Below, piece by piece: positions 1 to 64,000 of a DNA stretch of 64,000 nt (positions are counted from its first letter, which is position 1; each line of letters begins with the position of its first letter). Origin of the DNA: Gammaproteobacteria bacterium (GTDB taxonomy: Bacteria > Pseudomonadota > Gammaproteobacteria > Steroidobacterales > Steroidobacteraceae); assembly GCA_025357915.1 (NCBI GenBank), contig JANYLH010000016.1, forward strand, positions 1 to 64,000, given 5' to 3'. The notes under the pieces are model-generated. The model was not told the DNA's origin. It ran no database searches and saw only the letters and a program-made list of their open reading frames with translations. Made by a program: the position numbers and the translations under genes.

Positions 1-203
1 GGTGCGCTCTTACCGCACCCTTTCACCCTTGCCAGCACCGTTTCCGGCACTTCGGCGGTTTACTTTCTGTTGCACTTTCCGTGGGCTCGCGCCCCCCAGG
101 CGTTACCTGGCACCTCGACCCGCTGAGCCCGGACTTTCCTCCACCTCCTGCATGCGCCCCGAAGGGAACATGCAGTAAGCAGCGATTGCCTGGCCGGCTC
201 TCC
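1..203 (-). ncRNA. rnpB: RNase P RNA, bacterial type A, 3' part missing (truncated by window start)
   Basis: Reverse complement contains the conserved rnpB blocks GAGGAAAGTCCGGGCT, GGTGCCAGGTAACGCCTGGGGGG, GTGCAACAGAAAGTAAACCGCCGA and AAGGGTGAAAGGGTGCGGTAAGAGCGCACC. It sits next to rsmI, as is common in gammaproteobacteria. The 5' end is approximate. Confidence 0.95.
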
Positions 204-222
204 AAACTCCACGATACGGCCT

Positions 223-1122
223 CTAGGGCTGTTCTGCACCGATATCGCGTGCGCCGCCCTGGCGCGCGAGCTGCATGGCCTGCTCATAGGCCAGCGGGCG
301 CGCCACCCCGCTCAACTGCGCGGCGATGGCCGCCGCCCGTGCCGGGGGCAGGCTCTTCAGCAGCAGCGGCAGGGCCCGGGCGAGCAGCGCCGCATCGCCC
401 CCGGCCACTTCCGGGGCGCCGGCAATCACCAGCGTAATCTCGCCGCGCGTCATGTCGGCGTCCTGCGCGGCCTGTCGCGCCAGCTCCGCGAGCGTGCCGC
501 GATACAGGCTCTCATGCAGCTTGGTGAGTTCGCGGGCCACCACCGCGGCGCGCCCGTCCCCGAACGCCACAGCCAGTTGCTGCAGGGTTTCCGCGATGCG
601 GTGCGGGGCCTCGAACAGGACCAGCGTGCGCGGTTCCTGCGCGAGGCGCGCCAGCGCCGCCGCCCGCTCGCCGGGGCGCGCGGGCAGGAAACCCTCGAAT
701 ACGAACCGATCGGTGGGGAGCGCGGCGACGGCCAGCGCCGCGGTCACGGCGGAGGGACCGGGAATGCTGCGCACTTCGAAGCCCGCCGCGGCCACCGCGC
801 GCACCAGCACGAATCCCGGATCGGACAGGAGCGGCGTGCCCGCATCGCTCACCAGCGCGAGCACCGCGCCCTGCCGCAGTCGCCCGAGCAGTGCCTCGAC
901 GCGGCCGGCTTCGTTGTGGTCATGGAGCGAGAGCAACGGCCGGGAAACCCCGCAGGCTCCCAGCAGCGTCGCGGTGCGCCGCGTATCTTCGGCCAGCACC
1001 AGGTCGGCCGCGGTCAGGCTCGCGATCGCGCGCGGGCTCAAGTCGCCAATATTGCCAATTGGCGTCGCAATGACATCCAGCCTTCCGGCGCCGCCAGCCA
1101 CTATAATCTCCCGCTCCCCCAC
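223..1122 (-). CDS. rsmI: 16S rRNA (cytidine(1402)-2'-O)-methyltransferase RsmI
   Basis: LDVIATPIGNIGDLSPRA..., LAEDTRRTATLL, SDAGTPLLSDPG; divergent to lpoA. Start uncertain (GTG at 1122 or an in-frame start downstream). Confidence 0.95.
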   Translation of the reverse strand: MGEREIIVAGGAGRLDVIATPIGNIGDLSPRAIASLTAADLVLAEDTRRTATLLGACGVSRPLLSLHDHNEAGRVEALLGRLRQGAVLALVSDAGTPLLSDPGFVLVRAVAAAGFEVRSIPGPSAVTAALAVAALPTDRFVFEGFLPARPGERAAALARLAQEPRTLVLFEAPHRIAETLQQLAVAFGDGRAAVVARELTKLHESLYRGTLAELARQAAQDADMTRGEITLVIAGAPEVAGGDAALLARALPLLLKSLPPARAAAIAAQLSGVARPLAYEQAMQLARQGGARDIGAEQP

Positions 1123-1154
1123 GTACGCCTAGCTTGCAGGGCGCGGTGCTACAC

Positions 1155-3035
1155 ATGCAAACACGGTACGGCTGTTTCCGCTCCTGGGCCACGATCGCGG
1201 CGGCCAGCGCACTCGCTGCAGCAACGGGCTGCGCCAGCTTCCCCCCTGCCACCTTTCCCGCGCCAGCAACGGCGGGCACGCCAGCCCAGGCGCCGGCCGA
1301 GGCCGCCGCCCGTGGCCGCCAGGCGAGCGCATTGGAGAATGCCGCACGCAAGGCGGAGCCAGCGGCACGCCCCGCCCTGCAGTTGCAGGCCGCACGGGCC
1401 TGGCTGCAGGCCGGACGCGGCGGCGAGGCGGCGCATGCAATGAACGCCATTACCGCCGTGCTGACGCCCGTGCAGCTCATCGAGCGCCATGTGCTCGAGG
1501 CCGACATCGAACTCGCAAACGGCCGTGCCCAGCAGGCCTGGCAGAAGATGGGCGGCATTCCCGAACCCGCCGGCACTCCCATCGCGCCCCAGTATTTTGA
1601 GAGCCGCATGCGCATCGCGCTGGCCGCCGCGCGCCCGGTAGACGGAGTGCGCGCGGAAATGGGCGCGGAGCGGGCGACCACCGCCGAGAGCGAGCGCAGT
1701 GCGCTGCGCGTCGAACTGCTCTCGCTCCTGCGCGCCGCGCGCGAGCAGGGCGTGAAGCTCGAGCCCGAGGCCAGCCAAGACCCGATCGTGCGCGGCTGGC
1801 TCGACCTGGGGGCCATCGCCAGCTCAGGCACGGGCGTTTCCATCAGCGGCGCGATCGAGGCCGGCCGCTGGCGGGCCCTGTATCCCGGCCATCCCGCCTC
1901 GGAACTGCTCGCGACCGCGGTCGCCGCGCAGCTGCCGATCGCCGCGCAGCTCCACAAACTCGCGCTGCTGCTGCCAATCAGCGGCCAGGCCGCCGGTTAC
2001 GCCGCCACCGTCCAGGCCGGTTTCAATTACGCCTGGCAACAGCTGCCGCCCGACACGCGCCCCCAGGTGCAGGTCTACGACACCGGCGTGATCACTGTGG
2101 ACGAGGCGCTGCGCCGGGCCCGTACCGACGGGAACGATTTCATCGTCGGGCCGCTCACGCGCCAGGAAGTCGACATCGCCGCCAGCGCCTGGTCGGGGGT
2201 GCCAATGCTGGCGCTGAATTTCCTGAGCCCGGGCCGCGCTGCGCCCTACGGCATGTACCAGTTCGCGCTCTCGCCCGAAGCCGACGCCCGGGAAGTCGCG
2301 CGGCGCATGCTGGCGACCGGCCAGAAGCGCGGCGTGGCCCTAAGCCCCATCGGCGACTGGGGCACGCGCGTGCTGGCGGCATTTTCACAGGAACTGCTCG
2401 CTGGCGGCGGAACGCTCCTGGCACAGGGGTTCTACGACCCGGCCGAGCACGACTACGGCGTGCCAATTCGCACCGTGCTCGCCACCGACCAGAGCATCGC
2501 GCGACGACTGCGGCTCCAGACCGTGCTGGGCCAGAAGCTGGAGTTCGAGCCGCGCAGTCGCGCCGACCTCGATTTCATCTTCATACCCGCGCAGGCCGGA
2601 CCGGCACGACTCCTGCGCCCGCAGCTGCGCTTCCAGTACGCCGGCAACGTGCCGGTATACTCCACCGGCGACGCCTACGTGGCCGACGGAAGCCCTGCCA
2701 ACCAGGACCTCGACGGCCTGATCGTGCCGGCCATGCCCTGGCTCGTGCCCAACAGCGGCCCCGCCGCGGCAGTGCGTGAGACTGTAGAGGCCGCGGCCGA
2801 CAACAGCACCGCCTGGCAATCAGGCCTGTACGCCTTCGGCTTCGACGCCTGCCAGCTCGCGCTCTCGGTCGCCGCGTCCGGCCATGACAGCGGCCGGGTG
2901 CGCGTCGCTGGCCTGACAGGTGAACTGCGCATGGACGCAGACGGACGCGTGCATCGCGAACCGGCCTGGGCACGCATCACGCGCAGTGGCACGCCGCAAC
3001 TGCTGGTCGGCACTGCCGCGGACGGCGGCAACTAG
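1155..3035 (+). CDS. lpoA: Penicillin-binding protein activator, LpoA/LppC-family lipoprotein
   Basis: Lipoprotein signal with lipobox ALAAATGC; LppC-like periplasmic-binding fold (IVGPLTRQEVD..., VPMLALNF); rsmI-lpoA-yraN synteny. Confidence 0.88.
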   Translation: MQTRYGCFRSWATIAAASALAAATGCASFPPATFPAPATAGTPAQAPAEAAARGRQASALENAARKAEPAARPALQLQAARAWLQAGRGGEAAHAMNAITAVLTPVQLIERHVLEADIELANGRAQQAWQKMGGIPEPAGTPIAPQYFESRMRIALAAARPVDGVRAEMGAERATTAESERSALRVELLSLLRAAREQGVKLEPEASQDPIVRGWLDLGAIASSGTGVSISGAIEAGRWRALYPGHPASELLATAVAAQLPIAAQLHKLALLLPISGQAAGYAATVQAGFNYAWQQLPPDTRPQVQVYDTGVITVDEALRRARTDGNDFIVGPLTRQEVDIAASAWSGVPMLALNFLSPGRAAPYGMYQFALSPEADAREVARRMLATGQKRGVALSPIGDWGTRVLAAFSQELLAGGGTLLAQGFYDPAEHDYGVPIRTVLATDQSIARRLRLQTVLGQKLEFEPRSRADLDFIFIPAQAGPARLLRPQLRFQYAGNVPVYSTGDAYVADGSPANQDLDGLIVPAMPWLVPNSGPAAAVRETVEAAADNSTAWQSGLYAFGFDACQLALSVAASGHDSGRVRVAGLTGELRMDADGRVHREPAWARITRSGTPQLLVGTAADGGN

Positions 3036-3052
3036 CCTCCGGCACGCTTGCG

Positions 3053-3427
3053 GTGGCGGGCGCGGCGCACATCGACCGCCGGCAGATCGGCCGTGACGCC
3101 GAAGAGCGCGCAGCCGCTCACCTGCGCGCCGCCGGGCTGGTACTGCTCCACCGCAATTACCTTTGTCGCCTCGGCGAACTGGACCTCGTGGCACGGCACG
3201 GCGCGACGCTGGTGGTGGCCGAAGTACGGCTGCGCGCATCCGCGCAATTTGGCGGCGCGGCCGCGAGCATCACCCGCGCCAAGCAGCGCCGCATCGTGCT
3301 CGCCACGCGCCATCTGCTGGCACGCTACCCCTCGTTGCAGCGATTGCCGATCCGCTTCGATGCGCTGCTCGTGCCCGCGGACGACGCACCGATCGTATGG
3401 CTGCGCGGAGCGTTCGACGCTTACTAG
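3053..3427 (+). CDS. YraN family (UPF0102) nuclease-like protein
   Basis: G..AEERAAAHLRAAGLVLLHRNY..RLGELDLVARHGATLVVAEVR pattern; follows lpoA. GTG start. Confidence 0.88.
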   Translation: MAGAAHIDRRQIGRDAEERAAAHLRAAGLVLLHRNYLCRLGELDLVARHGATLVVAEVRLRASAQFGGAAASITRAKQRRIVLATRHLLARYPSLQRLPIRFDALLVPADDAPIVWLRGAFDAY

Positions 3428-3473
3428 TGGTGCGCAGTCCACCTTGGTGCGCCGCGAGGCCCCGGCCGTCGCG

Positions 3474-3905
3474 CTACTTCACGACCGTCAGCTTTGCCCG
3501 CCGCATTTCGCCCTTGACTGCGGCGGCCGGTGCGCCGGCGTCCACCGGCGGCGGTGCGTCAGGCTCGGCTTCGTTGAACACCATGCCCTCGCCGGTCTCG
3601 CGCGCGTAGATGCCGAGTACCGCACTCATCGGCACGCGCACGTGATGCACGACGCCGGCAAAGCGGGCGTCGAACTCGATGGCGTGGTTGAGCAGCTGCA
3701 GGCGCTGCGTGGCGTTCACCGAGACGTTGAGGACGATCTTGCCGTCCTTGACGTAGGCGCCCGGTACCTCGACGCCAGCGCGGCCGGCATCGACGATGAT
3801 GTGCGGCGTGAATCCCGCGTCGCCCATCCATTCGTGCATGGCGCGCAGCAGGTACGGCCGGCGCGAGGGACCGGAGCCGGCGCCAGCTTCGCCGGTGGCC
3901 GCCAT
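3474..3905 (-). CDS. sspB: ClpXP protease specificity-enhancing factor SspB
   Basis: RPYLLRAMHEWMGDAGFTPHIIVDA...GKIVLNVSVNAT...F.ARFAGV...V.VPMSAVLGIYARETGEGM; adjacent to sspA. Confidence 0.93.
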   Translation of the reverse strand: MAATGEAGAGSGPSRRPYLLRAMHEWMGDAGFTPHIIVDAGRAGVEVPGAYVKDGKIVLNVSVNATQRLQLLNHAIEFDARFAGVVHHVRVPMSAVLGIYARETGEGMVFNEAEPDAPPPVDAGAPAAAVKGEMRRAKLTVVK

Positions 3906-4528
3906 CAGGCGGTGCCCATCTCGATTTCCGCGTCAGAAAGGCTGGCGCGGACCGAAGGGCGCGCGAGAATCATCGCCGCGTATTTCGACATCGCCTGCGC
4001 CTGCGGCGGCAGCTCGATTTCATAGCGGCGCATACGCCAGATGATCGGCGCGATGGTCGCATCGACCACCGAGAACTCGTCGCTGAGGAAGTAGGGCTTG
4101 ATCTTGAACAGGTCCGCGCTTTGCAGCATGGCGTCGCGCAAGTCCTTCTTGAGCCGTGCCTGGTTCTTGCGATCGGGCTCGCGCTCGATCTGCTCGGCCA
4201 GTCCGTACCAGTCGCGCTCGACGCGATACATGGCGAGGCGAAACTGCGCGCGCAGCACCGGATCGACCGGCATCAGCGGCGGATGCGGAAAGCGCTCGTC
4301 GAGATAGTCGATGATCACGCGGGCGTCGTACAACACCAGGTCGCGATCGACGAGTGTCGGCAGGCTCCGGTAGGGATTGAGGTCGAGCAGGTCCTCGGGG
4401 TAGCGCCCCGGCACCACGCTGATGATGTCGATCTCGCTCGCCTTCTCGGCGAGCACGATCCGCACACGGTGACTCTGCGGCTCCTCGGGAGCGGAAAACA
4501 GCGTCATGACCGACCGCCGGCTAGCCAC
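3905..4528 (-). CDS. sspA: Stringent starvation protein A (GST-like)
   Basis: GST-like N-terminus (MTLFSAPEEPQSHRVRIVLAEK...) and C-terminus (VDATIAPIIWRMRRYEIELP); sspA-sspB operon downstream of petABC. Confidence 0.92.
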   Translation of the reverse strand: MASRRSVMTLFSAPEEPQSHRVRIVLAEKASEIDIISVVPGRYPEDLLDLNPYRSLPTLVDRDLVLYDARVIIDYLDERFPHPPLMPVDPVLRAQFRLAMYRVERDWYGLAEQIEREPDRKNQARLKKDLRDAMLQSADLFKIKPYFLSDEFSVVDATIAPIIWRMRRYEIELPPQAQAMSKYAAMILARPSVRASLSDAEIEMGTA

Positions 4529-4575
4529 CTACGCGCTCCTGCCGCCGGCACCGCGCCACCGCCGCGCCCGCCGCG

Positions 4576-5346
4576 TCAATGGACGTCTTTCCAATATTCC
4601 TTCTTCAACAGCCACGCGAACCAGGTGAATACCAGCAGGAACAGCACCACCCAAACGCCGATGCTGCGCCGGTCGACCTGCGAGGGCTCGCCGGCATAGT
4701 CGAGGAAATTGACCGTGTCGCGCACGAAGTCGTCGAACTGCGCGTCATTCAGCTGGCCGGGAACCACGGTGACGAAATGATCGAAGCGCTTCTCGGTGGT
4801 GACCTTGCCGTCGACGGTGACTTCGACGTTGCGGAACACCGCTTCCTTCACGCCCTCGAGGTCACTCAGCACCGCCGGCATCGCCGGGTTGCTCACCAGC
4901 AGATTGTTGCTGCGGTTCGGGCGCGATGGATCGAGATAGAAGGTCTTCAGGAACTGGTAGTTCCGGTCGGGCCCGCGCGAACGCGCGATCAGCGACAGGT
5001 CGGGCGGTTCCTTGCCAAACCAGGCCAGCGCATCCTCCGGCGCCATACTGGCCCGGACGTAATCGGCCGGAGCGGCGCCCGCGGGCAGCAGGTTGGCCTT
5101 GAGCTGGTCGGTGGAAATCTTCAGGTCGGCGGCCATGCGCGAATAGCGCAGGTATTTGAGCGAGTGGCAACCGGCGCAGTAATTGAAGAAATTGCGCGCG
5201 CCGCGCTGGAGCGAAGCGGTGTTGCTGACCTCGTTGCCGGCCTGCCAGTGCTCCCAGTCGAGCGGCGCGCCGGCGCCCTCGCCTTCGGCTGCCAGAACCA
5301 GCGGGGAGAACAGGAGCGCGAGGGCGAGCAGGGCTGACTTACGCAT
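4576..5346 (-). CDS. petC: Ubiquinol-cytochrome c reductase, cytochrome c1
   Basis: Signal peptide, heme site [20 protein letters not shown]-terminal TM anchor; petABC order. Confidence 0.95.
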
Positions 5347-6583
5347 GGAAGCTGACTCTCTCAGGCACGGGCTTGACGCGATCCCAGCGCGAATACAACG
5401 GCATCAACAGGAAGAAGGCGAAGTAGCCGATGGCCGACACGCGCGCCGCCGTCACATAGGCTCCGGTGGCCGGCTTCAGCCCCAGGTACATCAGCGTCAG
5501 GAATGACACCGTGAAGACGGCCAGGAAGCCACGGTACCACCAGCCGCGATAACGCACCGACTTGACCGGCGAGCGGTCGAGCCAGGGCAGGAAGAAAAAC
5601 AGCAGCACCGCCATCAGCAGCAGCAGCGCGCCCAGGCGCTGGTTGGGCACCGCGCGCAGGATGGCGTAATAGGGCGTGAAGTACCACGACGGCGCGATCG
5701 GCTCCGGCGTCGAGAGCGGATTGGCCGGTTCGAAATTCGCCTCTTCCATGAAGAGGCCACCGAAGGTCGGCACGAAGAACACGACCACTGCGAACAACAG
5801 CAGGAACACGCCGACGCCGACCACATCCTTGACCGTGTAGTAAGGATGGAACGGGATACCATCAAGCGGCTTGCCGTCGCTCCCGCGACGCTCCTTGATC
5901 TCGATGCCGTCGGGGTTGTTCGAGCCGCTCTGGCGCAGCGCCACCAGGTGGAGCGCCACCAGCAGCAGCAGGATCAGCGGGATCGCCACCACGTGCAGCG
6001 AGAAGAAGCGGTTGAGCGTGGCATCGGCGACGCCGTAGTCGCCGCGGATCCACTCGACCAGGCCCGGGCCGATCACCGGGATGGTGCTGAAGAGGTTGAT
6101 GATCACCTGCGCCGCCCAGTACGACATGTTGCCCCAGGGCAGCACGTAGCCCATGAAGGCTTCGGCCATGAGCGCCAGGTAGATGAACATGCCAAACAGC
6201 CACAGCAGCTCGCGCGGCGCCTTGTACGACCCATACATCAGCGCCCGGTACATGTGCAGGTAAACCACGATAAAGAAGGCCGACGCGCCGATTGAATGCA
6301 TGTAGCGGATCAGCCAGCCGTAATCGACCTCGCGCATGATGAACTCGACCGAGTCGAACGAGGTGGTGTCGCCCACCTTGTAGAACATGGTGAGGAAGAT
6401 GCCGGTGAACAGCTGCATGACCAGCGCGAGCAGCGCCAGCGACCCGAAGAAATACCAGATGTTGAAATTCTTCGGCGCGTAGTACTCGAGCAGCTGCGAG
6501 CGCATGAACTGCGCGACCGGCAGGCGCTTGTTCAGCCAACCCCAGAAGCCGGGCTTGAACTCGGCGTCGTTGCTGGCCATCAC
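5339..6583 (-). CDS. petB: Ubiquinol-cytochrome c reductase, cytochrome b
   Basis: Multi-[59 protein letters not shown]. Confidence 0.97.
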
Positions 6584-7206
6584 GCCGCTCCTTGGGCCGC
6601 TGATTCATCCTGCCCGATGAGCAGCGTGTTGTCGGTGGGGAAGCTGTAGGGCGGGATGCGCAGGTTGACCGACGCCGGCGAACCGTTGAACACGCGGCCG
6701 GCCATGTCGAAACGCGAGCCGTGGCAGGGACAGAGGAACCCGCCGGGCCAGTCGGCGCCGAGCACCACATCGCCCGGTTCGAAATGCTGCTTCGGCAGGC
6801 ACCCGAGGTGCGTGCAGGTGGCGATCAGCACGGCAATGTCATCGCGCCGCGAGCGCCGCTCGTTTACCGCATAGGCGGGCTGATCGGACTCGGCGGACTT
6901 CGGGTCCTTGAGGCGGGCGTCGTTCGCCGCCAGGCCCGCCACGACCGCGCTTGAGCGCTTGAAGATGTAGATCGGCTGCTTGCGCCACACGTAGGTGACC
7001 ATCTGGCCAGGCTCGAGCTTGCTCAAATCGACCGTCACCGGAGCGCCCAGCGCCTTGGCGCGCTCGGAGGGCCGCCAGCTCGCCACGAACGGGCTGGCGG
7101 CAAATACCACACCCACCGCCGCGGTGGCGCTGGTGGCCACCGTCAGGAACTTGCGTCGATCCTGGTCTACGCCCGCATCGTCGCCCTTTGCTCCGGCATC
7201 CGTCAT
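6580..7206 (-). CDS. petA: Ubiquinol-cytochrome c reductase, Rieske iron-sulfur subunit
   Basis: CTHLGC...CPCHGSRFD Rieske motif; Tat-like N-terminus [17 protein letters not shown]. Confidence 0.97.
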
Positions 7207-7385
7207 CTGTCGCTACTCCGCTGGCCTGGCCCTGCCCTGCGGTTCCGCGCATCCGGCGGGACGTAAGGGCGAGGCTCACGATTGTCTCGGGAAGTGTCGC
7301 ATTATACACATCCCGTTGCGGCGCTCGGCGAAGGTGCGCGGACGTTTTTCGGTGGCCACAGGGCGTAGTGCACAGGAGCTGGTCG

Positions 7386-8579
7386 ATGAGTCTGCGAAAA
7401 CTGGGTCAGGGCGTGGTGTTTCTGGCTGGAGCGGTGGTCGGCGGACTGGCGCTGGCCTTCCTGGTGGTGTACTTCCGGCCAGAACTCCTGGTCCGCACCC
7501 GCAACGTCACCGCATCCGCGCCCGCGGTGGCAACGGCAGCCGCCGCCGGTACCGCACCCGCCGCGGCCATGCCGGAACCGGTATTGCCGGCCACGTCGCT
7601 TCACTCCTTCGCCGCCACCGTGCGCCGGGCCGGGCCCGCCGTAGTCAATATCTACACCGCGCGCGTCGTTACCGAGCGGGTGCAGCCCAACAGTTTCGAG
7701 CAGCTCTTCGGCGGCTTCGGACCGCGCTACCAGCAGCACGTGCAGCGCGTGCTGGGGTCCGGGGTCATTGTCGATGGGGCCGGACACATCGTCACCAACA
7801 ATCACGTCATCGCCAACGCCGCCACCATCAGCGTGCGGCTGGCCGATGGCCGCAGCACCGAGGCCACGGTAGTGGGGCGCGATCCCGACACCGATCTGGC
7901 CGTGCTGTCGATCAAGCTCGGCAAGCTCCCGGTGATGGCGCTCGGACTGTCCGAGCGCGTCCAGGTGGGCGACGAAGTACTGGCCATCGGCAATCCGCTG
8001 GGGCTCCAGCAGACCGTGACCCACGGCATCATCAGCGCCACCGACCGCAAGAGGATTGGCGTGGCCACCTTCGAGAACCTGATCCAGACCGACGCCGCCA
8101 TCAACGAGGGCAATTCCGGCGGCGCGCTCGTCAACGCCGCCGGCGAACTGGTGGGCATCAACACCGCGGCGCTCGGCAGGAACAGCGAAACCACCGGCGT
8201 CGAAGGCATCGGTTTTGCGATTCCGGTCAGCCTGGTCCGGGGCGTGCTGAGCGAGATCCTCGAGCGCGGCCACGTGGTGCGCGGCTGGAGCGGCATCGTG
8301 GTCGACGATCTTTCCGACGAACAGGCCGCGCAGTATGGCCTGGCGCGCGGCGGCGTCGTGATCACCAACCTCTACCTCAACAGCCCCGCGGTGCGCGCGG
8401 GGCTCCGTGGGGGCGATATCCTGCTGACGATCGACGGGCGCGAGCTCCGCGATGCCAATGACACCATGAAGCAGCTGGCGAGCCAGAAACCCGGCAGCAG
8501 CGTGAAGCTGCGCGTGCAGCGCGGGCAGGAGGTGCGGGAAGTGGTGTGCGAAGTGGTGCAGAGACCGAGTCAGGTGTAA
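7386..8579 (+). CDS. degS: Trypsin-like periplasmic serine protease, DegS/DegQ type (single PDZ)
   Basis: N-terminal membrane anchor; protease triad contexts [32 protein letters not shown]; one C-terminal PDZ ([16 protein letters not shown]). Start placed at the in-frame ATG at 7386. Confidence 0.88.
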
Positions 8580-8599
8580 GCGCCGTCGCGCGCGCGAAC

Positions 8600-10115
<1,516 letters not shown>

Positions 10116-10161
10116 GGCCGCATCTTACAATACCCGGCTGGCGCGCTATCATGCCGTGCTG

Positions 10162-11157
10162 ATGCGCAATGCCACTGTTACAGAGCCCGACGACACCGCC
10201 ATGCTGGCCGCGGCGCGGCGTACGCTGGCCTCCGAACAGGCCGGAATCGAGGCCCTGGCCGCCCGGCTCGACGGGCAGTTTGCCGCAGCCTGCCGCGCAC
10301 TGCTCGCGTGCGAGGGCCGCGTGATCGTCACCGGGATGGGCAAGTCCGGGCACATTGCCGGCAAGATCGCCGCCACGCTGGCCAGTACCGGCACGCCCGC
10401 CTTCTTCCTGCACCCGGCCGAAGCAGGGCACGGCGACCTGGGCATGATCACGCGCCCTGACCTGTTGCTGGCGCTTTCGAACTCGGGCGAGACCGCCGAA
10501 ATCCTGGTGCTGCTCCCGCACCTCAAGCGCTTGGGCGTGCCGTTGATCGCGATGACGGGCCGCGCCGAGTCCACGCTCGCGCAGGCCGCCGATATCTCGC
10601 TCGACGCCAGCGTCAGCCAGGAAGCCTGTCCCCACAATCTCGCGCCCACCACCAGCACCACGGCCGCGCTGGCCCTGGGGGACGCGCTGGCCGTCGCGGT
10701 GCTCGAGGCGCGCGGCTTCTCGGCGGAGGATTTCGCGCGCCGCCATCCCGGCGGGGCGCTCGGGCGGCGGCTCCTGCTGCACGTCGAGGACATCATGCGC
10801 ACCGGCAGCGCGGTCCCGCGCGTGGCGCCCGACACGCTGCTGGCCGCCGGGCTGGTGGAAATGTCCGCCAAGGGGCTGGGCCTGACCGCGGTGGTCGATG
10901 CCAGTGACCACGTGCTCGGCGTGTTCACCGACGGCGACCTGCGCCGCGCGCTCGACCAGCGCACCGACGTGCACGCGACCGCCATGCGCCAGGCGATGAC
11001 CGCCGGGGCGCGCACCATCGGCCCGCGCGAGCTCGCGGCCGCTGCCGCCCACATCATGGAAACGCATCGGGTGACGGCGCTGCTGGTGGTCGATGCCGAC
11101 CGGCGGCTGATCGGCGCCCTCAATGTGCACGACCTGATGCGCGCGGGCGTGGTGTAG
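10162..11157 (+). CDS. kdsD: Arabinose-5-phosphate isomerase
   Basis: SIS domain (VIVTGMGKSGHIAGKIAATLASTGTPAFFLHPAEAGHGDLGMI) plus two CBS domains; followed by kdsC. ORF is open upstream to 10087; 10114 and 10162 are candidate starts. Confidence 0.93.
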   Translation: MRNATVTEPDDTAMLAAARRTLASEQAGIEALAARLDGQFAAACRALLACEGRVIVTGMGKSGHIAGKIAATLASTGTPAFFLHPAEAGHGDLGMITRPDLLLALSNSGETAEILVLLPHLKRLGVPLIAMTGRAESTLAQAADISLDASVSQEACPHNLAPTTSTTAALALGDALAVAVLEARGFSAEDFARRHPGGALGRRLLLHVEDIMRTGSAVPRVAPDTLLAAGLVEMSAKGLGLTAVVDASDHVLGVFTDGDLRRALDQRTDVHATAMRQAMTAGARTIGPRELAAAAAHIMETHRVTALLVVDADRRLIGALNVHDLMRAGVV

Positions 11158-11161
11158 GGCC

Positions 11162-11665
11162 GTGGCCCGCCGCCCTGCCCCGCTCGCCGCGATCCGCCTG
11201 CTGGTGCTGGACGTGGATGGCGTGCTTACTGACGGCAGCCTGCGCTACGGCCCCGCAGGCGAACAGGAAAAGGTCTTTCATGTCCGCGACGGTTACGGCA
11301 TCCGGGCGCTGGCGGCGGCGGGCGTCACGGTCGCGGTGATCTCCGGCCGTGAATCAGCGGCGGTGGCGCGGCGCTGCGCGGAACTGGGCATCGGCGAAGT
11401 GCAGCAGGGAGTGGCCGACAAGGCCCGGGCGCTGGACGCGTTGCTGGCGCGGCTCAAAGTGCCGGCACGCGAGTGCGCCTGCGTCGGCGACGACACGCCC
11501 GACGTGCCGCTGCTGGCACGCGCCGGCCTGGCCATCGCAGTGGCCGATGCGCACGCGGACGCACGGCGGGCGGCGCACCGCCACACCCGGCTGCGTGGCG
11601 GCGCCGGTGCCGTGCGCGAGGTGTGCGACTGGCTGCTGGCGGCGCGCGCGCGCCGCGGACGTTGA
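11162..11665 (+). CDS. kdsC: 3-deoxy-D-manno-octulosonate 8-phosphate phosphatase (HAD family)
   Basis: IRLLVLDVDGVLTDGSLRYG HAD motif I, VISGRES, CVGDDTPDVPLL; GTG start; synteny. Confidence 0.94.
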   Translation: MARRPAPLAAIRLLVLDVDGVLTDGSLRYGPAGEQEKVFHVRDGYGIRALAAAGVTVAVISGRESAAVARRCAELGIGEVQQGVADKARALDALLARLKVPARECACVGDDTPDVPLLARAGLAIAVADAHADARRAAHRHTRLRGGAGAVREVCDWLLAARARRGR

Positions 11666-11695
11666 GGCCATGCGGATCGCCCGGGCAGACTCCTA

Positions 11696-12253
11696 GTGCG
11701 CCGCGTCTGGTTGCTGGTGGCCTTCGCCGTGGCGCTGATGTTGTGGCTGTGGCGCTCACCGCGCGGCGAATCGCCAGAGAGTCCGGCCAGGAACGGCGGC
11801 ACCACCGCGGGATCGGGTTACGTCGCCATCAGTGCCGAACTGATCGACACCGGCCCTGACGGACAGCCGCTGTATTCGCTGCGCGCCACGCAGATCGCAC
11901 AGCCCACCCCGCTGGCCGACATCGAGCTCACGGCGCCGCAGTTCGTCTATCACGGCGAAACCGCGTGGACGCTGACCGCCGAGCGGGCCGTGCTGCCGCC
12001 CTCGGCCACGCAGATCAGCCTGCTGGGGAGCGTGGTGGCGCGCACCGAGCGGACGGGCTCGGTGCCTCTGGAACTGCGCACCACGAGTCTTGGCATCGAC
12101 ATGGAGGCCCATACCGCCGATTCGGCCGACGCCGTGGCCATGGACTTCGGGCGCAACCGCCTGTGGGCGGCAGGGCTCCATGCCGATTTGAAGACCGACG
12201 CCCTGCGGCTAAAATCGCCGGTACATGGCGAATTTGCGCGGCTAGCCCAGTGA
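11696..12253 (+). CDS. lptC: LPS export ABC transporter periplasmic protein LptC
   Basis: N-terminal TM, then a beta-jellyroll-like LptC domain (YSLRATQIAQPTPLADIELTAPQFVYH); located between kdsC and lptA. GTG start. Confidence 0.88.
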   Translation: MRRVWLLVAFAVALMLWLWRSPRGESPESPARNGGTTAGSGYVAISAELIDTGPDGQPLYSLRATQIAQPTPLADIELTAPQFVYHGETAWTLTAERAVLPPSATQISLLGSVVARTERTGSVPLELRTTSLGIDMEAHTADSADAVAMDFGRNRLWAAGLHADLKTDALRLKSPVHGEFARLAQ

Positions 12254-13002
12254 AAACATTCCAATCGTATGGCCGTTTGCTGGTGGCGCTGGTGCTGGCA
12301 TCGCTCCCGGGCGCGGTGGCGGCTGCGGAAACCAGCACCGAGTGCAACCCGGAAAACGAGGCCACCTGGCCCGCCTGCACGATGGGCACCCTGTGCTGGT
12401 GCGCCGACGCGGACGTCGAGTACCGGCGCGACAAGGTGATCCTGAACGACCTGGTGATCTACCAGGGCGGGAGCCCGCTGCTGGTCCGGGCCCGGCATGC
12501 TGAGACTCCCTCCACCGACACCAGCGACAGCACCTGGAACCTCTCCGGTGGCGTGCGCTCGCGCCTGGCGCAGGGCCAGCTGGCCGCCGAGAACGCGACC
12601 GTGCACTTCCAGTCCAGCAGCCTGACTACCGCCACGTTCGACGGGCAGCCGGCGACCTTCGAGGAAACCACGGCGGCGGCCGGCGCCGCCGGCAGCACGG
12701 CCGGCGCGCAGGGGAATGTCCGCGGCAGCGCCAACAGCATCGTGTACGACACCGTCGGCGGCGGTGAAGTGCGGCTCCGCGGCGATGTACGGCTGTACGA
12801 CGGCTGCAAGGACATCCACGGCGCAGGCTTCGTCTACAACCTCACGCAGAAGAGCCTCAAGAGCCTCGACCCACTGCCCGGCGCCAGCCGCGAGCGCATC
12901 CGCGGCACGTTCCAGCAAAAATGCAAGCCGGCCGGTGCGGCGACGCTGGCGGCACCAGCGCCGCCTCCGACGGCGGCGCCAGCGCCAGCGAAATCGCCGT
13001 GA
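12250..13002 (+). CDS. lptA: LptA/OstA-like LPS transport periplasmic protein (divergent, Cys-rich)
   Basis: GTG start overlapping the lptC stop (GTGA); signal peptide [16 protein letters not shown]; OstA-like repeats ([36 protein letters not shown]); lptC-x-lptB synteny. Confidence 0.78.
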
Positions 13003-13724
13003 GCACGCTCAGCGCCGCGGGGCTCAGCAAGAGCTATGGCGCTCGCCAGGTGGTGCGCTCGCTGTCGATGGAGATCAACACCGGCGAGGTGGTCGGGCTG
13101 CTCGGTCCGAACGGGGCCGGCAAGACCACCGCTTTCTACATGATCGTCGGCCTGGTGCGGGCCGATGGCGGCAGCATCCAGCTCGACGGGCGCGATATCA
13201 CCCAGCTCAGCATAGACCAGCGCGCGCGCCTGGGGCTTGGCTACCTGCCACAGGAGCCTTCGGTGTTCCGGCGCCTGTCCACGGCCGACAACATCACCGC
13301 GATCCTGGAACTGGTGCCGAAGCTTGACCGCGCCGAGCGCGAGCGGCGGCTCGAGCAGCTGCTGGAGCAGCTGCACATCGCGCATGTGCGGGACACGCCG
13401 GGCATGTCGTTGTCGGGGGGTGAGAGGCGGCGCGTGGAGATCGCGCGCGCCCTGGCGGCCGAGCCGCGGTTCATACTTCTGGACGAGCCCTTCGCAGGCG
13501 TCGACCCGCTGTCGGTGGCCGACATCCAGCAGATCATCCGCGACCTGGCGGCACGCGGCATCGGCGTGCTCATTACCGATCATAACGTGCGCGAAACGCT
13601 CGGCGTCTGTGCGCGCGCCTACATTGTCAACCGGGGCACTGTAATCGCTTCCGGATCTGCGGAACAAGTGCTTGCCAACCCGCTGGTGAAAGAGGTGTAC
13701 TTGGGCGACGCTTTCCGCCTCTAG
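12999..13724 (+). CDS. lptB: LPS export ABC transporter ATP-binding protein
   Basis: Walker [53 protein letters not shown] start overlapping the lptA stop. Confidence 0.97.
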
Positions 13725-13742
13725 ACCGCTAGGCTCATTTCA

Positions 13743-15191
13743 TTGCTCAAAGCTTCCCTGCAGCTCCGCCTGGGCCAATCGCTGACGATGACACCGCAGC
13801 TGCAGCAGGCCATACGCCTGCTCCAGCTGCCGACGATCGAACTGCAGGCGCACATCCGCGAAGCCCTCGAATCCAACGTCATGCTCGAGCAGGACGAGGA
13901 GGCCGAGGCCGCCGCGTTCCAGCCGCTGGCCACCACCGAGATGGGCAATGAAGCAGCGGGCCCCGACTCACCAGTGGAAGTGGAAGTCATCGACGACGCC
14001 TGGAACGACCAGAGCGTGGGGCCGGCGGAAAACCCCTGGAGTCCGGGCGATGACGAACGGCAACAGGACATCGCTGACGCCACCGGCCAGACGCTGCGCG
14101 AACACCTGCTCTGGCAGCTCGAGCTGCCGCAACTCACCTCGCGCCAGCAGGCTATCGGCCGCGCCATCATCGACGCCATCAACGACGACGGATACCTGGC
14201 CGACCCGCTCGAGGAAATCGCCGCCACGCTGCGCCCGGAAATCGACGCCAGCAGCGAGGAAGTGGCCGCCGTGCTGGCCATCGTGCAGGGCTTCGATCCG
14301 TCCGGGGTTGGCGCCCGCACCGTGAGCGAATGCCTCACGCTCCAGCTCAACCTCCTCGACCCGGCGACCGCGGGCCTGGACACCGCGCGACTCCTGGCGC
14401 TCAACCACCTGGAGCTGGTGGCGAGCCGCGAACTCAGCGCCCTGCGGCGCGTGCTGCACGCCAGCGACGAGGAACTCGAGGCGGCGCTGGCGCTGGTGCG
14501 CGCCTGCCATCCGCGCCCCGGTTCGGTGTTCAACACCGCCGCCCCCGAATACGTCGTGCCCGACGTGTTCGTGCGGCGCACGGCGCGCGGCTGGTCGGTC
14601 GAAATCAATCCGGCCACGCTGCCACGCGTGCGCGTCAACCAGGGTTACGCCGACCTCATTGGCCGTGGCGCCGACCACGCCACCATGCGCACGCAGCTGC
14701 AGGAGGCCCGCTGGCTGCTCAAGAGCCTCGAGATCCGCAATGACACGCTGATCCGCGTGGCGCGCTCGATCGTCGCGCGCCAGAGCGCGTTCCTCGAACA
14801 GGGCGAGGAACATATGCAGCCGATGATCCTGCGCGACATCGCCGCGGCCATCGAGATGCACGAGTCGACGGTGTCGCGCATCACCTCCGGGAAATACATG
14901 CACACGCCGCGCGGCGTGTTCGAGCTGCGCTATTTCTTCTCGAGCAAGGTCGATGACGCCAGCGGTGGCGCCGGCAACTCCTCGACCGCCATCCGCGCCA
15001 GGATCAGGAAGATGATCCGCGAAGAGGACCCGGCCAACCCGCTGAGCGACAGCCGCATCGCCGAGCTGCTGAGCGGCGCCGGCATTCCGGTGGCGCGCCG
15101 CACGGTCGCCAAGTACCGCGAGTCGATGCGCCTCGCACCCTCGAACGAGCGGCGCCGCGACGCGGCCAGGACCGCGAGCAACGCTTCCTGA
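13743..15191 (+). CDS. rpoN: RNA polymerase sigma-54 factor
   Basis: LGQSLTMTPQLQQAIRLLQLPTIELQ N-terminus; RpoN box ARRTVAKYRESM; TTG start. Confidence 0.97.
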   Translation: MLKASLQLRLGQSLTMTPQLQQAIRLLQLPTIELQAHIREALESNVMLEQDEEAEAAAFQPLATTEMGNEAAGPDSPVEVEVIDDAWNDQSVGPAENPWSPGDDERQQDIADATGQTLREHLLWQLELPQLTSRQQAIGRAIIDAINDDGYLADPLEEIAATLRPEIDASSEEVAAVLAIVQGFDPSGVGARTVSECLTLQLNLLDPATAGLDTARLLALNHLELVASRELSALRRVLHASDEELEAALALVRACHPRPGSVFNTAAPEYVVPDVFVRRTARGWSVEINPATLPRVRVNQGYADLIGRGADHATMRTQLQEARWLLKSLEIRNDTLIRVARSIVARQSAFLEQGEEHMQPMILRDIAAAIEMHESTVSRITSGKYMHTPRGVFELRYFFSSKVDDASGGAGNSSTAIRARIRKMIREEDPANPLSDSRIAELLSGAGIPVARRTVAKYRESMRLAPSNERRRDAARTASNAS

Positions 15192-15232
15192 CCTCCGATC
15201 ACAGACCCGAGATCCATGACAAGGAGTAGCCC

Positions 15233-15553
15233 ATGCAATTGAGCGTCACCGGCCATCATGTCGAGATCACGACCGCCCTGCGCAGCTACGTGGACAAGAA
15301 ACTCGAGCGCCTCGTGCGCCACTCCGATCACGTCATCGACGCCCACTGCATACTGACGGTGGAGAAGCTCACGCAGCGCGCTGAGGCGACGCTGCATCTG
15401 CGCGGCGAGACGGTGCATGCGCTGGCCGAGGACGCGAACATGTACGCCGCCATCGACGCGCTCACTGACAAGCTCGAACGGCTGGTGCGCAAGCACAAGG
15501 AGAAGATCACCGATCACCACGCCGCCGAGGCGCAGAAAGGCGCGCGCCTCTAG
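15233..15553 (+). CDS. hpf: Ribosome hibernation promoting factor
   Basis: MQLSVTGHHVEITTALRSYVDKKLERL...; directly downstream of rpoN. Confidence 0.95.
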   Translation: MQLSVTGHHVEITTALRSYVDKKLERLVRHSDHVIDAHCILTVEKLTQRAEATLHLRGETVHALAEDANMYAAIDALTDKLERLVRKHKEKITDHHAAEAQKGARL

Positions 15554-15591
15554 CGCCGGCGCACCGCAACTCCACGCAGGCGAGCGGCAGC

Positions 15592-16485
15592 ATGCAACTT
15601 ATCATCCTCAGCGGGCTGTCCGGAGCCGGCAAGAGCGTGGCCCTGCACATGCTCGAGGACCTGGGTTATTACTGCATCGACAACATGCCGGCCGCGCTCC
15701 TCAAGCCGTTCATCGCCCACAGCGTGCGTAGCAGCGACAAGATCTACGCGCGCACCGCCATCAGCCTCGATGCCCGCAACAGCGACGCGGAAATCGCCTC
15801 GGTGCCGATGCTCGTCGATGAACTCAAGCGCAGCGGCATCGACTGCGAGGTGCTGTTCCTGATCGCCGGCGAGGCCGAATTGCTGCGGCGCTTCGCCGAA
15901 ACCCGCCGCGTACATCCGCTCAGCCGCCAGGGTGAGACGCTGCGCGAGGCGATCGCCAGCGAACAGCGCTTGCTCGAGCCGATTGCCGCCTGCGCCGACC
16001 AGGTGATCGATACCTCGCAGCTGGGCGTCCACCAGCTGCGCGAGCTGGTCCAGCGCCGCGTCGATCCGAGCTCGAGCGACCGGCTTTCGGTGCAGTTCGA
16101 ATCGTTCGGCTTCAAACACAGCATACCGGGCGACGCGGATTTCGTCTTTGACGCGCGCTCGCTGCCGAACCCCTACTGGGAGAGCGCGCTGCGCCCGCTA
16201 ACCGGGCGCGACGCCGCCGTGGTACGGTTTCTCGACGAGCAGCCCGCGGTGCGGGAGTTCATCGACGACGTGGCGAAGTTCATGACGGCGCGCATCCCGG
16301 CCTACCGAGCCAGCGCGCGGCGCTACCTGACGGTGGCGGTAGGCTGCACCGGCGGCCAGCACCGCTCGGTCTATATCGTCGAGCGGCTCGCCGAAATCTT
16401 CGCGCGCATGTTGCCGGAAGTGCGTGTACGCCATTCCGGCCTCACGCAGGCCGGCACGGCGACCGAAGTGCGGACGCGCAGCTAG
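15592..16485 (+). CDS. rapZ: RNase adapter protein RapZ (P-loop, YvcJ family)
   Basis: IILSGLSGAGKSVALHMLEDLGYYCIDNMPAALL; FGFKHSIPGDADFVFDARSLPNPYW; VGCTGGQHRSVYIVERLA. Confidence 0.97.
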   Translation: MQLIILSGLSGAGKSVALHMLEDLGYYCIDNMPAALLKPFIAHSVRSSDKIYARTAISLDARNSDAEIASVPMLVDELKRSGIDCEVLFLIAGEAELLRRFAETRRVHPLSRQGETLREAIASEQRLLEPIAACADQVIDTSQLGVHQLRELVQRRVDPSSSDRLSVQFESFGFKHSIPGDADFVFDARSLPNPYWESALRPLTGRDAAVVRFLDEQPAVREFIDDVAKFMTARIPAYRASARRYLTVAVGCTGGQHRSVYIVERLAEIFARMLPEVRVRHSGLTQAGTATEVRTRS

Positions 16486-16825
16486 CCGCCCGAGCGCCGC
16501 GCCGCAAATCCGCGCTTCACCAGTTCCGCGACCAGCGTGTCGCGATGCTCGCCCTGGATCTCGATCAGGCCAGCGCGCACAGTGCCGCCCGAGCCACAGC
16601 GCTTCTTGAGGTCGGCCGCGAGCGTGGCGAGTTCAGCCTCGCCCAATGGCAGCCCCGTGATCACCGACACCACCTTGCCGCCGCGCCCCTGCGTGGCGCG
16701 TGCGACCCGCACGGCGCCGGCGCCTGGCCGCGCGGGTTTCCCGCGCTGGTCCTTGCAGGCGCACTCCGCGAGCGGACGCCGACAGCCCGGACAGATCCGT
16801 CCGACGCCGCTCCGGTAGACGATAG

Positions 16826-16829
<4 letters not shown>
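16482..16829 (-). CDS. SUI1/YciH-family translation initiation factor-like protein
   Basis: MTIVYRSGVGRICPGCRRPLAECAC...VRVARATQGRGGKVVSVITGLPL...LKKRCGSGGTVRAGLIEIQGEHRDTLVAELVKRGFAARRSGG; GTG start overlapping the maeB stop. Confidence 0.9.
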
Positions 16830-19141
<2,312 letters not shown>

Positions 19142-19176
19142 CGGGCTCCCCTCCCAGATCTCACAAATCCTGCGGC

Positions 19177-20388
19177 TCAGTTGCCGAACGTCAACGCCGG
19201 CAGCTTGATGGTACGCGACAACTGGCCGCCGCCCAGAAATTCGATGATTTCCTCGTGCTGGGCCCGGGCGTCCCGGACCCCGAGCGCGATCAGTTCCTGG
19301 GTAAACTCCGATTCGAACATCAGGTAGCTGGCCAGCTGGGCACCGCTGGCGCCGCGCGCACCCATCACCCGCAGGAGTGCGCGCAGGCTCCGCGGCAGGC
19401 TCTTGATATGGCGGGTGGCGATAAGGCGCAGATCCTCGCTCGGCGCGATCATCAGCGTGGCCACCTTGTGCACGCCCGGCACCGCTGCCGGCGCGATTTC
19501 CGCCACCTGATTCAGGCGCGCCACGTGCTCCACATTGGCGTAAATCTGGTCCATGAACAGCGTGTCGAGCATGTAGCCAAACAGCTGGCCCATGGTCGGC
19601 GACTCGGCCGCGCTGCGTCCCCGCGCGTTAACGCCGGCGCCCTGCTCGGAACGCACGCCGATGATCAGCAGGCGGTCGGCGCCGAGGTGTATCGCCGGAC
19701 TCAGCGGCCACAGCTGCCGCTGCGCGCCGTCACCGTAGAACTCCTCATCGAGCCTGACCGGCGGAAACAGGAACGGCACGGCCATGCTCGCCATCAGGTG
19801 ATTGAGCGTCAGGGTCTCGCGCCGGCCGACGCGCTGGTGGCGCTCCCAGTCCGCCAGGCCTGGCGCGCCATCGAAGAAAGCCACCGACGTCGCAGTGCTG
19901 TAGCTGGTGGCGCAAAGCGCCAGCGCCTTGAGCGCCCCCCGCCGCACGCTGGTGCGCAGGTGCTCCCAGCGGATATTGTGTGCCAGGAGTGCGCGCAGCG
20001 GCGAGTTGTCGAAGATCGCGGGCGGCGGCGGCAGCAGCAACCCACCCGAAACCAGCGATGTGCCCCAATGGAGCCCCGAACGCAGCATGCTGAGCGCGTC
20101 GGCCTTGAGCACCTGGTCGACGTGGAAATGCTTCCACACGCGCTCGAGCGAGTCGACCGCCCGGTGCCAGTGACAGGCCTCGGTAGCCAGCACTGTCGCC
20201 GCGACCGCACCGGCCGAGGTGCCAACAATGATGGGAAACGGGTTGGGCACGCCGGGTAACATGTCGGCGATGGCCCGCAGCACGCCGACCTGGTACGCGG
20301 CGCGCGCGCCGCCCCCCGGCAGCACCAGACCGACGGTGCTGCCGACACCCAGCCTCGAACCCAGTGACGGTTGCGCGCCCACAGGCAT
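19177..20388 (-). CDS. Patatin-like phospholipase family protein
   Basis: [21 protein letters not shown] oxyanion loop; [14 protein letters not shown] (GxSxG); DGA ([11 protein letters not shown]). Start placed at the in-frame ATG at 20388. Confidence 0.9.
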
Positions 20389-20417
20389 AAGATACCCGCA
20401 AACAGCGGAGGACCGTG

Positions 20418-20945
20418 ATGAATGCAAGTCTCGTTTCGCGCCTCGGGGCGCTGATAATTGCGCTGCTGCTGCCTGTCCTGGCCAGTGCCGAGCCCGCCAC
20501 GGGCTCCATGGCCCCCGGTTTCCGGCTGCAGGATCAGCACGACGCCTGGGTAAGTCTCGCCGACCAGAAGGGCAAGTGGCTCGTGGTTTATTTCTACCCC
20601 ATGGACGAAACGCCCGGCTGCACCACCGAGGCCTGCGAATTCCGCGACAACATTTTCGCTTTCCGCAGGCTCGGCGTGAACGTGCTGGGCATCAGCGTCC
20701 AGGACGTCGCCTCGAAGAAGGAGTTCGCCGCCAAGCACAGCCTGCCCTTCTCGGTGCTTGCCGACTCCAACAAGGCCGTCGCGAAAGCCTACGGTGTGTT
20801 GGGCATCCTGGGTTTCGCGCATCGCGAGACCTTCGTGATCGATCCGCAGGGACGTATTGCCAAGCACTATGCGGACGTCGACCCGAAGGCGCATTCGAAA
20901 CAGCTGCTCGTGGACCTGCAGGCGCTGATCAAGCCCGCAGGCTGA
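20418..20945 (+). CDS. Exported peroxiredoxin (AhpC/TSA, BCP-like)
   Basis: Signal peptide; [47 protein letters not shown]. Confidence 0.92.
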
Positions 20946-20990
20946 CCAGCGCACCCACGGCAGCGCCACGGTTCCGGCACAGGAGCCTTG

Positions 20991-21860
20991 ATGAAGCGCC
21001 TGTTGCGCTGGGTCGGGATTGGCCTGGGCGCGCTGCTGGGGCTGTTAGTCATTGCCTTGGCCGTGATCTACGCGCTCTCGCAGCGGACGCTGAATCAGCG
21101 CTACCCGGTGCCGCAAACCACGATCGATGTGCCAGGCGATGCGGCTGCCATCGCCGCAGGGCAGCGGCTCGCCACGATTAGCGGCTGCTACGCCAGCTGC
21201 CACGGGCGGCGGGCGGAGGGCGCGGTGTTGTTCGACGAACCGATCATCGGCCGGCTCGTCGCCCCAAATCTGACCGCCAGCGTGCGCAAATACAGCGACG
21301 TAGAACTTGCCAACATCATCAGGCATGGGCTGCGGCCTGACGGCCGCAGCGTGATCGTGATGCCCTCCGAGGCGTTCGTCTTCCTGCGTGACGCCGACCT
21401 CGGCCGCATCATGGCCTTCCTGCGGAGTCTCCCGCCCAGCGAGGGGCCCGGACCCAGCGTCGCGCTCGGCCCGCTTGCACGGCTGGGACTGGCCACCGGC
21501 CAGTACAAGACAGCCGCCCAGCTCATTGCCGAAACCGTTCCACTACCGGTAGCCGCGAACCCGGATGCGCTCAGCGGTCGCTACCTGGCGCAGACCGTCT
21601 GCGCCCATTGCCACGGCACGGACCTCCGTGGCAGGACCACCCCGGCATACAGCAGCCCGAACCTGCAGATCGTTGCGGCATATTCCCCAGAAACTTTTGC
21701 GCGCCTGATGCGCACCGGCGTGCCGCTCGGCGGCCAGAAACTCGGCCTGATGCGCGAGGAAGCGCAGCTGAATCTCGCGCTGCTCACGGATGCCGAGATC
21801 GCCTCGCTCTACAGCTACCTGCACACCCTGCCCGACGCCCCGCCGCGCCAGCCCACGTGA
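20991..21860 (+). CDS. Membrane-anchored diheme cytochrome c family protein
   Basis: N-terminal TM; canonical VCAHCHG site, plus GCYASCHG, which reads as CX3CH. Confidence 0.87.
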   Translation: MKRLLRWVGIGLGALLGLLVIALAVIYALSQRTLNQRYPVPQTTIDVPGDAAAIAAGQRLATISGCYASCHGRRAEGAVLFDEPIIGRLVAPNLTASVRKYSDVELANIIRHGLRPDGRSVIVMPSEAFVFLRDADLGRIMAFLRSLPPSEGPGPSVALGPLARLGLATGQYKTAAQLIAETVPLPVAANPDALSGRYLAQTVCAHCHGTDLRGRTTPAYSSPNLQIVAAYSPETFARLMRTGVPLGGQKLGLMREEAQLNLALLTDAEIASLYSYLHTLPDAPPRQPT

Positions 21861-21965
21861 GGGGACGGCGAATATCCGGGCGCTCCGCCGCACGGATGTT
21901 CGACCCGCGCGCAGCCATGAGCACGCACAACGTTGGGCGTGCGGCGGCAGCGCCGCGGTGCGCCT

Positions 21966-23405
21966 TCAGCGCTGCGTCACCCGCACGATCTGCATCGAAT
22001 TCGTCCCGCCCGACACGCCCGATTGCTCGCCCTTGGTCAGGATCACCAGGTCATCCACGTCGACCAGGCCCTGGCCCAGGAGTCGCTCGAAGATATCCTG
22101 GTAGATCTCCTGCGGGCGGCTCCCGGTGATGTCGAAGGGCACGGCGTAGACGCCGCGATAGAGCGTGACCCGCCGGCGCGTGACCTCGTGGCGCGTGAAG
22201 GCGTAGATCGGAATATCGGCGCGAATCCGGCTCATCCACAGCGGGGTGTGGCCCGACTCGGTCAGCGCGACGATGGCGCGCACCCGCATGTGATTGGCGG
22301 TGTACATCACCGCGCGCGAGATCGCCTCCTCGGTATTGGCAAACTCGTCCTCGACGCCGATCGTGCCGCGCGGCGCGCCAAGCTGGTATTTCTCGGCGCC
22401 GCGGATCACATCCGCCATGGCCTGCACGGCCTTGACCGGGTGCTTGCCGGCCGCGGTCTCGGCCGAGAGCATCACCGCATCGGTGCCGTCGAGCACCGCG
22501 TTGGCCACGTCGCTCACTTCGGCGCGCGTCGGCATCGGGTTCTGGATCATCGATTCCATCATCTGCGTGGCGGTGATGACCACGCGGTTGCGCGCCAGCG
22601 ACTGGCGGATAATTGTCTTCTGCAGACCGGTAAGCTCGGCGTAGCCCATCTCGACGCCCAGGTCGCCGCGCGCCACCATCACCGCGTCGGTGACCGCGAG
22701 GATGCCGGCGAGGTTGTCGAGCGCCTCGTGGCGTTCGATCTTCGCCACCACGCGCGCTTCGCCGCGCCACTTGCGCAGTTCGCTCTGCGCACGGCGGATG
22801 TCGTCGCCATCGCGCGCGAAGGACACGGCGAGGTAATCGATGCCGAGCTCGGCGGCGAGCTGCACGTCGGCGATGTCTTTCTCGGTCAATGCAGGCGCCG
22901 AGATGCCGCCGCCCTGGCGATTGACACCCTTGCGGTTCGACAACTCGCCGCCGACGCGCACCACGCAGTGGATGCGGCTCCCGGCTACGCGCTCGACGCC
23001 CAGAACGATCTGGCCGTCGGCAAGCAGGAGCGAGTCGCCGGCTCGTACGTCGTTCGGCAGGTTCTGGTAGGCGCAACCCACCTCGGTTTCGTTGCCGGCC
23101 GTGGCATCGAGCGCCGTATCGAGCGCGAAGGGCGCGCCCTCGGTGAGCTGGATGCTGCCCCTGGCGAAGCTTTCGATGCGGATCTTGGGTCCCGCCAGGT
23201 CGGCGAGAATACCGATGTTGCGGTCCGCTGCCCGCGCGGCGGCGCGCACCGTATCGACGCGCGTGCGCTGCGAGTCGCGCGTGCCGTGCGAGAAGTTGAT
23301 GCGCGCGACGTCGAGCCCGGCCGCGACCATGCCGGCGATAACCGCCGGATCATCGGTGGCGGGGCCCAGTGTGGCGACGATCTTGGTGCGGCGTCCGGTA
23401 TCCAT
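21966..23405 (-). CDS. pyk: Pyruvate kinase
   Basis: RRTKIVATLGPATDDPAVI, DLAGPKIRIE, GDLGVEMGY, VITATQMMESMIQNPMPTRAEVSDVANAVLDGTDAVMLSAETA. Confidence 0.97.
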   Translation of the reverse strand: MDTGRRTKIVATLGPATDDPAVIAGMVAAGLDVARINFSHGTRDSQRTRVDTVRAAARAADRNIGILADLAGPKIRIESFARGSIQLTEGAPFALDTALDATAGNETEVGCAYQNLPNDVRAGDSLLLADGQIVLGVERVAGSRIHCVVRVGGELSNRKGVNRQGGGISAPALTEKDIADVQLAAELGIDYLAVSFARDGDDIRRAQSELRKWRGEARVVAKIERHEALDNLAGILAVTDAVMVARGDLGVEMGYAELTGLQKTIIRQSLARNRVVITATQMMESMIQNPMPTRAEVSDVANAVLDGTDAVMLSAETAAGKHPVKAVQAMADVIRGAEKYQLGAPRGTIGVEDEFANTEEAISRAVMYTANHMRVRAIVALTESGHTPLWMSRIRADIPIYAFTRHEVTRRRVTLYRGVYAVPFDITGSRPQEIYQDIFERLLGQGLVDVDDLVILTKGEQSGVSGGTNSMQIVRVTQR

Positions 23406-23413
23406 GCCAGAGC

Positions 23414-24601
23414 TCAGCCCGCTGCCCGCGCCTGCAGCATCGCTACAGCCGGCAACGTCTTGCCTTCGACGAATTCCAGGAAGGCGCCGCCGCCCGTGGA
23501 AATATAGGAAATGCCGTCCTCGACGCCGTATTTCTCGATAGCCGCGAGCGTGTCGCCGCCGCCGGCCAGCGAATAGGCCGCGCTGCTGGCGATGGCGTCG
23601 GCGATCGCCTTGGTGCCCTCGCCAAACTGGTCAAATTCGAATACTCCGACGGGACCGTTCCATAAAATCGTGCCGGCATCCTTGAGCACCGCGCAAAAGC
23701 GCTCGGCGGTATCAGGGCCGATGTCGAGAATCATTTCCCCTGCGGTCACCTCGCCGACCGGACGCACGTCGGCGTGCGCCGTGGCGGCGAACTCACGCGC
23801 CACCACCACGTCGGTAGGCAGCGGAATTTCGGCACCGCGTTCGCGGGCGCGCGCCAGCAGGCGCCGCGCCATGTCGAGCATGTCGGTCTCGCACAGCGAC
23901 TTGCCGACCTGCACGCCGGTGGCCGCCAGGAAGGTGTTGGCGATACCGCCGCCGACAATCAGCTTGTCGACCTTTTCGAGCAGCGCTTCGAGCACCGTCA
24001 GTTTGGTCGACACCTTCGAGCCGGCCACGACCGCCACCAGCGGCCGCGCCGGCTTGAGCAACGCGCGCTCGAGCGCGTCGAGCTCGGCAACCAGCAGCGG
24101 GCCGGCGCAGGCGATGGGCGCAAAGCGGCCGACGCCGTGGGTGCTGGACTCGGCGCGGTGCGCGGTGCCGAAGGCGTCCATCACGTAGACGTCGGCGAGC
24201 GCGGCCATGCGGCGCGCGAGCGCCTCGTCGTCGGCTTTCTCGCCCTTGTTATAGCGCACGTTCTCACACAGCACCGCGGTGCCGGGCGCGCAGTCGACGC
24301 CGTCGAGCCAGTCCTTGACCAGCGGCACGGGCGAGCCGAGCAACTCGGACAGCCGCACCGCCACCGGAGCGAGCGACAGCTCGGGCTCGAACTGTCCTTC
24401 CTTGGGGCGTCCGAGGTGCGAGAGGATCAGCACGTGCGCCTGCTTATCGAGTGCCATGCGGATGGTCGGGAGCGCCGCGCGGATGCGCGCGTCGCTGGTG
24501 ACCTTGCCGTCCTTGATCGGCACGTTCAGGTCCTCGCGGATCAATACCCGCTTGCCGGCGAGGTCCAGGTCCGCCATCCGCAGGAGCGTGGGCATGCTCA
24601 A
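23414..24601 (-). CDS. pgk: Phosphoglycerate kinase
   Basis: [38 protein letters not shown]-terminal [24 protein letters not shown]. Confidence 0.98.
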
Positions 24602-24611
24602 GACCGCGCGT

Positions 24612-25628
24612 TCAAGCCGCGCGCGACCAGGCGAGCGTGGTATCGAGCATGCGGTTGGAGAACCCCCACTCGTTGTCGTACCAGGAACAGACCTTGATGA
24701 GGTTGCCCTCGATGACCTTGGTCATGGTCGCGTCATAGGTCGAGGAGGCCGGATCGTGGTTGTAGTCGACCGACACCAGCGGTGCCTCGGTATAGGCGAG
24801 GATGCCCTTGAGCGGGCCGCTCGCCGCGGCCGCCTTCACCAGCCTGTTGATCTCATCGATGGTGGTCGCACGCTTGGGCGTGAAGGTCAGGTCCACGAGC
24901 GAGACATTGATGGTCGGCACGCGGATCGCGAAACCGTCGAACTTGCCCTTGAGCTCGGGCAGCACGAGGCCTACGGCCGCGGCGGCACCGGTCTTGGTCG
25001 GGATCATCGACATGGTGGCCGAACGCGCGCGGCGGATGTCCTCGTGGTACACGTCCGTGAGGCGCTGGTCGTTGGTGTAGGCGTGAATCGTGGTCATCAG
25101 GCCGCTCTCGATGCCGATGCCGTCGTTCAGCACCTTGGCGAGCGGCGCCAGGCAGTTGGTGGTGCAGGAGGCGTTCGAGATCACGGTGTGCGTGGACTTC
25201 AGCACGTTGTGGTTCACGCCGTAGACGACCGTGGCATCGACGTCCTTGCCGCCCGGCGCCGAGATCACCACCTTCTTCGCTCCTCCCGCCAGGTGCTTGC
25301 CGCAATCGGCCTTGCTGGTAAAGAACCCGGTGCACTCGAGCACGAACTCGGCGCCGAGCGCGCCCCAGGGAATCTGCGCCGGATCGCGGTGCGCGCTGAC
25401 CTTGATGCGATCGCCGTTGACGATCATGGAGTCGCCCTCGACACTCACCTGGCCCGGGAACTTGCCGTGCGCGGTGTCGTAGCGGGTGAGGTGCGCATTG
25501 GCCTGCGCGTCACACAGATCGTTGATGCCCACGATCTGGATTTCCTGCTGGCGGCCGCTCTCATAGAGCGCGCGCAGGATGTTGCGGCCGATGCGGCCGT
25601 ACCCGTTGATGCCCACCTTCACTGCCAT
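24612..25628 (-). CDS. gap: Type I glyceraldehyde-3-phosphate dehydrogenase
   Basis: [55 protein letters not shown] trimmed to the ATG at 25628. Confidence 0.98.
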
Positions 25629-25680
25629 TGACGACTCCTTGGAAAAACCACTGTGCGTGCCGCGCCAGCGCGGCGGCAAT

Positions 25681-27669
25681 TTACAATTCTAGTACGACCC
25701 GCAGCACATTGTCGGCGCCCAGGCCAAATTTCCGGTACAGCTCGGGCGCCTTGCCCGAGGCGCCGAACTCGTCGATGCCCAGAACGCGCCCCGCCGTGCC
25801 GACATAGCGCCACCACAGGCCCGTGGCACCCGCCTCGATCGCCAGCCGACGAGTCACCGCGGCGGGCAGGACCGATTCCTTCCAGGCCGCGTCCTGCGCG
25901 TCGAAAACCGCCGTGCAGGGCATCGAAACGAGCCGCACGCGCCGTCCCTGGGCCTGCGCCGCCTTGATTGCATCGAAGGCCAGCGACACTTCCGAGCCGG
26001 TGGCGATGACGATGGCTTCCGGCGCGTCCTGGCAGTCGAGCAGCACGTAGCCGCCGCGAGCCATGTGCTCCGGCGCAGCCGTGGCGGCCACCTGCGGCAG
26101 GCCCTGGCGCGTCAGCACCAGGCACCCCGGCCCGTCGGTGCGCTCGATGACGGCCGCCCAGGCGACGGCGGTTTCGAGCGCATCGGCCGGGCGCCACACG
26201 TGCAGGTGCGGCATCAGCCGCAGGCTCGAGACGTGTTCGATGGGCTGGTGCGTCGGACCGTCTTCCCCGAGCCCGATCGAATCGTGCGTGTAGACCAGGA
26301 TCACGCGCTGCCGCATGAGCGCGGCCATGCGCACCGCGTTGCGCGCGTAGTCCGAGAATGTGAGAAAGGTGCCGCCGAAGGGAATGAAGCCGCCATGGAG
26401 CGCGAGGCCGTTCATGATCGCGGTCATGCCGAATTCGCGCACGCCGTAATAGAGGTAGCTGCCCGAAGCGTCGGCATGCGTGATCGCGCGCGCGCCCTTG
26501 CGCAGCGTATTGTTTGAACCGGTGAGATCGGCGGAGCCGCCGAGCAGTTCCGGGAGCCCATCGCCGATCGCGTTGAGCGCGTTCTGCGAAGACACGCGCG
26601 TCGCCTGCGCGCCACTCGTTGCCGCCGCCGCAGCGTACAACTGCGCGCGCGCGCCCGGCCATTGCGCCGGCAACTCGCCCTGCATGCGCCGCACGAATTC
26701 GCTGGCCAGCTGCGGGTGAGCCGCCTGGTAGCGCGCGAACAGCTCCTGCCAGGCTTGCTCCGCCGCGCGGCCGCGCGCCTGGCCGTCCCACGCGGCCCGC
26801 AGCTGCGGCGGCACCACGAACGGCGGTTCGCTCCAGTTGAGCAGTTTTCGCACCGCCGCGATTTCCTCGGCACCCAGTGGCTCGCCGTGCGCCTTGGCGG
26901 TGCCGCCGCGCGTCGGCGCCGGGTAGCCGATCACCGTCCGGCAGCAGATCAACGCGGGACGTGCAGCATCGGCCTGTGCCGCCTGGATGGCCGCGGCCAC
27001 GGCGTCGCCGTCCTGGCCATCCACCTCGCGGATTACCTGCCAGCCGTAGGCCTCGAAGCGCTTCGCGGTGTCATCCGCGAACCAGCCCGCGACCTTGCCG
27101 TCGATGGAAATGCCATTTTCGTCGTACAGGCAGATGAGCTTGCCCAGGCCCAGCGTGCCGGCGAGCGAGGCCACTTCGTGAGAGATGCCCTCCATCAGGC
27201 AACCGTCGCCCACAAACACCCAGGTGTGGTGATCGACGATGTCGAAGCCGGGCTGGTTGAACTGCGCCGCGAGCACTTTTTCGGCCAGCGCAAAGCCCAC
27301 GGCGTTCGCCAGTCCCTGCCCCAGCGGTCCCGTGGTGGTCTCGATGCCCAGGGCGAGATCGTGCTCGGGGTGGCCGGCGGTGCGGCTCCCGAGCTGGCGA
27401 AAGTTGCGCAGTTCGTCCATCGACACCGGGTAGCCCGTGAGGTGCAGGAGCGAGTACAGCAGCATCGAGGCGTGCCCGTTCGAGAGCACGAATCGATCGC
27501 GGTTCCACCAGCGCGGATTCGCCGGGTTGTGCTTGAGAGAGCCGCGCCACAGGGCCTCGGCCATGTCCGCCATGCCCATCGGCGCGCCCGGGTGGCCGGA
27601 GTTGGCCTGTTGGACGGCGTCCATGGACAGTACGCGAATGACGTTGGCTAGCTCGCGGCGTGTGGGCAT
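25681..27669 (-). CDS. tkt: Transketolase
   Basis: [61 protein letters not shown]. Confidence 0.98.
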
Positions 27670-27790
27670 GGGTGTCTCGTGAACTCAAGGCGGCGCGGCC
27701 AGAGGGGCGCGCATTGTCTACCAGGGGATTTCCCCCGGCAACCACACGTTATACTGCGCGCTCGCTTACCCCCCTGTTTCAGGATCCCGC

Positions 27791-28984
<1,194 letters not shown>

Positions 28985-29289
28985 GCGCCCGGTTCGCGTC
29001 TCTCTAATCGTTTTTTGCCCCGTCCCTGGTGCTAGCGCCGGCGCAACGGCGATGGCGCCGTCATTGAACATTGTTCGAAGCTTGATTGAGGCTTTACCCC
29101 TGCTTCATATAGGGTTGTACCAATTGCCTGCCGGAATCCCCTGCAGGCCCTGGCCGAGCGACGGCAACTGGGCAGCGCGGGTTTCGCCAGCGGCGCACAC
29201 GCCCAGCGCCACCAGGACGCCCGGCGCCAGGACATCGATAGCGCGGACTCGTACCACCGCGCGACGCTACCTGAAACCAGCGGCAGGTG

Positions 29290-29318
29290 TCGAATTCAGA
29301 CCTGGTTCAGGCTATAAT
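29290..29318 (+). promoter_or_regulatory. Putative sigma-70 promoter upstream of the SAH riboswitch (-10 TATAAT at 29313-29318)
   Basis: Consensus TATAAT located 36 nt before the conserved riboswitch core; weak -35 (TCGAAT) at 17-bp spacing. Confidence 0.5.
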
Positions 29319-29350
29319 CGCCGCTCGACGTACGGGCCTGCCCGCACGCC

Positions 29351-29431
29351 GGTGCATCGAGGAGCGTTGCGACAGGGTAAGCCCCTGCCAGGCTTGGTGC
29401 ATCGTGGCTAAGGAGCCAACGGCGCTCACTA
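29351..29431 (+). promoter_or_regulatory. S-adenosylhomocysteine (SAH) riboswitch
   Basis: CGAGGAGCGTTGCGACAGGGTAAGCCCCTGCCAGGCTTGG...CCAACGGCGCTCACT matches the conserved SAH-riboswitch core; lies directly upstream of ahcY, followed by an RBS (AGGAG) and ATG at 29465. Confidence 0.95.
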
Positions 29432-29464
29432 CCTGTTTATACAGAAACAATAGTAGGAGACGCC

Positions 29465-30901
<1,437 letters not shown>

Positions 30902-31067
30902 CGCATTGCTGCCGCACTGCCGCGGAACGGCGACAGTCGTTGCGGGGACTGTTTAACATCTGCGGAAAGGAGCCTCCGGAACTGTGGAGCGCGTCGATAG
31001 TCCAGACACATATGGGCACGGCAGAAGTTGATGCAGGTCACCGGGCGTGCGGCGCGCGGGCGGTAAT

Positions 31068-31871
31068 ATGGCGCGCATGAAGACCGACATCCGCTTGCTG
31101 CAGATTTCCGACCCGCACCTGTTCGGGCGGTCCGAGGGCGCGTTGCGCGGCGTGGTGACGCGCGATTCGCTCCAGGCCGTGCTGCGCCATGCGCGCGCTC
31201 ACCACTGGGATGCCGAAGCGCTGCTACTGACCGGCGACCTCGTGAATGATGACGCCAGCGGCTATGCCACCGTGCGCGAGCTGTTCGGAAACCTGGGCAA
31301 GCCGCTGTGGTGCCTGCCCGGCAACCACGACGACGGCGCAGCCATGCGGCGCGAACTCGGCGCGGCGCCCTTCGAGGTCGGCGGCTTCCACGACCTTGGC
31401 GCCTGGCGCGTGATCCTGCTCGACAGCTGCGTGAGCGGCCAGGCCCACGGGCGCCTGGGCGTCGGCGAGCTCTCGCGCCTGGAGGCGGCGCTGGCGGGCG
31501 CCGGCGAGCGCCATGTCCTCATTGGCCTGCATCACCACCCGGTGCGCATGTCGAGCCGCTGGATCGATTCGGTCGGACTGCAGAACCCCGAGGATTTCTT
31601 CGCGATCACCGATCGTTACCCCCAGGTGCGCGTCATGCTCTGGGGACACGTGCACCAGGCCTTCGATTCGCGGCGTAAGGGCGTGCGGCTGCTGGCGGTG
31701 CCTTCGACCTGCGCGCAGTTCCTGCCGCATTCAGACCAGTTCGCCATCGATCCGAGTCCGCCGGGTTACCGGCGCCTTACGCTCCACAGTGACGGCACGA
31801 TCGACACGGAAGTGCTGCGCGTCGAGATGCATGCGGCCGCGCACACGGCGCAGCGCGTCGCCGGCGCTTAG
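31068..31871 (+). CDS. cpdA: 3',5'-cyclic-AMP phosphodiesterase CpdA (metallophosphatase)
   Basis: LLQISDPHLF, LLTGDLVND, LPGNHDD, GLHHHPV, WGHVHQAFD. Start uncertain (31047-31077). Confidence 0.92.
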   Translation: MARMKTDIRLLQISDPHLFGRSEGALRGVVTRDSLQAVLRHARAHHWDAEALLLTGDLVNDDASGYATVRELFGNLGKPLWCLPGNHDDGAAMRRELGAAPFEVGGFHDLGAWRVILLDSCVSGQAHGRLGVGELSRLEAALAGAGERHVLIGLHHHPVRMSSRWIDSVGLQNPEDFFAITDRYPQVRVMLWGHVHQAFDSRRKGVRLLAVPSTCAQFLPHSDQFAIDPSPPGYRRLTLHSDGTIDTEVLRVEMHAAAHTAQRVAGA

Positions 31872-31878
31872 GGCCTGC

Positions 31879-32484
31879 TCACGCCTGTTCCTCGCCTTCG
31901 GGCGGCACTTCGATCAAGGGCGCCAGGGCGCGCATCCGCTCCTGCGCATCGTCAAGTTCCAGCAGTTCCTGTTGCGCGCTGCGCTCGAGCGGCAGGAACT
32001 CCGCCAAGCGATTCGACACCCAGCCGGCGTCATCAAAATCGGTTTCCAGGTGCCGCGCCGTGTCGCCCAGCTCCTGCAACACGCGGCGCAGGACGCGCGC
32101 CAGCGGCCGATGCTCCGGCGCCAGCGCGCTCGGCGGCGACTCCGGAAGCCATTCCACGGCAGCGACGTGCAAGCCGTCGGCTTGCAGGCGGCGGCTTACG
32201 AGGCGGAAGCGCCGTGCGCCGCGGCACATGAGCCCCAGCAGCCCGTCGGGCAGCGCGTTGAAGTCGACGATGCGTGCGCTGGTGCCGACGCGCGCCAGTC
32301 CGGGGACCGGACCGGTCTGGGCGCTGCCCGGACCCGTGATCAGCAGCACGCCAAAGTCATTGCCCTCGCGCATGCAACGGCCAACCATGTCGACGTAGCG
32401 CGTTTCGAAGATGCGCAACGGCAGCAGGCCGCCGGGAAACAGCACCGTGCGCAGCGGAAACAGCGGCACTTCAGCCATCGGCAC
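31879..32484 (-). CDS. LON peptidase N-terminal (substrate-binding) domain protein
   Basis: EVPLFPLRTVLFPGGLLPLRIFETRYVDMVGRCMREGNDFGVLLI; no ATPase or protease domain. Confidence 0.92.
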   Translation of the reverse strand: MPMAEVPLFPLRTVLFPGGLLPLRIFETRYVDMVGRCMREGNDFGVLLITGPGSAQTGPVPGLARVGTSARIVDFNALPDGLLGLMCRGARRFRLVSRRLQADGLHVAAVEWLPESPPSALAPEHRPLARVLRRVLQELGDTARHLETDFDDAGWVSNRLAEFLPLERSAQQELLELDDAQERMRALAPLIEVPPEGEEQA

Positions 32485-33865
32485 CGCGTGCGGCCAGCGC
32501 CTTGAGTAGTCGCTCGTGCAGGCCGCCGAAGCCGCCGTTGCTCATCAACAGGGCATGGTCGCCCGCATGCAGGTCGCCCACCAGTCCTGCCAGAAGCGAG
32601 TCGAACTCGTGGGCAACGTGTGCACGGCCGCCGAGCGGGCGCAGCGCGCCCGCGGCGTCCCAGCCCAGATCGGCGGGCGCGTGGAGCCAGACGCTGTCCG
32701 CGCCACCCAGCGACTCGGCCAGGGTGTCGCGATGCACGCCGGCACGCATCGTGTTTGAACGCGGCTCGAGTACCGCGACGATGCGCTCGCGCCCAACCCG
32801 GCGGCGGAGCCCTTCGAGCGTGGTGGCGATCGCGGTCGGGTGATGCGCGAAATCGTCATAGACGCTGACGCCGTCGGCCACGCCGCGCAGCTCCATGCGC
32901 CGGCGCACGCCCGCGAACGACGCCAAGGCCAGGCACGCTCGCTCCGGCGGCACGCCGGCGTGGCGCGCGGCGCCGATGGCGGCGAGCGCGTTGTCGACGT
33001 TGTGCAAGCCGATGAGCGGCCAGCGTACCGCGCCGCAGTCAACACCGCCGAAGCGCACGGAAAACTCCGAGCCGTCGCTCCCCGGCGCCAATGCGGCCGA
33101 CCAACCCGTGGCGGCACCCGGCGTCGTAGCGCTGTCGCGCCCGAAGCGTTCCACGCCGCTCCAGCAGCCCATGGCGAGCACCCGCGCCAGATTGGCGTCG
33201 CCGCCGTTGACGAGGATGAGTCCACCCGCCGGAACCGTGCGCACCAGGTGATGGAACTGGCGCTCGATGGCGGCGAGGTCCGGGTAGATGTCGGCGTGGT
33301 CGAATTCCAGGTTGTTCAGCACCAGCGTGCGCGGCCGGTAATGCACGAACTTGGCGCGCTTGTCGAAGAAGGCCGTGTCGTATTCATCGGCTTCGATGAC
33401 GAAGAACGGCAGTTCGCCGAGCCGCGCACTGAGCTCGAAATTGCCAGGAATGCCGCCGATCAGGAACCCGGGCGAGAGCCCGGCGTCCTCGAGGATCCAG
33501 GCCAGCATTGCCGCGGTCGTGGTCTTGCCATGCGTGCCCGCGACCGCGAGCACCCAGCGGTCGGCCAGCACCTCGCGCGCCAGCCACTCGGGCCCGGAGA
33601 CATAGGCAATGTTCTGCTCCAGCACGGCTTCAACCGCCGGCATGCCGCGTGAGCAGACGTTGCCCACCACGACAACGTCCGGGCGCGGCTCGAGCTGCTG
33701 CGCGCCATACCCTTCGGTGAGGCCGATGCCCAGCGCAGCCAGCTGCGTGCTCATCGGTGGATAGACGTTGCGGTCAGAGCCCGTTACCTCGTGGCCCGCG
33801 GCGCGCGCGATCGCCGCCACGCCACCCATGAAAGTTCCGCAGATGCCGAGTATGTGTACGTGCAT
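32471..33865 (-). CDS. mpl: UDP-N-acetylmuramate:L-alanyl-gamma-D-glutamyl-meso-diaminopimelate ligase
   Basis: MHVHILGICGTFMGGVAAIARAAGHEVTGSDRNVYPPMSTQL; AVAGTHGKTTTAAML; VYDDFAHHPTAI. ORF trimmed to the ATG at 33865. Confidence 0.97.
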   Translation of the reverse strand: MHVHILGICGTFMGGVAAIARAAGHEVTGSDRNVYPPMSTQLAALGIGLTEGYGAQQLEPRPDVVVVGNVCSRGMPAVEAVLEQNIAYVSGPEWLAREVLADRWVLAVAGTHGKTTTAAMLAWILEDAGLSPGFLIGGIPGNFELSARLGELPFFVIEADEYDTAFFDKRAKFVHYRPRTLVLNNLEFDHADIYPDLAAIERQFHHLVRTVPAGGLILVNGGDANLARVLAMGCWSGVERFGRDSATTPGAATGWSAALAPGSDGSEFSVRFGGVDCGAVRWPLIGLHNVDNALAAIGAARHAGVPPERACLALASFAGVRRRMELRGVADGVSVYDDFAHHPTAIATTLEGLRRRVGRERIVAVLEPRSNTMRAGVHRDTLAESLGGADSVWLHAPADLGWDAAGALRPLGGRAHVAHEFDSLLAGLVGDLHAGDHALLMSNGGFGGLHERLLKALAARGADG

Positions 33866-33917
33866 AATCACGCCGATTGTACACGCGGGCGCCCGGGCGC
33901 CCGCCATCCCGGTCCCG

Positions 33918-35015
33918 ATGGAGCGTCAGTCCAACTTGTCCACACCGATCACCGATGCCGCGGCGCTGTCCGCGGCCGCCGCCACGCTGGAAACCGGCAA
34001 GACGCTCGGTCTCGACACCGAATTCATGCGCGAGCGCACCTACTACGCGCAGCTGTGCCTGCTGCAGCTCGGCGCGGAAAGCGTGTTCGTGTGCGTCGAT
34101 CCGCTGGCGCTGAAATCGCTCGAACCGCTCCGTCCGCTCATGGCTGCGCCGGGCCTGTGCAAGATCCTGCACGCGGCCCGCCAGGACCTGGAGGTGCTCG
34201 AACCCTCGGTTGGCCTGCTGCACAACGTATTCGACACGCAGGTGGCCGCGGCGCTGGCCGGTTTCCCGGCGCAGATCGGCTACGGCGACCTGGTGCGCGA
34301 GATCCTCGGTGTCGACCTGCACAAGAGCCAGACCCGCACTGACTGGTCGCGCCGGCCACTGTCGGCCGCGCAGATCGACTATGCACTGGACGACGTGCGC
34401 CACCTGCCCCCGCTCCGCGAGCAGCTCGGCGAGCGGCTCGAGCGCCTCGGCCGCAGCGCCTGGTTCGACGAGGAAATGGCCCAGCTCGGCGGCGAGAACT
34501 TCGCGATCGACCCGGAGCAGGCCTGGTTACGCATCAAGGCCTTTGCCGACCTCGACCCGGACCGGCAGCGGCTCGCGCAGATGCTGGGCGCCTGGCGCGA
34601 ACGCCGGGCGATGAGCTCCGACCGCCCGCGCGGCTGGATACTGCCCGACGGCGCGCTGCGCGACCTGGTATTCCAGGTGCCGCGCGACCGTGCCGCGCTG
34701 GCGCGCTTGCGCGAGCTGCCGGACGGCATCCGCGAGAACAGCGGCGCGCAGCTGCTGGAGCTGATCAGCGCCGCAGCGGTCCCGGAGCCACCGGCAGCGC
34801 TGCCGGAACGGCGGCGCCCCGACCCGGAACAGCTCGACAAGGTAACGCGCCTCGTGGACATCGCGCGGCGCATGGCCGCCTCGCTCAGCCTCGCGACGGA
34901 GATCCTCGCGACCCGCCGCGAGCTGGAACAGCTGGCACGCGGGCAGCGCGACGGGCCGCTCCTGCGCGGCTGGCGCCGCGAAGCGGTCGGCGCGGAACTG
35001 CTGAAAGCGCTCTAG
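33918..35015 (+). CDS. rnd: Ribonuclease D
   Basis: LGLDTEFMRERTYYAQLCLLQLG (ExoI DEDD); HAARQDLEVL; LHKSQTRTDWSRRPLSAAQIDYALDDVRHLPPL; HRDC-like C-terminus. Confidence 0.95.
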   Translation: MERQSNLSTPITDAAALSAAAATLETGKTLGLDTEFMRERTYYAQLCLLQLGAESVFVCVDPLALKSLEPLRPLMAAPGLCKILHAARQDLEVLEPSVGLLHNVFDTQVAAALAGFPAQIGYGDLVREILGVDLHKSQTRTDWSRRPLSAAQIDYALDDVRHLPPLREQLGERLERLGRSAWFDEEMAQLGGENFAIDPEQAWLRIKAFADLDPDRQRLAQMLGAWRERRAMSSDRPRGWILPDGALRDLVFQVPRDRAALARLRELPDGIRENSGAQLLELISAAAVPEPPAALPERRRPDPEQLDKVTRLVDIARRMAASLSLATEILATRRELEQLARGQRDGPLLRGWRREAVGAELLKAL

Positions 35016-35950
35016 CGACGGCGCGCGCGCTTGCGCACCGGTTTGCGCGCCGGCTTGCGTGCCGGCTTGCGCACAACCTTGCGAACCGGCTTCTTGCGCA
35101 CAACCTTGCGCTTGCCCTTACTCCTGGCTTTGTGCGTGGTCCTGGGCGCGCTCTTGCGCGCGGGCGCCGCCTTCCGCTCGACCCTGGCCTTCTTGCGGGC
35201 GCTCTTGCGCCTGGCCTTCGACTCTACCGGCGCCTTCGCCGGCGCCTTGCGCGGGCGCTTCGGCCTGGCTTGCCGTGCCGGTTTCCGGGCCGCGGCCGGC
35301 TTCCTGGTCAACACGCTGATCAATCGCGCCGTAACTTCATCCACCGACCCCTGCGCATCGACCGTGCGCAACAGGCCCTGAGCGCGATAGTGCTCGATCA
35401 GCGGCCGGGTCTGCTCGTCGTAGACGGCCAGGCGGCGGGTCACGGTCTGCTCGTTGTCGTCGGGGCGCTGGGTCAGCGCCGGCGCCGCCGCGCACTTGGT
35501 GCAATGCGTGATCCCGGGCGTGGCGTGATCGTGCACGTTGAAGATCGTGCCGCAGTTGGGGCAGGTGCGCCGGCCGGAGATGCGGCGGGCGATTTCCGCG
35601 TAATCGACGTTGAACAGCACCACCGCATCGAGCGGCTGGCCGATTGCGGCGAGCATGGCCGCGAGTGCTTCGGCCTGTGCGAGGTTGCGGGGAAACCCGT
35701 CGAGCACATAGCCCGTGGCAGCATCAGCTCCACCGAGCCGCTCGCGGATGATGCCAACGACGATCTGGTCCGCCACCAGCGCGCCGGCGTCCATGGCTGC
35801 CTTGGCCCGGAGGCCCAGGGGCGTGCCGCGGCCAACGGCCGAACGCAGCAGGTCGCCGGTGGATATCTGTGGAACGCCGAAGCGCGCGAGCAGCCGCTGC
35901 GCCTGGGTGCCCTTGCCCGAACCGGGCGCGCCAAGTAGGACGATTCGCAT
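35012..35950 (-). CDS. adk: Adenylate kinase with Cys4 lid and a long Lys/Arg/Ala/Pro-rich C-terminal tail
   Basis: MRIVLLGAPGSGKGTQAQRLLARFGVPQISTGDLLR; GYVLDGFPRN; lid CPNCG...CTKC; tail of ~98 aa, ...KARRKSARKKARVERKAAPARKSAPRTTHKARSKGKRKVVRKKPVRKVVRKPARKPARKPVRKRARRR. Confidence 0.95.
   Translation of the reverse strand: MRIVLLGAPGSGKGTQAQRLLARFGVPQISTGDLLRSAVGRGTPLGLRAKAAMDAGALVADQIVVGIIRERLGGADAATGYVLDGFPRNLAQAEALAAMLAAIGQPLDAVVLFNVDYAEIARRISGRRTCPNCGTIFNVHDHATPGITHCTKCAAAPALTQRPDDNEQTVTRRLAVYDEQTRPLIEHYRAQGLLRTVDAQGSVDEVTARLISVLTRKPAAARKPARQARPKRPRKAPAKAPVESKARRKSARKKARVERKAAPARKSAPRTTHKARSKGKRKVVRKKPVRKVVRKPARKPARKPVRKRARRR
35031..35110. repeat. Degenerate ~12-bp tandem repeat encoding the (A/V)RKP units of the Adk tail
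   Basis: TTGCGCACCGGT-TTGCGCGCCGGC-TTGCGTGCCGGC-TTGCGCACAACC-TTGCGAACCGGC-TTC-TTGCGCACAACC-TTGCGC on the + strand. Confidence 0.75.
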
Positions 35951-36062
35951 GTGTGAAAGGTACCGAGCGCCCCGCGCGCGGTCAAACACCCTCTGCCCCG
36001 CCCCACTGCCTTGGGCTATCCTGACAGCTCCAAAGCCCATGCCCCCCCGGAGCCACCCAGTC

Positions 36063-37337
36063 ATGCCGAAACCCGCGCCACGCAATGCCGTCTACGCCCA
36101 GTCCGGCGGCGTCACCGCCGTCATCAACGCCTCGGCCTGCGGGGTCATCGAAACCGCCATGAAGCACCGGCGGCACATCGGTCGCGTCTATGCCGGACGC
36201 GACGGCATCGTCGGCATCCTCACCGAAAACCTCATCGACGTGGGCGCCGAGGACCGCGCGACCATTCGCGCCCTGCGCCATACGCCGTCCGGTGCCTTCG
36301 GCTCGGCGCGCTTCAAGCTCAAGGGCCTCGAGCAGAACCGCGCCGAGTACGAGCGGCTGATCGAAGTGTTCCGCGCCCACGACATCGGCTACTTCTTCTA
36401 CAACGGCGGCAACGATTCGATGGACACGGCGCACAAGGTGTCGCAGATCGGCACGCAGCTGGGTTACCCGATCGCCTGCATCGGCGTGCCCAAGACCGTC
36501 GACAACGACCTGCCGCACACCGATTGCTGCCCGGGCTTCGGCTCGGTGGCCAAGTACATCGCCGTCTCGACGCTCGAGGGCGCAATGGACGTCGCCTCGA
36601 TGGCGCGCACCTCGACCAAGGTGTTCGTGCTCGAAGTGATGGGCCGCCATGCCGGCTGGATCGCCGCCGCCGGCGGACTCGCCGGCAGGAAGCCCGGCGA
36701 GGCACCGCACATCATCCTGTTTCCGGAAATCGCCTTCGACAAGGAGAAATTCCTGGCGCGCGTGAAGCAGTGCGTCACCGATTACGGCTACTGCGTGATC
36801 GTGGTTTCCGAAGGCGCGCACTACGCCGACGGCAAGTTCCTCGCCGAGGCCGGCACCAAGGACGCCTTCGGCCACACGCAGCTCGGCGGCGTGGGGCCCG
36901 TAGTCGCCAACATGGTGCGCGAGGCGCACGGCTACAAGTTTCACTGGGCGGTGGCCGACTACCTGCAGCGCGCCGCGCGCCACATCGCTTCCAGGGTCGA
37001 CGTCGAACAGGCCTACGCGGTCGGCAAGGCGGCGGTCGAGTACGCCGTGCAGGGCAAGCACGGCGTGATGCCGGCGATCAAGCGGCTGTCCTCGAAACCC
37101 TACCGGTGGAAGATCGTGCCGGTGCCGCTCGAGGCCGTAGCCAACGTCGAGAAGATCGTACCGCGCCATTTCATCACCGCGGATGGCTTCGGCATCACCG
37201 CGGCCTGCCGCCGCTACCTCGAGCCGCTCATTGGCGGCGAGGACTATCCGCCGTACCGCAACGGATTGCCGGACTACGCCCACCTGCGCGGCAAGGCGGT
37301 GCGCCGCAAACTCAAGGGCGAATACACGCTCAAATGA
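36063..37337 (+). CDS. pfp: Pyrophosphate-dependent 6-phosphofructokinase
   Basis: NAVYAQSGGVTAVINASACGVI; YNGGNDSMDTA; GVPKTVDNDLPHTDCCPGFGS; VLEVMGRHAGWIAA. PPi-type residues: Asp after GGN, and Lys in PKTVDND. Confidence 0.93.
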   Translation: MPKPAPRNAVYAQSGGVTAVINASACGVIETAMKHRRHIGRVYAGRDGIVGILTENLIDVGAEDRATIRALRHTPSGAFGSARFKLKGLEQNRAEYERLIEVFRAHDIGYFFYNGGNDSMDTAHKVSQIGTQLGYPIACIGVPKTVDNDLPHTDCCPGFGSVAKYIAVSTLEGAMDVASMARTSTKVFVLEVMGRHAGWIAAAGGLAGRKPGEAPHIILFPEIAFDKEKFLARVKQCVTDYGYCVIVVSEGAHYADGKFLAEAGTKDAFGHTQLGGVGPVVANMVREAHGYKFHWAVADYLQRAARHIASRVDVEQAYAVGKAAVEYAVQGKHGVMPAIKRLSSKPYRWKIVPVPLEAVANVEKIVPRHFITADGFGITAACRRYLEPLIGGEDYPPYRNGLPDYAHLRGKAVRRKLKGEYTLK

Positions 37338-37543
37338 ACGACCAGGCACGCTTTGAAAGCCTCGAGATCAAGCTCATGCACCTGGAGGACGCACTCGCCG
37401 GGCTCAGCGACGCCCACACGCGGGCGCAGCGGGAACTGGGTGAGCTGCGCGAGCAGGTGCGCATCATCATTGAGCGGCTCGCGGGCCACGAGGAATCGCA
37501 GGGCGCCAGCGCGACCGCTCACGAGCCGCCGCCTCACTACTAG
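37334..37543 (+). CDS. slyX: SlyX family protein
   Basis: MNDQARFESLEIKLMHLEDALAGLSDAHTRAQRELGELREQVRIIIERLAG...EPPPHY; typical SlyX coiled coil and PPHY terminus; ATGA overlap with pfp. Confidence 0.9.
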   Translation: MNDQARFESLEIKLMHLEDALAGLSDAHTRAQRELGELREQVRIIIERLAGHEESQGASATAHEPPPHY

Positions 37544-37559
37544 AGCGGGGGCGCGCCCG

Positions 37560-39326
37560 TCAGTGTCCGGTGGGTGGCTCGTGCTCGCGGTGGTAGCGGT
37601 GGATCGTCCATAGATAGCTTTCCATGAGCGAGTCCTTGCCGAGGCTCACCAGCACGTCGTTGCGACGGCCCGACGTCGCCAGGCGCCCGAGTTCGAGGCG
37701 GGCGTGGGCGAAGTGCCGCAGCTGGTTGCGGTATTGCCACAGCAGTTCGCGCGTCGCCATTTTGTCCTGGTGCAGTTCCCATACGCCGAGCAGCACGGCC
37801 AGGAACCCCATGCAAAAGGTCAGCAGGTTTTTCAGTGAGACGCCAAAGCCGATGGTGGCATGCTGCAGCGAATCTCCGAACAGGAACAGCGTCACGATCA
37901 CCAGCACTATGACGGCGAACAGCGTGTTGCGGAGCAACTTGACGCGGCCGCTGCTCTTTTCGAGCGCCGCCACCTTGGCGGTGAAATAGCGGTGCTGGCT
38001 TTCGATCCAGTATTTCTCGACGCAGCGTGAGCGACGGCTGTCGGGATCGACGTGCGTCGCGGCGTGCACGTCCGGCACCTCCACGTCCGCCAGCACGTAG
38101 CTGATCCAGCTGAAACCGCGGAAGCGATCAATGCCTGACAGCGACAGCACTTCCGCGGCATCCACGCGGTGATCGACTCCGGCCAACCGCAGGTAGAATT
38201 TCACGCGCATGGTTTCGGCGAGCGCGCGATACGTCAGGTGCTTGGCGAACCAGTGACGGTTGCGCAGCACGTAGTACAGGCCCAGGCTCGTCAGCAGCAC
38301 CACCAGGTACGCGATCAGCACCAGTTTTGACTCGGTGAGCTTCTCGTAGATCAGGTAGGCGAGGCCCATGGTAAAGGCCATCACGCCGAACAGCTTGAAC
38401 AGCAGGTCCGAGCGCTGCTGATAGTAGACCGCGAGGGCATCGGCCTTGCCGTACTGCGCGTCGATGTCCTCGAGCATCAGCCGCGGGTCGCGCGGCGCAT
38501 CAGCCGGGAGCGCCGCGAGCAGCGACTCCGGGGTACCAAGGCTCCCCTCGTCCAGCATTTCACGATATTCGCGGTTGTAGCGGTTCAGTTCGGCCAGCTG
38601 GTGCGCCAGCGGCGCTGGCATGGTCTGCTGCATCTGCAGCACGTTATCGCCCACGCCCCGCAGGTAACCCGGCTGCCGGAGCGCCGCCGCCGGACCTTCG
38701 GCGCCGCGCACAGCGGGCGTCCAGTAGACCAGGGGTTCGGCGCTGTCGAGGTCCTCGACCGAGTCGACCAGCGAGATGTTGTCGGTCACCTGGTTGAGAT
38801 CCGAACGGACACCCAGATAGCGCAACACCGTGTCGGCCGTGCCGCCAGGGAGCCGTGAGGGACTCCCGTCCCACAGGGCCAGCAACAGGCTGCTGCGCCG
38901 GATCAGCGTCTCGGTCAGGTTGGCGTACAACGCATCGCGTCGCGCCTCCGCGCCGGTCAGTGTGTCCACATGCCGGGGCGGGCGCAGCTCCGTGCAGCGC
39001 ACTTCGGCGCGAGCCAGCAGATCGCGCAGCAGCGGGAGCGTGGTCGCATCGAAATCCGCGGCGTACTGTTCCAGGGGCATGGGCAGCACGGCCTCGACGC
39101 TCACGCCCAGATCGAGCACGGTCTGCGCCACCAGCAGGTCCGCGCCCTCGGCCATGCCCACCATGACGCGCAACTCGGTATCCGGCAGGCGTTGGCGGAT
39201 TTCACGCACGAAGGCCCCGACTGCCTCGCGCAAGCGCCCGAGATCCGCCGGATTCAGATCGCGGTGGCCCGAGACGCCGACGATGAACGGGGAATTGCCG
39301 CTGGCGGCTTTGGTGACTATGCCCAC
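37560..39326 (-). CDS. SLOG-like nucleotide-binding domain plus 4-TM (SLATT-like) protein, function unknown
   Basis: N-terminal Rossmann-like FIVGVSGHRDLNPADLGRLREAV...VMVGMAEGADLLVAQTVLDLGVSVEAVLPMP...SSLLLALWDG...GGTADTVLRYL; C-terminal half has two TM pairs. Start at GTG 39326 avoids overlap with the divergent gene. Confidence 0.75.
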   Translation of the reverse strand: MGIVTKAASGNSPFIVGVSGHRDLNPADLGRLREAVGAFVREIRQRLPDTELRVMVGMAEGADLLVAQTVLDLGVSVEAVLPMPLEQYAADFDATTLPLLRDLLARAEVRCTELRPPRHVDTLTGAEARRDALYANLTETLIRRSSLLLALWDGSPSRLPGGTADTVLRYLGVRSDLNQVTDNISLVDSVEDLDSAEPLVYWTPAVRGAEGPAAALRQPGYLRGVGDNVLQMQQTMPAPLAHQLAELNRYNREYREMLDEGSLGTPESLLAALPADAPRDPRLMLEDIDAQYGKADALAVYYQQRSDLLFKLFGVMAFTMGLAYLIYEKLTESKLVLIAYLVVLLTSLGLYYVLRNRHWFAKHLTYRALAETMRVKFYLRLAGVDHRVDAAEVLSLSGIDRFRGFSWISYVLADVEVPDVHAATHVDPDSRRSRCVEKYWIESQHRYFTAKVAALEKSSGRVKLLRNTLFAVIVLVIVTLFLFGDSLQHATIGFGVSLKNLLTFCMGFLAVLLGVWELHQDKMATRELLWQYRNQLRHFAHARLELGRLATSGRRNDVLVSLGKDSLMESYLWTIHRYHREHEPPTGH

Positions 39327-39374
39327 CTTGTCGATTGTAATACAGTCGAGCGCCGCTGAACGGCTCGAGAAACC

Positions 39375-40253
39375 ATGGGCGCCAACAAGAATCTTCCCGG
39401 CATCATCGCCATGGTAGCGGCCGCGGCGCTGTTCACGGTGATGGACGCCGGTATGAAACTGCTGGCGGAACACTATTCGCCGATGCAGGTGACGGCGCTG
39501 CGGAGCCTGGCCTCGCTCCCGCTGGTCTACGTCTACGTTGCCTGGCGCAGCTCATTCGCCGCCATGCTGCGCGTGCGCTGGCCGTTGCACATGCTGCGCG
39601 GCGCGCTGGCGGTCGTCATGCTCTACACATTCGTGTACGGGTTGCGACAGCTGCCGATGACCGAGACCTACACGATCTTTTATGTGGCACCGCTCCTCAT
39701 CACCGCGCTGTCGGTGCCCTTGCTCGGCGAACGCGTCGGCGCGGCGCGCTGGCTGGCCATCGTCATCGGTCTCGCAGGCGTGTTGATCGTGCTGCGGCCC
39801 ACGGGTGCGGGCGTATTCACGCTCGCCGGACTCGCCGTCGTGGCCTCGGCGGTCTGCTACACGATCTCGGCGATTGCGGTGCGCATACTCGGGCGCACCG
39901 ATTCGATGGAGAGCCTGATGTTCTGGCTGATTTCGATGCTGGCGTTCGGCTCGGCCGCCCTGGCATGGCCGCATTGGCAAACGGTACGCCCGCAGGACGC
40001 GTGGCTCATCACCGGGGTCGGTATCACGGGATTCTGCGGCCAGTGGGGCATAACCTACGCCTTCAGGCATGGCGAAGTCTCGGCGATCGCGCCGTTCGAA
40101 TACACCTCGATCGTGTGGACCCTCGGGCTAGACCGGCTGCTGTGGCAAACCGTTCCTGACCACTACACGCTGCTCGGCGCGGCGATCATCATCGGGGCGG
40201 GCGTATTCCTGGTGCGACGCGAACGGCTCCACATCGAGGCCGAGCACCCTTAG
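39375..40253 (+). CDS. DMT/EamA family transporter
   Basis: 10-TM-like; MVAAAALFTVMDAGMKLLAEHYSPMQVTALRSLASLP; ERVGAARWLAIVIGLAGVLIVLRP. Confidence 0.92.
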   Translation: MGANKNLPGIIAMVAAAALFTVMDAGMKLLAEHYSPMQVTALRSLASLPLVYVYVAWRSSFAAMLRVRWPLHMLRGALAVVMLYTFVYGLRQLPMTETYTIFYVAPLLITALSVPLLGERVGAARWLAIVIGLAGVLIVLRPTGAGVFTLAGLAVVASAVCYTISAIAVRILGRTDSMESLMFWLISMLAFGSAALAWPHWQTVRPQDAWLITGVGITGFCGQWGITYAFRHGEVSAIAPFEYTSIVWTLGLDRLLWQTVPDHYTLLGAAIIIGAGVFLVRRERLHIEAEHP

Positions 40254-41122
40254 GGCCTGTCAGCACCCAAGGCGCGGCCGCGTTTCGACGCCAGTATCCC
40301 ATCGCCAGAGAATTCCGCCGCAAACCCGGCACGGCGCAGGCGGGCCGCCACTTCGCTCGCCAGCTTGCGAGCGCGGCTCACGCTGTTGGGCGCGCCGGTG
40401 TAGTGAAACAGGCTCCCGCCCTGCCTGAGCACCCGCGCCAGCTGGTCGTAGAATTGCTGCGAGTAAAGTTCACCGGCAATGCCAAAGCGCGGCGGGTCGT
40501 GCAGGATGGCATCGATCGAACCGTCGGGGATGCGCACAATCTCCGCGGTGATATCACCCACGGTCAGCTGCAGCGCGGTGCCCGTGGCAGGCGCCCAGGG
40601 ACTGTCGGGCGACCAGGGGTTGAGGCTGCGCAGCCAGAGCACGGCCACGTTCTTTTCATAGGAGAGGACGCGCGCGGCTCCGCCCTGCAGGCACCAGGCA
40701 GCGAAATAGCCCAGCCCGCCGCAAGTGTCGAGAATCACCTTGCCGCGCGGCCGGATCAGGGCAACCTTGCGTTCGGCATCTGCGTACGGCGAAACTCTTG
40801 CGGTCGGCAGCATCTTGATGCCGTCGATCTCGAAAGTGGGCGGGCCCCACGCCGTCGGCACGAGTTTGAAGAGCGCGCTCGTGTAGCGCGCTGCCGGATC
40901 GAAACCGGCGCCGGTCCAGTAATAGACCGTGCGCGGCTTGCACACTTCAGGATAGGGGAAGGCGCGCGCTTCCCAGGTCCACTCGCGCTCGCCAATGGCG
41001 ACAACGCTGCGCGAGCGACCGAGGTCGAGCGTGCATTCCGCGCGGGCGACACCGGCTCGACGGGCAGCGAGCAGGGTGTCGAGCTCGCTGCTGGTCAGGA
41101 GCGGCGTCGGGCTCATGCGCAC
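40250..41122 (-). CDS. SAM-dependent methyltransferase resembling COG2521 (predicted archaeal methyltransferase)
   Basis: VILDTCGGLGYFAAWCLQGGAARVLSYEKNVAVLWLRSLNPWS; AILHDPPRFGIAGELYSQQFYDQLARVLRQGGSLFHYTG. Confidence 0.78.
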   Translation of the reverse strand: MRMSPTPLLTSSELDTLLAARRAGVARAECTLDLGRSRSVVAIGEREWTWEARAFPYPEVCKPRTVYYWTGAGFDPAARYTSALFKLVPTAWGPPTFEIDGIKMLPTARVSPYADAERKVALIRPRGKVILDTCGGLGYFAAWCLQGGAARVLSYEKNVAVLWLRSLNPWSPDSPWAPATGTALQLTVGDITAEIVRIPDGSIDAILHDPPRFGIAGELYSQQFYDQLARVLRQGGSLFHYTGAPNSVSRARKLASEVAARLRRAGFAAEFSGDGILASKRGRALGADRP

Positions 41123-41874
41123 AACGCCGCGATTTCACGCTCGCTCAGCAGGCGCCACCCGCCCTGTGGCAGCTCACCCAGCGGCAAGGCGCCAATGCGC
41201 ACACGCACCAGACGCAGAACGGAGACGTCAAATGCGCCCAACAAGCGGCGGATCTGCCGGTTGCGGCCCTCGTCGAGCACGATCTCCAGCCACGCATGCC
41301 GCGCACCACTGCGCAGGCAACGCGCGGATCTGGCGCCGAGGCGCTCACCCTCGAGCACCACGCCCCGCGCCAGTTTCTGCAGCAGCGCGGCCGAGGGCAG
41401 CTGGTCGATCTGCACGTGGTAGGTCTTGTCCGGCCCGCTACCGGGATTGGCGAGGCGCGCTGCCCAGGCCGGATCGTTGCTGAACAGCAGCAGCCCCTCG
41501 CTGGCCTTGTCGAGCCGCCCCACCGGCGCCAGCCACGGCAGATCGGCACCGGCGAAACACTGATAAACCGTCGCCCGCCCCTGCTCATCGCTCGTAGTCG
41601 TCACCAGTCCGCGCGGTTTGTTCAGCATCAGCACGACGCGGGTGGCCGCGGCCGTGCTCTGCCCGTCGATCGTGACGCGATCCACTCCCTGCCGCACCGG
41701 AAATTCGGCGTCGCGCACCACGCGGCCGTTCACCTGCACGCGCCCGGCGCGTACCCAGGCGGCAGCCGTGGTGCGCGAGGCCATGCCCATTTTTGATATC
41801 ACGCGCGCCACGCCGTGGCGCGCGACGCCGGCCACACGCCGTACGCCGGATCCAGACAAGCGAGTGCCGCACAA
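41113..41874 (-). CDS. RsuA/RluB/E/F-family pseudouridine synthase
   Basis: S4-like N-terminus (AAAWVRAGRVQVNGRVVRDAEFPV); LMLNKPRGLVTTT; PVGRLDKASEGLLLFSND; EGRNRQIRRLLGAF. True start may be internal. Confidence 0.92.
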   Translation of the reverse strand: MCGTRLSGSGVRRVAGVARHGVARVISKMGMASRTTAAAWVRAGRVQVNGRVVRDAEFPVRQGVDRVTIDGQSTAAATRVVLMLNKPRGLVTTTSDEQGRATVYQCFAGADLPWLAPVGRLDKASEGLLLFSNDPAWAARLANPGSGPDKTYHVQIDQLPSAALLQKLARGVVLEGERLGARSARCLRSGARHAWLEIVLDEGRNRQIRRLLGAFDVSVLRLVRVRIGALPLGELPQGGWRLLSEREIAALCA

Positions 41875-41885
41875 CGCTGCCGGCC

Positions 41886-42497
41886 TCAGGCCTGGAGCCG
41901 CTGCAACTGCGCTTCGAGCTCGGCAATGCGGCTATCACGCTCTGCGAGCGCCGCCGTAACATCCGCCGCCTCGAAGCGCTGCGGAATATGCTGCGGGCAG
42001 TTGCTGTCCCAGGCGCTGATGGCAAACACGATCGCCTGCTCGCCGCGCGCCTTGTAGCCTGGCGGCATCAAACTGGCGAGCAATTGCCCATCGCCCTCCA
42101 CCACCCGCGCGTTGCCCCAGATCTTGATGCGCCGGCGGTGCGCATAATCCATCAGGAACAGGTGCGCCTTGGGGTTCTCACTGAGATTGCCGGTGGTGAT
42201 GAACTGCCGGTTGCCCACGAAATCGGCGAAGCCGAGCGTGCGCTCGTCGATGACTTTGAGGAAACCGGGCGGCCCGCCGCGATGCTGGATGTAGGGCTGG
42301 CCCGCCGCGTTTGCGCTCGCCAGGTACACGCTGGTCTGCGCGCCAATGAACTCCGCCAGTTCGGGCGTGACCGTGGTTTCCCAGGAACCGCCCTGCTCCA
42401 TGCGCTCGTAGGAGCGGCGCGAACCCTTGCGCGCCTGCACCGCCTTGACGGTCGGCGTGAACGCCACGTCGCTCGCATAGCCGGCGGCCTGCTCCAT
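41886..42497 (-). CDS. Pyridoxamine 5'-phosphate oxidase family (FMN-binding split barrel) protein
   Basis: VYLASANAAGQPYIQHRGGPPGFLKVIDERTLGFADFVGNRQFITTGNLSENPKAHLFLMDY. Confidence 0.9.
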   Translation of the reverse strand: MEQAAGYASDVAFTPTVKAVQARKGSRRSYERMEQGGSWETTVTPELAEFIGAQTSVYLASANAAGQPYIQHRGGPPGFLKVIDERTLGFADFVGNRQFITTGNLSENPKAHLFLMDYAHRRRIKIWGNARVVEGDGQLLASLMPPGYKARGEQAIVFAISAWDSNCPQHIPQRFEAADVTAALAERDSRIAELEAQLQRLQA

Positions 42498-42509
42498 GGC
42501 GACGTTCCC

Positions 42510-42974
42510 CTAGAAGCCCAGGTCGCTGAGCGCGGGATGATCGGCCGGGCGCGGGCCCGCCGCCCAGTGATACCTGCGCTCGGCGGCCGTAATCGGCGCG
42601 TCATTGATGCTCGCGATGCGCAGGCGCATCAGCCCCTGCTCATCGAACTCCCAGTTCTCGTTGCCGTAGCTGCGGAACCACTGGCCGCTGTCGTCATGCC
42701 ATTCGTAGGCGAACCGCACCGCGATGCGATTCTCGCCAAACGCCCACAATTCCTTGATCAGCCGGTAGTCGACCTCGCGCGCCCACTTGCGCCGCAGGAA
42801 AGCCTCGATCGCCTCGCGCCCCTGGAGGAACTCCGAGCGATTCCGCCAGCGCGAATCGCTCGTGTAGGCCAGCGCCACCCGGGCCGGATCCCGGGTGTTC
42901 CAGCCGTCCTCGGCCATGCGCACCTTCTGCGCGGCGGTCTCGGGTGTAAACGGCGGTAGCGGTGGTCTGCTCAT
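42510..42974 (-). CDS. DUF1348 / NTF2-like family protein
   Basis: [67 protein letters not shown]. Confidence 0.9.
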
Positions 42975-43010
42975 GAGTCACTCCGGTTCTGCTGGCAACG
43001 AGTCTTCGCC

Positions 43011-43562
43011 TCAGGCGGCCTTGCGTGCGTGGACGACCGGGAAATCGATGACGGTCTGCGCGACGCTGTTAATGTAATTGGTCCAGGTGTTGAGCGCGAC
43101 ATGCTGCACGATCTCGACGATCTGCGCCTCGTCGTAGTCGGCTGCACGCACCTTGCCCACCTCTTCATCGCTCACGTGGCCACGCTGGCTGATCACCTGC
43201 ACAGCAAAGCGGACGGCGGCATCCGCCCTGGCGTCGTGCGAGCCGCCCGCGCGGTTCGCGGCAATCTCGAGCTCGTCGAGCTTCGCCAGGTTCTTGCCCA
43301 GATAGCTGTGGGCCGACAGACAATAGTCGCAACCGTTGAACTCGGCTACCGCCAGCGCGATGCGCTCACGCGTGGCCGCCGGCAGCGCGCCCTTGGCCAA
43401 CGCACCGGACAGGCCGAGGTAACCCTCGAGGGCCGCCGGGCTGTTGGCAACCATGCGGAACAGGTTGGGCACGAGGCCGAGCTGCTTGTTGACGGCCTCG
43501 AGCAGGGGGCGCGAAGCCGCCGGGGCGGCGGCGATATTGGCGGGAGTCGAAATGCGGGACAT
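43011..43562 (-). CDS. Carboxymuconolactone decarboxylase / AhpD-like family protein
   Basis: LPAATRERIALAVAEFNGCDYCLSAHSYLGKNLAKL (CxxC...H alkylhydroperoxidase core). Confidence 0.93.
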   Translation of the reverse strand: MSRISTPANIAAAPAASRPLLEAVNKQLGLVPNLFRMVANSPAALEGYLGLSGALAKGALPAATRERIALAVAEFNGCDYCLSAHSYLGKNLAKLDELEIAANRAGGSHDARADAAVRFAVQVISQRGHVSDEEVGKVRAADYDEAQIVEIVQHVALNTWTNYINSVAQTVIDFPVVHARKAA

Positions 43563-43670
43563 GGTCGTTCTCCTTGGGAGCCGGTTCGGAATGGGCCGGT
43601 ATTGGCGCCATGGGTGCCAAGATAAAGCCTTCCGTTTTGTGAAACTAGACTCCATAATTGAGATATATCT

Positions 43671-43685
43671 TTCCATTTTTCGGAA
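43671..43685. promoter_or_regulatory. Putative LysR-type operator (T-N11-A dyad)
   Basis: TTCCATTTTTCGGAA: TTCC/GGAA dyad containing TCC-N7-GGA, just before the LysR start codon; related 15-mer TTCCGTTTTGTGAAA at 43630-43644. Confidence 0.45.
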
Positions 43686-43690
43686 TAATT

Positions 43691-44584
43691 ATGGATCGGC
43701 TGGCGGCCATGTCGGTATTTGTGGCAGTGGTGGAGGCAGGCAGCTTTTCCGGCGCCGCGCGGCAACTGCGCATGCCGGTGCCGACCGTCAGCCGCAAGGT
43801 ATCGGAACTCGAAGCGCAGCTCACCGCGCGGCTCCTGACGCGCTCGACCCGCAAGCTCGCCCTGACCGAGGCCGGCACGGCCTACCTCGCTGCCTGCAAA
43901 CGCATCCTCGAGGATGTGACGGCGGCGGAACGCGGTGCTGCGGGCGAGTACCAGGCGCCCCGCGGCGAACTTGCGATCACCGCACCGATCGTCTTCGGCC
44001 GGCTGCACGTCGTGCCCGTCGTTGCGGAGTTCCTCGAGCTCTACCCGGAGGTGAACGTGCAGCTCACGCTGGTGGACCGCCCGCTCCACCTGCTCGATGA
44101 ACACCTCGATCTCGCCGTCCGCGTGGGCGAGCTGCCCGACAGCACGCTGGTGGCGACGCGCATCGGCCTGCTGCGCAAGGTCGTATGCGCGAGCCCTGGT
44201 TACCTGGCGAAGTACGGCACACCCCGGACACCGCAGGAACTCACGAACCATCAGTGCGTCAATTTTGCCGGGCTGACCGGCCCGGAGGGCTGGAGCTTCG
44301 GCGTGGGCCGCGACCAGGAGCCCATCCGCATCCGCGCACGGCTCGTGGTCAATACCGCGGAGGCGGCGCTCGACGCGGCCATCGCGGGCGTCGGGCTCAC
44401 GCGCGTACTGTCCTATCAGGCCGCCCCGGCGGCCAAAGCAGGCGCGCTGGTCGTGGTGCTGAAGAAATACCAGCCGGCGCCGCTCCCGGTCAGCCTGGTC
44501 TACACACGCCAGCCGCTGCTGCCGCAGAAGCTGCGCGCCTTCCTCGACTACGCTGCACCGCGCCTGAAAGCCCGCTTGGCCTAG
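43691..44584 (+). CDS. LysR family transcriptional regulator
   Basis: MDRLAAMSVFVAVVEAGSFSGAARQLRMPVPTVSRKVSELEAQLTARLLTRSTRKLALTEAG HTH. Confidence 0.95.
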   Translation: MDRLAAMSVFVAVVEAGSFSGAARQLRMPVPTVSRKVSELEAQLTARLLTRSTRKLALTEAGTAYLAACKRILEDVTAAERGAAGEYQAPRGELAITAPIVFGRLHVVPVVAEFLELYPEVNVQLTLVDRPLHLLDEHLDLAVRVGELPDSTLVATRIGLLRKVVCASPGYLAKYGTPRTPQELTNHQCVNFAGLTGPEGWSFGVGRDQEPIRIRARLVVNTAEAALDAAIAGVGLTRVLSYQAAPAAKAGALVVVLKKYQPAPLPVSLVYTRQPLLPQKLRAFLDYAAPRLKARLA

Positions 44585-44635
44585 CCTGGGCTCGCCGCTT
44601 CATACACAATCGGCCGTCCACCGGAGCCAGTGAAC

Positions 44636-45103
44636 ATGAAAATCCTTTACGCCATGAACCGTCTGCACGCGGAGCTCAGCCGCGCCCTCGATATCCTTCA
44701 GCCGCTGGTACTGCTGGCCACGCGTTGCTACGTGGGCTGGCAGTTCACGAAGTCCGGCTGGCTCAAGTTCGCGTCCTGGCAGACGACACTCGGCCTGTTC
44801 CGCGATGAGTACCACGTGCCGCTATTGCCACCCGACGTGGCGGCGGTCATGGGCACCTGCGGCGAGCTGGGTTTCCCTATCCTGCTCTACCTCGGGCTGT
44901 TCGGCCGGCTTGGTGCGCTGGGCACCTTCCTTGTCAACGCGATGGCGGTGATTTCCTACCGGCAGGTGCTGCTCACGGAAGGTTTCGAAGCTGCCCTTGG
45001 CCAACACATTCTGTGGGGCTTCATGCTGCTGGTTCTGATCGTATTTGGGCCGGGAAGGATTTCACTCGACGCCTGGCTGGAGCGACGCGCGGCGGCGAGC
45101 TAG
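44636..45103 (+). CDS. DoxX family membrane protein
   Basis: PLVLLATRCYVGWQFTKSGWLKFASWQTTLGLFRDEYHVPLLPPDVAAVMGTCGELGFPILLYLGL. Confidence 0.9.
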   Translation: MKILYAMNRLHAELSRALDILQPLVLLATRCYVGWQFTKSGWLKFASWQTTLGLFRDEYHVPLLPPDVAAVMGTCGELGFPILLYLGLFGRLGALGTFLVNAMAVISYRQVLLTEGFEAALGQHILWGFMLLVLIVFGPGRISLDAWLERRAAAS

Positions 45104-45201
45104 AGCCCGCGCCAGCGACGAGATCCCCTGTGGTATATTGCGCGCCGCTGCGCTCCGGCCCCTATAAAAGGGCTTAGCGGCGGGCCCAAATAATTCAGAA
45201 C

Positions 45202-47289
<2,088 letters not shown>

Positions 47290-47290
47290 A

Positions 47291-48055
47291 TCAGCCGGTG
47301 ATATGCGCCAGCGCCTCGGCAAAGGCGAGCCACGGCGCCGTGCCGGCCACCACGACGCGCAGCAGGATCACTGCGGTCATGATCGCGCCGCCGATCAGCC
47401 AGGCCGGATGGGGTTTGCCGCGCGTGCGCCAATCGTAGACCATGCCCGCGACGATCAGCAGCTCGAGGATCAGGCCCGGTGCCACGGTGAAGGCAAGCGG
47501 TGGCGGCGCACCGAGGCCAGGCCGCAGGCCCGGGCCCCCGCCCGTGATCAATACGAAGAACACCCGGGCCACGGCCGCCTGCAGCACCGAAATCGTGGCC
47601 AGCAGCATGAGCCGCTTGTGCCACTCCGGGCGGCGGATGTTGGCGATGGCGGCGATCACGAAGCCCGCGAACAGGCAGATGGCGCTGACCGGCACGATTG
47701 CGAAGGCGCGCGAGCGATCGCCGTAGCCGGCTGCGAGCCCGTGGTCGAGCGAATGAATCGCGGCCGCCAGGCCGAACAGCACCATCGCGGTGGCGAGCGA
47801 TATGCCCGCCAGGCCAAAGGCGCGATGCGAGGCCTTGCGCCCCTTGGCGACGAATAACGCCTGTGTGAGCAGTAGCAGCGTCCAGGCGGAGAACAGCGCG
47901 CCGTGAATGTGCAGCAGCGGCGGCCCGACGAAGGTGCCCGGGCCCAGCTGCAACCAGTAAGTGGGTGCGAAGCCGCCGAAGGCGATCAGGACGCAGATCG
48001 CGGCCATCCAGACATAGAAGTGGCTCGCCGCCGGCGGCACGGAGGGCGTGGTCAC
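47291..48055 (-). CDS. Multi-TM membrane protein of unknown function
   Basis: Several hydrophobic helices; HIHGALFSAWTLLLLTQALFV...HRAFGLAGISLATAMVLFG; conserved His in TM segments. Confidence 0.8.
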   Translation of the reverse strand: MTTPSVPPAASHFYVWMAAICVLIAFGGFAPTYWLQLGPGTFVGPPLLHIHGALFSAWTLLLLTQALFVAKGRKASHRAFGLAGISLATAMVLFGLAAAIHSLDHGLAAGYGDRSRAFAIVPVSAICLFAGFVIAAIANIRRPEWHKRLMLLATISVLQAAVARVFFVLITGGGPGLRPGLGAPPPLAFTVAPGLILELLIVAGMVYDWRTRGKPHPAWLIGGAIMTAVILLRVVVAGTAPWLAFAEALAHITG

Positions 48056-49341
48056 TGGCGTGGCTCCTGCAGCAATTCGCGCAGCATGACGAGCTCCGCC
48101 GCCACCATGGAGCGAAGCGTGGGCTCGAGCTCGGGTGCCCAGAGCGGAGAGTGCAGGTAGGGGAGCTTCCTGCCACTGGCCAGGGCTTCCGGGCTGACGG
48201 CACCGATGTGCAAGAGTACCGACGTCACGCCCGCGCGACCGTACTGCGAAAAGTCCTCGGCGCCCATCTGCTGGGGCATTTCGCGCGCGCTGTCGGGACC
48301 GAGCTGGCGCTGCAACGCCGCGACCAGCCGGGCGGTGGTGGCCGGATCGTTAAAGACAGTGTCGGCACTGTCGACGATCGTGAAGCGAGGCATCTGCGGT
48401 GCGTCCGCGGCCATCGCCTCCGCCTTCAGCTGCCGCTGGATCGAGGCGAGCACGTGTTCACGCACTGCTGCATCAAAGGTGCGCACCGTCATCAGCATCC
48501 GGACTTCGTCCGGGATGATGTTCGAGGCGGTGCCGCCATGAATGGCGCCTATTGTCACGACCGCGGGAGAAAGCGTGTTGGTCTCGCGCGAGACCACGGT
48601 CTGGATTCCCAGGATCGCACGCGCGGCGATCACGATCGGGTCGACCGCCAGATGGGGATAGGCACCGTGCCCACCGCGACCAAAGATGATGATCTCGATG
48701 GAATCAACGGCGGCGCGAAAGTAGCCGGCATGGAAACCGACCACCCCGGAGGGGAGCGACGGCTCGTCGTGCATCCCGAGCGCGAAATCCGGCTTGGGAA
48801 ATCGCGTGAACAGCCCGTCGGCCAGCATCGCCGCCGCACCGTTACCGAGCTCTTCTGCCGGCTGCCCGACCAGCATCAGCGTGCCGTGCCAACGCTCGCG
48901 CTGCTGGGCCATGATCTTCGCCGTGCCGTACCAGGCCGTCATGTGCAGGTCGTGGCCGCAGGCGTGCGCCAGGTGCACGGTCGCGCCCGCCGCATCCAGC
49001 GTGGTCACCGTGCTGGCAAAAGGCAGCCCGGTCTTCTCCTCGACGGGCAGCGCGTCAAGCTCCGTGCGCAACATCACGGTCGGGCCGGGCCCGTTGTGCA
49101 GCAACGCCACCAGGCCGGTTTTCCCGACGCCGGTGGTCACTTCGTAACCCAGTGCCCGCAGCCGCCCGGCCAGTGCCGCGGCCGTCCGGACCTCGTGAAA
49201 CCCGAGCTCCGGGTGCTGGTGCAGGTCCTTGTAGAGCGCTTCGAGCTCGGGCTCGAGCGCGGCCACTTCGGGAACTCCGGCACGCGCGGGCAACGCAGCC
49301 ACCGCGGCGAGGGCCAACCAGGCAAGCAGCCGAATTCTCAT
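48052..49341 (-). CDS. Exported M20-family amidohydrolase/peptidase
   Basis: Signal peptide; LYKDLHQHPELGFHEVRTAAALAGRLRALGYEVTTGVGKTGLVALLHNGPGPTVMLRTELDALPVEEKTGLPFAS; HACGHDLHMT. Confidence 0.93.
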   Translation of the reverse strand: MRIRLLAWLALAAVAALPARAGVPEVAALEPELEALYKDLHQHPELGFHEVRTAAALAGRLRALGYEVTTGVGKTGLVALLHNGPGPTVMLRTELDALPVEEKTGLPFASTVTTLDAAGATVHLAHACGHDLHMTAWYGTAKIMAQQRERWHGTLMLVGQPAEELGNGAAAMLADGLFTRFPKPDFALGMHDEPSLPSGVVGFHAGYFRAAVDSIEIIIFGRGGHGAYPHLAVDPIVIAARAILGIQTVVSRETNTLSPAVVTIGAIHGGTASNIIPDEVRMLMTVRTFDAAVREHVLASIQRQLKAEAMAADAPQMPRFTIVDSADTVFNDPATTARLVAALQRQLGPDSAREMPQQMGAEDFSQYGRAGVTSVLLHIGAVSPEALASGRKLPYLHSPLWAPELEPTLRSMVAAELVMLRELLQEPRQ

Positions 49342-50819
49342 CGCACACCCACCTGTCCACGCACTGACTCGATCAGGAGCCGGGAATCATAACCGGTACC
49401 GTCCTTGAACACGGTCTCAACGTTTTCGATATCGCTGATCTGTTTTGCCGGATCACCCTTGACGAGCACGAGGTTCGCGCGCTTGCCGACCGCCAGCGTA
49501 CCGATGTCCGCCTCGCGCCCCAGGTAGCGCGCGCCGTTTTCGGTTGCGACCTGGATCGCCTCGACCGGAGTGAAGCCGGCTTCGACCAGCAGCTCGATTT
49601 CCCGTTGATTGCCGAACCCGGGCACTACACCCCCGCTCCCGGTTGGGTCGGGGCCGGCCAGCAACAGGCCGCCGGCAGCCGCGAATGCGCGCTCGAAATC
49701 CATCTCCTTGCGAAACAGTGCAACGCTGGTCGCATCCGCCGGATCGAGCGAAGCGCGTTCGGTCAGGTAACTCTCGCGGGCGCCGGTCGACATGGCATCC
49801 AGCGAGCGACGCTGCGGCGGCGGCCGGCCTGGCACGTACAACTCGAACACCGGCAGCGTTGAGGTCACCGCGACGTGGTGTTCGACCAGCAGCCTGATCA
49901 GCGCGGTGACGTCCGCTCCGTCAATGGTGTGCGCCTGCCAGGACGCGTCGAGGTCGCGACCGCGCGGACACACGTCAGCTTTCTTGCCCGTCACGAACTC
50001 GGTGTCGGTGTAGACCGGGCCGTGCTCGAAATCGTCGATTCCCGCGGCCACCGCTTCGGGCCAGGTGACGGAACACAGGTGTCCGGTGATCTTCATGCCG
50101 CGCGCGTGGGCCGCGCCGGCGGCGGCAGCGAGTTCGTCGCGCGTGATGTTCATGTAGGCCTTGAACGAGGTCATGCCCGATTCCGCCCAGAACGCGACGA
50201 AGCGGCGCGCATCCTCGGCGCCCTTGAGTTCACGCATCTGCGCGAACGGCGTCGGCCCACCCTCCAGGTACGGTGCGGTCAGATCGACATCGGGGCCGGG
50301 CATCAGCCCGGCCCCGATGCGATCGTGCACCTTGATGTCGGTGTAAGGCTCGACGCTGCCGGTGGTCCGAAGCGTGGTGACGCCACCGGCGAGATACAGG
50401 CGCGGCGCCGTGTAGGCAATCTCATTGGCCTGGAATCCGGGTTCGAAGCTCTTGCCGTCGCCGCGCTGCACCGCATTCGAGGCGGAGTAGTAGAAGTGAT
50501 CGTGCATGCTGACGAGCCCCGGCAGCACGGTGTAGCCGGCGTAATCGTGCACCTCGGCGCCTGCAGGCACGGCCGTGCCCGACGCGGGTCCGATCGCCGT
50601 GATGCGTCCGTTTGCGAACACCACGGTCTGGTCGGCGCGTGGCGCGGCGCCCGTGCCGTCGATGACGCTCACATGCCGCAGCGCTAAAGTCGGCGCCGAG
50701 AGGGTCACGTACGGCATGACTTCAGGCCCCGGAGCCGCCAGGGCGCAGCCGTCTGTGGCCCAGGCCGCGGCTGCAGTTGTGACCGCGATCAGCGCGGTGT
50801 TCTTCCACTGTCTGTGCAT
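49338..50819 (-). CDS. Exported amidohydrolase (imidazolonepropionase-like, metal-dependent hydrolase)
   Basis: Signal peptide; LALRHVSVIDGTGAAPRADQTVVFANGRITAIGPA...VLPGLVSMHDHFYYS; C-terminal ARYLGREADIGTLAVGKRANLVLVKGDP. Confidence 0.93.
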   Translation of the reverse strand: MHRQWKNTALIAVTTAAAAWATDGCALAAPGPEVMPYVTLSAPTLALRHVSVIDGTGAAPRADQTVVFANGRITAIGPASGTAVPAGAEVHDYAGYTVLPGLVSMHDHFYYSASNAVQRGDGKSFEPGFQANEIAYTAPRLYLAGGVTTLRTTGSVEPYTDIKVHDRIGAGLMPGPDVDLTAPYLEGGPTPFAQMRELKGAEDARRFVAFWAESGMTSFKAYMNITRDELAAAAGAAHARGMKITGHLCSVTWPEAVAAGIDDFEHGPVYTDTEFVTGKKADVCPRGRDLDASWQAHTIDGADVTALIRLLVEHHVAVTSTLPVFELYVPGRPPPQRRSLDAMSTGARESYLTERASLDPADATSVALFRKEMDFERAFAAAGGLLLAGPDPTGSGGVVPGFGNQREIELLVEAGFTPVEAIQVATENGARYLGREADIGTLAVGKRANLVLVKGDPAKQISDIENVETVFKDGTGYDSRLLIESVRGQVGVR

Positions 50820-50913
50820 CAGCCGCTTCCCCGGCTCGGGTCGTCTTGGCCCGGAGCGAACATCCTCGGGGCGCGAATCGGTACATGTACTCCGTTACAG
50901 GTAACGCGCGAAT

Positions 50914-52020
50914 TCACTGCAGTCCCGCCCCCGTCGTCAGATAGACCGCGAAGGTGCCGAGCCAATGGCCGCCCTCATAGTACTCGCCGGTCACGGCCGG
51001 GAGCGCCGCGTCGCGATGGCGCGCGGCCGCTGCCAGCAGTGCACCAGCGCGGTAGTCGCCCGGCGCAAGCCCGTGCGCGATGCCCTCCAGCATCCACGCC
51101 CGGCTCAGGTTCAGGCCGTCCAGATGCGCGAGCTTCGGATCGGACCGGTCGGTGACCACGGCGGGCATGAGCCAGGGTGCGCTGGCACGCCGTGGAATGC
51201 CGGGCAGGAACGCCGACAACCAGCGGCCAAAAGCTTCATGGTCCAGCACACGGCGCATGAAATCCGCTTCGGCGAGGCAGGGTGAGAGAAAATCCTCCCC
51301 GGAAGGCTCGTAGTTCAGTGGGCAATCGCGATCGCCGTAATAAAACCGCGCGGCAGCATCGGTGAGCGCGAGGCGCATCTGCGCGTCGCCGGCGACGCCC
51401 GCCCAATCCCAGATCAACCCGAAGGCGAACGCGGTCTGATCGTGTTCGCCGAAGCGGATCGGATAGTGGAGTCTGGGCAGCCAGCTTTGCACTCGTGCGG
51501 CCGCCTCCAACTCCAGTGGGCGCAGCGCCTCCAGCCCCTGTTGCGCCTGCGGGTCGTGCCACTGGCGCAGTTCCGCGCACAGCTGCAGGAGCCAGGCAAG
51601 TCCATAGGGACGCTCGAACGAAGCGCGGTCAGCGCGCCGCAGGTAGGCCACTTCGCCGGCGATGTTCCCCACGGTGAGACTGCGCGCCACTGCCGCGCGC
51701 GCCGCCGGAGCGAACGGCGCATCTGGAAACAGGCGCAGCAAGCGCACCAGCAGCCAGTGACCATGGACGTCCGAGTGCCAGTCGAGGCAACCGTAGAACG
51801 CCGGCGTGAGTTCATGCGGCGGCCGCGCGTCGGCGTCGCTGTCCAGCGTGTGGCTGACGTGGTTGGGATATTCCTCGTGCAGGCACTTGAGCGCGAGGTT
51901 GGCAAAACGCACCGCAGCGGCAGCGTCGAGCGGCTGGCCGGCGGGCGCGCTTGCCGCAAAAGCGGTAACCGGACACACCGCAAGCGTGAGCAGCATCACA
52001 GTGCGGACGACTCGACGCAT
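50914..52020 (-). CDS. DUF2891 family exported protein
   Basis: Signal peptide; FANLALKCLHEEYPNHVSHTLDSDADARPPHELTPAFYGCLDWHSDVHGHWLLVRLLRLFPDAPF; SPCLAEADFMRRVL. Confidence 0.87.
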   Translation of the reverse strand: MRRVVRTVMLLTLAVCPVTAFAASAPAGQPLDAAAAVRFANLALKCLHEEYPNHVSHTLDSDADARPPHELTPAFYGCLDWHSDVHGHWLLVRLLRLFPDAPFAPAARAAVARSLTVGNIAGEVAYLRRADRASFERPYGLAWLLQLCAELRQWHDPQAQQGLEALRPLELEAAARVQSWLPRLHYPIRFGEHDQTAFAFGLIWDWAGVAGDAQMRLALTDAAARFYYGDRDCPLNYEPSGEDFLSPCLAEADFMRRVLDHEAFGRWLSAFLPGIPRRASAPWLMPAVVTDRSDPKLAHLDGLNLSRAWMLEGIAHGLAPGDYRAGALLAAAARHRDAALPAVTGEYYEGGHWLGTFAVYLTTGAGLQ

Positions 52021-52170
52021 CAGCAGCCCCCGTTGGTTCGTGCCAGGAGGCATTGTGCAGCATATGACCCGAGCGTCGATAGTTTCCAGCGCCCAGTCAC
52101 TGGCCGCCAGCGGCACACTGTGCGAGGCTTCACCCTTGCGGCCAACGCCTTGGGTACAGGTTTCCGATTC

Positions 52171-53625
52171 ATGAAGATGGACTCCCGGCAGAACGGCGAC
52201 GCGGGGCTGCGCCGCGCACTCGGCACCTTCGACCTGGTGCTGCTCAACATCGCGGCCATCGTCGGCCTGCGCTGGCTGTCGACCGCCGCACAACTCGGGC
52301 CAGCCAGCCTGACCCTTTGGGTGATCGCCTTCCTGGTGTTCTTCATCCCGTCCGCGCTGACTGTCCAGGAACTCAGTTCGCGCATTCCGCATGTGGGTGG
52401 CCTGTATCGCTGGACGCAGGCGGCCTTCGGCGACACGCATGGGTTCCTCGCCGGCTGGGCCTACTGGATCTCGAACCTGGTGTATTTTCCCGCCATATTG
52501 TTGTTCGTGTCCGGGATCGTGCTGCATGTCGCCGGGCGCTCCTGGTGGTCGCTGGCCGAGAGCCCGCTCTACAACGGTCTGTTCTGCCTGGGGCTCCTGT
52601 GGTCGGTCACGCTGCTGAACATACTCGGCCTCCGGCGCGCCAAGTGGCTGCAGAATATCGGCGGCCTGGCCTCGATCGCCGTGGCCGCGCAGGTGCTGAT
52701 CGGCGGGGCTATCGCCTGGTGGCGCTTTGGCTCCGCGACACCGATCCACACCGCGAACCTGGTGCCGCGGCTGGATTCACTGGCGACGCTCAACACCTTC
52801 GCGATCCTCGTGCTTGCCTTCGTGGGCCTTGAGCTCGGCCCGATCCTCGGTGATGAAATCAGGAATTCGGCGCGCTCCATCCGGCGCGCGATCCTCATCT
52901 CCGGGGTGATGATCACGCTGACCTACGTCGCCGGCACGTTCGCGCTGCTGGTGGCGCTGCCGCCCGGCCAGATTGGGCTGATCAGCGGTATTCCCGAAGC
53001 GATGGAGGCCATCGGAGTGCGCATCGGCATGCCATCCTTCGGCATGGTGGCCGCCGCCCTGCTCACGCTTACCAGCGCCGGGGGCCTGGGCGCCTGGATC
53101 ACCGGCACCGCGCGCCTGCCGTTCGTCATGGGACTTGGCCACTACCTGCCAGGACGCCTGGGGTCGATCCATCCGCGCTACGGCACGCCGCACGTGGCCC
53201 TGCTGGTGCAGGCCGCGGCGACCTCCGTGGTGCTGCTCGGGGCCATTTCCGGCTCCACGGTCCACGAAGCCTACGTGCTGCTGATCGACATGACTGCGGC
53301 GCTCAGCTGCGCCGTCTGGGTCTATATTTTCGCTGCACTGCCCGTCCTGCGTCGCCGCGCCGCCGGTGCCGACGCGGGCGTGGCGTTGGTTCCCGGCGGA
53401 CCCGGCGTCGGCTGGCTCATTGCCGGTGTGGGCATGGTGGCTACGACTTTCGCCACGATCGTGTCGCTGATCCCGCCCGCGGGCAGTGCACACCCGACCC
53501 TGTTCATCATCAAGGGAGCGGGCGGCTGCGTGCTGGTATTTGCGGTCGGGCTCCTGCTGTGCGTGCGCGGCCAGGCGCGGATGCAGCAGGCCAGGGTGGT
53601 TGCGGGGGGCGCGGCCGGGGGGTGA
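52171..53625 (+). CDS. APC family amino-acid permease
   Basis: 12-TM-like; RALGTFDLVLLNIAAIVGLRWLSTAAQLGPASLTLWVIAFLVFFIPSALTVQELSSRIPHVGGLYRWTQAAFGD. Confidence 0.92.
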   Translation: MKMDSRQNGDAGLRRALGTFDLVLLNIAAIVGLRWLSTAAQLGPASLTLWVIAFLVFFIPSALTVQELSSRIPHVGGLYRWTQAAFGDTHGFLAGWAYWISNLVYFPAILLFVSGIVLHVAGRSWWSLAESPLYNGLFCLGLLWSVTLLNILGLRRAKWLQNIGGLASIAVAAQVLIGGAIAWWRFGSATPIHTANLVPRLDSLATLNTFAILVLAFVGLELGPILGDEIRNSARSIRRAILISGVMITLTYVAGTFALLVALPPGQIGLISGIPEAMEAIGVRIGMPSFGMVAAALLTLTSAGGLGAWITGTARLPFVMGLGHYLPGRLGSIHPRYGTPHVALLVQAAATSVVLLGAISGSTVHEAYVLLIDMTAALSCAVWVYIFAALPVLRRRAAGADAGVALVPGGPGVGWLIAGVGMVATTFATIVSLIPPAGSAHPTLFIIKGAGGCVLVFAVGLLLCVRGQARMQQARVVAGGAAGG

Positions 53626-53681
53626 TTGGGCAGCAAGACCCGGGGTGTCAGCCCGCGGGCGTTGGGCTAAAGTCCGCAGCC

Positions 53682-54797
53682 ATGAACGGACAGCAGATCA
53701 CTCCCATGAAATCCAGGGTCAGAGGCGTGGCTGGCGGCGGCGCGGCGCGCGAGCACGATCCGCGTTGGGCGGCGATCGTGGCGCGCGATGCCAGCCAGGA
53801 TGGCCAGTTCTTCTATTCGGTCAGGACGACCGGGGTCTATTGCCGGCCCTCCTGCGCCGCGCGCCGCGCCCGGCCCGAGAACGTCGCGTTCCATGGCAGC
53901 GCTGACGCGGCCGAAGCGGCGGGGTTCCGCGCCTGCAAGCGCTGCAAGCCGCGCCAGGCTTCCCTTGCCGACACGCGCGCCGCCACCATGGCGCGCATCT
54001 GCCGGTTCATCGAAGCCGCGGGGGAGCCGCCGAGTCTGGCCGCGCTGGCACGTCAGGCCGGCATGAGTCCCTATCATTTCCACCGGGTGTTCAAGGCCAC
54101 TGTGGGACTGAGCCCCCGGGCCTACGCGCTGGCCCAGAGGACGCGGCGGGTGCGCGGCGAACTGCGGCGCGCCGGCACCGTTACCCAGGCGATGCTCGAT
54201 GCCGGCTTCAATTCCGGCGCACGTTTCTATGCCGCCTCCGACCAGATGCTGGGCATGACGCCGCGGGCATTCCGCGCCGGCGGCGCGGATACCGAGATCC
54301 GTTTTGCAGTGGGCGATTGCTCGTTGGGTTCGGTGTTGGTCGCGCAGAGCGCGAGGGGCATCTGCGCCATCCTGCTGGGTAATGAGCCCGAGGCGCTCGT
54401 GCGGGATCTGCGCGCGCGCTTTCCACGCGCCAACCTGCTGGAAGGCGATGCCCGGTTCGAGCGCCGCGTGGCCGAAGTCGTACGCTTCGTCGACTCGCCG
54501 GCGATCGGGCTGAAGCTCCCGCTCGACGTGCGCGGCACGGCCTTCCAGCAGCGGGTCTGGCAGGCGCTGCGGAAAATACCTGCCGGCGCCACCAGCAGCT
54601 ACGCCGAGATCGCCAAACGCATCGGCGCACCGAAGGCGGCTCGCGCCGTCGCACAGGCCTGCGCCGCGAACGCGCTCGCCGTGGCGATTCCCTGTCACCG
54701 CGTGGTACGGCGCGATGGTGCGCTGTCCGGATATCGTTGGGGCGTCGAGCGCAAACGCGCTCTGCTCGAGCGCGAGCGCGAGCGAGAGAGCGCCTGA
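53682..54797 (+). CDS. ada: Bifunctional DNA-binding transcriptional regulator / O6-methylguanine-DNA methyltransferase Ada
   Basis: FFYSVRTTGVYCRPSCAARRARPENV...CKRCKP zinc domain; AraC HTH; AVAIPCHRVVRRDGALSGYRWGVERKRALLERE. Confidence 0.95.
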   Translation: MNGQQITPMKSRVRGVAGGGAAREHDPRWAAIVARDASQDGQFFYSVRTTGVYCRPSCAARRARPENVAFHGSADAAEAAGFRACKRCKPRQASLADTRAATMARICRFIEAAGEPPSLAALARQAGMSPYHFHRVFKATVGLSPRAYALAQRTRRVRGELRRAGTVTQAMLDAGFNSGARFYAASDQMLGMTPRAFRAGGADTEIRFAVGDCSLGSVLVAQSARGICAILLGNEPEALVRDLRARFPRANLLEGDARFERRVAEVVRFVDSPAIGLKLPLDVRGTAFQQRVWQALRKIPAGATSSYAEIAKRIGAPKAARAVAQACAANALAVAIPCHRVVRRDGALSGYRWGVERKRALLERERERESA

Positions 54798-54814
54798 GGC
54801 CGGTCAGGCGACTC

Positions 54815-55699
54815 ATGGTGCTGGGCTCGAGCCTGCTGCTGGCGCTGGCGAGCCACGCGGCCGAGCGCCGCACCGCCGCGCCGCTCCCAACGATGGCGCC
54901 GCCGCGCCCCGCTGACCGCATCCTGGTCATCGCGCCGCACCCGGACGACGAGACGCTGTGCTGCGGCGGCTACCTGCTGCGTGCCGTGGCGGCCGGCGCG
55001 ACCGTCGGCGTGGTGTGGGTTACCGCGGGCGACAGCTTCGAGATCGACGCCATCGTCACCGAACGGACGCTGCGCCCGAAGGGTGCCGGGCTGGAGAAAC
55101 TCGGCGTGCGACGCATGGCCGAAGCGCATGCCGCGGCGGACAGCCTGGGCGTGGCGCGGCGACACCAGTACCTGCTCGGGTTCCCGGACCGTGATATACG
55201 CGCGCTCCTGCAAGACGCCTCACGCACACCGCTCCGTTCCCGCTATACGGGCGTCAGCGCCGTCCCCTATGCGGACGCCCTGCATCCAGGCAGCGCCTAC
55301 ACTGGCGCGAGCCTGCGCCGGAACCTCCAGGACGTCATCGAGCAATTCGCCCCGACGATCGTGCTGGCGGCGGCGCCGCAGGACCGGCATCCCGATCACA
55401 GTGCGAGCGGTGCGCTGGCGCTGGCACTGGTGCGCGAGCGCGCGCCCAGGGCCCGCGTGTATTACTGGATCGTGCACGCTGGGCACAAGTGGCCCGCGCC
55501 GCGCGGTCTGCACCGGGAGCTGCCGATGCGACCGCCGGCGAACGCCGGTGAGCTGGCGTGGGAAGAGCAGGCGCTGAGCGACGTGCAGGTAGCCGGAAAA
55601 CTGACTGCGCTCGGCAAGCACCGTACACAGTTGCGCGTAATGAGCCGCTTCCTCAACGCCTTTGTACGCAGCAGCGAGCTTTACGCGCCCGCACCCTGA
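54815..55699 (+). CDS. PIG-L/LmbE-family deacetylase
   Basis: RILVIAPHPDDETLCCGGYLLRAVAAGATVGVVWVTAGDSFE; DRHPDHSASGALALALV. Start uncertain. Confidence 0.92.
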   Translation: MVLGSSLLLALASHAAERRTAAPLPTMAPPRPADRILVIAPHPDDETLCCGGYLLRAVAAGATVGVVWVTAGDSFEIDAIVTERTLRPKGAGLEKLGVRRMAEAHAAADSLGVARRHQYLLGFPDRDIRALLQDASRTPLRSRYTGVSAVPYADALHPGSAYTGASLRRNLQDVIEQFAPTIVLAAAPQDRHPDHSASGALALALVRERAPRARVYYWIVHAGHKWPAPRGLHRELPMRPPANAGELAWEEQALSDVQVAGKLTALGKHRTQLRVMSRFLNAFVRSSELYAPAP

Positions 55700-55712
55700 G
55701 GCACCAGCGCCC

Positions 55713-58013
55713 TCAGGCGGCGATCGCCAGTGGGGCCGGCCGGCCCAGCGCGTAGCCCTGCAGGTAATCGACCCCGATCGCGCGTGCCGCGTCGGCCGAG
55801 GCTTGGTCCTCGACCTGCTCGGCGATCACCTTGAAATTGAGCGTGCGCGCCAGCTTGATCATCGCCGTGACCATCGCCTGGTTGACGGTATCGCGCGCCA
55901 GGTTGCGCATGAACGAGCCGTCGATCTTGAGGAAATCGACGGCCAGGAGCTTCAGTTTCGAGAACGAACCGAGGCCACTGCCAAAATCATCGAGCGCGAA
56001 GCGGCAGCCCATGCCGTGCAGCACGCCGATGAAGCGGCGCGCGTGCTCGAGGTTGGCGATCACGGCGCTCTCGGCGATCTCGAAGCACACCTGGGCCGGA
56101 TTGGCGCCCGTGGCGTCAAAGCACTCCACCACGAATTCGAGGAACTGCACATCGGCAAGGGTTTGCCCGGAAATGTTGATGCCAATGCTGCGGTTCGGCG
56201 GCAGCGCGATCGCGCCGCGGCCAAGCGCGTCGAAGGTCGTCTGCACGATCTGGCGGTCGATCAGCCCCATGAGCCGGTAGCGCTCGGCCGCCTGCAGGAA
56301 ATCCGCCGTCGAAACCTGTTCGCCCGCGTCGTTGCGCAGGCGCACCAGCACTTCCATCGCCGGACCGGCATCGCCGTCGCCATAGGCGGCGACGATCGGC
56401 TGGCAGTACAGCTCAAAGCGGTGTTCCTTGAGCGCGGCCTGGAGCAGTTGCAGCCAGTGAATCTCGCCACTCTTGCGCGCGTACTCTTCATCGCGCGCTG
56501 AGTACACCGTGACATGGCCGCCCTGGCGCTTGGCCTGGTAGCAGGCGGAATCGGCGGCCGCGAGCACTTCCTCGATGCTGGCCGACTCCTTCGAGATTTC
56601 CACCAAGCCGATGCTGGCGCCAACATTGAAGATACGGTCGCGCCATATGAAGCGATGGTCGCCGACGCGGCGGCAGACTTCATCGGCGATCTGTCGCGCC
56701 TTGTCGAGCGGGCAACCCATCAGCAGCATGCCAAACTCGTCGCCGCCGAGGCGCCCGACGGTGTCCGAGTCGCGCACCCCGCCGCGCACCAGCTTGGCGA
56801 TATCGCGCAGCAGGCTGTCGCCAGCCTGGTGGCCGCTGGTGTCGTTGATCGCCTTGAAGCGGTCCAGGTCGAGGTAACACAGCACGTGATTGCCATCGCC
56901 CCGGCGCGCGGCCTCGACCGCCTCCTGCAGCCGGCGCTCGAACTCACGGCGGTTCACCAGGCCGGTGAGCGCGTCATGCGCGGCCTGGTAGGAAATCTGG
57001 CGCGTCAGGCCGCGCGACTCGGTGACGTCGTGCAGCAGCAGCACGGCGCCGGTGATGTCACCGACTTCGTCCCGGAGCGGCGCTGCGGTCACTTCGACCA
57101 GGCGCTCGGCGTCGCCCTGACCCATCACCAGCGGCCGGCGGCCGAGGTTCACCGGTGTTCCCGCGGACAGGGCCTGATGAACGGGCTCGATGAGGAGCTT
57201 GCGGTCGGGCTCGTTGGCGTTGCGCGCCAGCTCCTCGAGCGCGAGGCCCTGCGCCGAGTCAGCCGGCACCGCAAGGAGCGCCGCGGCCGCGGGGTTGAGG
57301 TAATCCACGCGGCCGTGCAGATCGACGGTCACCACGGCGCCAGGCATCGACTCGAGCGCGGCGCGAGCACGCGAACGCATGGCGGGCGGTACGCCCAGCG
57401 CGGCCACGGTCTGGGTCGGCAACACTTCCACGCCCACGATCAGCAGTGCGCGCTGGCCTGCGTGATCCACCGGCCAGGCGCTGAGCTCGAGCCGCGCATG
57501 CTGGCCCTGGAGGCCCAGCAGGTCGACTTCATAGCGTGACGCGGCGGCCTCGCCCGCCAGGCGGTGGCGGATGTTTTCTCCGACCAGTTCGGTGTATTCA
57601 GGAGGCACCAGGTCCTCGAGCCGTCGCCCGATGAGCTCGGCCGGCTGTGCGCCGATCAGGGCGGCGAATTGCGGATTGGCGTAGAGGATGCCAGTCCGGC
57701 CGTGTATCAGCACGGCCTCGTGCAGGCGATCGCCGAGCTCAGTCAGCGGGGCCGGCGCCGCCGGCTGTGACTCAGGCGCCGCGGTGGCGGCACGCGTGAG
57801 CAGATGATTGGCAACCGTCACCAGCGCCGCAACCTCGCGCTGGTCGGTCGCCAGTTCGATGCGGCCGCGAAGCGAGCCGCCCACGGCGATGCCATGGAGC
57901 TGGCGCGTTACTTCCTCGAGCGCACCGCGCTGGCGGCGCTGCATCGCATACAGCACCAGCAGCGCCACCGCAAGCAGGGCGAACAACAGGCAAAATAGCG
58001 CCAGGATCGACAT
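55713..58013 (-). CDS. Membrane PAS-GGDEF-EAL cyclic-di-GMP protein
   Basis: N-terminal TM; PAS-like (AVLIHGRTGILYANPQFAALIGAQPAELIGRRLEDLVPPEY); RDSDTVGRLGGDEFGMLL (I-site plus GGDEF); EVLVRL in the EAL position, FALDDFGSGLGSFSKL, GYALGRP. Confidence 0.95.
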   Translation of the reverse strand: MSILALFCLLFALLAVALLVLYAMQRRQRGALEEVTRQLHGIAVGGSLRGRIELATDQREVAALVTVANHLLTRAATAAPESQPAAPAPLTELGDRLHEAVLIHGRTGILYANPQFAALIGAQPAELIGRRLEDLVPPEYTELVGENIRHRLAGEAAASRYEVDLLGLQGQHARLELSAWPVDHAGQRALLIVGVEVLPTQTVAALGVPPAMRSRARAALESMPGAVVTVDLHGRVDYLNPAAAALLAVPADSAQGLALEELARNANEPDRKLLIEPVHQALSAGTPVNLGRRPLVMGQGDAERLVEVTAAPLRDEVGDITGAVLLLHDVTESRGLTRQISYQAAHDALTGLVNRREFERRLQEAVEAARRGDGNHVLCYLDLDRFKAINDTSGHQAGDSLLRDIAKLVRGGVRDSDTVGRLGGDEFGMLLMGCPLDKARQIADEVCRRVGDHRFIWRDRIFNVGASIGLVEISKESASIEEVLAAADSACYQAKRQGGHVTVYSARDEEYARKSGEIHWLQLLQAALKEHRFELYCQPIVAAYGDGDAGPAMEVLVRLRNDAGEQVSTADFLQAAERYRLMGLIDRQIVQTTFDALGRGAIALPPNRSIGINISGQTLADVQFLEFVVECFDATGANPAQVCFEIAESAVIANLEHARRFIGVLHGMGCRFALDDFGSGLGSFSKLKLLAVDFLKIDGSFMRNLARDTVNQAMVTAMIKLARTLNFKVIAEQVEDQASADAARAIGVDYLQGYALGRPAPLAIAA

Positions 58014-58245
58014 GAAGTTGCGGCGGTTCCCTCTTTGATATTGGCTGCGCCACCGCCTGGCGGTGCGCCGCATGATTAGTGCTTGCAGCATAGCCCAGCG
58101 GGTGGTCGCACCGGAGGGCGAATTCACCATATGATGAGGACTTTATTGCGCCCGGCAGGCGGATTTTCCTGCTGCAGCGCGCGCCGTCGGCAAGCGGGCG
58201 GCGACGCCCGTGCATTAAGTTAACCTTGGTATCATTGCAACCCAC

Positions 58246-58899
58246 ATGAACAGCACTCACGCGGCACTCGAGCAGATGATTTCCCAGCAGGTGCGCACCT
58301 GGGAGGTCTCCGACCCGCGCACGCTCGATGCGTTGCACACGGTGCCGCGCGAGCACTTCGTGCCTGCTGCGTGGCGTTCGCTCGCCTATGCCGACTGCGC
58401 GCTGCCGCTTGCCTGCGGCAAGCACATGCTGACGCCGATGCTGGCCGGACGCATGCTGCAATCGCTGAGCCTGCGCCAGGGCGAGCAGGTGCTGGAAATC
58501 GGCACCGGCTCGGGTTACCTGTCTGCCTGCCTGGCCGCCATGGGTGGACGCGTGCAGTCGCTCGAACTGCACGCCGAGATCGCCGCGGCGGCGCGCGCCA
58601 ACCTGCGCGCGGCAGGCGCCGCAAGCGTCGAGGTCACGACCGCCGACGGCGCCGCGCTGGTCAGCGAAACCGCCTACGACGCCATCGTGCTCACCGCCTC
58701 GCTCCCGGTCTACCAGCCCCAGTTCCAGCGCGCCCTGAAGTACGGGGGGCGGCTATTCGTGGTCGTGGGCACGGGCCCCGTTATGGAAGCCCGGCTGGTG
58801 CGGCGGCTCGGACCGGCCGAATTCAGCTCGCAGGTGCTGTTCGAGACCAGCCTCGAGGCACTGGAACATGCACCCGCCCCGCCATTATTCAAATTTTGA
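58246..58899 (+). CDS. Protein-L-isoaspartate O-methyltransferase family protein
   Basis: MISQQVRTWEVSDPRTLDALHTVPREHFVP; QVLEIGTGSGYLSACLA; upstream of rhodanese-tolC. Confidence 0.92.
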   Translation: MNSTHAALEQMISQQVRTWEVSDPRTLDALHTVPREHFVPAAWRSLAYADCALPLACGKHMLTPMLAGRMLQSLSLRQGEQVLEIGTGSGYLSACLAAMGGRVQSLELHAEIAAAARANLRAAGAASVEVTTADGAALVSETAYDAIVLTASLPVYQPQFQRALKYGGRLFVVVGTGPVMEARLVRRLGPAEFSSQVLFETSLEALEHAPAPPLFKF

Positions 58900-58901
58900 C
58901 G

Positions 58902-59228
58902 ATGCCGCCTGTAACCCAGATCGACCCTGCCGGGTTGAAAGCCATGATGGACGCCCGCCATGAGTTCTGCCTGCTCGATGTGCGCGAGCCATGGGAGGTC
59001 GCGCAGGCGGGCATCCCCGGTAGCCTGTGCATTCCGATGCATGAAATTCCGGCCCGACTGGCGGAACTTGACGCGGCCACGGAGATCATTGTGATGTGCC
59101 AGATGGGCGGCCGCAGCCAGCGGGCGGCGGAATTCCTGGCTGCCCGCGGCTTCGGCAGGGTAAGGAATCTCCGCGGCGGCATCGAGGCCTGGGCGCGCGA
59201 GGTCGACCCCAGCCTGCAGGTCGGCTGA
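58902..59228 (+). CDS. Rhodanese-like domain protein
   Basis: FCLLDVREPWEVAQAGIPGSLCIPMHEIPARL; active-site loop CQMGGRSQRAAEFL. Confidence 0.95.
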   Translation: MPPVTQIDPAGLKAMMDARHEFCLLDVREPWEVAQAGIPGSLCIPMHEIPARLAELDAATEIIVMCQMGGRSQRAAEFLAARGFGRVRNLRGGIEAWAREVDPSLQVG

Positions 59229-59277
59229 CCGGCCCCACTGAATTGACAGCAACGAACAACATACGGATGTACTGCGC

Positions 59278-60675
59278 ATGAATCGCCATTGGTTATCCGC
59301 CCTTGTCCTGACCTGTGCTGCCGGCACCGCCTGTGGGGAAGACCTGCAGACCGTCTACGATCACGCCCTCAGCGCCGATCCGACCATGCAGCAGGCCGAA
59401 GCCCTGCACATGGCGAACCGCGAAACGCGCACGCAGGCGATACTCGACATGCTGCCGCTCAATGCCAACGCCAGCAAGAACTGGACTGGGGTGGCGAGCC
59501 GGCGGCAGAGCACGCCGGCACTGGCCAATCTCAACCTGCAGGTGAACCTGTTCTCGTGGGACAACTGGGTGGCGCTCAAGCAGGCCAACAGCACGGTGGC
59601 GCAGGGCGAGGCCAACTACCAGGCGGCGCGGGAAGACCTGATCGCGCGCGTCGCGCAGGTGTATTTCGGCGTGCTGGGCGCACAGGACACACTGGCCGCG
59701 CAGGAGAGCGCGCTGCGCTCGGTGACGCGCCAGCTCGAACAGGCGGAGCGGCGCTATGAAGTCGGCCTGATCGCCATCACCGACGTGCAGATCGCGCGCG
59801 CCGCGCGCGACAGCGGTGCCGCGGCCGTGATCGCCGCGAAGCGCGCCCTCGCCAGTGCGCAGGAACAGCTGCGCGCCGTCACCGGCGAGAAATACCGGCA
59901 GCTGTCGGAGCCGGGCGATTCCATGCCGCTGCTGGCGCCCGATCCGGCCAGCGAAGACGCCTGGGTTACCACGGCGCTCAGCCAGAACGCCAGCCTGGTG
60001 GCGAGCCGCATGTCCGCGGACATCGCCCGCGACGGCTATCTCACCGCCATCGGCGGACACCTGCCGCAGGTCAACGCCTCGGCGTCCCGCTCCTGGGACC
60101 TGAGCAACTCCAATTCCACCGGGGTGCAAAATCCGCAGACCGGTTACATCACCAACACGCAGGACATCGTCTGGTCGGTCGGTGTCACGGTGCCGCTGTT
60201 CAGCGCCGGGGCAACGCAGTCGCGGGTGCGCCAGGCCAGGTACCTGTGGAACGCCAGCAAGTCCGGGTACGAGCGCAGCCTGCGCCAGACCGAGCAGCTG
60301 GCGCGCGATTCCTACCAGGGCGTGATCAGCCAGATCGCGCAGGTCGGCGCGCTCAGGCAGGCGGTCGAGTCGAACAAGATCTCGCTCCAGGCCACCGAGG
60401 CGGGCTACGAGGTCGGCACCAAGACCGCGATCGACGTGCTCACCGCGCGCCAGCAGCTGGTGCAGGCCCAGACCAACTACGCGCAGGCCAAGTACGGTTA
60501 TCTCAACAACATCATCGCGCTGCGCCTGGCAGCCGGCAATCTCGATCGCGCGACCATTGCGCAGATCAACGGCTGGCTCGCCGAACCGCCGCCACCGCCC
60601 ACCGAGCCCGTGCTTACCGCACCAGCGCCCGCCGAGCCGGCGCTGGCACCGGCGGCGGCGCCAAGCGCTCCCTGA
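59278..60675 (+). CDS. tolC: TolC family outer membrane efflux protein
   Basis: DLQTVYDHALSADPTMQQAEA; QRRYEVGLIAITDVQIARA; EAGYEVGTKTAIDVLTARQQLVQAQTNYAQAKYGYLNNII. Confidence 0.95.
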   Translation: MNRHWLSALVLTCAAGTACGEDLQTVYDHALSADPTMQQAEALHMANRETRTQAILDMLPLNANASKNWTGVASRRQSTPALANLNLQVNLFSWDNWVALKQANSTVAQGEANYQAAREDLIARVAQVYFGVLGAQDTLAAQESALRSVTRQLEQAERRYEVGLIAITDVQIARAARDSGAAAVIAAKRALASAQEQLRAVTGEKYRQLSEPGDSMPLLAPDPASEDAWVTTALSQNASLVASRMSADIARDGYLTAIGGHLPQVNASASRSWDLSNSNSTGVQNPQTGYITNTQDIVWSVGVTVPLFSAGATQSRVRQARYLWNASKSGYERSLRQTEQLARDSYQGVISQIAQVGALRQAVESNKISLQATEAGYEVGTKTAIDVLTARQQLVQAQTNYAQAKYGYLNNIIALRLAAGNLDRATIAQINGWLAEPPPPPTEPVLTAPAPAEPALAPAAAPSAP

Positions 60676-61942
60676 CCAGATCCAGCACGCGCTCCCGTGC
60701 GCCGCGATTCGCGGCCACCGCGGCCTGCGCTGCGTCCGCCATGCGGGCGCGTGCCGCTTGGTCCCCGAGCAACGCGATCAGCGCCGCGCCCAGCGCGTCG
60801 CCGTCGCACACGATCTGCAGCCCGCCGCTCTCCGTCAGCGCTCGCGCCACATCGGGAGCATTGCCCTGTGAAGGACCGGCGAGCGCCGCTACCCCGAGCA
60901 CCGCCGGCTCGAGCAGATTGTGGCCGCCGATCGGCGCCAGGCTGCCGCCGACGAAGGCCACGTCGGCGGCCGCATAGAAGTTCTCGAGCTCGCCGATGGT
61001 GTCGAGCAGCAGCACCGCAGCCACGGCCGCGGAGTCCGGGTCTGCCGCCACGCTGGCGCCCGCTGCACTGTGGCGCAGCCATTTCACCCCGCTGCGCTCG
61101 AGCAGCGCAGCCACTTCATCGAATCGCGGCCGATGGCGCGGTGCCAGTACCAGCAGGGCATCCGCACGTACGCCGCGCACCGCCGCGTGCGCCGCCAGCA
61201 CCGCCTGCTCTTCGCCCGCATGGGTACTGCCTGCCACCCACATCGGTCGCCCGGCGGCATAGCGGATTCGCAGCGCCCTGCCGCTCTCGCGCACGCCCGG
61301 CACGGGCTCGCGGTCGAACTTGATATTGCCGCAGATCCAGATGTGCTCCGCCGCCACGCCCAGCGCCTCGAAGCGCCGCGCATCAGCGGCGGACTGCGCC
61401 GCCACTGACACCGCCCGGCGCAGGGCCGGCTGCAGCAAAGAGCTGAACCGCGACCAGCGTGCCGTGCTGCGCGCCGAGAGGCGCGCACTGGCGATCACCA
61501 CCGGCACACCTGCGCGCGCGCACTCGGCGAGGAGATTCGGCCAGAGCTCGGTTTCCATGATGACCAGCAATGCCGGGCGCAGGCGGCGCAGCGCGCCCCG
61601 CACACACCCGGGCAGGTCGTAGGGCGCGTAGCGCACCTGGACGCCCTCGTCGAGCGCGGCACGGGCCCGCGCACGGCCGGCGGGCGTGGCGCTCGTGACC
61701 GCCACCGGCATGCCAGGCCATTCGCGGCGCAGGGCGGCCACCAGGCTGGTGGCGGCCTGCACCTCCCCCACGGAGACCGCGTGCACCCACAGGCCCCGCT
61801 CGTCCCCGGGGAGCGCGGCGCCGAGGCCAAACCGTTCGCCCCAGCCGCGCCAGTAGTCGCGCTCGCGCAGGCCCCGCCAGAGCACGGCCAGGCTCACGAG
61901 CGGCAGCGCCAGCGCGACCAGCAGCGTGTACAGCCGCCGCAT
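60614..61942 (-). CDS. waaA: 3-deoxy-D-manno-octulosonic acid (Kdo) transferase
   Basis: MRRLYTLLVALALPLVSLAVLWRGLRERDYWRGWGERFG; WVHAVSVGEVQAATSLV; ETELWPNLLAEC; FVGGSLAPIGGHNLLEPAVLG. ORF trimmed to the ATG at 61942. Confidence 0.96.
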   Translation of the reverse strand: MRRLYTLLVALALPLVSLAVLWRGLRERDYWRGWGERFGLGAALPGDERGLWVHAVSVGEVQAATSLVAALRREWPGMPVAVTSATPAGRARARAALDEGVQVRYAPYDLPGCVRGALRRLRPALLVIMETELWPNLLAECARAGVPVVIASARLSARSTARWSRFSSLLQPALRRAVSVAAQSAADARRFEALGVAAEHIWICGNIKFDREPVPGVRESGRALRIRYAAGRPMWVAGSTHAGEEQAVLAAHAAVRGVRADALLVLAPRHRPRFDEVAALLERSGVKWLRHSAAGASVAADPDSAAVAAVLLLDTIGELENFYAAADVAFVGGSLAPIGGHNLLEPAVLGVAALAGPSQGNAPDVARALTESGGLQIVCDGDALGAALIALLGDQAARARMADAAQAAVAANRGARERVLDLVRERLAPPPVPAPARRALVR

Positions 61943-62709
61943 CAGTCCGCCTGCAGTGCCGGGAGCTGCTGCAGCTGGATGCCGGTGGCCAGATAGCTGT
62001 CGAGCAGCATCTGCCAGTCGGCAGCCGTGAAGCGCTCGGCCCCCAGGCCAGCGGTGAGTTTGCGCAACGAGCGCTCGAGCCGCACCAGGTTGGCATCGCT
62101 CCACCAGCCCGGCGCGCGCAGCGAGCCGCGGTCGAAGTCGATGACCCAGACATCGCCCTCGGCCGCACCGAGCAGGATATTGTGCGCGTTGAGATCGGCA
62201 TGGCAGACACCGCGCCCATGGAAATGGCGCAGGCACCGGCCAATTGCCATCCAGGTTCCCAGCGGCACCGGCGCGGCGCGGATCGCCGCGGCCAGCGATC
62301 GCACCCCCGCAATCCGCTGCACCAGCAGATCGGCGCTGTAGGTATGGCCGGCGCGGCGGTACCCCGCGGCGATGGGCATCGGCACCGGGAGTCCGGCGCG
62401 ATGCATGTGGTAGAGCAGATGCCACTCCCGAAACGAGCGCGTGCGCTCCGCACCGCGCCACCAGTAGCGGTCGGAGGACACGCGCGCGATGAGCCCGCCG
62501 CGACGGTAATGCCGCAGCACGAGGCTCCGGCCGTCGGCCTCGATCAGCGCAGCCGAACCGCGGCCTTCGGTGGCCTCGCTCACCACGCCGCGCCCGCTCC
62601 ACCATGACCGCTCGAGCCAGCCGGGCGCCGCATTGCCGGCGCGGGAGCTGTCATATAGCATCGCGCCGCCAGTGAATTCCTGGATCCGGATCTCGGGGCC
62701 GACGGCCAT
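61942..62709 (-). CDS. kdkA: 3-deoxy-D-manno-octulosonic acid kinase (KdkA family)
   Basis: LVLRHYRRGGLIARVSSDRYWWRGAERTRSFREWHLLYHMHRAGLPVPMPIAA; GVCHADLNAHNILL; VWVIDFDRGSLR; ATGA overlap with waaA. Confidence 0.92.
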   Translation of the reverse strand: MAVGPEIRIQEFTGGAMLYDSSRAGNAAPGWLERSWWSGRGVVSEATEGRGSAALIEADGRSLVLRHYRRGGLIARVSSDRYWWRGAERTRSFREWHLLYHMHRAGLPVPMPIAAGYRRAGHTYSADLLVQRIAGVRSLAAAIRAAPVPLGTWMAIGRCLRHFHGRGVCHADLNAHNILLGAAEGDVWVIDFDRGSLRAPGWWSDANLVRLERSLRKLTAGLGAERFTAADWQMLLDSYLATGIQLQQLPALQAD

Positions 62710-62745
62710 GAAGTTCAAACGAGACAATGCCCACCCGCATCCTGC

Positions 62746-63801
62746 ATGAGTGATACCGCCACGCCGCCGCAATCGCTGTGCATTCTGCGCCTCTCGGCCA
62801 TTGGCGATGCGACCCACGTCGTGCCCATAGTCCGCACCCTGCAGCACGCCTGGCCCGGCACCGCGATCACCTGGGTGATCGGCCGCGCCGAGGCGCGGCT
62901 CCTGACCCTGCTGCCCGGGGTCGAGTTTATCACCATCGACAAGCGCTCCTTGCGGACCGGCGCCCTGGCGCTGCGGCACGCGCTGCGCGGCCGGAGCTTC
63001 GATGTGCTGCTGCATATGCAGTACGCGCTGCGCGCCAGCCTGTATTCGACGCTGATCCGCGCGCCGCTGCGGCTGGGGTTCGATCGCGCCCGCGCCCGTG
63101 AGCTGCAATGGCTGTTCACGAACCGGAAGATCGCCGCGCGCGCCAACGAGCACGTGCTCGACAGCTTCTTCGGCTTCACGGAGGCGCTCGGCATCTGGGA
63201 GCGCCGCCTCGAGTGGAACCTGCCGATCCCGGCGGCTGCGCAGGAATGGGCGCGAGCGCAGATTCCCGACGGCGAGCGCACGCTGATCGTCAGCGCCTGC
63301 TCGAGCCGCCACGCCCGCAACTGGCGCGTCGAGCGCTACGCGGCGGTGATTGACCACGCCGTGCACCGGCATGGCCTGCGGGTGCTGTTGTGCGGCGGCC
63401 CCGGTGACTATGAACGCGCCGTGGGTAAGGCAATCGAACGCGCCGCCACCGTCCCGGTGCGCAATATCGTCGGCAGCGACACGCTGCCGCAGTTTCTCGC
63501 GCTCCTCGCCCGCGCCACCGTACTGCTGGCGCCCGATTCGGGCCCGGCGCACATGGCGACCATGGTTGGTACGCCGGTGATCGGCCTGTGCGCCACCACC
63601 CGTAGCGCCCGCAGCGGCCCGTATCTCTCGCGCCAATGGTGCGTCGATCGCTACGCCGAGGCGGCGCTGAAATTTCGCGGCCGCAGCGCCAGCGAGCTGC
63701 CCTGGAACGCGACCATCGAGGAGCCCGGCGCCATGGACCTGGTGGCAACCGCAGACGTGTGCGCGCGGCTCGATGAACTGCTGGCCGCGGGCGCCCGCTG
63801 A
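62746..63801 (+). CDS. Glycosyltransferase family 9 (LPS heptosyltransferase-like)
   Basis: LCILRLSAIGDATHVVPIVRTLQHAWPGTAITWVIG; LLAPDSGPAHMATMVGTPVIGL. Confidence 0.93.
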   Translation: MSDTATPPQSLCILRLSAIGDATHVVPIVRTLQHAWPGTAITWVIGRAEARLLTLLPGVEFITIDKRSLRTGALALRHALRGRSFDVLLHMQYALRASLYSTLIRAPLRLGFDRARARELQWLFTNRKIAARANEHVLDSFFGFTEALGIWERRLEWNLPIPAAAQEWARAQIPDGERTLIVSACSSRHARNWRVERYAAVIDHAVHRHGLRVLLCGGPGDYERAVGKAIERAATVPVRNIVGSDTLPQFLALLARATVLLAPDSGPAHMATMVGTPVIGLCATTRSARSGPYLSRQWCVDRYAEAALKFRGRSASELPWNATIEEPGAMDLVATADVCARLDELLAAGAR

Positions 63802-63825
63802 CTCCCGGCCTGCTACCATACCGCC

Positions 63826-64000
63826 ATGCAAGACATACTCGTGCCGATATCGCCGGGGGAACTGCTCGACAAGATCACCATCCTGCGCATCAAGTCGGCG
63901 CGGATGAGCGATGCGGCGAAACTCGCCAACGTGCGCCACGAGTTGCGGTTGCTCGAGCAGACCTGGGCCGCCGCCGTTCCCCAGGGCAGCGACCTCACCG
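63826..64000 (+). CDS. DUF6165-like protein, N-terminal fragment (truncated by window end)
   Basis: MQDILVPISPGELLDKITILRIKSARMSDAAKLANVRHELRLLEQTWAAAVPQGSDLT; open to window end, downstream of the GT9 gene. Confidence 0.8.
   Translation, partial: MQDILVPISPGELLDKITILRIKSARMSDAAKLANVRHELRLLEQTWAAAVPQGSDLT

Follow-up and report, generated by a model that had tools for sequence, protein, structure and literature searches.

A SLOG protein with two SLATT-like membrane domains, probable effector of a Thoeris-like TIR pathway in Steroidobacteraceae

A stretch of 64,000 nucleotides from a member of the Steroidobacteraceae (contig JANYLH010000016.1 of assembly GCA_025357915.1; the window) contains a minus-strand gene whose product, as supported by sequence profiles and a predicted structure, consists of a SLOG sensor followed by two two-helix membrane domains of SLATT type (Table 1). 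Since in many relatives the gene adjoins one for a TIR protein, an NAD-cleaving immune enzyme, its product probably serves as the membrane-attacking arm of an immune pathway resembling Thoeris. We favour, with some confidence, an account in which this protein is the sensor-effector subunit, a signal made by the TIR protein being read by the SLOG domain and answered by an action of the SLATT domains on the membrane.

Table 1 Features of the SLOG-SLATT locus (positions in the window)
Feature	Position	Strand	Remarks
SLOG-SLATT_3-SLATT_1 fusion gene	37560..39326	-	588 codons; open frame, family alignment, AlphaFold2 model, purifying selection
SLOG (YpsA/DprA-like Rossmann) domain, residues ~12-205	38712..39293	-	Foldseek; Pfam YAcAr/DprA matches in relatives
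GHRD motif, residues 20-23	39258..39269	-	First nucleotide-loop motif of SLOG; G20/H21 near-invariant in 19 relatives
EGAD motif, residues 60-63	39138..39149	-	Kept in intact members; lost in L023, L024 and the second L118 copy
GGTAD motif, residues 161-165	38832..38846	-	19-member alignment; LOG-motif glutamate absent
SLATT_3-like two-helix membrane domain, residues ~282-385	38172..38483	-	TM1 ~307-327, TM2 ~330-354; NCBIfam SLATT_3 and model
SLATT_1-like two-helix membrane domain, residues ~430-582	37581..38039	-	TM3 ~463-486, TM4 ~495-518; Pfam/NCBIfam SLATT_1 in relatives and model
pfp (PPi-dependent phosphofructokinase)	36069..37337	+	Context only; synteny in G000, G002, G004, G013
slyX	37334..37543	+	Convergent neighbour, 16 bp from the SLOG-SLATT stop codon; context only
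EamA-family transporter	39375..40253	+	Divergent neighbour, 48 bp away; context only

The frame runs from a GTG at 39324-39326 to a stop codon at 37560-37562 with no internal stops, and the plus strand of the interval is interrupted by stops. One relative (L020) has an ATG at the position equivalent to this GTG. Relatives from kindred genomes could be aligned over their full length (19-member alignment) at identities down to 23-27%, and dN/dS against the two nearest relatives was low (0.20-0.23 for the gene, 0.17-0.27 for the SLOG part and 0.19-0.21 for the SLATT part), which together indicate that the frame is coding and not due to chance. In L056, L057, L061, L058 and L041, what seemed to be long upstream fusions turned out to be read-through of GC-rich open frames rather than domains.

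Taken alone, the window protein matched no Pfam family, and searching PDB sequences with the protein and the profile as queries returned nothing meaningful, the zinc-finger matches obtained being due to chance. Its AlphaFold2 model (mean pLDDT 85.3, pTM 0.85) comprises a Rossmann domain (residues ~14-205), a short strand region (residues 220-233) and helices 282-329/334-355 and 430-488/498-523. A first-pass annotation, made from the DNA letters, had recognised a Rossmann/LOG-like signature at the N-terminus and two C-terminal transmembrane pairs, and read them as a fusion of SLOG and SLATT-like modules. All the motifs that it quoted are present, and the structure prediction of both halves that it had proposed as a check yielded a Rossmann/SLOG fold and two two-helix membrane domains, in line with its proposal.

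Among solved structures, the best Foldseek match of the Rossmann domain was YpsA (2nx2; E 6e-4, probability 1.00). DprA (probability 1.00), ShosA and the 3'cADPR-bound SLOG domain of BcThsA (7uxs) followed with weaker E-values and probabilities of 0.94-1.00, and the list also included the N-termini of TRPM4, TRPM8 and TRPM2. The Rossmannoid fold of the model, its Foldseek matches and the nucleotide-binding loop motifs place the domain in the YpsA-like SLOG superfamily. Profile matches point the same way: Pfam YAcAr was matched by 7 of the 19 alignment members (best 8e-5, under the gathering score), and relatives scanned singly matched YAcAr and DprA at the N-terminus, under curated cut-offs. 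LOG enzymes carry the catalytic motif PGGxGTxxE. Intact members of the family read GGTAxxV, with no glutamate at the LOG position, which ruled out a LOG-type enzyme and makes ligand binding the likelier role of the domain, that is, a sensor rather than an enzyme. The search of a viral structure library returned stand-alone SLOG proteins only. Paralogues in which GHRD, EGAD and GGTAD are changed and the SLATT half is intact were found in three loci (L118:9515-11251, L023:8069-9775 and L024:8229-9911, all on the minus strand); the one in L118, which is arranged tail to tail with an unchanged copy adjoining a TIR-TPR gene, is perhaps a regulatory subunit. Another copy (L029:7752-10265, minus strand) has a tandem pair of SLOG domains ahead of the SLATT pair.

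SLATT domains (SMODS- and SLOG-associating 2TM effectors) were reportedly described by Burroughs in 2015, and the general idea of such effectors was probably proposed there. Hydropathy and the AlphaFold2 model both give the SLATT two-helix topology twice, as two membrane helix pairs with short outer loops. Positive charge accumulates on the side of the SLOG domain and the C-terminus, both of which are therefore placed in the cytoplasm. An additional hydropathy window (63-81) that barely exceeded the threshold falls within the Rossmann domain. Most members gave SLATT_3 and SLATT_1 matches in register with these pairs, all below curated cut-offs. Twelve of the 19 members matched NCBIfam SLATT_3 in the same region (best 5.7e-6, below the cut-off), as did the window protein itself, weakly and below the curated cut-off; in relatives scanned singly, SLATT_3 or DUF4231 was found mid-protein, and SLATT_1 fell at the C-terminal end or, in some of them, on the first helix pair, again below cut-offs.

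The connection with TIR proteins emerged from the relatives. A TIR profile built here was run over 71 SLOG-SLATT loci of the same bacterial family, the expectation being derived from the density of Pfam TIR_2 in the same genomes. A TIR-domain gene was located within 5 kb in 28 of the 71 loci against 0.76 expected (Poisson P 8e-34, a value inflated by ignoring kinship), and TIR_2 occurred in 58/68 genomes with a SLOG-SLATT gene versus 44/133 without (P 7e-13, also ignoring kinship). The 43 loci without a TIR gene within 5 kb (contig ends account for some; at others the neighbours are STAND or patatin genes or seem unrelated) speak against a Thoeris-like reading, as do the lack of Pfam matches for the window protein and the SLATT matches below cut-offs. 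Clustering of the flanking genes revealed a TIR-TPR protein as the recurrent neighbour, and its TIR domain passed the Pfam TIR_2 and ThsB_TIR cut-offs (38.1 vs 21.2 bits for ThsB_TIR); PADLOC scored the partner TIRs weakly against its ThsB models. No SMODS/CD-NTase gene was seen among the recurrent neighbours by inspection of the flanks. The first-pass annotation had looked for such a cyclase; the partner enzyme of the family is a TIR protein. Its picture of a lone sensor-effector lacking a signalling enzyme is correct for the window locus. For the family, in which TIR or STAND genes recur adjacent, neither that picture nor its other proposal, a house-kept nucleotide-stress sensor, is supported, and the window genome itself encodes a ThsB-type TIR-TPR protein in trans.

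The partners are arranged in four recurrent layouts. In the first, a small TIR gene lies directly upstream on the same strand (nine loci: L032, L096, L097, L101, L104, L106, L109, L116 and L122); its product, of ~230 aa, has a conserved C-terminal region without Pfam match. Upstream of it, L032, L101, L104 and L109 encode a membrane protein of Tll0287-like/HAMP type that carries a CxxCH haem site (Pfam on the L104 copy); L039, L040, L044, L045 and L048 have a related sensor-TIR pair in divergent orientation (CxxCH read directly in L044 and L045). In the literature searched, no paper mentioned Tll0287 and TIR together. In the second layout a TIR-TPR gene is either divergent (L042, L046, L054, L055 and L059) or co-directional (L023, L024, L028, L029 and L031; ~6 kb off in L023 and L024). 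The third has other TIR proteins (L052, L053) or SIR2-TIR plus nSTAND1 (L051, L056), and the fourth nSTAND1-TPR without a recognised TIR, assigned by Pfam in L027 and by homology in L026 and L123-L128; a similar divergent gene makes L144 a candidate for this layout. A small membrane protein (~170 aa) is encoded directly downstream of the SLOG-SLATT gene in STAND-TPR loci (L027:8011-8526, minus strand, with equivalents in L123 and L128), and a patatin-like phospholipase gene (L130:2442-3737, minus strand) is transcribed divergently from a SLOG-SLATT copy whose sequence has diverged strongly. On a quick tree the partner class changed at least 18 times and the small-TIR layout occurred on both sides of the deepest (midpoint) split; therefore, either partners have been exchanged or the link is ancient. 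Such swapping is typical of modular immune cassettes.

SLOG-SLATT genes were detected in 84 of 217 genomes of the bacterial family (some being fragments or weak matches) and in 21 of the 399 sampled across the phylum. In a whole-collection search with close relatives as query, the named records of near relatives were Gammaproteobacteria/Steroidobacteraceae MAGs. Phage records yielded no relatives; plasmids yielded none with one divergent member as query and three records with the window protein. The TIR link was also found in plasmids of named Caballeronia and Methylorubrum isolates and in other Pseudomonadota; the Caballeronia plasmid carries a SLOG-SLATT gene annotated as DUF4231 followed by a TIR gene. 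Patchy distribution and repeated partner swapping, plasmid copies adjoining TIR and caspase genes, and a divergence faster than that of the neighbouring genes (identities of 71-77% against 86-95% in the four species with shared synteny described below) all argue against a non-immune membrane regulator, a TRPM-like ligand-gated channel that would tune the envelope instead of killing, its partner reporting NAD or redox state. That reading, which we consider unlikely, draws on the redox-sensor appearance of the Tll0287-like/HAMP haem protein in some cassettes, on the stability of the window copy among housekeeping genes under purifying selection, and on the combination of SLOG and channel known in TRPM proteins, which were among the Foldseek matches. 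The same haem protein suggests to us, quite tentatively, a three-gene cassette of periplasmic haem/redox sensor (Tll0287-like-HAMP), small TIR and SLOG-SLATT-SLATT channel, in which envelope or redox disturbance, not a cytosolic phage protein, might trigger an NAD-derived signal that opens the SLOG-gated channel; this would be a third type of TIR pathway acting at the membrane.

At the window, the gene shares its site between pfp (with slyX, which was not detected in G013) and the EamA gene with three other genomes (G000, G002, G004 and G013 in all) and is missing from the sister genome G014, where pfp and EamA are ~10 bp apart; it is therefore accessory, occupying one constant site within a small clade. 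The slyX and pfp surroundings reported by the first-pass annotation, to which EamA can be added, are real, but this housekeeping position is confined to four closely related species. Neither the window copy nor any of its three closest relatives has a TIR gene nearby. This counts against the Thoeris-like reading, as does the fixed place among housekeeping genes, atypical for a defence island. A family search of the window genome for TIR genes outside the locus detected several TIR proteins encoded elsewhere. One of them, a TIR-TPR protein on contig C66, scored 41.3 bits, above the ThsB_TIR cut-off, shares 40% identity over 568 aa with the TIR-TPR neighbour in L046, is also kept in G002, and is the most plausible candidate partner in trans. 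These TIR proteins, the strong TIR linkage of the relatives and the frequency of TIR genes in genomes with the gene make it very unlikely that the window protein defends the cell alone, its SLOG domain directly sensing a phage-made or phage-altered nucleotide, as the partnerless but conserved copies of the window and its kin could suggest; for the family as a whole, the TIR linkage led us to reject a stand-alone system. Next nearest to the window clade on the tree are L038, with a STAND-like gene, and L042, with a TIR-TPR gene. Such neighbours of the nearest outside relatives, and the existence of copies with eroded SLOG motifs (L023, L024, second L118 copy), would fit an orphaned remnant that lost its partner and either retains little function or has taken on another one, but the window copy has intact motifs and a dN/dS of about 0.2 in both halves, and we give this reading hardly any weight.

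In the Thoeris-like pathway that we favour, infection or stress would set off the TIR enzyme by way of the TPR, STAND or haem-sensor modules attached to it; the enzyme would then turn NAD+ into an ADP-ribose-type messenger. The conserved pocket of the predicted SLOG fold (GHRD, EGAD, LLALWDG and GGTAD) may bind this messenger, and binding would change the arrangement of an oligomer built from the two fused SLATT domains, making the predicted four-helix module open up or form clusters in the inner membrane. The cell would thereby be depolarised, and phage growth stopped or the cell killed. In the window clade, the gene may have moved to, or been left at, its site between pfp-slyX and EamA, and would answer a TIR protein encoded elsewhere.

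In Thoeris, the 3'cADPR signal of ThsB is read by the SLOG domain of ThsA, and the TM-macro ThsA of type II acts through membrane clustering (PMC11204291); a type IV with a caspase-like effector has also been described (PMC12847820). As in type I (ThsB TIR and SIR2-SLOG ThsA), a TIR gene adjoins a gene with a presumed SLOG receptor and the TIR-TPR neighbours pass the ThsB_TIR model, but here SLOG is N-terminal, the putative effector half consists of a pair of SLATT membrane domains where type I ThsA has SIR2, and the partners are TIR-TPR, small TIR or SIR2-TIR/STAND. As in type II, a TIR signal would drive a membrane effector via ligand-induced clustering (PMC11204291), but the receptor is SLOG and not macro, and the effector has four helices in two SLATT units. 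Since the window locus has no adjacent TIR gene and its effector, a SLATT pair beside the SLOG domain, is none of the described ThsA types (SIR2-SLOG, TM-macro or type IV caspase), we did not file it as Thoeris.

SLATT is required for phage defence by DRT10 (PMC12632851); phage TIR-SLATT gene pairs and the idea of SLATT as an ADPr-regulated effector have also been described (PMC9503650). The window protein shares with such effectors its SLATT_3- and SLATT_1-like domains and a nucleotide-conflict context, but carries both units and the SLOG receptor on one polypeptide and is linked to TIR, not to RT or SMODS. TRPM channels likewise join an N-terminal SLOG (MHR1-2) receptor and a membrane module on one chain, but their transmembrane module is unrelated; the TM-score of the match is low and a whole-chain overlay is not meaningful. 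PADLOC gave no ThsA matches and has no model naming a SLOG-SLATT protein, and the combination of TIR and SLOG-SLATT was found neither there nor in openly accessible papers, although SLATT proteins on the one hand and TIR-SLOG systems on the other are known. If the reading is correct, it would define a Pseudomonadota-wide, Thoeris-like branch absent from PADLOC, with fused receptor and membrane effector and a freely swapped TIR sensor. It would make the old prediction of SLATT as a nucleotide-gated pore testable with two genes (TIR and SLOG-SLATT), provide a bacterial SLOG-gated membrane protein to compare with TRPM, and raise the question of why some cassettes include a haem-binding envelope sensor. 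A Methylorubrum plasmid (L190:8938-11386) encodes a stand-alone SLOG protein of the same type followed by TIR, caspase and TIR genes, an array that resembles a caspase-type Thoeris with separate SLOG.
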